Assembly: GCA_012729265.1 (NCBI GenBank)
Contig: JAAYDL010000347.1
Coordinates: forward strand, 1-41,224
Length of the DNA: 41,224 bases
From: Lentisphaerota bacterium
GTDB taxonomy: Bacteria > Verrucomicrobiota > Kiritimatiellia > Kiritimatiellales > Pontiellaceae
Reading direction: 5' to 3'
Shown here: piece by piece, positions 1 through 41,224 of the stretch
How the letters are laid out: each line of letters opens with the position of its first letter
Numbering within the stretch: the first letter of the stretch is position 1
Notes under the pieces: model-generated
What the model was told of the DNA's origin: nothing
The model's database searches: none
Seen by the model: the letters and a program-made list of their open reading frames with translations, nothing else
Program-made: the position numbers and the translations under genes

Positions 1-140
1 AAAGGCGGAATATCGGTTTTTTATTCATAATAATCGTCGTTGGTTTTGTGTGAGAACAAAAGAAATCTGAGTCCCAAGTTAATAGTCAATCTGTCCCTGC
101 AAATCAACACCTTCCTGTTGGTGAAATACGTAGGTTTGTA

Positions 141-1064
141 TCACTGTTCTTTCGTATTTCCAACGGCATCAAAAATGGTGTCCGTATAGTTTTTGTTTAC
201 GTTGCCAGCAAAAACCATGATGCCCGCTTTGGGGGTTTCCTGTGGCTCCCACGCGCAATGGGCCAATACGCTCTCCAGTGAGTTATAATCGAGCACCATG
301 CCGTTCATCACCTTTCCGGCTCCAATGATATCGGCATATTGGTTAAAGCGCGTCTGGTTGTTCTGGAAGTAGCCCATGTCCTCCACAAAATTAAAATAAG
401 CGGCGGTTTCGAGGTTTTTCCCGATTGCGTTGCCCGCTGCCGCGCCGGAATAAATGGCGGCAGTGTAAATAGTGCTGTCCGGATTAATCGATTTCGGACC
501 AAAATATTTTCCAAACTCCCGGACGAGGTTGATGAAGTTTTGGTTGGCTGGACCCGAAAAATGCTCTACGTCCAGAGCGATTCCATCAAACGGAACCTTC
601 TGGGCCATTTCATATACCAGAGCGGCATATTCCTCGTAGGTTTTTCCTTCGCCTGCATAGTCGGTAAACGGGATCTCCGTTTGCCACGACTGCGTATCGT
701 CCACGTTCATCAGGACAAGAATGCCGCGCGCCTGAAGCGTGTGAATGTCGGCGATGATCTGTTCATAGCGAGTGTACGGCCCGTCCGAAATGGATAGGAT
801 ATACGCATCGTCTTTTCCATAGTGCTCAGGATCTGCCAGTTCAAAAATGTTGCCCTCGAAGAGAACGATAATGTTCGCTTTGTCGGAAAAATCGGTTAAG
901 GAAAGCTTTTCCTGCCCGACCGGAGTGGCATCAAATGCATAATAGGCTACACGGTTGTTCCATGCCTCAGGAATTGAACGTCTGGGCGACGTGGTGCACG
1001 CCACACCGAACAGCAGTGGAACAACAGCAAGAGAATCAAGGCGATTAAAAAAAGGACATTTCAT
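141..1064 (-). CDS. Putative secreted lipoprotein, glycoside-hydrolase-like (TIM-barrel/GH18-like motif)
   Basis: ORF trimmed to the M at 1064 (MKCPFFNRLDSLAVVPLLFGVACTTSP, lipobox-like signal peptide); motif FDGIALDVEHF resembles the GH18/EndoS DGxxxDxE-type strand. Confidence 0.6.
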   Translation of the reverse strand: MKCPFFNRLDSLAVVPLLFGVACTTSPRRSIPEAWNNRVAYYAFDATPVGQEKLSLTDFSDKANIIVLFEGNIFELADPEHYGKDDAYILSISDGPYTRYEQIIADIHTLQARGILVLMNVDDTQSWQTEIPFTDYAGEGKTYEEYAALVYEMAQKVPFDGIALDVEHFSGPANQNFINLVREFGKYFGPKSINPDSTIYTAAIYSGAAAGNAIGKNLETAAYFNFVEDMGYFQNNQTRFNQYADIIGAGKVMNGMVLDYNSLESVLAHCAWEPQETPKAGIMVFAGNVNKNYTDTIFDAVGNTKEQ

Positions 1065-1301
1065 TGGTTCATTTCTCCATAAAATTAAACGCACCAACGT
1101 TGCCTCAATCCACTCTATAGAGCAAGGGTGGAGACTCCAATATCCGAAGGTCCTCAATCTAACACCACATGCCACTTTTCAACGCGATTTTCAACGAATA
1201 GGAAAAAATAACCCTTTCTTAAATCGGAAAAATTGCGGAGTGCTCAAGTAACACTAAAATCAATTTGCGGCGGGGTGGGCGATTTCCTAAAGTGCATACC
1301 T

Positions 1302-2396
1302 ATGAAAAAGACACCGCTGCACAAAAAGCATTTGGAACTAGGGGCCCGTATGGGTGAATTCGGCGGCTGGGATATGCCGATTCAGTATGCAGGAATCCTT
1401 CAGGAGCATGAACATACGCGCTCGAAGGTTTCCGTGTTCGATATCTGCCACATGGGCGAATTTGAGCTGATCGGACCGTCCGCCTGCGAAGATCTGGAAA
1501 AGCTGCTGACCTGTGACGTCGCCTCCCTGAAAGTCGGTCAGGTGCGTTATGGGTTTATGCTCAATGAAGAAGGCGGAACTATTGACGATCTGACCTGCTA
1601 TCGCTTGGAAGAGGAGCGATATATGCTGGTGGTAAATGCCGGAACGATCGAGAAGGATGCGGCATGGATTCGGGTGCAACTTTCTGAAGCCACGCTTTTT
1701 TCGGACCTGTCCGATTCGCTCGCAAAATTGGATGTGCAGGGTCCAAAGGCAGCTGATGCGCTTAATGACGTGCTGAATGGACGCCTTCCAGCGTTGGGTT
1801 ATTTTCGTTTCGCGGAGGTGGAGACTGAGGAGTTTTCCTGTCTGATCAGCCGGACGGGTTACACGGGCGAGCTGGGGTATGAAGTTTATCTTCCGGTTGC
1901 TGCCGTTGAGTCGTTCTGGGATCAGCTGCTGGCGCATCCAATGGTGGAGCCGGCGGGGCTGGGGGCACGCGATACGCTTCGTCTGGAGATGGGCTATTCA
2001 CTCTACGGACACGAGCTGTCGGAGGCGGATACGCCCGTTTCGACATCGCGCGGAATGTTTATTAACAGCGAAAAGGAATTTATCGGGAAGGCACCCGTTC
2101 TTGCGGCGTTGGAAAAACCGGAACGTTATCTGGTTGGGTTAAAATTTGATTCCAAGCGGGCTGCACGGGCGCATGATAAAGTTTTTTATGCGGGCGAAGA
2201 GGTTGGCGAAATCTCCAGTGGTTCCTTGGCCCCGAGTTTGGACGTGGCGGTGGCGATGGCGTTTGTGAAACCCACCTTGGCCGAAGTCGGGCAGATGTTT
2301 GAGGTCGAAATTCGTGGGAAACTTTTCCCCGCAGAGGTGGTTGATCTTCCGTTTTATAAAGAGGGTTCTGCAAGAAGAACCACTAATCTTCACTAA
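1302..2396 (+). CDS. gcvT: Aminomethyltransferase, glycine cleavage system T protein
   Basis: MKKTPLHKKHLELGARMGEFGGWDMPIQYAGILQEHEHTRSKVSVFDICHMGEF is the typical GcvT N-terminus; followed by gcvPA. Confidence 0.95.
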   Translation: MKKTPLHKKHLELGARMGEFGGWDMPIQYAGILQEHEHTRSKVSVFDICHMGEFELIGPSACEDLEKLLTCDVASLKVGQVRYGFMLNEEGGTIDDLTCYRLEEERYMLVVNAGTIEKDAAWIRVQLSEATLFSDLSDSLAKLDVQGPKAADALNDVLNGRLPALGYFRFAEVETEEFSCLISRTGYTGELGYEVYLPVAAVESFWDQLLAHPMVEPAGLGARDTLRLEMGYSLYGHELSEADTPVSTSRGMFINSEKEFIGKAPVLAALEKPERYLVGLKFDSKRAARAHDKVFYAGEEVGEISSGSLAPSLDVAVAMAFVKPTLAEVGQMFEVEIRGKLFPAEVVDLPFYKEGSARRTTNLH

Positions 2397-2450
2397 TTTA
2401 CACTAATCATTTTTTAGAGAATTAATGCTGATTAGTGTTAATTAGTGGTT
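2378..2450. repeat. Imperfect inverted repeat built from CACTAAT units
   Basis: 5' arm AACCACTAATcttCACTAATTTACACTAATCA; 3' arm TGATTAGTGTTAATTAGTGGTT; loop ATTTTTTAGAGAATTAATGC. The gcvT stop codon lies inside the 5' arm. Confidence 0.85.
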
Positions 2451-2471
2451 GGTTTGAAAGGGTAGTTGGAT

Positions 2472-3818
2472 ATGAAAAAGACACCGTTTTGTGCGACGAG
2501 CGAGCAGGATCAGCAGGTCATGTTCGATTCGCTGGGTATTCGTGATTTTGATGATCTGTTTGCCGCGATTCCTTCCTCGCTGCGGGCGAAGGAGTTGAAT
2601 ATTCCCGAGGGGATCTCTGAAATGGGGATGATGCAGCAGATTCGTAAATTAGCGCGCAAAAACTCGACCCATCTGATTAATTTCTGCGGTGCAGGGTTTT
2701 ATGATCATTATATTCCGGCGGCGGTCGATGCGCTATCGAGCCGCGGCGAGTTTTACACGGCCTATACGCCATATCAACCCGAGGCCTCGCAAGGTACACT
2801 GCAGGCGGCGTTTGAGTTTCAGACGGCGATTTGCCGGTTGACGGGTATGGAGGTGGCCAATGCGTCATTGTTCGATGGTGGAACGGCGCTGTTTGAAGGA
2901 ATTATGATGGCGCTGCGCGATACGAAGCGCAACAAGGTGCTGGTGGATGAAGGCGTGAATCCCATCTATCGCACCATGCTCCGCTGCTATACGCAGAATC
3001 TGTCCGTTGATTATCAGGAAATTGCTCTCTCGAAAAACGGCGTGGCCGATCGAAAAGCGTATGCTGAAGCGCTGGACGGAGAAGTCGGAGCGGTGGTGCT
3101 GCAGAATCCTAACTTTTTCGGCTGTCTGGATAATTTAACGGAGTTGATCGAGAAGACTCATGCGGTCGGGGCGCTGGCCATTATGTCGGTTTATCCGATG
3201 GCGCTTTCGCATGTAGAAACCCCCGGCGCGATGGGGGCGGATATTGTCACGGGCGAAGGGCAGAGTCTGGGGCTTCCGCTCAACTTCGGCGGGCCATATC
3301 TCGGTTTTATGGCGACCACGAAGGCGCTGGTGCGTAAAATGCCGGGCCGTATCGTGGGCGAGACGAGCGATGCACAAGGGCGGCGCGGTTATGTGCTGAC
3401 GCTGCAGGCACGCGAACAGCACATCCGCCGCGAAAAGGCGACCTCCAATATTTGCTCCAATGTGCAGCTCTGTGCGCTTCGCGCCATCATTTATCTGTCG
3501 CTCGTCGGACGCGAAGGCTTTCAGGAGGTCGGGCGCGACTGTATGGACCGTGCGAGCTACGCCTGGCACAAGCTCACCAAAATTCCCGGAGTAACGCCCG
3601 CGTTTAACCGCCGCTTCTTCAATGAGTTTGCGTTGCGTCTGCCGAAGGATGCCTCCGACGTCGTGAGCGCACTGGTCGACCAAGGCATTGCCGCCGGTTT
3701 CCCGGTCGGTCGATATTACAAAGGAATGGAAAATGTTCTCCTCCTCTCCTTCACGGAAAAGCGCACGAAAGAGGAGATCGATATTCTGTTGGCCAAACTC
3801 GAAAGTGTGTTGGCGTGA
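2472..3818 (+). CDS. gcvPA: Glycine dehydrogenase (aminomethyl-transferring) subunit 1
   Basis: Full-length ORF with GcvPA motifs (FCGAGFYDHYIPAAVDAL, YTAYTPYQPEASQGTLQAAFEFQTAICRLTGMEVANASLFDGGTALFEG). Confidence 0.95.
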   Translation: MKKTPFCATSEQDQQVMFDSLGIRDFDDLFAAIPSSLRAKELNIPEGISEMGMMQQIRKLARKNSTHLINFCGAGFYDHYIPAAVDALSSRGEFYTAYTPYQPEASQGTLQAAFEFQTAICRLTGMEVANASLFDGGTALFEGIMMALRDTKRNKVLVDEGVNPIYRTMLRCYTQNLSVDYQEIALSKNGVADRKAYAEALDGEVGAVVLQNPNFFGCLDNLTELIEKTHAVGALAIMSVYPMALSHVETPGAMGADIVTGEGQSLGLPLNFGGPYLGFMATTKALVRKMPGRIVGETSDAQGRRGYVLTLQAREQHIRREKATSNICSNVQLCALRAIIYLSLVGREGFQEVGRDCMDRASYAWHKLTKIPGVTPAFNRRFFNEFALRLPKDASDVVSALVDQGIAAGFPVGRYYKGMENVLLLSFTEKRTKEEIDILLAKLESVLA

Positions 3819-3853
3819 TACGTCGTAATGCGTACTACGTATTGCGTAATTTT
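3817..3853. repeat. GTAATGCGTA/TACGTATTGCGTAAT repeat, copy 1
   Basis: gatacgtcgtaatgcgtactacgtattgcgtaatttt; its reverse complement matches the repeat at 5062-5093. Confidence 0.8.
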
Positions 3854-3932
3854 GCGGGTGAGATGAAGTGCTTGACTGCGGACGGTATGGCTCTTTGGTG
3901 AAGCGGGCGTTGTTAGTTTTTGGAGGTGAATC

Positions 3933-4235
3933 GTGTTTGCTGTAGTTACATCAAAGGGGCGAGTAACGATTCCAATTGAGGTTCGACGAAGATTCGGTAT
4001 CAAGGCGGGCAGTAAGCTTGATTTTGTGATTACGGAAGATGGGCGAATGGAAGTCATTCCCATGACGGATTCGATGCTGAATTTAAAGGGAATGGTTCCA
4101 AAGCCGAAGAAGGCACTGGCCTTGGAGGAAATGGACGAGGCCATTGGTGAGAGAAATGTAGACGGAGCATTCTGCTTCGTTGTTGGGAAATTGCGGAGAG
4201 GGCACAACGCGGCTGGAAGCTCGCGTCTACGATGA
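3933..4235 (+). CDS. SpoVT/AbrB-domain protein, putative antitoxin or regulator
   Basis: MFAVVTSKGRVTIPIEVRRRFGIKAGSKLDFVITEDGRMEVIPM is an AbrB/MazE-like swapped-hairpin domain; GTG start after ggaggtgaa; 4-nt ATGA overlap with the next gene. Confidence 0.85.
   Translation: MFAVVTSKGRVTIPIEVRRRFGIKAGSKLDFVITEDGRMEVIPMTDSMLNLKGMVPKPKKALALEEMDEAIGERNVDGAFCFVVGKLRRGHNAAGSSRLR
4188..4232. repeat. Candidate dispersed repeat at the 3' end of the abrB-like gene
   Basis: ggaaattgcggagagggcacaacgcggctggaagctcgcgtctac encodes an atypical tail (GKLRRGHNAAGSSRLR) after the AbrB domain; part (cgtagacg..gcgcgag on the other strand) resembles 14336-14352. Confidence 0.4.
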
Positions 4236-4825
4236 GTAAAATGAATAGGGAAAGACCAATCTGTTATGTGATTGCCGGGCCGAACGGTGCCGGAAAGACG
4301 ACATTTGCTTTGCGTTATTTGAAAGAGCTGACGGGGTGCCGGAGTTTTGTTAATGCAGACCTCATAGCAGACGGTTTGTCGCCGCTTGATCCGTCGAAAG
4401 CACAGATGGAAGCCGGGAGAATCTTGCTGCGCGAGATTCGTTCGTGTGTGCAGCGGGGCGAGGATTTTGCATTTGAAACGACGCTTTCAGGAAAGAGCTA
4501 TGCGCGGTTGTTGAAGGAGTTGCGCGTTGAAGGATGGAAGATCGTGTTGTTCTATTTGTGGATTCCGAGTGCACAGTTTTCTGCGGCGCGGGTGCGTCAG
4601 CGAGTGGAGTCCGGCGGGCACGACATTCCGGTGGATGCGATTCTGCGGCGGTATTGCAGAACGGTTTCTAATTTTCTGAATGTGTTTGTTCCGTTGTGTG
4701 ATGAGGTGATGTGCTACGACAACTCTGAAATGAATCCTGTTCCTGTCTTTTCGGATTGTTTGGGTGAGAGGTCTGTGTTGGATAATGCTCGTTTTAGATT
4801 TATTCTGGAGAGTGCTCATGAGTGA
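4232..4825 (+). CDS. Zeta-toxin-like P-loop kinase
   Basis: ICYVIAGPNGAGKTTFALRYL (Walker A), FVNADLIADGLSPLDPSKAQMEAGRILLREI, FAFETTLSGKSYARLLKEL: Zeta_toxin family motifs. Confidence 0.88.
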   Translation: MSKMNRERPICYVIAGPNGAGKTTFALRYLKELTGCRSFVNADLIADGLSPLDPSKAQMEAGRILLREIRSCVQRGEDFAFETTLSGKSYARLLKELRVEGWKIVLFYLWIPSAQFSAARVRQRVESGGHDIPVDAILRRYCRTVSNFLNVFVPLCDEVMCYDNSEMNPVPVFSDCLGERSVLDNARFRFILESAHE

Positions 4826-5015
4826 AAAAAGCATACTTAAAAAAACAGAAGAGGCTCGCGAATGTATGAAACGAGCGGTTCATGATGAGTTGGTAAAGAA
4901 GGCGAAGTTGGGGCAGGATGTGATCATCAACCGCAATGGGGAGCCGCACAAGATTTCGGCGGCAGAGGCGTTGCGGATTCAGGAAGCGGAGTCGGAGAAG
5001 TACGGGGAAAAATGA
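4818..5015 (+). CDS. Small (65 aa) protein, candidate third component/antitoxin of the zeta module
   Basis: MSEKSILKKTEEARECMKRAVHDELVKKAKLGQDVIINRNGEPHKISAAEALRIQEAESEKYGEK; overlaps the zeta-like stop by 8 nt, suggesting translational coupling. Confidence 0.7.
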   Translation: MSEKSILKKTEEARECMKRAVHDELVKKAKLGQDVIINRNGEPHKISAAEALRIQEAESEKYGEK

Positions 5016-5025
5016 TTTTATATGG

Positions 5026-5060
5026 GTTAGGGAGACCAGCTCCGACGGAGCGTCGCCCTC
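5026..5060. repeat. GCTCCGACGGAGC palindromic repeat element
   Basis: ttagggagaccagctccgacggagcgtcgccctct contains the perfect dyad GCTCCG-A-CGGAGC. Confidence 0.5.
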
Positions 5061-5061
5061 T

Positions 5062-5093
5062 AAATTACGCAATACGCATTACGGAGTAAGCAA
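5062..5093. repeat. GTAATGCGTA/TACGTATTGCGTAAT repeat, copy 2 (inverted relative to copy 1)
   Basis: aaattacgcaatacgcattacggagtaagcaa; directly abuts the gcvPB start codon. Confidence 0.8.
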
Positions 5094-5094
5094 T

Positions 5095-6543
5095 ATGAAA
5101 CTGATTTATGAAAAGTCATCGCCGGGGCGTTCCGGGGTGCAGATGTCGTCGATTAAAATCTCGGAGAATGAGGAGATTCCGGCCGAGTATCTGCGGAGTC
5201 AGCCGGCGGAGCTTCCGGAGGTTTCGGAGGCGGAAGTGGTTCGTCATTTTACGGCGCTTTCCCGACTTAATTTTTCGGTGGACACCCATTTTTATCCGCT
5301 GGGATCCTGCACGATGAAGTATAATCCGAAGGCGTGCGAGGCGGCGGCCAATCTGCCGGAGCTGACGGGTGTGCATCCGCTGTGGCCGCAGTTGAGAGGC
5401 GGGGGTTTGCTCACGCAGGGCTCGCTGGCGATACTCTATCATACGGAGCGGCTGCTTTCGGAGGCGACCGGACTGGATGAGTTTACACTACAGCCGATGT
5501 CGGGTGCGCACGGGGAGCTGACGGGCGTGATGATAATAGCGGCCTATCACAAGGATCGCGGGAATGAGAAGGATCATATCATTATTCCGGATTCGGCGCA
5601 CGGAACCAACCCGGCCAGCGCGCACTTGGCGGGATATAAGGTGGTGACGATTCCTTCCGACAGTAAAGGAGTGATGGACTTTGAGCTGTTTAAGGCGGCG
5701 CTGAATGAAAAAACGGCCGGCGTAATGCTGACCGCCCCGAATACGCTCGGGGTGTTTAATACGCGGATCAAGGAGATCTGTGATGCGGTTCACGAAGTGG
5801 ATGGGTTGATGTATTATGACGGTGCCAACTTTAATGCAATTATGGGCCGGTATCGTCCCGGCGATATGGGGTTTGATATCTGCCATCTTAATCTGCATAA
5901 GTCGTTTGGGACTCCGCACGGCGGAGGAGGTCCTGGTGCCGGACCTGTAGGCGTGGCGGAAAAACTGCGGCCTTATCTTCCGATTTCGCGCGTGGTGAAA
6001 ACCAACGACGGCACCTATTCGCTTAATTATGATGCGCCGAAGAGCATCGGTTATATTGCTCCGTTTTATGGTAATTTCGGGATCGTTGCACGCGCGTACG
6101 CCTATTTGCTCTGCCTTGGACGTGACGGTATGCTTGGAACCAGTAACCGTGCGGTGCTTAATGCGAACTATCTTCAGGAAAAGCTGCGCCCGCTCTTCGA
6201 CGAGAAATACAAAGGCCGCTGCATGCATGAGTTTGTCTTTTCCGGCAAGTGCCTTGCCCAATACGGCGTTCACACGCTGGATCTGGCGAAGGGGATGATT
6301 GATCGGGGAATTCATCCGCCGACGATTTATTTCCCGCTCAACGTGCCTGAATCCTTTATGGTGGAACCGACCGAGACGGAAGACCGCGATACGCTCGACT
6401 ATTTTGTGAGCGTGGTCGAAGAGCTGTTTGAGCTGGCAAAAACTGATCCTGACAAATTGCACGAAGCGCCGGTTTCGACTCCGGTTGGCCGTTTGGATGA
6501 AGTCAAGGCCGCGCGTGAGATGCGTTTGGTTGCTGAGCGTTAA
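5095..6543 (+). CDS. gcvPB: Glycine dehydrogenase (aminomethyl-transferring) subunit 2
   Basis: MKLIYEKSSPGRSGVQMSSI..., PLGSCTMKYNPKACEAAANLPELTGVHPLWP, and PLP site LNLHKSFGTPHGGGGPGAGP. The longer ORF start at 4936 reads through repeat DNA. Confidence 0.95.
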   Translation: MKLIYEKSSPGRSGVQMSSIKISENEEIPAEYLRSQPAELPEVSEAEVVRHFTALSRLNFSVDTHFYPLGSCTMKYNPKACEAAANLPELTGVHPLWPQLRGGGLLTQGSLAILYHTERLLSEATGLDEFTLQPMSGAHGELTGVMIIAAYHKDRGNEKDHIIIPDSAHGTNPASAHLAGYKVVTIPSDSKGVMDFELFKAALNEKTAGVMLTAPNTLGVFNTRIKEICDAVHEVDGLMYYDGANFNAIMGRYRPGDMGFDICHLNLHKSFGTPHGGGGPGAGPVGVAEKLRPYLPISRVVKTNDGTYSLNYDAPKSIGYIAPFYGNFGIVARAYAYLLCLGRDGMLGTSNRAVLNANYLQEKLRPLFDEKYKGRCMHEFVFSGKCLAQYGVHTLDLAKGMIDRGIHPPTIYFPLNVPESFMVEPTETEDRDTLDYFVSVVEELFELAKTDPDKLHEAPVSTPVGRLDEVKAAREMRLVAER

Positions 6544-8777
6544 TCGCTCAGCAATTCTTCAAGGAAGAGCTGCGGATAAACCGGCGTAAAGTTATAGTGC
6601 TCGGCCAGTGCACGAAATTCCGTTTTCTTCTCCGGATTGCTCCATCTGAATGTAGTGAGCAGCAGCGCCTTGTCCGGCGCATCAATGTCGAGTTTCTGTA
6701 TGGAATCGGGCGTTACAGACTGCGCCTTGCTGAGCAGATCGGCGATCTGTGTCAGCGATTCCTCGGAGAGAGCTTCAATGGCTTGTTTCATATTCTGTTC
6801 TGCCAATGCTGCGTTTTCTTTCCGCATGGCCGCGCAGTAAAGAAGAAGATGGTCCTTCCACGATGCGGAATCGAGAGCGGTTAATGCTTCATTCGCCGAT
6901 TCAATTTCCCCATTATATAGAAATTCTTCAAAGTCGACATGAGTGTCTTTTGCAGTACGCAGGTTCTGTAAATAGCCCTTAATATTGTGGCGGGTGGCAT
7001 AAAGCCGAAGCGCATTGAGCTGCGCAAACTGCGCGCTTCCTTCTTCGGCGTGTTTAGTAATGGCCTCAATCGCTTTCTGATGGAAACCTGCGCAGGTCAG
7101 ATAAAGCACTGTTTTTTGCAAAATTTCATCGGATGGCTTGGGGTTGGCCCGAAGAAATTCCTCTGCCAATTCTGCCAGTTTTTTATAGTTTCGCTGTCCA
7201 AGCAGAATGTTTTCATTTAAGTCGCTGAACTGTTTTTCGGACGGATCATGCAGCAGTGCTTTTTGAATATAGGGCTGCGCTTCCGCAAAGCTTCCGAAGA
7301 TGTAGAGATCGCGGGAAATGGCAAAATATCCCATGCCTTTCATTCCGTAATCCTGGTCCGAAGCATTGTATAATATACGGGCTTCTTCGCGGTTTTTTGC
7401 AACGCGGGCAGCCAAATAGAGACTTTCCGGTTCGGAAATATTTTGCTTAGCGCGGTTCGCATACTCGGGTACTAGGTCGATTTCTGGATGATGGATTTTC
7501 ATGTAATCCTGATAGTAGAGATGCCAATCCAGTAAAGATTGGACACGGTCGACTTGTTTTTTCAGAAATGCCAAAGTTTCCTGATCATTCATCGATTTGA
7601 CAGCCAACGGGATAAGCAGTTTGGCTTCCTCTGTAAAGGGATCCATTTCCAGCACGCTGCGGGCATACTTCTCTGCGGCCTCCGGCTGATTGATTTGTTG
7701 GAGCTGTTTTATTATCCCCTCATGATTTTGAGGCCGAAACAGAGCAATAGAATCGGTTTTTTCCAATGGAGATAACAGAGGTTTTTTAAATCCTTTCTTC
7801 GAAAACGGGACATTTTCAAGTACCCGTATTTGTCCGTCATGCGAATAAATGGTTTCGCCTGGCTGGCTATTTCCCTTCATTTTCTTCATTGCAATCAGGG
7901 CCATATTGTCGGGATTGATGACCAGTAATGATTTTTTAAGAATTTGCCTTATCAGCGGATCATTATTCGTAAATGAAAATGCCGGTTGATTTCCCATTTT
8001 AAGGGTATGCTCTCCGAGTCTGATTTTGATTTTTTCGACGCCGCTAGGGGACAATGTGTAGGGTTTATTGTCGATGGTAAATGTGTAGGACTGCAGGGTT
8101 CCGTTTACAAGCCAAGCGTTGGAATAGTCTAATGAGGACTTGCCCAGATATGCAACGCCAGCAATTAACAGAGCGAAAAACAGCATAAGGGGTAAGTATG
8201 CCAAGGTTGCAGATTTTGGCTTGAGCCGGTTTCTTATACTGTTGCCTACGGCAGCCTGTAGTGTTTCACAATATTGCAGGAATTCTTCCGCCTCCTCACC
8301 CGCTCCCAAGACAATCGCTTTTCGACAGTAGATCGCTGCTTCATCCTGATGGCCAAAGCGGCTGAGTCCCTGCGCAATAAGGAGCTGAATCTGCGGATTA
8401 GTTTCATAATCGAAAGGAAGTGATTTTTTCGCTTTATTGAACTCCGGCTCCATGTTGTAGATCATGAGCGTATGCAGTGCTTGAGCAAATCGGCTAACGT
8501 TTTCCTTATCGGAAATGTCTTTTCGCAAGCGTGCGAGGTCCCTCTTCCGTTCCTTTGCGAATTTTTTTGCAGAGGTTATCCCTCGCTTCCCACATCGAGA
8601 ACATTCATCGATGATTTGTATTTTCTCCCCCGGAAACAGAGGGATCCGTAGAAGTTTTATAAAATTTTGGGTGGTATAGGAATTAAGATAAGTCAGGCGT
8701 TTACAGAAATCGCACCGGCAAAAGTGCGAGGCCACCTTGGATCTCCCTATATATTCTGTTTCAAATAATCGTGACAT
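6540..8777 (-). CDS. Membrane-anchored TPR-repeat protein with N-terminal zinc-ribbon
   Basis: Paired CxxC motifs (CRCDFC, CSRCGKRG) near the N-terminus, one TM helix (LPLMLFFALLIAGVAYLG), TPR-like helical repeats. Confidence 0.65.
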   Translation of the reverse strand: MSRLFETEYIGRSKVASHFCRCDFCKRLTYLNSYTTQNFIKLLRIPLFPGEKIQIIDECSRCGKRGITSAKKFAKERKRDLARLRKDISDKENVSRFAQALHTLMIYNMEPEFNKAKKSLPFDYETNPQIQLLIAQGLSRFGHQDEAAIYCRKAIVLGAGEEAEEFLQYCETLQAAVGNSIRNRLKPKSATLAYLPLMLFFALLIAGVAYLGKSSLDYSNAWLVNGTLQSYTFTIDNKPYTLSPSGVEKIKIRLGEHTLKMGNQPAFSFTNNDPLIRQILKKSLLVINPDNMALIAMKKMKGNSQPGETIYSHDGQIRVLENVPFSKKGFKKPLLSPLEKTDSIALFRPQNHEGIIKQLQQINQPEAAEKYARSVLEMDPFTEEAKLLIPLAVKSMNDQETLAFLKKQVDRVQSLLDWHLYYQDYMKIHHPEIDLVPEYANRAKQNISEPESLYLAARVAKNREEARILYNASDQDYGMKGMGYFAISRDLYIFGSFAEAQPYIQKALLHDPSEKQFSDLNENILLGQRNYKKLAELAEEFLRANPKPSDEILQKTVLYLTCAGFHQKAIEAITKHAEEGSAQFAQLNALRLYATRHNIKGYLQNLRTAKDTHVDFEEFLYNGEIESANEALTALDSASWKDHLLLYCAAMRKENAALAEQNMKQAIEALSEESLTQIADLLSKAQSVTPDSIQKLDIDAPDKALLLTTFRWSNPEKKTEFRALAEHYNFTPVYPQLFLEELLSD

Positions 8778-8902
8778 GCAGGCTTATCTTTTTCGTTAAC
8801 TGTCTAGTCCAATAGCACAAGGATGAGTTGTACGCAAAACGAAGTGTTGGAAAAATACCGAAATGGGGCATTTTAATTTACAGTCTACCCACCCACGTAA
8901 TA

Positions 8903-9934
8903 TTACGAAATATCAGGTGGATAATGAAACAGTGGATGAAATTCGTCCGGCAAATTTCGGAAGTCCATATCTTCGATCTCCTTTGAGAAATTACGGGAAT
9001 TGAGGGTATTCCAATAGAGCACATTTTTCCCTTCGAGCGCGCCGGAATTGAGGTCATGGAGCAGAGCGGCTGCCGTTTTCCCCGTGTACGTGTTTTCCAG
9101 TTCGACGTGCTCGAATTGTTTAAACTGTTCAACAGCTCTTTTCCCTTCTGTGGTGGGAATGCCGTAATCGGAGCCGAGAAACTCGTTGCGGATGTGGATC
9201 TCCGATTCGTCGATTTTCGGTGCTACATCAAGTTTTGTGCAGAGCTCGCTGCATAGTTTGAGGATGTGGCTTTTGTTGCGGAAGGAGGGATCGACCACCC
9301 GTACAGCTTCGATGCGCGTTTTCAGTCCGGCCAGTTTTAGTCCAACTAAAAGGCCGGCCAGGGTTCCGCCTGTCCCCATAGGCAGATAAATGATATCGGG
9401 TCGGGCCTGCTCTTTCAGTTCGAACGCGGCGTTCACAAATCCGAGTGCGCCGACGGCGTTACTGCCTCCGGCGGGAATGATGTAAGGGTCAACGCCGTCG
9501 CGATTCCTACATTCCTCAACACGATGTTGAGTCACTTTCGGAAAGTCAACAAAACTGCCGCAAAGGTGGAGTTGAGCACCAACGGCACGGCCCAGCAGAA
9601 TGTTTTTACGCACATGCGCGCTGGTTTCCTGCGGAGCCAGAATGGAGATGGCGCGCAGACCGACTTCTCTACAATAAACAGCCGTTGCCAGGGCATGGTT
9701 TGAGCCTGCCGCACCGTAGGTGATGACCGATTTCCGTCCTGCGGCCAGCGCTTCGCCCAGCAGAAATTCAAGTTTACGTATTTTATTCCCTCCGTAAACC
9801 CGGCCGCTTAGGTCATCCCGCTTCATCAAGAGCTCGTTGCAGCGATCTGCGCCCTCCAAATGACGCAGGGGCGTGATGGGGGTTGGCAATTCGGCGAACC
9901 GCGTTCTTGGAAAATGGTCGAATATGTGATTCAT
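8903..9934 (-). CDS. D-cysteine desulfhydrase / ACC deaminase family PLP enzyme
   Basis: LPTPITPLRHLEG...LLMKRDDLSGRVYGGNKIRKLEFLLGEALAAGRKSVITYGAAGSNHALATA, the ACC deaminase/D-cysteine desulfhydrase signature. Confidence 0.85.
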   Translation of the reverse strand: MNHIFDHFPRTRFAELPTPITPLRHLEGADRCNELLMKRDDLSGRVYGGNKIRKLEFLLGEALAAGRKSVITYGAAGSNHALATAVYCREVGLRAISILAPQETSAHVRKNILLGRAVGAQLHLCGSFVDFPKVTQHRVEECRNRDGVDPYIIPAGGSNAVGALGFVNAAFELKEQARPDIIYLPMGTGGTLAGLLVGLKLAGLKTRIEAVRVVDPSFRNKSHILKLCSELCTKLDVAPKIDESEIHIRNEFLGSDYGIPTTEGKRAVEQFKQFEHVELENTYTGKTAAALLHDLNSGALEGKNVLYWNTLNSRNFSKEIEDMDFRNLPDEFHPLFHYPPDIS

Positions 9935-9992
9935 AATGAGACCAATAACACAGTATTCGGTTCGTTTCCACCCCTTTATGGGAGATCGGTTC

Positions 9993-11717
9993 ATGATGAA
10001 AGGAGTATCAGCCATTCTGTTTGCAGTTGCATTTTCTGCAACGTTGACTTCGTTTGCGCTGCCGTCGAGTGAGAAAGTTCGGGCAGCGACAGAAGAATAT
10101 ATCCGGGATAATCATCAGGAAGAGGGAATAAAAACCTTCACGAATGCGCTGGTGAATGAATTGAAATCGAGTGTGAGAATCGCTGAGAATCGTCTCGCGG
10201 TTTATGGCGAATTAGCCGATTGCGTGCGCCTGATGCAGCTCTCCAGGGCAGTCCCAATTCCGGAGAATGTGCTGAAGTGGATTTCAGCCTCCAGCGAACG
10301 ACTTCACCTTTTGGTGGATACACTCTCCTCGAAGGACAAACTGCCGGAATGTATGGCGATTCTCGATCAGCTGGCTGCCCATGACCCGGAGGGAAGAGAT
10401 AAATATTTTAAGCTGATTCTGGCGATGTCGGTGGTGTGGGACGAGCCTCGCCGCCCGCGTCTGCATGGGCAGATGGGGAGAAAAGTTCTTCCGTATGAGC
10501 CCGAGCTGGAAAAGCGCTACGACTATTACAAGAACCTTTATGAGAGCAAAAAGGCCAAGATTGCTTACGGCGATCTCGGGGTTGGCGATCTGGTTTTTGT
10601 GGTGGACACACCGGTTCCAATAGAGGAGTTGGAGTGGGCACGGGATAATGAGAGCGGATCGGCAGACTCATGGGGCAAGAAGTATGCGATGATCAAATAT
10701 GATAACAATCGGCTGCAGAAGGAGAAGTATGACTGGCCCAACGGAGAATATCGGCTTTCCTCCATCAAAGAACACGGCGGCATTTGTGTGGATCAGGCGT
10801 ACTACTGCGTCATTACTGCACGCGCATACGGAATCCCCGCGATCTTTTTTGATGCTATAGGCAGCAGTGGGGGGCATGCCTGGTTTTCCTACATGCGGTC
10901 ACCGAGGGAATGGGAGCTGGATATTGGACGGTACGAAAATCAGAACTTTACCACGGGCAACGCGTTTTATCCCCAGACCGGCGATTTGATGACGGATCAT
11001 GATATTGAGTTTGCCATCGACAGCGCACGGCGAACGTCCGCCGCGATTAAGGCAGAATGGTATATCACCATCGCCAAGGTTGTTCGCAGACCGTCGCCGA
11101 GTATTGCGCGGCGTTGTGCGCAAGAAGCCCGGAAGGCCTTTTCAAAAAATCTGGATGCATGGAATCTGGAACTTGGCCTGCTGATTGAAGATCACGATTA
11201 CTCGGGCATGCTCTCCCTGTTTAAGGAGTTTAAGGATGTTTTTCGGAAGTATCCCGATGTGCTGGCCGAGGCCGCCTCAAAAATCAATACGGCGCTTGTT
11301 GAGTCCGGACGGGATAAGGAGGCCGATGAATTGTTTAAAATGCTTTCCGGGGTGATCGGCAGCGATCGTGATGATATCCAGCGTGAGATGGAGATGATGC
11401 GCATTACTCAGATTATGGAGTCGGGTGACGCCAAAACCGCTCTGCGGGAGTTTGAGCAGTTGCTGGAGGATCAGATGGAGGCGGGGAGCAAGGTGCTTCC
11501 GTTATTAAACAGCTATTATGAGTTCATGGTTTCTTCCGACCAGATCAACGAGGGAGTCGATTTTCTTGGGGACTATGTAGATGACATGGTCGAAAAATCC
11601 GATATGCTGCCGGTGTATGAGCGGCAGTTCTTTCTGATCCTGCGCGATGCTTATCAGGAAACTGGCGATCAGAAGGCACTCGATAAAGTCGAGACGCGGT
11701 TGCAGGAATACGATTGA
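9993..11717 (+). CDS. Secreted transglutaminase-like domain protein
   Basis: Signal peptide; KEHGGICVDQAYYCVITARAYGIPAIFF...GGHAWFSYM...WELD gives a Cys/His/Asp transglutaminase-like core. Confidence 0.7.
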   Translation: MMKGVSAILFAVAFSATLTSFALPSSEKVRAATEEYIRDNHQEEGIKTFTNALVNELKSSVRIAENRLAVYGELADCVRLMQLSRAVPIPENVLKWISASSERLHLLVDTLSSKDKLPECMAILDQLAAHDPEGRDKYFKLILAMSVVWDEPRRPRLHGQMGRKVLPYEPELEKRYDYYKNLYESKKAKIAYGDLGVGDLVFVVDTPVPIEELEWARDNESGSADSWGKKYAMIKYDNNRLQKEKYDWPNGEYRLSSIKEHGGICVDQAYYCVITARAYGIPAIFFDAIGSSGGHAWFSYMRSPREWELDIGRYENQNFTTGNAFYPQTGDLMTDHDIEFAIDSARRTSAAIKAEWYITIAKVVRRPSPSIARRCAQEARKAFSKNLDAWNLELGLLIEDHDYSGMLSLFKEFKDVFRKYPDVLAEAASKINTALVESGRDKEADELFKMLSGVIGSDRDDIQREMEMMRITQIMESGDAKTALREFEQLLEDQMEAGSKVLPLLNSYYEFMVSSDQINEGVDFLGDYVDDMVEKSDMLPVYERQFFLILRDAYQETGDQKALDKVETRLQEYD

Positions 11718-11820
11718 TCGTCGTAAATCAATCGCCTTTCTATGGTTAAAATAAGGAGCTGTTTATCGGTGCTTTTTGGGTCGGCTCTGTTTTTTTGTTT
11801 TTTCCCTTTTAATCCGTTGG

Positions 11821-11836
11821 TTTCAATATATGGTGG
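11821..11836. promoter_or_regulatory. Candidate NrdR box 1
   Basis: tttcaatatatggtgg versus consensus acaCwAtATcTwGtgt; core mostly matched. Confidence 0.55.
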
Positions 11837-11852
11837 ATCAGTTTTCGGAGGG

Positions 11853-11868
11853 GTACTACATATTGTGT
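11853..11868. promoter_or_regulatory. Candidate NrdR box 2
   Basis: gtactacatattgtgt versus acaCwAtATcTwGtgt; starts exactly 32 bp after box 1. Confidence 0.65.
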
Positions 11869-11944
11869 TTGTAAATAATGTAGGCACTTTTCCACTGGTT
11901 GCAGCAGAAGTGCGTTGAATGCACGAATCAGAGGGGTTTGCGCG

Positions 11945-14203
11945 ATGAAGATTAAGGTTAAAAAACGGGATGCGGTATCCGTTGAATACGACGCATCAAA
12001 AATTAAGAATGCCATCGAAAAAGCGGTGAAGAGCGCGACCAAGTGCGCGGAGCAACTTCCGCCGCACCTCCGGACGATTGTGAGCGATATTACCGCCAAG
12101 CTCGACAATATTATTGCGGGCTATGAGCACCAAGGTCTTGAAGAGGTGGAGGTGGAGCAGATTCAGGACCTCGTCGAACAGCAGTTGATGGGCGCCGGGC
12201 TCTACGATGTGGCCCGCGCCTATATTCTTTATCGCGAAGAACACAAGAAGGCGCGTAATCAGCGGTTGCGCCCCGATGCATCGGCGATTCAGGATTATAT
12301 GCTCGTCAGCCGCTACGCGCGTTATCTACCGGAAGTAAACCGTCGCGAAACCTTTGCAGAGGCGGTGGGGCGAGTGCGCGATATGCACCTGCGTAATTTC
12401 CCGACCGCTGAAGAGGAGATTCATTGGGCTTTTGATCGGGTGCTTGAAAAACGCTGCCTGCCATCGATGCGCTCCCTGCAGTTTGGCGGCGCGGCCATCG
12501 AAAAACAGCACGCCCGCATGTATAATTGCACCTTCGGAATTTGCGACCGTCTGGAATTTTTCCGGGAGGGTTTGTTTCTCATGCTCTGCGGAACCGGCGT
12601 TGGCTTCAGTGTGGAGTTTGAGCATGTCGAAAAACTGCCGCCGCTGGCCTGTTCGATCGACGAAGGTCAGGTAACGCATTTTACGATTCCTGACTCCATC
12701 GAGGGCTGGGCGGATGCCATGCACGAGCTGATGAAGAGCTATGTTGAGGGCTATCTGGTCGAGTTTAACTATTCCAGCATTCGTCCACGTGGTAGCTTGT
12801 TATCAACGTCCGGCGGGCGCGCTCCAGGACACGTTCCGCTGCGCCGTGCGTTGGAGCGCTGCCGGAACATTCTCGACGGTGTGCTCGGGCGCAAACTCAA
12901 GCCGATTGAATGTTACGACCTGATGATGCATGCGGCCGATGCGGTAATCGCCGGCGGCGTCCGCCGCAGCGCAACGATCTGCCTCTTTTCTCCGGACGAC
13001 GGCGAAATGATGAATGCCAAGCGCGGCAACTGGTTTGCGGAAAATCCGCAGCGCGGACGATCAAACAACTCGGTTAAACTCATCCGGAACGAAACCTCGA
13101 AAGCGCAGTTTCTGCGCATCTTCCAGAAACAGAAGGAATGGGGGGAACCCGGTTTTTATTTCTCCAACGATTTGTCGCATGGTTGCAACCCCTGCTGTGA
13201 AATCGGGTTAAATCCGCATCTGGAGGTAAAAGATGACGCAGGGAATGTGACGATTGAATCGGGTTGGCAGTTCTGTAACCTGACTGAGATCAACGGTGCG
13301 AAGCTGCATACCGAAGAGGATTTCAGAACGGCGGTGCGGGCGGCCACGATCATCGGCACGCTGCAGGCGGGCTACACCACCTTCCCATACCTTGGCGAAA
13401 CGACCGAAAAGCTCTGCCGCCGCGAAGCGCTGCTCGGCGTTTCCATTACGGGAATGATGGATTCGCCGGCGATTGCCCTCGATCCCGTGCTCCAACGAAA
13501 AATGGCCCACTATGCCATCGAGGTAAACCGCGAGGTTTCCGTGAAGATCGGCACTGAACCCGCCGCCCGACTGACCTGCGTGAAGCCTGCGGGTTCGACG
13601 TCGCTCCTGCTGGGGACGGCATCCGGTATTCATCCGCGCCATGCCCGCCGCTATTTTCGCCGGGTGCAGGCCAATAAAACCGACCCGGTGTATAAATTCT
13701 TCAACAGCCGGAATCCGCACATGTGCGAGGAATCGGTCTGGAGCGCAAACAAGACCGACGATGTGATCACGTTCTGTGTTGAGGCGCCGGAAGAAGCGAT
13801 TCTGCGCAACGAAATGTCGGCGATGGATCTGCTGAAGCATGTGCACTCAACGCAGCAAAACTGGGTCATCCCCGGAACGGGGCGACCGGAATCCAATCCG
13901 GGGCTCTACCACAATGTCTCCAATACGCTCACGGTGCGTGAGGATGAGTGGGATGACGTAGCCGAGTATATTTGGGAAAACCGTGCCGACTTTACCGGAA
14001 TCAGCATGCTGGCGGCATCGGGCGACAAAGTCTACGCGCAAGCTCCTCACGAAGAGGTGGTTTCGGCGCAGGATGAAACCCTTTGGAACGAGCTGATCTC
14101 AAAGTTTAAATTGGTTGATTACACCCAGATGCATGAGCGCGAAGATACCACTAAACTACAGGGCGAAATTGCCTGTGCCGGCGGTGCGTGTGAGTTGGTC
14201 TAA
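11945..14203 (+). CDS. nrdJ: Adenosylcobalamin-dependent (class II) ribonucleoside-triphosphate reductase with ATP-cone
   Basis: N-terminal ATP-cone-like region (MKIKVKKRDAVSVEYDASKIKNAIEKAV), MYNCTFG, CGTGVGFSVE, CNPCCEIGLNP, LTCVKPAGSTSLLLGTASGIHPRHARRYFRRVQ, C-terminal CAGGACELV. Confidence 0.9.
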   Translation: MKIKVKKRDAVSVEYDASKIKNAIEKAVKSATKCAEQLPPHLRTIVSDITAKLDNIIAGYEHQGLEEVEVEQIQDLVEQQLMGAGLYDVARAYILYREEHKKARNQRLRPDASAIQDYMLVSRYARYLPEVNRRETFAEAVGRVRDMHLRNFPTAEEEIHWAFDRVLEKRCLPSMRSLQFGGAAIEKQHARMYNCTFGICDRLEFFREGLFLMLCGTGVGFSVEFEHVEKLPPLACSIDEGQVTHFTIPDSIEGWADAMHELMKSYVEGYLVEFNYSSIRPRGSLLSTSGGRAPGHVPLRRALERCRNILDGVLGRKLKPIECYDLMMHAADAVIAGGVRRSATICLFSPDDGEMMNAKRGNWFAENPQRGRSNNSVKLIRNETSKAQFLRIFQKQKEWGEPGFYFSNDLSHGCNPCCEIGLNPHLEVKDDAGNVTIESGWQFCNLTEINGAKLHTEEDFRTAVRAATIIGTLQAGYTTFPYLGETTEKLCRREALLGVSITGMMDSPAIALDPVLQRKMAHYAIEVNREVSVKIGTEPAARLTCVKPAGSTSLLLGTASGIHPRHARRYFRRVQANKTDPVYKFFNSRNPHMCEESVWSANKTDDVITFCVEAPEEAILRNEMSAMDLLKHVHSTQQNWVIPGTGRPESNPGLYHNVSNTLTVREDEWDDVAEYIWENRADFTGISMLAASGDKVYAQAPHEEVVSAQDETLWNELISKFKLVDYTQMHEREDTTKLQGEIACAGGACELV

Positions 14204-14310
14204 TCACAATGATTTTTCCGTCATCGTCGTGGGGTAAGCATCCCTGCCTGCCTGCCTACCACCCAACGCTCCGCCTCCGTTCCACTAAACCTAAAAAGAG
14301 CAGTTGATTT

Positions 14311-15390
14311 TCATAACATAAGGATTTGGGAGCCGTCGTAGACGGGCGCGAGAACTCTTCCTTTAAGCCATTTGATGAAAGCGGCGGATAAAATATACCG
14401 CCAACGGTCTTGAGCACTCAACTGCTCCGCAGTTTGATAGAGCCGGTTTGGAAAGCTCGATATTCGGCTTAGTGTGCGCTGAATCTGCTCGGATGCAGCA
14501 TGCGTTGGAGTCAGACGTAGGGTTCGGGTTCTTCCGCTGGTTATCAATCGCCCGACGGCTTGCAATAGCAGAGGGCGCGAGGTGACGGCTTCCATGTGCT
14601 GATCGGGGTTGGCAAGGCGAGTGAAGATATTCCACCAGTTGTATATGATGGCAACGATACGGGCGATAATGCGGCAGCGTTTGAGGTCTTGGGTCACGTA
14701 GCCACCCCAGCCCCACTGATTTTTAATTTCATCGAAGACGTTTTCGCAGTCGGCTCGATCACGGTAGAGCTTCCCGATGGCGCTGATCGGCAAGGCGGAG
14801 TTGGTGACCAGTATACAATATTCGTAGTCCGGCCCTTTTTTGAGTGCTTCGACAAAGGCGAACTCTCCTGTTTTTTCCGGGAGTGATGCGGGTGAGGAAA
14901 CGACTTGCTCTTTGGGGTGGCGGAGCAAGACGCAGCGGCGCTCCTGACTCCAGCCGGAGAGCTGAAGTTTGGATTCGGTCCCTTGCCAAGCGCCCGCCGA
15001 ATCGAATCCTCCGAAACCACCTTGCTCATTCCCAGCAGCTCCATTCCGACGCGTTCTCCACGCAAGCCTGTGATATGAGCGTAACGCGACTGACCGTTGA
15101 GAACCGAAAGCAAAAGCGTACCCCAGATATCGCGTATCTTCGGGGCATTATTGCTGCGATATTTGATTGGGCAGTCATTACACAAACCCTTGAAGAGTTC
15201 CGCAGATTCCAAATATTGGGCAAAAAAATACCAACGACCCCGTCGACGTAACCTTCGCCTCAGCATCCCATTGCACATCAATACGACCCTTCCCTCGTCC
15301 CAGTAGGAGGCGCAAATCTTCTCCGGCTTGCTTCTGCACACCATCAACAGTAGTGTGCGCATCTAACGTAACGACCTCGCTCATGATAAA
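14311..15390 (-). pseudogene. Degenerate DDE transposase (IS4/IS1380-like) remnant
   Basis: Pieces in different frames: MSEVVTLDAHTTVDGVQKQAGEDLRLLLGRGKGRIDVQWD; YLESAELFKGLCNDCPIKYRSNNAPKIRDIWGTLLLSVLNGQSRYAHITGLRGERVGMELLGMSKVVSEDSIRRAL; YRDRADCENVFDEIKNQWGWGGYVTQDLKRCRIIARIVAIIYNWWNIF. A central segment appears deleted. Confidence 0.8.
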
Positions 15391-15521
15391 CTCCTCTGTT
15401 TTTGTCGACATGGAGTTTAGCGCAGGTCGTTACGTTTTTCACCCATTGGGTGCAGTTCGATTTTTCACTTTCCCCCTGTAAACAGAGCTTATATGCCCAA
15501 AAGCATCGCTCAACTGCCGTT

Positions 15522-15854
15522 TATAGGGTGAACGATGGAACAAGCTGGGCGAGCGCCAAGGCGACGATCCAGGCGGGAGTGGATGTGCAAGATCTCCCAG
15601 GTGGATGGGTTCTTGTTGGAAGCGGAACCTATTCCTTGTCGGCAACGATAACGGTCTCAAAACCGGTTCGCATCATAAGCGTACATGGACCGGAATCGAC
15701 CATTGTGGATGCGGAGAACGGGGATTATCGCCTTGCTTCCACGTCACCATGTATCGATGCGGGGTCCAACGATTCTGTCGTTGGTTCACTGGATATGGAC
15801 GGGAAGCCGCGTATTGCAGGTGGCGTCGTCGACATGGGGGCGTTTGAATTCTAG
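15522..15854 (+). pseudogene. Remnant of a secreted right-handed beta-helix protein
   Basis: NDGTSWASAKATIQAGVD (usual N-terminal repeat) runs within ~100 aa into the usual C-terminal end SPCIDAGSN...LDMDGKPRIAGGVVDMGAFEF, implying loss of the middle. Confidence 0.6.
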
Positions 15855-16113
15855 GACGACGAGGAGGATTAACAATGGGCTGTTGGTTTTTTCCACCCGT
15901 TTTGTTGTCCGCCTTAGATCGTTAAAAGACGCAGCCAATAGATGATCGTTTGATGATGGATCAGGGGAGTAAGGGGCTTTTCGACTGCTGTTTTATCTGG
16001 TTGCAGGAGTTGCTTTTTGAACGGAAATAGCTATTTTCGCGCCTCGCTTCCGCTGTGCGGAGGCAAAAAACCAACTTTTAAGAATTTGGAGTTCGGCTCC
16101 AGCGGAGGCTTTA

Positions 16114-17928
16114 ATGTCCCAACAAATAAGGAATATTGCGATCATTGCGCACGTCGACCACGGCAAGACAACGCTGGTGGATGAAATCATCAAGCAGTCC
16201 AAGCTGTTTCGCGACAACGAGGAGATGCAGGTGTGTATGCTCGACAGCAACGATCTGGAGCGTGAGCGCGGTATTACCATTCTGTCAAAAAACATCAGCG
16301 TGAATTATAAGGGCGTAAAGGTGAATGTGATTGATACGCCCGGGCATAGCGATTTCGGGGGCCAAGTGGAGCGTGTGTTGAATCTGGCCGACGGCGTGTT
16401 GCTGCTGGTGGATGCTGCTGAGGGGCCGATGCCTCAGACGCGCTTTGTGCTCGATAAGGCGCTGGAGCTGAATCTTAAGCCGGTGGTGATCATTAATAAG
16501 ATCGATAAGCCGGATGCGCGCCCGAATTATGTTCACGACAAGGTTTTTGATCTGTTTGTGGAACTGGACGCCAACGACGATCAGCTCGATTTCCCGATGC
16601 TCTACTGCAGCGGAAAGGAGGGCTGGGCCGATACCGTGCTGGATGGTCCGCGCGATTCCATGCTCCCGCTGATGGATGCTATTCTGGAGCATATTCCTGC
16701 GCCGAAGTTGCGCGAAGGTGCGGTGCAGATGCAGGTGAGTTCGATCGACTATAATGATTATGTCGGCCGTATCGGCGTGGGGCGCGTGTCTCGCGGAACA
16801 CTCAATACTACTCAGCCGCTGATGCGTATACGACGTAATGGAAGTCAGGCTCAGACCCGAATAAAGCAGCTCTTTACCTTTCAAGGCCTGACGCGCGCTG
16901 AGGTGGACGAAGTGCCTTGTGGTGACATTTGCGCCATCGTCGGTATCCCGGATATTGATATCGGTGATACGATTGCCGACTTCAATGTGCCTGAAGCCCT
17001 GCCGCCGATCAGTATCGACGAGCCGACGCTCTCAATGACCTTCACTGTGAACGATTCGCCGTTTTATGGACAGGACGGACAATATGTAACCAGCCGCCAT
17101 TTGCGCGAGCGACTGCTGAAAGAGACCGAGCGCGATGTGGCACTGCGCGTGGAGGAAGTCGGGGGCGATTCGTTTAAGGTGAGCGGACGCGGTGTCCTCC
17201 ACCTCTCTATTCTGATCGAAAACATGCGCCGCGAAGGCTTTGAGATGTCGGTGGCGCAACCGCAGGTGATTTTGAAGGAGCGGCACGGGAAAAAAGAGGA
17301 GCCGATTGAGATTCTCCATGTGGATGTGCCGGATGAACACGCCGGAAAAATAATTGAACTGGCGGGGATGCGTAAAGGCGAAATGGTCGATATGGAGCAG
17401 CACGGCCTGCGTAAAATGATCCGTTTCGAAATTCCTACGCGCGGACTCATCGGTTTGCGTTCAAAAATGCTCACCGCTTCTACCGGAGAAGCGATCGTGA
17501 CGCATCGTTTTCTTCGGTATGATCCCTACAAGGGACCCATTCAGCAGCGCCAGAACGGGGTGCTGATTTCGCAGGGCAGGGGTTCTTCGGTGCCGTTTGC
17601 GATAGACGGCCTTCAGCAGCGCGGCATTTTCTTTGTTGATCCCGGAGTGGATTGCTACGAAGGCATGATTGTGGCGGAGCACTGCCTCGATAACGATCTG
17701 GTGGTGAATCTCCAAAAAACGAAACAGTTGACCAATATGCGTGCTTCGGGGTCCGACCGTGCGATGAAAATTGCGCCGGCGCAGAAGAAGAGTCTGGAGG
17801 AGGCGCTCGAATATATCGCCGAAGATGAGCTGGTGGAGATTACGCCGAAGCACGTCCGTATGCGCAAAAAGCTCCTTCAGGAACACGAACGCAAAAAAGC
17901 AGGCCGAGCTAAAAAAACCGAGGCGTAG
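16114..17928 (+). CDS. typA: Translational GTPase TypA/BipA
   Basis: [51 protein letters not shown], and the BipA C-terminal domain. Confidence 0.97.
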
Positions 17929-17981
17929 GATTTGGCACTATATTGGGGCTTTTCCCTTCCGGCCATTCTCCGTTTCAGTTT

Positions 17982-19004
17982 CTATTGTGTATGTTGTCGG
18001 TTCTTCCTGAAATCCCATCGAAAGATGCCCTTCAACAGCACCACGATGACCAGAATGGCCCAGAATATATTGAGGGGGTTACCGTGTTCGGCGTCGTGGC
18101 AGACCTGTTCCATAATACCGAGCTTCGGCGTGAACAGGTTCATTGCAAACCCTGCCGCCAAGGCGCAGGCCCCAAGCGTAAAAAGAAATACAATGGCCTG
18201 ATTTCGCCCGATAATTTTCCAGAGCGTCGTCAGCGTTGCGGCATTGACAGCCGGTCCGGCAATGAGAAAAACAAGCGCCGCACCGGGCGAGATACCCGCT
18301 TTGATTAGGGCAAAGGCAATCGGTACAGAAGCCGAGGAGCAGACATAAAAGGGGATGCCGACGGCGAGCATAAGGAACAAGATCCATGGTGAGTTTCCCC
18401 ATTCCGCTGGAATAATGTGGGTGTTGACAATACTGCTGATGATTCCGGAAACAATAATACCAAAGATGAGCGGACCGGAGATCTTGCGCGGGAGCGAGAT
18501 AAATCCGTAACGGAGTATGCGCTTGAGCACAGGAATCTGGGTGGGCAGATCGGATTCATCGTCGCTAGTCTCCTCGGTCTGTTCATTTTCTTTGGGCGAT
18601 ATGGCCCCCACGGCAGCTCCGCAGAGAATACCGGAGAGAAAGGCGATCAGTGCTCTGGAAACGGCAAACACGCCGCCGAGCAGGGCGTAGGTGATCATCA
18701 GGCTGTCCACCCCGGTCTGCGGCGTGGAGGCTAAAAACGAGGCGGTTGCGCCGCGTCCGGCACCCTGTTTGCGAAGCGCCGCCGCCAGCGGGATTACGCC
18801 GCAGGAGCAGATGGGCATCGGCACGCCGATCAACGCCGCCTTCACAGAAGGTTTCCATCCGGAGCCGCCGAGGTGACGCCGCACATACTCTTTCGAAATC
18901 AGCACCGAGAGAATGCCCGCCGCCAAAAACCCAAAAAGCAGGTAAGGCGCCATCGCAACCGTAACGAGCCAGATCTCTTTGAGAATGTTCATCATCATAG
19001 TCAT
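17982..19004 (-). CDS. Permease, COG0701/DUF318 (SO_0444-like Cu/Zn efflux transporter family)
   Basis: ALIGVPMPICSCGVIPLAAALRKQGAGRGATASFLASTPQTGVDSLMITYALLG. Confidence 0.85.
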   Translation of the reverse strand: MTMMMNILKEIWLVTVAMAPYLLFGFLAAGILSVLISKEYVRRHLGGSGWKPSVKAALIGVPMPICSCGVIPLAAALRKQGAGRGATASFLASTPQTGVDSLMITYALLGGVFAVSRALIAFLSGILCGAAVGAISPKENEQTEETSDDESDLPTQIPVLKRILRYGFISLPRKISGPLIFGIIVSGIISSIVNTHIIPAEWGNSPWILFLMLAVGIPFYVCSSASVPIAFALIKAGISPGAALVFLIAGPAVNAATLTTLWKIIGRNQAIVFLFTLGACALAAGFAMNLFTPKLGIMEQVCHDAEHGNPLNIFWAILVIVVLLKGIFRWDFRKNRQHTQ

Positions 19005-19151
19005 ATTTCCTCTTTCCCCCTGAAACTGATGTTTTCGTGGCGTTTAATCAAGAACCAAATTGGTACAATTATTCGCGGTTAGAATCGCCGCTCTCCTCGC
19101 TGGATCAGGTGCGCACCACCGGGGAAAGGAATTTTTAGTGGAAATGCGTTC

Positions 19152-19207
19152 GTAGTCCAGCCTTGAGGCTGTTTTATACGCAACAGACAGCCTAAAGGCT
19201 GAACTAC
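19152..19207. repeat. Palindromic repeat with CAGCCTTGAGGCTG / CAGCCTAAAGGCTG arms
   Basis: GTAGTCCAGCCTTGAGGCTGTTTT...AGACAGCCTAAAGGCTGAACTAC; each arm is itself a dyad and the arms pair with each other. Confidence 0.85.
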
Positions 19208-19270
19208 ATACTTTGAACCTCTGTGCACAGAGTTTTGACAGGCGGGCGGTTGACGTGGTTAAACTGGCGC

Positions 19271-20746
19271 ATGTCATTCTCAAAAATCATCAGGGATAAA
19301 CTGAAGGCGCTGCCGGATGAGCCGGGCTGTTATCTCATGCGCGACCGCGATGGGAAAATCGTGTATGTCGGCAAGGCGGCTTCGTTGCGCAAGCGCGTGC
19401 AGAGCTATTTCCGAGAACACACGCGCCGTACGGCGCAGCCGAAGATCCGGAGCCTGATTAATTCCATCGCCGATTTTGACATTGTGGTGCTCAAGAGCGA
19501 GGCGGAGGCGATCCTGACGGAAGGAAAACTGATTAAGGAATATCGCCCGTATTACAACACGCTGTGGAAGGATGATAAACGGTTTTTGATGATTCGCGTG
19601 GATGTGCAGCATCCTTTTCCGACGTTGCAGAAGTGCCGAATCCGGAAAAACGACGGCGCGGTCTATTTCGGTCCCTACACCTCCGGACTGGCGGTGAAGG
19701 TGGCGATTGAGTTTCTGGAGCGTCAGTTTGGGTTGCGGCGGTGTCGTCCGCGCGTGCCCGATGGAGACTCGTATAAGCACTGCAGCAACGACATTGTGGC
19801 GAACTGTTCGGCACCGTGCGTGGGGCGGGTGAGCGAGGCGGATTATCGGGCGCGGGTGGACACGGCGTGTGCCTTTCTGCGCGGGGAGCGGATGGAGGTG
19901 CTGAAGGCGCTGCGGGCGGATATGGAAAAGGCGTCCGATGAACAACGCTTTGAGGATGCGGCCGCGCTGCGCGATCTGCTGCTCCATCTGCAGACAACGG
20001 TGAAGGAGCGCGCCAAGGTGCGTAAAACGCCGAAGATGAAACAGGATGAGGCGCGTCTGGGTTTGGCCGAACTACAAAAACAGCTCAAGCTGCCGACGGA
20101 GCCGCGCGTGATTGAGTGTTTTGACATTTCCAATATTTCCGGAACAAACTCGGTGGCCAGTATGGTCTGTTCGGTCGACGGCGTTCCGTATCCGAACCGT
20201 TACCGACGTTTTCGCATTAAAACGGTGGAGGGCGCCGACGATCCGCGCTCGATGGCGGAGGTGGTGCACCGGCGCTATTCCAGGCTCCTGAATGAACAGA
20301 AGCCGCTGCCGGGGTTGGTGATGGTGGACGGCGGCATAACGCAGTTGCGCGCGGCGAAGGCCGAGCTGGTTGCGCTGGGGCTGGATGCGCTGCCGATTGT
20401 CGGGCTGGCGAAGCGGTATGAGGAGCTGGTCTGGGACGTGGAGCATAATTCCGGCAACTTGGTGCTGCCTCGCCATTCTGCGGGGTTGACAGTGGTTACG
20501 CGCCTGCGCGATGAGGCCCATCGGTTCGCGATTTCGTATCATCGCGATCTGCGGCGCAAGCGGATTATGGAGTCGCGCTTGGACGAAATACCGGGCATCG
20601 GCGCATCAAAGAAGGAGGCGCTGCTGAAGCATTTTGGCTCCATCGCCCGGCTCGCGCGGGCGGAGGTGGAAGCGATTGCCGAGGCGCCGGGAATTGGACG
20701 TAAAACGGCGGCGCTGATCCGCAGCGAACTGGATAAAAAATCATAA
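19271..20746 (+). CDS. uvrC: Excinuclease ABC subunit C
   Basis: GIY-YIG start (LPDEPGCYLMRDRDGKIVYVGKAASLRKRVQSYF), UVR motif, C-terminal HhH (IPGIGASKKEALLKHFGS). Confidence 0.95.
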   Translation: MSFSKIIRDKLKALPDEPGCYLMRDRDGKIVYVGKAASLRKRVQSYFREHTRRTAQPKIRSLINSIADFDIVVLKSEAEAILTEGKLIKEYRPYYNTLWKDDKRFLMIRVDVQHPFPTLQKCRIRKNDGAVYFGPYTSGLAVKVAIEFLERQFGLRRCRPRVPDGDSYKHCSNDIVANCSAPCVGRVSEADYRARVDTACAFLRGERMEVLKALRADMEKASDEQRFEDAAALRDLLLHLQTTVKERAKVRKTPKMKQDEARLGLAELQKQLKLPTEPRVIECFDISNISGTNSVASMVCSVDGVPYPNRYRRFRIKTVEGADDPRSMAEVVHRRYSRLLNEQKPLPGLVMVDGGITQLRAAKAELVALGLDALPIVGLAKRYEELVWDVEHNSGNLVLPRHSAGLTVVTRLRDEAHRFAISYHRDLRRKRIMESRLDEIPGIGASKKEALLKHFGSIARLARAEVEAIAEAPGIGRKTAALIRSELDKKS

Positions 20747-20820
20747 ATATACCCACAAAACGACTTGGGCGGAAGACCCAAAAATCTAAGGTTGGCTGAG
20801 CTTCGGGTGCATTTTGCTGA

Positions 20821-22698
20821 TTAGCCGTCTTGTTGCGTCTTTTCTGCGAGAATCCGTTCCTGCCGGTCGCGCAGGATTTCTTTGTTGGTCCAGATGCCGT
20901 ACGGATCGCGGTAGGGGAGTCTGCGGGTGGTTTCTTTGATCATTTTTAGTTCGTGGTCGGGTAGGGGGATTTCAATGTCCTGCGGGCGCATGGCGGCCAG
21001 GGTGCCGCCGCGCTGTCGACCGACGGGTTTGGTTTCGCCGACGTAGAAGCCGGCCTCGATGAGTCCGGAGCGCACGGGGATGGCGGCGCAATAGGTCAGC
21101 AGGAGCGCGTCGGGTTTCATGAGTCGTCGGAGTTTTTTGAAAAAGTCGACGGTCCATAGTTCGCTGTTGCGCTGCGTGGAAAAGGCGTCGAGGAAGACGA
21201 GGTCGAAGTGCTGATTCGGGAGTTTTGTGGCGGTGTAACGCGCGTCGCCCCAGCGGATGATTGCCGATTGTTGATTGCCGATTGATGATTTCCCGTACAG
21301 ATAGAGCTCCGTGAGTGTTTTGCGCCAGTTGAAGGTGTCGGACGGGGAGGGCTGGAGGCTTTGTGCTGCGGCACCGACGACGCGGCGATCCATTTCCAGT
21401 GCAGTGATTTCCAGTTTTGATTTTCCAGTCGCAAGATTCAGGGCGGCTAAGCTGTTGTAGCCCAGCCCGAAGCAGACATCTAAAAGGCGGACGTTTCCGT
21501 GTTCCAGACGGTCGCTCAGTTTGCCCGGAACAATATATTTTTCCTCCGCCTCAAGGCGCGCGCCGGCGGGCGTGTGATAATGCTCTTTGTAGTCCTCGTT
21601 CCAGAAGGTGGTTGAGCCGTCCTCTGTTTCGACAGTTTTCAAACGGCCCGTTTCCGGTTTCAAGTTTCCAGTTTCAAGTTTCAAGTTTCCAGTTTCAAGT
21701 TTCAAGTTTCCAGTTTCCAGTTTCCGATAGAGATCGCCTTGGTGCCATTCGCGGCAGATCATCTGCTGGATGACATAGTCTTTGAACTGACCTTTTGCCA
21801 TGTGCCACCTCGGAGCGATGAGCTCGTCGTCGAGCGTGTCGGTGGTGAGCCGCATGATCGGAATAATCGGCGGCATACGGCGGATAAAGTCCATGAGGTG
21901 CTCGGCATAATCGTGCTCCATAAACAGGGGGAGATTCTTTTCACCACCCGCTCCGCTTGAGGGCACAGAGGATTGGAGTTTTTGTCTCTGGGTCTCCGCG
22001 TCTCTGTGGTGAAGTTCGGAATACTGTTTTGCGAGGGCAGTGCCTTTTTCGATGTGCAGATTATGAACCTTTACCGCGTCGATCGGCAGTGCGGCCAGTG
22101 CGTCGGCGGTGGCTTGAAAATCTTCTGCGGTTTCGCCGGGCAGGCCGAGGATGACGTGTACAGCGACTTTGATTCCGTGCTCATGCAGTCGTCTAATGGC
22201 CTGTTCGCTCGCGGCCCAGTTGTGGCCGCGGTTAATGCGCTGGAGCGTGCGGTCGTTGCAGGTCTGTACGCCCAGCTCCACCCAGGTTTCGATGCGTTCG
22301 TTGAGTTGGGTCAGGAAGTCGTACGCCTGCGGCGTCAGACAGTCGGGGCGGGTTCCAATACTGACGGCGGAAAAATCAAACAGGTTGAGCAGTTCGAGAT
22401 AGAGCGGTTGCTGTTCAGGGCCAAAGGTCGCGGAGAACGCCTGAATGTAGGCCATGAACTTTTTGGCGCCATAGCGCTCGCGCGCAAACTGAATGGCCGC
22501 ACGAACCTGCTCCTGCACCGTTTCCGCGCCCAACGTCTGCACCGCCGCAGCACCGCGTGCGTTGCAGAAAGTGCAGCCGCCCGAGCCGTCGGACTCGCGA
22601 TTCGGGCAGCCCAACCCAAAATCGATCGGTACGCGGAACAGCGCCTGACCGTGGCGTTTAATCAGGTAATCTTTATATTGGAGATAGGGCTTGTTCAT
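20821..22698 (-). CDS. Fusion of a radical SAM protein (TIGR01212/YhcC-like) with an MnmC-like methyltransferase domain
   Basis: N-terminal YKDYLIKRHGQALFRVPIDFGLGCPNRESDGSGGCTFCNARG; C-terminal STTFWNEDYKEHYHTPAGARLEAEEKYI...LLDVCFGLGYNSLAALNL...YCAAIPVRSGLIEAGFYVGETKPVGRQRGGTLA. Continuous ORF; start at MNKPYLQYKDYL. Confidence 0.85.
   Translation of the reverse strand: MNKPYLQYKDYLIKRHGQALFRVPIDFGLGCPNRESDGSGGCTFCNARGAAAVQTLGAETVQEQVRAAIQFARERYGAKKFMAYIQAFSATFGPEQQPLYLELLNLFDFSAVSIGTRPDCLTPQAYDFLTQLNERIETWVELGVQTCNDRTLQRINRGHNWAASEQAIRRLHEHGIKVAVHVILGLPGETAEDFQATADALAALPIDAVKVHNLHIEKGTALAKQYSELHHRDAETQRQKLQSSVPSSGAGGEKNLPLFMEHDYAEHLMDFIRRMPPIIPIMRLTTDTLDDELIAPRWHMAKGQFKDYVIQQMICREWHQGDLYRKLETGNLKLETGNLKLETGNLKPETGRLKTVETEDGSTTFWNEDYKEHYHTPAGARLEAEEKYIVPGKLSDRLEHGNVRLLDVCFGLGYNSLAALNLATGKSKLEITALEMDRRVVGAAAQSLQPSPSDTFNWRKTLTELYLYGKSSIGNQQSAIIRWGDARYTATKLPNQHFDLVFLDAFSTQRNSELWTVDFFKKLRRLMKPDALLLTYCAAIPVRSGLIEAGFYVGETKPVGRQRGGTLAAMRPQDIEIPLPDHELKMIKETTRRLPYRDPYGIWTNKEILRDRQERILAEKTQQDG
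21257..21291. repeat. ATTGCCGATTGTTGATTGCCGATTGATGATT short repeat, in frame in the CDS
   Basis: Tandem GATTGCCGATTG-type units; encodes SSIGNQQSAII. Confidence 0.7.
21651..21726. repeat. 21-bp tandem repeat (CAAGTTTCCAGTTTCAAGTTT), in frame in the CDS
   Basis: About 3.5 copies; encodes (LETGNLK)n on the minus strand. Confidence 0.95.
21938..22016. repeat. Inverted-repeat-ended element inserted in frame in the radical SAM domain
   Basis: Ends TTCACCAC / GTGGTGAA; internal CACAGAG...CTCTGTG plus TCTCTGGGTCTCCGCGTCTCTGTG; encodes LHHRDAETQRQKLQSSVPSSGAGGEKN. Confidence 0.75.
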
Positions 22699-23090
22699 AA
22701 AAGTGTATGTCGGGTGATCGGTAAATTGTACTTCGCCAATGGGGTTCGAGAAAAATATCGTCACCCAACTGCAGCTGAACATAAAACCTTCGCAGGTCCG
22801 AAGCCAGCGCGAAAAGGAGCTTTGGCCTGTTTCTGGGTATTTGATATTCATTTCCACTTGGAGTGCTATGTGCATGGATCGATAGACCTTTTTCGGCAAA
22901 TACAGTGCATATTTTTCAGCGAAAAAGAGACATAGAATCCCTTTATATACGCGAATGTATATCAGTGAAGTGATTTTGCTTAATATAAAAAATATTAAAA
23001 TAGTACTTGAACTTGGAATGGGCATTTAGATGTGTTAAGTCAATATTCGCATTAGTAGATGTGAATTCATTGTTAAAGGGAGTTTGGGGT

Positions 23091-23312
23091 ATGAGAAGCT
23101 GGAAATGGGGTGTTTTTATTGGCTGCTTGCTCGCAAGTGTTTCTCTTGTACAGTCGGACTTGGTCGCTCATTGGGATTGCGGGATTACGAATGTTGTGGA
23201 CGAGATGTTTCTATCTGGGAATGGAGAGCATCAAAATCTCAACGGAAATAAATTTCTTTCAGCGGATGATTCCCTCATCGGCTCGGTTTCACAAAACAAG
23301 GAGATAGCATGA
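23091..23312 (+). pseudogene. Truncated LamG-like secreted protein remnant
   Basis: MRSWKWGVFIGCLLASVSLVQSDLVAHWDCGITNVVDEMFLSGNGEHQNLNGN resembles LamG N-termini (LVAHW..SGNG..LNG) but stops early. Confidence 0.45.
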
Positions 23313-23755
23313 AGAGATCGAATCGTTTCATCGCGGGGCTCTGCGCCCTGTTTGTCGGCATGGGCGCACTCGCGACCGCCATCAGTTCGCCAACCTTCCT
23401 CTGGAACAGAATGGAACCACCATTGCCACCGCCAGCTTCCAGAACGGCCCCATCCTCGCCGCGAAGCGGTTGGGTGCCTGCTGGGTGGAAAGAGCAGCTG
23501 ATGGCTATTTTGGGTTTGTTGAATCCTACGAGGACTCCCAGCTTTGGGAGATGGATGCCATCGAATGCAACCTGCCGGACACGGACACGGTGGAGATGCG
23601 CATCAAGGGCATAGTCGGCGGCGTGATGTTCGACGACTATACGCTCGAACGCTGGATAACGCAGGCGAAGCATACTAAGGGGAGCGAATTCAGTAAGGGC
23701 ATGAATTTAAAGTTAGTACATGTAAATTCAGGAATGGTAAAGAAAGGATTTGTAA
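23309..23755 (+). pseudogene. Frameshifted secreted-protein remnant
   Basis: Signal peptide MKRSNRFIAGLCALFVGMGALATA is out of frame with the downstream protein-like run ANLPLEQNGTTIATASFQNGPILAAKRLGACWVERAADGYFGFVES. Confidence 0.5.
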
Positions 23756-24216
23756 TGATCAAGTTCAAGTTAAGAGTTGTATCCATGGCCGCGTCTGCAG
23801 TGTTGCTGGTGTTCATTTTTGGGGGCGAGGCCGGGGCGGGGAACGAACCGTGTGAAGACAATTTCGCGGTCAGCATTTACAATTATCCAAGCGGCGTATT
23901 GACGATGAGGACTGGTGAAGCGAATCTTTTTGACGCTCAGGTAACAGGGGACATGGGTTTGTTACAGGGAGGGTCCTTTAATTGGTATGGTAGCGGGAAC
24001 GCATATGTTGAGCCTCACAACTTTACCCCTTATCAACCATATCTTCAATATTGCCTCTACGTTGCACCGCCTACGCCGGGAGTCTATGAGCTGGAGTGCT
24101 ACTACACGACTAGAAACGAGTGCATGGCAAGCGATACGGTTACGATCAGTGTTGTTAACCCGTCTTTGCGTATGATTGAAATGGCGGGCGGGAGGTTAAA
24201 ACAGAGCTTCGCCTAA
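23755..24216 (+). CDS. Short secreted protein of unknown function, possibly C-terminally truncated
   Basis: MIKFKLRVVSMAASAVLLVFIFGGEAGAG signal peptide after aaagga RBS; its end overlaps the 3' end of the convergent gene at 24196. Confidence 0.5.
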   Translation: MIKFKLRVVSMAASAVLLVFIFGGEAGAGNEPCEDNFAVSIYNYPSGVLTMRTGEANLFDAQVTGDMGLLQGGSFNWYGSGNAYVEPHNFTPYQPYLQYCLYVAPPTPGVYELECYYTTRNECMASDTVTISVVNPSLRMIEMAGGRLKQSFA

Positions 24217-25011
24217 CAGATGAACCCAGCGGTCGAAATGCGTATCATCGGGGTCGTAGGGTATCGTTCCATACTCATGATATTTTCCCGTATCTACAAC
24301 GGGATCGCTTGTAGCGTATCCGTTTATTCCGTAACGGATCCCATCCTCTGATGTCATGTCTATCCACGACTTATTATGATTTGGAGAGAATGTAATCACT
24401 CTCTTTTCTGTGTATTCCAGAAATGCAATATTGATTTCCTTTTTTAAAAGCTCTATGTCATCCGTTCCAATGATGGATTCGAGGGAGGCTTCGTATCTCT
24501 CCTGGATTTCAAAGGGTGCTTTCGGGATTTCAAAGACCAGCTTATTATCCGTGGCTTCAATGCACACGGCTTGTTCGGCCTCCCAATTTCTGATTTCTCG
24601 TTCGACTCCAATTGCGATTTTTTCGATCTCGTTCAGGGTTTTGGCGTCCCATTCGAAGAAGTTGATCGCGCCATCGCTGGGAATAAGACGTCCAAAATTA
24701 AAGGGGCTTTCAAAACGTCCCTGTTCAAAGCCCACCCGTTTCCATATTTTCTGGGCATTATCATAGCGGGTAGACTTAAATTGTGCGATTGCGAGTTGAT
24801 TTTGTAAGTCCTCAAGCTGAGCAGACATGGATGATATAGTTTCAGTTTGTAAGGGGAAGGCTTCGGGAAGGGGATTGTTCTGTGCGGGATTGTCAGGTGT
24901 CGTTTTGTTTGCAACTGGATCGTTCTCATTCCCGACTATGAAATACCCCAAGAGAAAGCCGGCGCAGATACTGATTCCTGTACAGGTGATCACATGTTTC
25001 ATATTTCGCAT
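24196..25011 (-). CDS. Membrane-anchored protein of unknown function (paralog A)
   Basis: N-terminal TM plus coiled coil; WEAEQAVCIEATDNKLVFEIPKAPFEIQERYEASLESIIGTDDIELL shared with the next gene. Confidence 0.7.
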   Translation of the reverse strand: MRNMKHVITCTGISICAGFLLGYFIVGNENDPVANKTTPDNPAQNNPLPEAFPLQTETISSMSAQLEDLQNQLAIAQFKSTRYDNAQKIWKRVGFEQGRFESPFNFGRLIPSDGAINFFEWDAKTLNEIEKIAIGVEREIRNWEAEQAVCIEATDNKLVFEIPKAPFEIQERYEASLESIIGTDDIELLKKEINIAFLEYTEKRVITFSPNHNKSWIDMTSEDGIRYGINGYATSDPVVDTGKYHEYGTIPYDPDDTHFDRWVHLLGEALF

Positions 25012-25051
25012 TCCGCTTTGGGTTGTTAATTGAGTAGTGAAGTTGAAGTCC

Positions 25052-25975
25052 CTAAAACGGAAGGTCACCAATCAGGTGGTGCCAACGCTCATAGAGTGAA
25101 GATCCGGGGGTGTAAGATCCTGATTCAGCCAATCCAAAGAGTTCTGTTTCTTCTCCTACAGCTATTGAATCTACGTAGAAATGACCATAACACATTATCC
25201 CTACATTAAAGGTGTCCTGAATTGCTCTTGCTGGCCCTATGGTTTCAAAGAGAGAATCAATGTCTGTTGGATCTGGGTGCGCCAGAGTAGAGCGAGTAGA
25301 TTCGCCAAAAAGGAATTCTGGTTCTATAACATCTCCAGCATGAATGTCCGAAAATGTAATCGTTCTCCGGTTTAATTCTTTGTTTATGTTGTCATTCATT
25401 GATGACATCAGAAGATCAGTATCTTCAGCGCCTAAAAGTGTCTCGAGTGACTGCTGGTATTGGTTTCGTATTTCCGGAGGTGCTTTCGGGATTTCAAAGA
25501 CCAAATCGTTATCCGTGACTTCAATGCACACGGCCTGTTCTGCTTCCCATTTCTGAGCCTCTCGCACAGCTGCTTTTGCGATCCAGGCAATCTCGTCAAC
25601 GGTTGATATATCCCAGCCGAAAAACTCGATCAATGCAGCGTTTGGCATCAAGCCATCAGTCACAAGATCTGGTGAAATTCCCGCTCCAAAGCCTTCTTGT
25701 TTCCACAATTCTCTGACTTTGTCATAGCGCTTGGCTTTGAGGCGGGTGGCGTCTAATCGACGTTGAAGGTTTTCGATTCGGGTTGTCAGCGTCGCAATTT
25801 TTTGCGTTTGAGTCTGGGGCTGGCTTTTCCTGTTAGCCCGATCTTCTTGAACGGACTGCTCCTTCGTCTCTGTTTGAGGCGAATTGCTCGTGAGATGACT
25901 TTTACGTGCGAAATGGCCCAATATAAATCCAGTGAAGAGACCAATTACGATGTAGATAATAAAATTACGTTTCAT
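25052..25975 (-). CDS. Membrane-anchored protein of unknown function (paralog B)
   Basis: Same architecture; WEAEQAVCIEVTDNDLVFEIPKAPPEIRNQYQQSLETLLGAEDTDLL. Confidence 0.75.
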   Translation of the reverse strand: MKRNFIIYIVIGLFTGFILGHFARKSHLTSNSPQTETKEQSVQEDRANRKSQPQTQTQKIATLTTRIENLQRRLDATRLKAKRYDKVRELWKQEGFGAGISPDLVTDGLMPNAALIEFFGWDISTVDEIAWIAKAAVREAQKWEAEQAVCIEVTDNDLVFEIPKAPPEIRNQYQQSLETLLGAEDTDLLMSSMNDNINKELNRRTITFSDIHAGDVIEPEFLFGESTRSTLAHPDPTDIDSLFETIGPARAIQDTFNVGIMCYGHFYVDSIAVGEETELFGLAESGSYTPGSSLYERWHHLIGDLPF

Positions 25976-26129
25976 GCGTGGATGGTTGCACGAATGAATT
26001 TTTAAGTCAATGTTGCTGTAAGTCGGATTGCCGCTTTTTGAATGTCAAAACACGATGTGTTTATAACCATGGATGCTGATCAGCCTTGAGCATCAGTGTC
26101 GATCCGCGGAATCCGTGGTTCCGAATAAT

Positions 26130-26290
26130 TACGTGCTCAGCAGCTCCTGCACGTCGCTCCACGTGAGCGATTGGCCGAGGTCTCCATCTTTTTCGAGGGC
26201 GGCATCGATGACGCCTTTTTTCTTCTGCTGCATCTGGAGCACCATTTCTTCGACGGTGTTCTGGGTGATGCGCTCGATGCTGCAACTGCT
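26130..26290 (-). pseudogene. Remnant of the 3' end of a SNF2 helicase gene (second copy)
   Basis: ~91% identical to 27594-27755; encodes ITQNTVEEMVLQMQQKKKGVIDAALEKDGDLGQSLTWSDVQELLST*. Confidence 0.9.
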
Positions 26291-26390
26291 TTTTAGATCA
26301 ATGAGACCACCCTATGGTTGGCGATTGACATATGGATAGAATTAAGATAAACGAAACTGTCAGTTCAGGGTATCTTAGATTGAGGTAATT

Positions 26391-27578
26391 ATGTGGATTG
26401 ACAGATCATTGGAGAAACAGATTCGGAAGGCGTGTGATTCTCGGCCTGCGCTTTTGCTGACCGGCGCCCGCCAAACAGGAAAAAGTTCGTTGTTGCGGCA
26501 TCTTTATCCAGATGCGGATTATATGACATTGGACCGAGTTGCCATTGCCGAAGAAGCGGAAATGAATCCTGCTCTATTTCTGAATCGCTTTTCCGGCCCT
26601 GTAATTCTTGATGAAATTCAGTATGCGCCATCTTTGTTTCGAGAGTTGAAGGTGCGGATTGATAGTAATCGGCAGGAAACCGGGCGATGGATTTTAACGG
26701 GTAGCCAGCGTTTTGAGCTGATGAAAAATGTCAGCGAAAGCCTTGCCGGGCGTTTGCGCATTCTTCCGCTGGAAACATTAAGTGCGCAGGAGCTTCGAGC
26801 CTCCGGGTTTTTCAGTAGCTCCTCCATCAAAGACATTCTGTGGAAAGGAGGCTATCCCGAATTGTGGGCAACGGACGATCTCGAAAGTGGTGAGTTTTTT
26901 GAGGATTATGTCCAAACCTATCTGGAACGGGATTTGAAGGAACTTATTCAGGTGTCAAACCTTCGGGATTTTCGACGGCTGATACAAATTTGTTCCACCC
27001 GAGTCGGCCAACTGCTGAACTATGCCGATCTCGCGAAACATGTGGGGGTTTCTTCTGTGACCATAAAGAAGTGGGTCGGGGCGTTAGAAACCAGCGGGCT
27101 CATCTATTTGCTGCCGCCTTTCTACGCTAACATCGGCAAGCGTTTGGTGAAGGCTCCGAAACTATACTTTGCCGATTCCGGTCTGCTTTGTCATATGTTG
27201 AATCTGCAGGGGGAAGCGGCTTGCCTGCGCAGTCCCATGTTCGGGGCGATATGGGAAAATTTTGTCTTTTCTGAAATGATCAGGACCTTGCCGGTTAAGC
27301 CGGGGCACAATCTTTTTTTCTATCGCGACCAGAACGGAGTTGAAATGGATTTTGTCATAGAGATGGGCGGGCGTTTGATTTTTGTCGAGGCAAAAGCTGC
27401 TCAGAGGGTTGATCCGAGAAAACTGAATTTTTCTAAAATTGTTCCGCTGTTCTCTGATCGGGATGTCCAATGTCTTCTTATGAATTCCAGCGCAGAACAG
27501 TCTCCTGTTTGTTTGAAAGACTATTTCAGCGTTAATCCCTTGACGAATGAGTTGGGGCAGATTGTAGGAGAGGGCTGA
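26391..27578 (+). CDS. AAA_14 / DUF4143 family ATPase
   Basis: LLLTGARQTGKSSLLRHLYP (Walker A), PVILDEIQYAPSLFRELK (Walker B), C-terminal DUF4143 nuclease-like FYRDQNGVEMDFVIEMGGRLIFVEAKA. Confidence 0.92.
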   Translation: MWIDRSLEKQIRKACDSRPALLLTGARQTGKSSLLRHLYPDADYMTLDRVAIAEEAEMNPALFLNRFSGPVILDEIQYAPSLFRELKVRIDSNRQETGRWILTGSQRFELMKNVSESLAGRLRILPLETLSAQELRASGFFSSSSIKDILWKGGYPELWATDDLESGEFFEDYVQTYLERDLKELIQVSNLRDFRRLIQICSTRVGQLLNYADLAKHVGVSSVTIKKWVGALETSGLIYLLPPFYANIGKRLVKAPKLYFADSGLLCHMLNLQGEAACLRSPMFGAIWENFVFSEMIRTLPVKPGHNLFFYRDQNGVEMDFVIEMGGRLIFVEAKAAQRVDPRKLNFSKIVPLFSDRDVQCLLMNSSAEQSPVCLKDYFSVNPLTNELGQIVGEG

Positions 27579-27593
27579 CGACGCTCCTCTGTC

Positions 27594-30500
27594 TTACACG
27601 CTCAGCAGTTCCTGCACGTCGCTCCACGTGAGCGACTGGCCGAGGTCGCCGTCCTTTTCGAGGGCGGCATCGATAACGCCTTTTTTCTTCTGTTGCATCT
27701 GGAGCACCTTTTCTTCGACGGTGTTTTGGGTGATGAGCTTGATGCTGTAAACGGTGTTTTTCTGGCCGATACGATGAGCGCGATCGGTGGCCTGATCTTC
27801 GACGGCGGGATTCCACCACGGATCAAAGTGGATGACCATATCGGCGCCGGTCAGGTTGAGGCCGCTGCCGCCGGCTTTGAGGCTGATGAGGAAGAGCGGA
27901 ATCGAGCGGTCGGTGTTAAAGGTGCGAACGCGGTCCTGTCGATCCTGAGTGGAGCCGTCGAGATAGCAGTATTTCAGTGCGCGTGCCTCCAGCTCTTCGC
28001 GAATGATGGCGAGCATGGAGGTAAACTGGCTGAAGACGAGGATGCGGTGGCCGGCGTCGATGGCTTCATCGACCAGTTCAAAGAAGAGCTCGAGTTTGGC
28101 GGAGGGATATTCGCTCTTGAGGCCGGGCAGTTTAAGCAGGTCGAGATGACAGCAGGTCTGGCGCAGTTGGAGCAGGATTTTTAGAATCTGCATACGCGAT
28201 TTGTTGAAGCCCTGCGCATCGACCAAACTGCTGATCTCCTTTTTGGCGCTTTCGAGCAGCTTTTTGTAGACCATGTGCTGGTCTTTACTGAGCGGGCAGT
28301 GGGCCACTCGCACAATTTTGTCGGGCAGGTCCTTGGCCACCTCTTTTTTAAGGCGGCGCAGGAGAAAGGGGTGCAGTTTGCGGCGGAGCTTAATCAGCGC
28401 CAGTTCGGCGTCGGGGCCGCCGTTTTGGATCGGCAGCTCATAGTTTTCGCGGAAGGCCTTGTGGTTGCCGAGGTAGCCGGGCATCAGAAAGTCCATGATG
28501 GACCAGAGGTCGGTCACGCTGTTTTCAATCGGCGTACCGGTGAGGACGAGCTTGTGATAGGCCTGCAGCTTTTTGACGGTGACGGCATTCTGCGTGGTCC
28601 GATTTTTAATGTGCTGCGCTTCGTCGAGTACGACTACAGCGAAGCGGTGGTTGAGGTATTCATCCAGATCGCGGCGGATCAGCGCATAGGAGGTGATTAC
28701 CAAGTCGGATTTGGCAACCTTACTCCAAAGCTCGTGGCGGTCGCTGCCGTGCATTCTCAATACGCCCAGCTCGGGGACAAATTTTTCAGCTTCCTCCGCC
28801 CAGTTATCGACGAGACTGGTGGGGCAGATAATGAGTGCGGGCTGGCCGTTGGCCTGCTCGTTTTGACGTTGAAGTTGAAGCCAGGTCAGCGTTTGCAGCG
28901 TTTTGCCAAGCCCCATCTCGTCGGCGAGGATGCCGCAGAAGTTGCTGCTTTCGAGAAAGCGCATCCAGTATACGCCCTGCTTCTGATAGTCGCGCAGCGT
29001 GTTTTCAAGCCGCTCGCCGAGCGGGATCGGCTCCAACTTGGTGTCGCGGTTCTGCGCATCGGCTCTGGCCGTCCACTCCGGCGTACTTTCAACATCGATG
29101 CCGTCGAGCGCCATCAGCGATGACTGAACGTACGCGGCGTGAATGTTGTTCATAAAGAAGCTGCCGGGCGATTCGCCTCCGCCGACGGAGCAGTCGCTGA
29201 AAACGTTGCGTGCGGTTTCTATCGCTTCGGTATCGAGCAGAATAATACGGCCCTTCTTCTGAATGAACGCTTCGCCCATATTGATCGCACGCTGGATGTC
29301 GGCGTCGTCAAGGCTCTGGCCGCCCTGCGTTTCATACTCATAACCGACTTCAAAAAATCCGCTGTTGGATGCTGGGTTGATGTGCACCACCGGCAACACC
29401 GACTCCGCCTGATCCATAAAGGCCGCCGCCATACCTTCCATATCAATGCGCCAGCCGCGCCGCCGCAGTCGGGGCAGGGCACCGCCGAGGAAATTCAGTA
29501 CTTCGCGCTTGCCGCGAATCTGCCGGAGCATGTCGCCCCGAATGCCGCGAAATCCTTCCGCTGTGACGAGCTCAATGGCCGCCTGTTCCGCCTCGGGATT
29601 GCGGATTTGGAATTCGAGCAGGTCGTCCTCGGAGGGGATAGAAAAGCGGCTCTTTACATCTTCCTTTCCGGCGACGAGGCGGATCGCGCCGTATTCGGCG
29701 TACAGCACAGCGGAGAGCTCCGTTTGCGTTCCATCGATCACCAGCCGGAAGCGCGGTTTGGCGGGGCGGAGCGAGAGCATATCCTCCGAAATAGTGCGCT
29801 CCACCGAAATCATGCTCTCCAGCATCGGTAGTTCGGTTTGAAGAAACGCCGGAATGGCATCATGCGCGATTCGCACCGGCGCATCATAAATGGCGCGCAT
29901 CGGCCCCGGCAGTACGGTTTCAAGCTTGGTGAATACGCCGTCCTGCAGCACCCAGCCGTTTCCGCCGCTGACAATAAAGTCAGATTTAACACCCGCTTCG
30001 CTCAAGGCACTAAGATCACTAAGCTTTGAGTCCTTTGTGTCTTTGTGTTTTATATTATCTGAGTGAATGGTCAGCACCAGTTCGCCGGAGGCTTCGTCGA
30101 GCGTCATCTGAAGATGCGTTGAGGTGACGGCTTCATCGACCATCAGATAATCTTCGCGCCCGCCTTCATAAATTGGTTTTCCGTCGCACAGTTCAAGAAT
30201 ATTGATGAAGTCCGCCAGAGAGGCCGTGAATTTGCCTTTAGCCGGGCCTTCGCAAATGTCTTCCAGGACAAACAGCAGATTTTCGTCGGCGCTACTCAGC
30301 GCCAGCGGATGTTTTTTAGGCACTTCGTTCAGCGGAACAATCTCTCCGCCGATCTCTAGGGCGCAACGCAGAGGGACTTCGCACTGCGGAAGCGATTCGC
30401 GCCAGCTCTGCTTGAGTATAATTCGTAAAGTGGTCAGTGTACCGTTGGGATCGCGGGTGTGGTAGGCCGATTCGTCGAACGCCGCGAGCCGCTCCGCCCG

Positions 30501-30824
30501 GCGTTTTTCCTCTTCCATTTTGTCCACGCGGTGCGGGTCGGAATAGAGGCGGACCGCTTCGAGGCCGAGCGCCACCAAGTGTGCACAGATTTTGCCCTCT
30601 TCCCGGTTTTCGCGGCAGGGGCAGTGGTTTTCAACCAGGCCATCTTTAAGCACCTCGAACTTGCTGCGCATTCCGCGTAGACCGATCGACAGCTGACCGA
30701 TCACAAACGGATGTTCGTAAGTTACTTTATCCACTTTGCCGCGTTCGAACAGCGTCATGCCGTCCTTGAAGGTTTGGCGGCCGGCCCAGTCTTCCAGCAT
30801 TTTTTGTGTAAAAGGTACGTGCAT
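27594..30824 (-). CDS. SWIM zinc finger / SNF2-family DEAD-like helicase
   Basis: SWIM-like CPCRENREEGKICAHLVALGLEA; LRDYQKQGVYWMRFLESSNFCGILADEMGLGKTLQTLTWL; VVLDEAQHIKNR; LFLISLKAGGSGLNLTGADMVIHFDPWWNPAVEDQATDRAHRIGQ. The upstream extension to 30905 is repeat DNA. Confidence 0.95.
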   Translation of the reverse strand: MHVPFTQKMLEDWAGRQTFKDGMTLFERGKVDKVTYEHPFVIGQLSIGLRGMRSKFEVLKDGLVENHCPCRENREEGKICAHLVALGLEAVRLYSDPHRVDKMEEEKRRAERLAAFDESAYHTRDPNGTLTTLRIILKQSWRESLPQCEVPLRCALEIGGEIVPLNEVPKKHPLALSSADENLLFVLEDICEGPAKGKFTASLADFINILELCDGKPIYEGGREDYLMVDEAVTSTHLQMTLDEASGELVLTIHSDNIKHKDTKDSKLSDLSALSEAGVKSDFIVSGGNGWVLQDGVFTKLETVLPGPMRAIYDAPVRIAHDAIPAFLQTELPMLESMISVERTISEDMLSLRPAKPRFRLVIDGTQTELSAVLYAEYGAIRLVAGKEDVKSRFSIPSEDDLLEFQIRNPEAEQAAIELVTAEGFRGIRGDMLRQIRGKREVLNFLGGALPRLRRRGWRIDMEGMAAAFMDQAESVLPVVHINPASNSGFFEVGYEYETQGGQSLDDADIQRAINMGEAFIQKKGRIILLDTEAIETARNVFSDCSVGGGESPGSFFMNNIHAAYVQSSLMALDGIDVESTPEWTARADAQNRDTKLEPIPLGERLENTLRDYQKQGVYWMRFLESSNFCGILADEMGLGKTLQTLTWLQLQRQNEQANGQPALIICPTSLVDNWAEEAEKFVPELGVLRMHGSDRHELWSKVAKSDLVITSYALIRRDLDEYLNHRFAVVVLDEAQHIKNRTTQNAVTVKKLQAYHKLVLTGTPIENSVTDLWSIMDFLMPGYLGNHKAFRENYELPIQNGGPDAELALIKLRRKLHPFLLRRLKKEVAKDLPDKIVRVAHCPLSKDQHMVYKKLLESAKKEISSLVDAQGFNKSRMQILKILLQLRQTCCHLDLLKLPGLKSEYPSAKLELFFELVDEAIDAGHRILVFSQFTSMLAIIREELEARALKYCYLDGSTQDRQDRVRTFNTDRSIPLFLISLKAGGSGLNLTGADMVIHFDPWWNPAVEDQATDRAHRIGQKNTVYSIKLITQNTVEEKVLQMQQKKKGVIDAALEKDGDLGQSLTWSDVQELLSV
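30001..30053. repeat. Short repeat (CACTAAG / CTTTGTGTCTTTGTG type) inserted in frame in the helicase gene
   Basis: ctcaaggCACTAAGatCACTAAGctttgagtcCTTTGTGTCTTTGTGttttat; encodes IKHKDTKDSKLSDLSALSE. Confidence 0.65.
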
Positions 30825-30833
30825 GGTTTTGAT

Positions 30834-30902
30834 TCGTGATACGTAATACGTAATATGTAATGCGTGACTCGTAATACGCAATACGCAATACGTAATACTT
30901 AA
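30834..30902. repeat. TACGTAATACG / AATACGCAATACG repeat cluster, copy 3 of the gcv-flanking family
   Basis: gtgatacgtaatacgtaatatgtaatgcgtgactcgtaatacgcaatacgcaatacgtaatactt, just upstream of the helicase start. Confidence 0.85.
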
Positions 30903-31280
30903 CATATATTTTTTAGCTTATTGAGGGAAATGTGGCGGTCATGTCTCAAGTTGTCTCCCGTTTCGTCCTTCACACATACTTCAGCAGAAGCCTGCTTGTC
31001 CAGTGCGCGATGCGCTCTTTCGATCGCGCAGGAATCAGAGGTAACGCGGGAAACGGGAGTCATTGATGTTGGGACGTCGGAGGTGAAGAAAGGTCAGTCG
31101 ACAAGATTGGGTGCTTTTTGAAAAAATATCCATAAGGCTTTGACTCCTTGCCCGTTCTACGTTTATATGTCTGCAAAAGGGCGCTCGACGGATGGGCCGT
31201 TGCCCGGAAAGAGTTCTCTGTAAAGATCGAATTAGATGTATTTTGGGGGAATTGAAGGTTAAGCAAAACATGGAGGGCGT

Positions 31281-32141
31281 ATGAAAAAGAGTATTGTGCA
31301 TTTTTTTGTTTGGGTTGCCATTGCCGTGGGTGCCGTTCAGGGGGCACCTGTTTATCGAACCTTCACGAACACCGAAGGTCAGACCATTCAGGCACGCATC
31401 ATTCAATATGATGAAGTAGGGGACCGGATTCTGATTGAGCGTAAAGACGGAAAAAATAAGGATTGGGCAGCGCTGTCCATGTTCTCAAAGTCGGATCAGG
31501 AATATATTCAGGAATGGATTGCTGCAGATCTGGTGCTGAACGAGAAAAGTTTGCTCGTTGATATCGACAAAAAAAGTGAAAATATGGAGAGCGATGTAGA
31601 CTATACCTTTGTAGCACCGCGCGGCGCATCAACAGGAACCTGGGAACGAGCAGAGGCCTCACGACTGGATCGCGAGGAGGTTCATTACCAACTGCGTTTA
31701 AAAAACAGCGGCAGCGATGATATTAAAAATATAAAGATCGAATACTGTATCTATTTAGTGAACGATTCCGGTGGTCGACGGTTGAATTCAGGAAGCGTTA
31801 CAAATGGAGTCATTGAGCTTGGTGGGCTCTCCAAAGATCACTACAAAGCGACGGAAACGCAAGAGGTCATTACTTCAAAGTACTATGAAAGAAGGTATGT
31901 ATCGACCTATGACTCCACAGGAGCGAAGAAGTCCTCTTCTTATCTTGCAAAGATTTCCGAGGTGGAAGTGGAGGGAATATGGATCCGTATTACTGGCCCG
32001 GAGCTGGAGGGATTGCCTGTGGTGCGTGATGTTTATTATCCAAGAGGTTTCGAGAAAAAAGGCTATCAATGGAATTCCACAACGAAAATCCTCGAAAAGG
32101 ATAAAAACGATGTGGGAGGATTTGTTTGGGATCGCCTATGA
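31281..32141 (+). CDS. Secreted SHD1-domain protein
   Basis: Signal peptide; YRTFTNTEGQTIQARIIQYDEVGDRILIERKDGKNKDWAALSMFSKSDQEYIQEWI resembles SLA1 homology domain 1. Confidence 0.7.
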   Translation: MKKSIVHFFVWVAIAVGAVQGAPVYRTFTNTEGQTIQARIIQYDEVGDRILIERKDGKNKDWAALSMFSKSDQEYIQEWIAADLVLNEKSLLVDIDKKSENMESDVDYTFVAPRGASTGTWERAEASRLDREEVHYQLRLKNSGSDDIKNIKIEYCIYLVNDSGGRRLNSGSVTNGVIELGGLSKDHYKATETQEVITSKYYERRYVSTYDSTGAKKSSSYLAKISEVEVEGIWIRITGPELEGLPVVRDVYYPRGFEKKGYQWNSTTKILEKDKNDVGGFVWDRL

Positions 32142-32160
32142 TCCTAAAAAATGCAGTAGA

Positions 32161-32200
32161 GAAACCGCAAATGAACGTTAATGGACGCAAATAAGTTTTT
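32161..32200. repeat. AACCGCANATNAACG repeat, copy 1
   Basis: gaaaccgcaaatgaacgttaatggacgcaaataagttttt; aligns with 34405-34445. Confidence 0.75.
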
Positions 32201-32271
32201 CTGGGTTTATGAGCGGTGTTATCTTCGTAAACTGGCCTGCACCGTTTGATGTTTCCGAGAGCCAACACGTA

Positions 32272-32355
32272 ACTTCGTTATCTTGGTTTTCTTCTGTAAA
32301 AAAACAAAAATGAAAATGAATGCAGGTTTACAGAAGAAAACGAAGAGAACGAAGC
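32272..32355. repeat. Long inverted repeat with 29-bp arms
   Basis: acttcgttatcttggttttcttctgtaaa (32272-32300) versus the reverse complement of tttacagaagaaaacgaagagaacgaagc (32327-32355): 26/29 identical. Confidence 0.9.
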
Positions 32356-32497
32356 GGGCATGCATCGGAAATTGTTTTGAGCAAGTGGTGGAGCCGGAAA
32401 ATCTTCTCTTTCAGTTCCTTACACCTCAACTTCTATCCATTTTTCCTTTCAAAAACGGCCATGCGTAATACTCTGCGGACAAGGATGTTATTGACCG

Positions 32498-32541
32498 AAA
32501 AGACGCTAAGAAAAAAAGCTGAATTCTTCTCTTTGCGTCTT
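32498..32541. repeat. Inverted repeat AAGACGCTAAGAAA...CTTCTCTTTGCGTCTT
   Basis: Arms pair over ~16 bp with a few mismatches. Confidence 0.7.
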
Positions 32542-32606
32542 CGCCTCTTTGCAGTCATTTTCTGCTGAGGAGCCGCGTTAAGGAAAACTGCTTCGGTGGA
32601 AAAAGC

Positions 32607-32639
32607 AGATGCCGACCGCGAATAACGCGGCCGGCATCT
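32607..32639 (-). terminator. Rho-independent terminator of the SHD1 gene ending at 32661
   Basis: agatgccgaccgcg-aataa-cgcggccggcatct hairpin followed on the minus strand by gctttttcc. Confidence 0.85.
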
Positions 32640-32660
32640 GGGGTTGGGGGAGGAGTAGGT

Positions 32661-33404
32661 TTAGTTAATGGTAAGTTGAGGAAGATCTTTCGTCCATGAG
32701 GCTAAGGTGTTGGGTGTGGAAAATTCCCGTATGGAGAGTACGCCGTTTGTGCCGGACCCATATACTCTGAAGGAAATTCCCAGTACGCTCTCGTTATCTA
32801 TTAAAACTTCGTCTGTGCTGCTTCCAAAGGCGGTCTGTGTGGTCTGTATTTCATAGACGGTGTTGAGCGCGACATCGTCGGTTTTGACCGTGACTTTTTC
32901 GCCTTCGGCCAAGCTTCCTATTTCAATATACCCTTGCTCCACACGCGAGAGCGTTGCTTGACCATCCTCGGTTGATCCGATGCAGTAGTAGTATTCGATA
33001 TAGAGCTTTTCAACGGGTTCTGTGGCAAAATTTCCGACGGTAAGCTCGCAAAAGTGCGCTGTTTCCCGCGTGTAACCATCTTCCTGCTGAACCGTTTTGG
33101 CTTTTCCCTGATTCTGCAGAACGGAAACGAGTAGACTGTCGGCTGAAATCAGCAGACTCGATTCATACCACGCTTCAATATATTCAAGATCTTCGCTGCT
33201 GAACGCATTAACGCCAACCCATGCTTCCGCGCCGTCTTCTCGTCGGAGCTGAATTTTGGATTCTTCAAAATCGATGCCTGTGATCTGGGCGTAAATGGTG
33301 CTGCCCTTTGTGTCGGTAAAGTTACGGTAAAGGCCGAACGCCTGAGCATGAGCAAATCCCGTCGTCAATCCGATTAGTACCAGTGTTAAAAATTTAGTTT
33401 TCAT
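32661..33404 (-). CDS. Secreted SHD1-domain protein, paralog of 31281-32141
   Basis: MKTKFLTLVLIGLTTGFAHA signal peptide; YRNFTDTKGSTIYAQITGIDFEESKIQLRREDGAEAWVGVNAFSSEDLEYIEAWY. Confidence 0.7.
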   Translation of the reverse strand: MKTKFLTLVLIGLTTGFAHAQAFGLYRNFTDTKGSTIYAQITGIDFEESKIQLRREDGAEAWVGVNAFSSEDLEYIEAWYESSLLISADSLLVSVLQNQGKAKTVQQEDGYTRETAHFCELTVGNFATEPVEKLYIEYYYCIGSTEDGQATLSRVEQGYIEIGSLAEGEKVTVKTDDVALNTVYEIQTTQTAFGSSTDEVLIDNESVLGISFRVYGSGTNGVLSIREFSTPNTLASWTKDLPQLTIN

Positions 33405-33557
33405 TCTCATCCCTCTCTGTTTGGGTTTCGCGAATCCAGCGTTCGCATGGCCAGAAAACAGAAATGGATTCAAATTATTTGCCCTTTTATGATTACAGTA
33501 TTTTCATATTGCTTTCATGTAGGTGTAATGTTTTGTAACCAAAACAATATAAGCATC

Positions 33558-34208
33558 TTACGGGAAAATATCAGTCCATATTTCCAGCTCGGAGTGATTT
33601 GAAAGAGCGACGCCGGCAGCAATTTTTTCCGGAGTGGAGAGCAGCGTTTGAATAATTTTTTTCTTTGAAGTGCCCGTAACGAGCAGAATGAGCCGCTCAA
33701 CGCGCTGGAGAAAAGCGGGGGTTACACTGACGCCGTGCAAGCCGTCGGGGCGATCAGTGTGCAGCACCAGCGGACCCGTTTTCCGGCGAGCCTGTTCGAG
33801 CGTAAAAATTCCGGCGGTATGGCCGTCGGTTCCCATGCCGAGGAATCCGAGATCAATATGCTTCATGGGTTGCAGCGCGTTCTCAAATTGAAGCGCGGCT
33901 GCTGGAGCGGGCAGAGCAGTATTAACACGCAGGAAGCGATTCTCACACTGGAGCGCGGTGATCATCGGCATTAGATTGTGTGCATTGTTTTTATTGGAAT
34001 CGAACGGTTCCATGCGTTCATCGCTGAGAAACAGAATTCGCTCTGGATGAACGGGGCAGGGGGCTGCGGCGAGGTGATTATAAATAACATAAGGTGTGGA
34101 ACCGCCGCTGAGCATCAGGTTGCCTGATTCGGCCAGCGTTCTGCGCAACAATGCATCGGTTTCACCGACCAATGCTTCAAGGGTCTCAAAATGTCGAATC
34201 TTTATCAT
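33558..34208 (-). CDS. pgl: 6-phosphogluconolactonase
   Basis: NLMLSGGSTPYVIYNHLA, ILFLSDERMEPFDSNKNNAHNLM, DLGFLGMGTDGHTAGIF. Confidence 0.92.
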   Translation of the reverse strand: MIKIRHFETLEALVGETDALLRRTLAESGNLMLSGGSTPYVIYNHLAAAPCPVHPERILFLSDERMEPFDSNKNNAHNLMPMITALQCENRFLRVNTALPAPAAALQFENALQPMKHIDLGFLGMGTDGHTAGIFTLEQARRKTGPLVLHTDRPDGLHGVSVTPAFLQRVERLILLVTGTSKKKIIQTLLSTPEKIAAGVALSNHSELEIWTDIFP

Positions 34209-34284
34209 GCGTCCTTTCGTACCATTTTACGGACGCAGATTCCACTTAAACCCGCCGTTCTAAAATGGGGGGTAAACCGCAAAC

Positions 34285-34331
34285 ATTCGACAAAATAATT
34301 TTGACAGAATGATTTGGGGGCAGAATGATGA
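34285..34331. repeat. TTTTGACAGAATGATTTGGGGGCAGAATGATG repeat element
   Basis: Two CAGAATGAT units separated by TTGGGGG in the pgl/CII intergenic region. Confidence 0.6.
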
Positions 34332-34404
34332 ACCGCTCCTGCGGCGCTATTTCTATGCTGGAAATTATCTGCCTTTCGTTTCGGGTTAAAGGTACATAGG
34401 GGTA

Positions 34405-34445
34405 AAACCGCAGATTAACGCTGATGGACACGAATATTAGTTTTT
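34405..34445. repeat. AACCGCANATNAACG repeat, copy 2
   Basis: aaaccgcagattaacgctgatggacacgaatattagttttt; aligns with 32161-32200. Confidence 0.75.
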
Positions 34446-34454
34446 ATGTTTATA

Positions 34455-34480
34455 GATCGACAGAGTGTCGGTCTTTTTTT
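34455..34480 (+). terminator. Orphan rho-independent-like terminator upstream of the CII-like gene
   Basis: gatcgaca-gag-tgtcggtc followed by ttttttt; no annotated + strand gene precedes it. Confidence 0.65.
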
Positions 34481-34605
34481 ACTCTGATCTCCTTTGTAAC
34501 ATTGCAATCTGTGAGCAGGCTCCATTACAGAGTTTTTGTGGAGTTATAATGGTGCAGGGAGAATGCAGGTCGTACATTCGCTGCAATCCAATAGGGAGAG
34601 TAAAG

Positions 34606-35061
34606 ATGGACTCATATGAAGTGCTGAAAAAATCGATGAGCGATTTGGGGGTTAAATCGGTGGCCTCAGATTTAGGGCTTTCGACTTCGCTTATCTACAA
34701 GTGGTGTCAGCCCTCCGGAACGGAAGATTCCAGTGGTGCGGAAAACCCGCTGGATCGATTAGTTCGCATCTATGAGCTGACCCGCGATACCGGTCCTATC
34801 AAGTGGCTCTGCCAGCAGGCGAACGGTTATTTTGTTGAAAATGTTTCGCCGAAGGAGATGGACGCGATTCCTCTGCTGCATATGACCCGTCGGATTGTTC
34901 GTGAGTTTTCGGAGCTGCTTGATGTGTTGACCGAGAGCATTGAAAACGACGGTGTTATCGATCTGAAAGAAGCAGATCAGATTCGGGTTGAGTGGGAAAA
35001 GCTCAAGTCAACGGCCGAGAGTTTTGTGGCAGCGTGTGAACAGGGACATTACGACAAATAG
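34606..35061 (+). CDS. Phage regulatory protein CII-like helix-turn-helix protein
   Basis: SYEVLKKSMSDLGVKSVASDLGLSTSLIYKWCQP...NPLDRLVRIYELTRDTGPIKWLCQQANGYFV; RBS agggagag. Confidence 0.7.
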   Translation: MDSYEVLKKSMSDLGVKSVASDLGLSTSLIYKWCQPSGTEDSSGAENPLDRLVRIYELTRDTGPIKWLCQQANGYFVENVSPKEMDAIPLLHMTRRIVREFSELLDVLTESIENDGVIDLKEADQIRVEWEKLKSTAESFVAACEQGHYDK

Positions 35062-35078
35062 GAAGAGGAGGATGGATT

Positions 35079-35702
35079 ATGCAGGAATGGTGGACAGGCT
35101 TAGAGGGCGTGACTCGGTTTTTCTATGGAATGGCCGCGTTCTTTAGCGTTTTTTTTCTTTGGCAGATGGTTGCCGCTTTTCTCGGGCTGAGCGGCGATAG
35201 CATGGACCTAGATAATATTGACGTCGACATCTCGGATCTCGACGGGACTGATAACTTTGACCATCAAGACGTGGTGGAGTCGTCGCAGGCCTTCAAGATT
35301 CTCAGTTTACGTTCGATCATTACGTTTTTCACGCTCTTCTCGTGGGGCGGTGCGCTCTATACCGGCAACGGCGTTCCGGTAACGAAGGCGCTGGTCATTT
35401 CTTCAATTTGGGGGTTGATCGGAATGTTGGCTGTGACGCTGGTTTTCTGGGCCATGAATAAACTGACCGAAACAGGCACGAAAAATATTGCCGCGAGTAA
35501 AGGGCAGGCAGGGACCGTTTACCTGAATATTCCAGCCGACGGATTCGGTGAAATCAAGACGACGGTCAATGGTGTGGTTGAGCATATAAAAGCCAAGAGT
35601 GTGTCAGGAGAGGCACTTCCTGCGGGAACCGAGATCCGCGTGGTTGAGGTGGTTGATCAGATGTTGGTTGGGGTTGAAAAGTTAAATAATAAGGAGGGTT
35701 AG
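35079..35702 (+). CDS. NfeD/YqiJ-like membrane protein with OB-fold
   Basis: TM segments, then KGQAGTVYLNIPADGFGEIKTTVNGVVEHIKAKSVSGEALPAGTEIRVVEVVDQMLVGVEKL; adjacent to flotillin. Confidence 0.8.
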   Translation: MQEWWTGLEGVTRFFYGMAAFFSVFFLWQMVAAFLGLSGDSMDLDNIDVDISDLDGTDNFDHQDVVESSQAFKILSLRSIITFFTLFSWGGALYTGNGVPVTKALVISSIWGLIGMLAVTLVFWAMNKLTETGTKNIAASKGQAGTVYLNIPADGFGEIKTTVNGVVEHIKAKSVSGEALPAGTEIRVVEVVDQMLVGVEKLNNKEG

Positions 35703-35706
35703 GTAT

Positions 35707-37122
35707 ATGGAGGGATTAGTTCTAGTCATCATTTTAGCGGTTGCTTTTATCGGCGCGGTTATGGCGATGATCAGTCGTTATCGGCGTTGCCCGTCGAACA
35801 AGATTTTAGTGATCTATGGGAAGACCTCGAGTGGAGCCGCAAAATGTATACACGGCGGAGCTGCTTTTGTGTGGCCGCTGATTCAGGATTTTGCCTATTT
35901 GGATCTGGAACCGTTCGTGGTTCCAATCGATCTGAAAAATGCGCTTTCACTTGAAAATATCCGCGTTACGGTTCCGACGACCGTAACGGCTGCGATTTCC
36001 AACACCAAGGGTATCATGCAAAATGCGGCGGTTCGATTGCTGGGGCTGACGCGCCAGCAGATTGAGGATCAGGCCCAGGATATTATTCTCGGGCAGATGC
36101 GTGCCGTCATTGCAACCATGCGCATTGAAGAGATTAATCAGGACCGCCAAGCCTTCCTTGCTAAAGTGAATGATTCGGTTTCCGGCGAACTGGAAAAGAT
36201 TGGTTTGTATCTCATCAATGTCAACATTCGCGACATTGGCGATGAGTCCGGTTATATCGAAGCGCTGGGTCGCCGGGCCGCTGCGGAAGCGATCAATCAG
36301 GCGTTGATCGATGTGGCCGAGCAGGAAAAATTGGGTCAAACCGGGGTGGCCGAACGCGAACGTGATAAGCGTGTTGCGGTGGCGGCAGCAACGGCGGAGG
36401 CGGAAATCGGGGAAGCCACTGCGGATCGTGACCGCCGCTCGAAACGCGCCGGCCTTGATGCGGAAGCCGCGCTGGGCGAAACCGAAGCGCGCTCCAAGAA
36501 GGCCGCATACGTGGCCAATCAGGGCGTGGCGGAGCAGGAAGCCCGTCAGCGTTCAGAATCCGCTGCTCGCGAGGCCGATGGTGCCATTCGCGTAGCGCAG
36601 GAAAATGCCGAGAAGAAGGCGGAAGAGGCCCGTGCCGAACGTGAGGCTGCGCGTCTGAATGCTTCTGTCGTGGTTCCTGCTGAAGCCACCAAGAAGCAGA
36701 CGATTATCGAAGCGGAGGCTCAGAAAGAACGGTCGATTCGTATTGCGCAGGGTGAAGCTGAAGCCAAGCTGGCCAAGATGAAGGCTGAAGCGGCCGGGGT
36801 TCAGGCCATTCTTGATGGTAAGGCAAAAGGTTATGAGGCGTTGGTTAATGCCTGTGAGACGGCAAATCAGGCGGCCTCGCTGCTGCTCATTGAAAAACTG
36901 CAGGAAGTTGCTTCGGTTCAGGCTCAGGCGATTCAGGATCTTCCGATCGAAAAAGTCATTGTTTGGGATGGCGGCGGAAAAGAGAGTGGACTCAATGGCC
37001 TTGGTGGACGTCTTATGGGCGCGCTGCCTCCGATGCACGAGTTGGCCAAGCAGGTCGGGCTTGAACTTCCGGACTTCCTTGGAAAAATGGAAGAAGCACA
37101 GGATTCACCTGCTGAAAAGTAA
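35707..37122 (+). CDS. Flotillin/SPFH-domain protein (YqiK/FloA-like)
   Basis: N-terminal TM, SPFH region (RRCPSNKILVIYGKTSSGAAKCIHGGAAFVWPLIQDFAYLDLEPF), long Ala/Glu coiled coil. Confidence 0.9.
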   Translation: MEGLVLVIILAVAFIGAVMAMISRYRRCPSNKILVIYGKTSSGAAKCIHGGAAFVWPLIQDFAYLDLEPFVVPIDLKNALSLENIRVTVPTTVTAAISNTKGIMQNAAVRLLGLTRQQIEDQAQDIILGQMRAVIATMRIEEINQDRQAFLAKVNDSVSGELEKIGLYLINVNIRDIGDESGYIEALGRRAAAEAINQALIDVAEQEKLGQTGVAERERDKRVAVAAATAEAEIGEATADRDRRSKRAGLDAEAALGETEARSKKAAYVANQGVAEQEARQRSESAAREADGAIRVAQENAEKKAEEARAEREAARLNASVVVPAEATKKQTIIEAEAQKERSIRIAQGEAEAKLAKMKAEAAGVQAILDGKAKGYEALVNACETANQAASLLLIEKLQEVASVQAQAIQDLPIEKVIVWDGGGKESGLNGLGGRLMGALPPMHELAKQVGLELPDFLGKMEEAQDSPAEK

Positions 37123-37142
37123 TTACGTATTCCTTGTTTGAG

Positions 37143-37174
37143 TAGGCCGTCCCGTTCCGGGGCGGCCTTTTTTT
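37143..37174 (+). terminator. Rho-independent terminator of the flotillin operon
   Basis: aggccgtcccgttccggggcggccttttttt. Confidence 0.85.
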
Positions 37175-38297
37175 ACTGCGTCATCCGCTCAAACCCAATG
37201 TCGAGCAGCTTGCGGACTTCGGCGGTTCGGGTTTTGCTGTCGGGAGAACCGACAATCACCGCCAGAATGCGCTGTTCGCCCTTTTTTGCGGTGGCGGCGA
37301 GCGAGTATCCGCCCTTGGCATGGTAGCCGGTCTTGAGTCCGTCGCAGCCGGGATAGGGCTCCTGCCGGACGAGAATATTGCGGTTGGCCAGCATAAACTC
37401 TTCGGAACGGATCGGGGATTGGGGCAGCCAGGCGAGCTTAGTGCTCGAGAGTTCGAGCGTCTTGGGATGGCGCATGACGGCGAGGCAAAGGAGGGCAATG
37501 TCGTACGGCGTGCTGATGTCCGGCTGCGTTCCATCGGAGGGAGGAAGCCCATGCTCCGAGTGGTAGGTTGTCGAATTCATGCCGAGTTCTTCAGCCCTCC
37601 TGTTCATCATCGCCACAAACGTATCGCGGGATCCGGCGACGTGGAGCGCGAGTGCGCGGGCGGCGTCGTTTGCGGAATGGATCATGAGAGCCTGCAACAG
37701 GTTGTCGACGGTGTAGAAGCCGCTTTCCCGCGCATCAAGATAAACCTCTGAGCCGCCGATTTCGGAGACTTCCTTCGTAATCGCAACCTTGTCGTCGAGA
37801 TGAATTTTTCCGTTATCGATCTGTTCGAGCACCAATAGCAGCGTCATCAGCTTGGTGATGCTGGCCGGATAGGCATAGCCTGTGGCTTTGTTTTCGTAGA
37901 GAATTTTGCCTGTGCGTACATCCACCACAATGGCGCTTTGATAGGGGTTCCCGATGAGTTCGGAATGGACTTGCGTAGTGTGATTGTCGGGGCGATCAGA
38001 ACGCAGATAGCCGGATCGGTTTGTAGGAACCGCAATGCTTTCCACGGAAGGAGCGGGTGCGGGCGACGGCGGATCAAGCTCCTGCGGATCGATCGTGTCC
38101 CAGAGCGGTTCAACAAGCGTCCCATCGCCTTCATCCGGTGGTTCCTCTGTGCGCTCTTTCGGAAGATAGGCGGAATAGGGATTTGATAAAGGTGCGGATT
38201 CCTCTTCTTTGTTTTTTAATCCGATGATGGCGTATAGAATCAACGCGTGCAGCGCGATGATCAGGATGCCGATAAATAAAATAGTAGATTTCTTCAT
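37173..38297 (-). CDS. D-alanyl-D-alanine carboxypeptidase (S11 family)
   Basis: YPASITKLMTLLLVLE (SxxK), HSANDAARALA (SxN), DGLKTGYHAKGGYSLAATAKKG (KTG). Confidence 0.92.
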   Translation of the reverse strand: MKKSTILFIGILIIALHALILYAIIGLKNKEEESAPLSNPYSAYLPKERTEEPPDEGDGTLVEPLWDTIDPQELDPPSPAPAPSVESIAVPTNRSGYLRSDRPDNHTTQVHSELIGNPYQSAIVVDVRTGKILYENKATGYAYPASITKLMTLLLVLEQIDNGKIHLDDKVAITKEVSEIGGSEVYLDARESGFYTVDNLLQALMIHSANDAARALALHVAGSRDTFVAMMNRRAEELGMNSTTYHSEHGLPPSDGTQPDISTPYDIALLCLAVMRHPKTLELSSTKLAWLPQSPIRSEEFMLANRNILVRQEPYPGCDGLKTGYHAKGGYSLAATAKKGEQRILAVIVGSPDSKTRTAEVRKLLDIGFERMTQ

Positions 38298-38341
38298 ATG
38301 ACGTTGTACCCATTTCAAAAGTCGGGTATCTCAGGGGATTC

Positions 38342-39346
38342 ATGAACACCATACAATCTCAATTTGTTGAAAAAGTTCTCTTGGGCGGAAAATCCCTGCA
38401 AAAAGCGGAGGGTTCCGCCTTTGCGCCATCCAATATTGCGTTGTGCAAATATTGGGGCAAGCGGGATGCCGGATTAAATCTTCCGATCAATTCCAGTTTA
38501 TCGATTTCACTGGGCGAGCTTGGAACGCACACGAAAATCAGGCTGCGTGAGCGCGAGGATGTGGTCTGTCTGAACGGCGTACAACAAGCCGACGAGAGCG
38601 GATTTGTTCAGCGCATAAAGGCATTTTTAGATCTTTTTCGCCCGGTTTTGGGTTCGGCATTTTTTGAGGTGCGCACGCAAAACAATATTTCCACCGCCGC
38701 CGGGCTGGCTTCTTCGGCTTCCGGGTTTGCGGCACTCGTGCTGGCCCTAGATAATATGGCCGGTTGGGGGCTTGATCGCAAACAGCTCTCCATGCTGGCC
38801 CGCTTGGGCAGCGGCAGTGCTTCGCGCTCCGTGTATGAAGGATTCGTTCAGTGGAATGCCGGGCAGTTGTCCGATGGAACAGATTCCTTTGCAGAACGAC
38901 TGGAGATTGAGTGGCCGGAGTTGCGTGTCGGCATAGTGGAGGTTTCTGCGGACCAAAAACCGGTGGGTTCTCGCGATGGCATGAACCGTACCGTTGCGAC
39001 GTCGGAGCTGTATAAAAGCTGGCCGGATCAGGCTCGTGCGGATTTGTTGTCTATTCGATCTGCTATAGAACAACTTGATTTTACCCTGCTGGGAAAAACG
39101 GCGGAGCGAAATGCGCTGGCCATGCATGCCACCATGCTGTCGGCTTGGCCGCCGCTTCTCTATCTGCAGCCCGACAGCGTGGAGCAGATTCATAAGGTGC
39201 AGCGCACCCGAGCCGACGGTTTGGAGGTCTATTTAACCATCGATGCGGGTCCGAATATCAAGCTGCTGTTTTTGGCCGAGAACGAGTGCGAAGTCTGTGG
39301 AGCCTTTCCAGGGATCCGGGTCATTCGTCCGTTTCCGCAGCTGTAA
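38342..39346 (+). CDS. mvaD: Diphosphomevalonate decarboxylase-like GHMP enzyme
   Basis: APSNIALCKYWGKRDAGLNLPINSSLSISL, NISTAAGLASSASGFAALVLAL, LGSGSASRSVYEGFVQW. Confidence 0.88.
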   Translation: MNTIQSQFVEKVLLGGKSLQKAEGSAFAPSNIALCKYWGKRDAGLNLPINSSLSISLGELGTHTKIRLREREDVVCLNGVQQADESGFVQRIKAFLDLFRPVLGSAFFEVRTQNNISTAAGLASSASGFAALVLALDNMAGWGLDRKQLSMLARLGSGSASRSVYEGFVQWNAGQLSDGTDSFAERLEIEWPELRVGIVEVSADQKPVGSRDGMNRTVATSELYKSWPDQARADLLSIRSAIEQLDFTLLGKTAERNALAMHATMLSAWPPLLYLQPDSVEQIHKVQRTRADGLEVYLTIDAGPNIKLLFLAENECEVCGAFPGIRVIRPFPQL

Positions 39347-40934
39347 TTCCGTATTCTTTCCACGAAACTCCTTCGGGGAGTTCTTTTGAGAATTCACGCA
39401 GGTTATGTCGCAGTTGCTCTTCTTCGGCGGGATCGACGGCAAAAAAGGCGACCGATTCATCGCCGCAGATGACATTGTTTTGGATCGTATAGCTGCCGGC
39501 TTTGATCCATTCCTCCGGCAGCGCGGCTTGGTCGTGGAACCAAGAGTCGTAAACGAGGGCAATTTTAACGTTCCGCTGCTGTGTTATCTCCCGAATACGC
39601 TGAGTGGTCAGTGCCCCCTTCATATGGAGCAGCATCGTTTCGCGGGAGCCTAAACCCCAGAGGTCCAGACAGCGAGGGGAAGCCAGAAAGTTGATGGCTC
39701 CGATGTCGTTGGCGGCAATGGCGACGGTGTTGTAATACTTTTTCAAAAAGAGACCGCTCTGATAATGTTGCTGATAAATGTTGTGCGTCGCTTGAGGCGT
39801 GTTGCAGTGAGCAATGACCGCACGGTGAGCCAGCGGTCCAATGCATAAAACGATGATAAAGCCTTCGGCAACCCGGGCGAGCAGAGTTGATTTCGAATCC
39901 TTTATCCCTTTGTTGAACAGCAGCGCAATGGAGGCCAATGAGAGCGCGATGAGATATGATTCATAGCGGTAAAACCAACCCACCTGTGCAAATTGAAGAT
40001 GAAGCAGGGTCGCTACAATGGCAACTGCGGCCAGAAGCGTTCTTTGGGTCCAGTGGGTATCGCTATTCAGGTTTTTCCAGAGCCCGACGGCCAAAAGAAG
40101 AACGAGAATAAAGAGGTGCGGTGTGGTGACCAGCGTATTGAATGCGTCCATACCCAGTGAGTTGAGGGTCTGCACAAATCCGCTCACGTCCGGTACACTG
40201 CCTTTGATCAAAACACTGTTGGGTAAAAAGCTCTGTCCGTTAGCTACCCAGTAGAGGCCAAATCCCAACACCGGGAGCGCGGTTCCGAGAGCACAAACAA
40301 GGGCGGATTTCCATTTTTTAACGAGACCAAGCGCGAGAAGAATTGCCGTCGAGGTAAAGAGGGTTTCGAATCGGGAAGAGACTGCGATGGCGCTCCAGAT
40401 TCCCAATGGTATTGCGGTGAGGAATCCGTCCTTTGTGTTGCGGTTGAGCAGCGGCCAGAGGGTATAGGCCATCGCAATGATCGCGGCGGTATGAAGCAGA
40501 TGTTCCATACCGGTCATCGCAATCGGGATCATGGGAAGAAACGCAATGGCTGCAATCAGCAATACGCTTGTTGATCCCTTGCTGATGCCGGTCCGATTTG
40601 CAAACTTCCAAAGCGCAATGATAATGCCCATTCCGCAAAGCCAGTTGAGCAGGAGCGGTATCCACTCCAGCGGACCCACTATGAAAAAACATCCGGCGAG
40701 GAGAAACGTCCAAAGCGGAGATGAAGAGGAGGCGCTGAATTCGTAGGGCGTAATACCGAAAACGCCGTTCTGAGCAACATGTTTCGCCATGGCCATATGG
40801 ATGTAGGCGTCATCCAGTGTATATGAAACATGTCCGTTATATAAAGTAACGCTGCAGATTATGCCCAGTAGAGCCAGTGTATAGACCAGTAATGCTGCCG
40901 GAAGAATCCAGTTTTTTCTTTTGTTTCTGCTCAT
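39321..40934 (-). CDS. Multi-pass membrane protein, GT39/PMT-like glycosyltransferase
   Basis: Many TM helices; YTLDDAYIHMAMAKHVAQNGVFGITPYEFSASSSSPLWTFLLA resembles bacterial ArnT/PMT-like N-terminal loops. Confidence 0.65.
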   Translation of the reverse strand: MSRNKRKNWILPAALLVYTLALLGIICSVTLYNGHVSYTLDDAYIHMAMAKHVAQNGVFGITPYEFSASSSSPLWTFLLAGCFFIVGPLEWIPLLLNWLCGMGIIIALWKFANRTGISKGSTSVLLIAAIAFLPMIPIAMTGMEHLLHTAAIIAMAYTLWPLLNRNTKDGFLTAIPLGIWSAIAVSSRFETLFTSTAILLALGLVKKWKSALVCALGTALPVLGFGLYWVANGQSFLPNSVLIKGSVPDVSGFVQTLNSLGMDAFNTLVTTPHLFILVLLLAVGLWKNLNSDTHWTQRTLLAAVAIVATLLHLQFAQVGWFYRYESYLIALSLASIALLFNKGIKDSKSTLLARVAEGFIIVLCIGPLAHRAVIAHCNTPQATHNIYQQHYQSGLFLKKYYNTVAIAANDIGAINFLASPRCLDLWGLGSRETMLLHMKGALTTQRIREITQQRNVKIALVYDSWFHDQAALPEEWIKAGSYTIQNNVICGDESVAFFAVDPAEEEQLRHNLREFSKELPEGVSWKEYGITAAETDE

Positions 40935-41077
40935 CTTCAATGTGGCGTTTTTGTGTTCATTAGAATTAAAAATGTATCCAAACCGGACACAAAATCAGCG
41001 GGACGGTATACATCCGAAACAGGTTGCACAAGGCATTATTGAGTTTTGCCGGTTTAGAATTTTGGGTGACAATAAAA

Positions 41078-41108
41078 ACGCCGAGACCGTTTAGATAGGC
41101 CTCGGCGT
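41078..41108 (-). terminator. Rho-independent terminator for the minus-strand gene entering from the right edge
   Basis: acgccgag...cctcggcgt hairpin; on the minus strand followed by TTTTTATTG. Confidence 0.8.
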
Positions 41109-41142
41109 ATTATTTACTCAACAAACCGTTAGGTGGGCGGGC

Positions 41143-41224
41143 TTATTCGTCAAAAATAAAGTCCCTGTAGAGTTCGTAGCGAGCAGTCATATCGCGGATT
41201 TTCATTTCAAGGACGCTTGCACGC
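41143..41224 (-). CDS. C-terminal end of a CDS truncated by the window edge
   Basis: Minus strand reads ASVLEMKIRDMTARYELYRDFIFDE*, open to the edge, with a terminator downstream. Confidence 0.6.
   Translation of the reverse strand, partial: RASVLEMKIRDMTARYELYRDFIFDE

Follow-up and report, generated by a model that had tools for sequence, protein, structure and literature searches.

Frequent in-frame insertion of repeats is known mainly from Rickettsia, and the Rickettsia palindromic elements (RPE) are the model for in-frame palindromes (reviewed in PMC10969869). Among the longer simple repeats of bacteria, heptanucleotides are the most abundant, and the mechanism behind them is not established. 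In the papers that cite Mrazek 2007 (PMC4679880, PMC4692102), bacterial 7-nt simple sequence repeats (SSRs) are described as dispersed and mostly intergenic, with some in ORFs. Examples are TAACTGA in Beggiatoaceae, GGGAATC in Xanthomonas and GGGACCG in Geobacter (PMC2700814); the stop-free orientation of TAACTGA is translated as LSVISYQ. As cited in PMC4679880, Mrazek and colleagues proposed that a 7-nt polymerase contact favours slippage. A slot that invariably consists of heptanucleotide repeats is also present in the P6b loop of the Nostoc trnL(UAA) intron, where two classes, TDNGATT and NNTGAGT, have replaced each other repeatedly (PMC4476775, PMC3488679). Searches of the open-licence literature yielded no description of repeats in Pontiella, nor of heptamer slots in proteins.

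The window analysed here is a 41,224-nt stretch from a Pontiella-like genome (Kiritimatiellales), called G000, which is a fragmented assembly of 385 contigs. One gene in the window has four repeat slots, three of which are filled:

20821..22698, minus strand: fusion gene of an MnmL/YtqA-type radical SAM protein and an MnmC2-like (DUF752/PF05430) methyltransferase, 625 aa from M110 of the long ORF.
21940..22013, no strand assigned: site 1 palindromic element, TTCACCACAGAGACGCGGAG...CCTCTGTGCCC...GGTGGTGAA, with imperfect inverted arms, ~74 bp.
21650..21725, no strand assigned: linker heptanucleotide tract, (CTTGAAA/CTGGAAA)n on the gene strand, found by TRF and read as LETGNLK repeats.
21400..21450, minus strand: site 2, the weak tract of the earlier note, without a repeat in G000; a hypervariable spot before the conserved ITALEMDRR.
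21256..21290, no strand assigned: site 3 heptanucleotide tract, (CAATCGG/CAATCAA)n on the gene strand, found by TRF and read as SSIGNQQSAI.

The product of the host gene passes the curated cutoff of TIGR01212 (MnmL/YtqA; 236 vs 180 bits), exceeds the threshold of PF05430 (86.7 vs 22) and also matches PF04055 and PF16199, while it misses the cutoff of NF033855 (MnmC2; 102 vs 136 bits). The identical radical SAM/methyltransferase fusion is open in most relatives, both in the same family and in the sister family. The conserved start corresponds to M110 in the long ORF (coordinate 22698, minus strand), and relatives begin at the same methionine. Conservation does not extend to the 109 codons that precede it in the long ORF, and the corresponding DNA (22699-23025) has partial matches at several other places in G000, some of them contig ends. 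This N-terminal extension is probably a dispersed repeat located upstream of the gene.

An earlier note on this DNA had proposed three or four repeat elements inserted in frame in this gene. The ORF is open across all of the segments that it named, and three of them (site 1, the linker and site 3) are repeats. The fourth, a weaker tract ending in SKLEITALE (ATGKSKLEITALE), is conserved family sequence by alignment: ITALEMDRR is common to nearly all relatives of the same genus, and variation is confined to the few preceding residues. The same place holds palindromes in other species.

Site 1 reads as HHRDAETQRQKLQSSVPSSGAGGEKN (21934-22011), and the outer arms of its palindrome are TTCACCAC and GTGGTGAA (21940-22013). 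RNA structure was rejected as an explanation of this element, since its fold of -25.5 kcal/mol has a shuffle z of only -1.7. The linker tract is 76 bp long and consists of ~11 copies of the 7-mer, giving the peptide LETGNLKLETGNLKLETGNLKPETG; TRF scores it at 129 for a 21-nt period and at 110 for a 7-nt period. Site 3 has ~5 copies (TRF score 63, lag-7 p = 0.0003), and its word is found at about a dozen other places in G000. The tract peptides fall in linkers or variable loops. The AlphaFold model (13 sequences) has a mean pLDDT of 70.9, with values below 50 at residues 243-255 (the end of site 1) and 326-351 (the linker tract), and it places site 3 between a helix and a strand. The low pLDDT agrees with tolerated loops and is no proof of them, as values below 50 are also encountered in two conserved stretches and in the C-terminal region.

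Thirty orthologues of this gene were aligned, and site 3 was scored in 29 species. Sites 1, 2 and 3 and the linker are slots in orthologues. Depending on the species, sites 1 and 2 and the linker hold a palindrome, heptamers or nothing. Palindromes are present at site 1 in G000 (CACAGAG type), in G007 and G013 (TTAGCCGC type) and, in a shorter form, in G021 (GACAGGC type), while the remaining orthologues with a readable site 1 have no insert. The species with a filled site 1 do not form a clade on a three-gene tree. Relatives of the G000 element, the CACAGAG-type palindromes, are dispersed in 18 of 29 genomes. The linker contains CTTGAAA-type sequence in six species (G000, G002, G009, G021, G028 and G030) and palindromes in G008, G012, G031 and G003 (with one arm clear); in other species it is short. 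Site 2 holds palindromes in G009 (TGGAGGGAC...GTCCCTCCA), in G026 and G006 (both identified by eye) and in others, and none in the genome of the window. Altogether, nine inverted repeats were observed in the 30 orthologues against 0.4 expected from codon shuffles, and seven of the nine are located at site 1, the linker or site 2. The expectation of the earlier note that family members would run directly across its segments is not supported: all relatives vary at the linker and at site 3, which other repeats fill in other species.

Site 3 behaves differently, in that its filling is periodic and its length hardly changes. Lag-7 periodicity reaches p<0.01 in 18 of 29 species, by permutation p-values that ignore codon structure and shared ancestry, while lags 5, 6 and 8-11 do so in 0-2 species. 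Averaged over the 29 species, z comes to 3.05 for lag 7, 2.80 for lag 14 and 2.16 for lag 21, and to at most 0.3 for other lags; outside site 3, the lag-7 z is no higher than 1.5 in every scanned part of the gene. About seven words occupy the site: CAATCGG, ATGCCTN, AAAGCCT, GGATCAC, GCGTATT, ATTCATC and ATTCCAC. The aligned slot measures 42-45 nt, with one of 54 nt, whether it is periodic or not, and two loci (L002 and L013) have extra residues immediately before it. Site 3 is thus a repeat, as had been claimed, but not an added insert. Its near-constant length agrees more readily with rewriting in place, or with an old inheritance that turns over, than with a new insertion.

Slots of the same kind were found in three further genes, hemN, mnmE and an ELM1-like gene. 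These families were selected on a TTTCAAG tract in one of their species, which means that one filled slot per family was ascertained and the words of the other species were not. Lag-7 periodicity at p<0.01, again by permutations that ignore codon structure and shared ancestry, is present in 11/20 HemN, 13/30 MnmE and 16/21 ELM1-like sequences, against 0-5 at other lags. Over the four genes, 58 of 100 slot sequences are heptamer-periodic. Along the gene, the lag-7 signal peaks at the slot for HemN (z 3.2) and for the ELM1-like protein (z 4.6); MnmE gives a lower value (z 1.9, nine sequences), since its slot is unfilled in many species. Filled MnmE slots are encountered in two families of the order, f1 and f2, and measure 48-72 nt against 33-36 nt for unfilled ones; in most f1 species the slot is short, unfilled and non-periodic. 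The length of the ELM1-like slot is mostly kept. Words in the HemN slot are TTTCAAG, CTCAAGC, AGCTCCC, CGCAAAC, CTCCAAA, ATTTCAG and GCATCCG. In G002 and G005 the HemN slot is a palindrome instead, from a family that is dispersed with species-specific centres. The palindrome CACACTTNNNNAAGTGTG has, genus-wide, the centre GCGC in G005, mostly CATG in G019 and mostly CCGG in G002.

Cultured isolates also have these slots filled, for example G022, which matches Pontiella sulfatireligans F21 and whose HemN slot peptide is FQTPNPKLQTPTPLSLY, and so does the one-contig genome G025. The idea that a slot word is copied from the commonest word of its own genome gave a mixed outcome and was not retained: G000 is, among the genomes, the richest in its site 3 word, while the HemN word of G027 is nearly unique to the gene, being found elsewhere in that incomplete genome just in a second fragment.

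Both repeat classes extend far beyond these genes. Lag statistics at genome scale were computed on 320 kb of G000, from contigs partly chosen for carrying tracts (which inflates densities but not the specificity for 7), and on 791 kb of G022. The G000 sample has 27 non-coding and 8 coding lag-7 identity clusters, and nearly all lags other than multiples of 7 give 0-2. Non-coding near-identity clusters in G022 and G000 are found at lags 7, 14 and 21 and at almost no other lag. Four 50-kb pieces of E. coli (200 kb) contain no lag-7 or lag-14 clusters. Low-complexity coincidence is ruled out by this lag spectrum and the E. coli control. In these samples of the genus, 7-, 14- and 21-nt periodicity prevails in intergenic DNA, and the 7-nt unit is over-represented relative to other unit lengths, as in heptanucleotide SSRs.

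TTTCAAG-type tracts are present in 18/29 genomes of the genus, while a reversed control pattern gave one match overall. By a home-made ORF caller, 90 of 126 distinct TTTCMRG tracts are intergenic, the location typical of heptanucleotide SSRs, and 36 lie in ORFs. The stop-prone ones in ORFs are mostly in linkers (ABC-F, lipoyl-DLDH, MnmL-MnmC2). Stop-free TTTCAAG tracts are read as FQVSSFK, an alternation of hydrophobic and polar residues, at seven loci (L225, L262, L217, L232, L233, L240 and L252) whose hosts are HemN, esterase-like and beta-galactosidase-like proteins; such stretches perhaps mimic beta strands. In an aspartase-like gene of G022 (C3:488764-488796, L095), a heptamer tract is read as FQVSGFKFRLS close before the conserved GGAGTSTN.

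Further repeats are visible in the window. A 73-bp heptamer tract (CGTAATA/CGCAATA, 30830-30902) occupies the start of the minus-strand ORF 27594-30905, and probably lies upstream of the true start of that ORF. Palindromes at 2378-2450 (AACCACTAATC...) and 32273-32354 (CTTCGTTATC...) look like further dispersed repeat families. Elsewhere in G000, contig C133 (L113, L114) carries at ~6-24 kb an array of small genes, several of them toxin-antitoxin-like, with the intergenic heptamer words CCTCCGT, GCAACCA, TTTCAAG, ATTCATC and CGTTACG. An integron cassette array was considered for this region and rejected, as it contains no RYYYAAC...GTTRRRY attC core pairs. Four small genomes of 1.1-1.3 Mb (G011, G015, G020 and G023) are without Y1 transposases, TTTCAAG tracts and CACAGAG palindromes, an association confounded by size and completeness.

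How a heptamer tract can stay open in a gene is seen best in the linker. Since 7 is not divisible by 3, a pure CTTGAAA repeat meets a TGA whichever frame is read. What keeps the linker tract open is that every unit at the stop phase is CTGGAAA or CCGGAAA, and the result is a 21-nt (7-codon) period, LETGNLK. In 13 genic stop-prone tracts, a non-stop variant is found at the stop phase in 11/11 cases, at other phases in 5/25 and in intergenic tracts at 15%; the 11/11 presupposes that the ORF is open, and so serves as an illustration of the filter and not as a measure of its strength. The suggestion of the earlier note that several unrelated short elements lie in one gene with the frame kept, and that the tolerated ones alone were retained, is supported, the latter by this stop-phase bias. 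The findings agree with purifying selection acting as a filter on a process that is blind to frame, and not with a special mechanism aiming for frame.

We consider it likely, with a probability of roughly two in three, that two dispersed repeat classes arise everywhere and that selection keeps in-frame, tolerated copies at a few permissive loops. Heptanucleotide tracts of many interchangeable words and REP/RPE-like palindromes would arise or land throughout Pontiellaceae without regard to frame, and the surviving copies would be mostly intergenic. Inside genes, survival would require that the net length is in frame, that no stop is read and that the peptide is tolerated, which would be the case in domain linkers and a few loops. 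Orthologues would then have the same slots with different repeats by species because permissive places are few. Heptamer tracts may start, and change their word, by slippage, by recombination between tracts or by template switching. RAYT-like Y1 transposases are a plausible mover of the palindromes; Y1_Tnp genes are present in 25/29 genomes. Recurrent acquisition is favoured because one slot (HemN, the linker) holds unrelated classes. The words, with states assigned by eye, also require a minimum of 8 changes at site 3 and of 9 at HemN on the three-gene tree. Slot repeats would thus be acquired repeatedly and pass a neutral filter, and the products that bear them would presumably be translated and active.

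Turnover in place is compatible with the near-constant length of site 3 and with the occupation of shared slots in two families. A less likely alternative is concerted evolution, in which each slot was seeded once in an ancestor, replication slippage offset by 7 nt homogenises and renews its word and selection restores the frame. It would account for the length of site 3, and for the site 3, MnmE and ELM1-like slots being filled in f1 and f2. In addition, the words at site 3 follow the tree weakly (8 changes, against 10 after shuffling; p about 0.05). However, distant species share words such as TTTCAAG, CAATCGG and GGATCAC, and the first two of these also occupy many further loci within one genome. 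Nor would a slot seeded once be expected to hold unrelated palindromes (HemN in G002 and G005; the linker in G008, G012 and G031), or to be short and non-periodic in most f1 MnmE genes.

It is unlikely, in our estimate, that an unrecognised process writes 7-nt-periodic DNA in place from shared words, recoding fixed enzyme loops at constant length; if it does, bacterial protein loops would preserve a natural archive of a novel form of repeat mobility. Active rewriting by template switching, or by a gene-conversion-like copying of heptamers over loop DNA with its length unchanged, seems rather improbable. Length-conserving occupation is what site 3 and, mostly, the ELM1-like slot display, and by eye an epimerase segment, DISDFKFLVSGFKFHKPDRV (L167), is equal in length to its homologue on C133 of G000, DLTDYQLLTSTFQQHKPDRV. 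Filled MnmE slots, however, are longer than unfilled ones, and neither a donor nor an event has been caught.

We regard as very unlikely that the repeats are kept for a function, as binding sites, RNA structures or beneficial peptides. In favour of a function, the 7-nt periodicity is retained while the sequence changes, and 21 bp is about two turns of the helix. A regulatory role has also been proposed for other heptamer repeats (PMC4679880, PMC2700814). Against it, words, strands and element classes are freely exchanged, the slot is empty or non-periodic in many species, and the four small genomes manage without TTTCAAG and CACAGAG-type repeats. An artefact of metagenome assembly or wrong ORFs, suggested by the 385 contigs of G000 and by contigs that end near such repeats, is hardly credible given the filled slots of cultured isolates and of G025 and flanks that are conserved enzymes in one frame.

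Within one order, at least four genes have orthologous protein slots, in part in cultured isolates, with two repeat classes replacing each other. Orthologous slots with replacement make the origin of heptamer tracts testable by strain comparison. The slots also map where insertions are naturally tolerated in HemN, MnmE, MnmL-MnmC2 and similar enzymes.

Each known system resembles a part of this picture. Like RPE, the palindromes are dispersed and lie in frame inside unrelated metabolic genes, where they are read as apparently tolerated peptides; site 1 is an in-frame palindrome with empty orthologous sites (filled in G000, G007 and G013, and by a shorter element in G021). Unlike RPE, which form families of ~150 bp with a conserved peptide, they measure ~25-95 bp, belong to several families, have no evident conserved peptide and share their slots with heptamer tracts. 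The palindromes of Pontiellaceae are set beside RPE by description, and are not filed as RPE. Their small size, dispersal and species-specific centres, together with the presence of Y1_Tnp, recall REP/REPIN sequences with RAYT (Y1) transposases. Unlike classical REPs, which are extragenic, the palindromes are also in genes. The heptamers share with bacterial 7-nt SSRs the unit, the dispersal, and the mostly intergenic location with some copies in ORFs. Published accounts deal mainly with a single word family in each genome (Microcystis is noted as mixed), whereas here many words coexist and orthologous protein slots differ. The Nostoc P6b loop is likewise a fixed gene slot with interchangeable heptamer classes, but it belongs to an RNA intron and forms a hairpin, while the slots described here are protein-coding, lie in housekeeping enzymes, accept many words and are constrained to stay in frame. 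The combination of both repeat classes in slots that code for protein, in housekeeping enzymes throughout an order, appears to be new.
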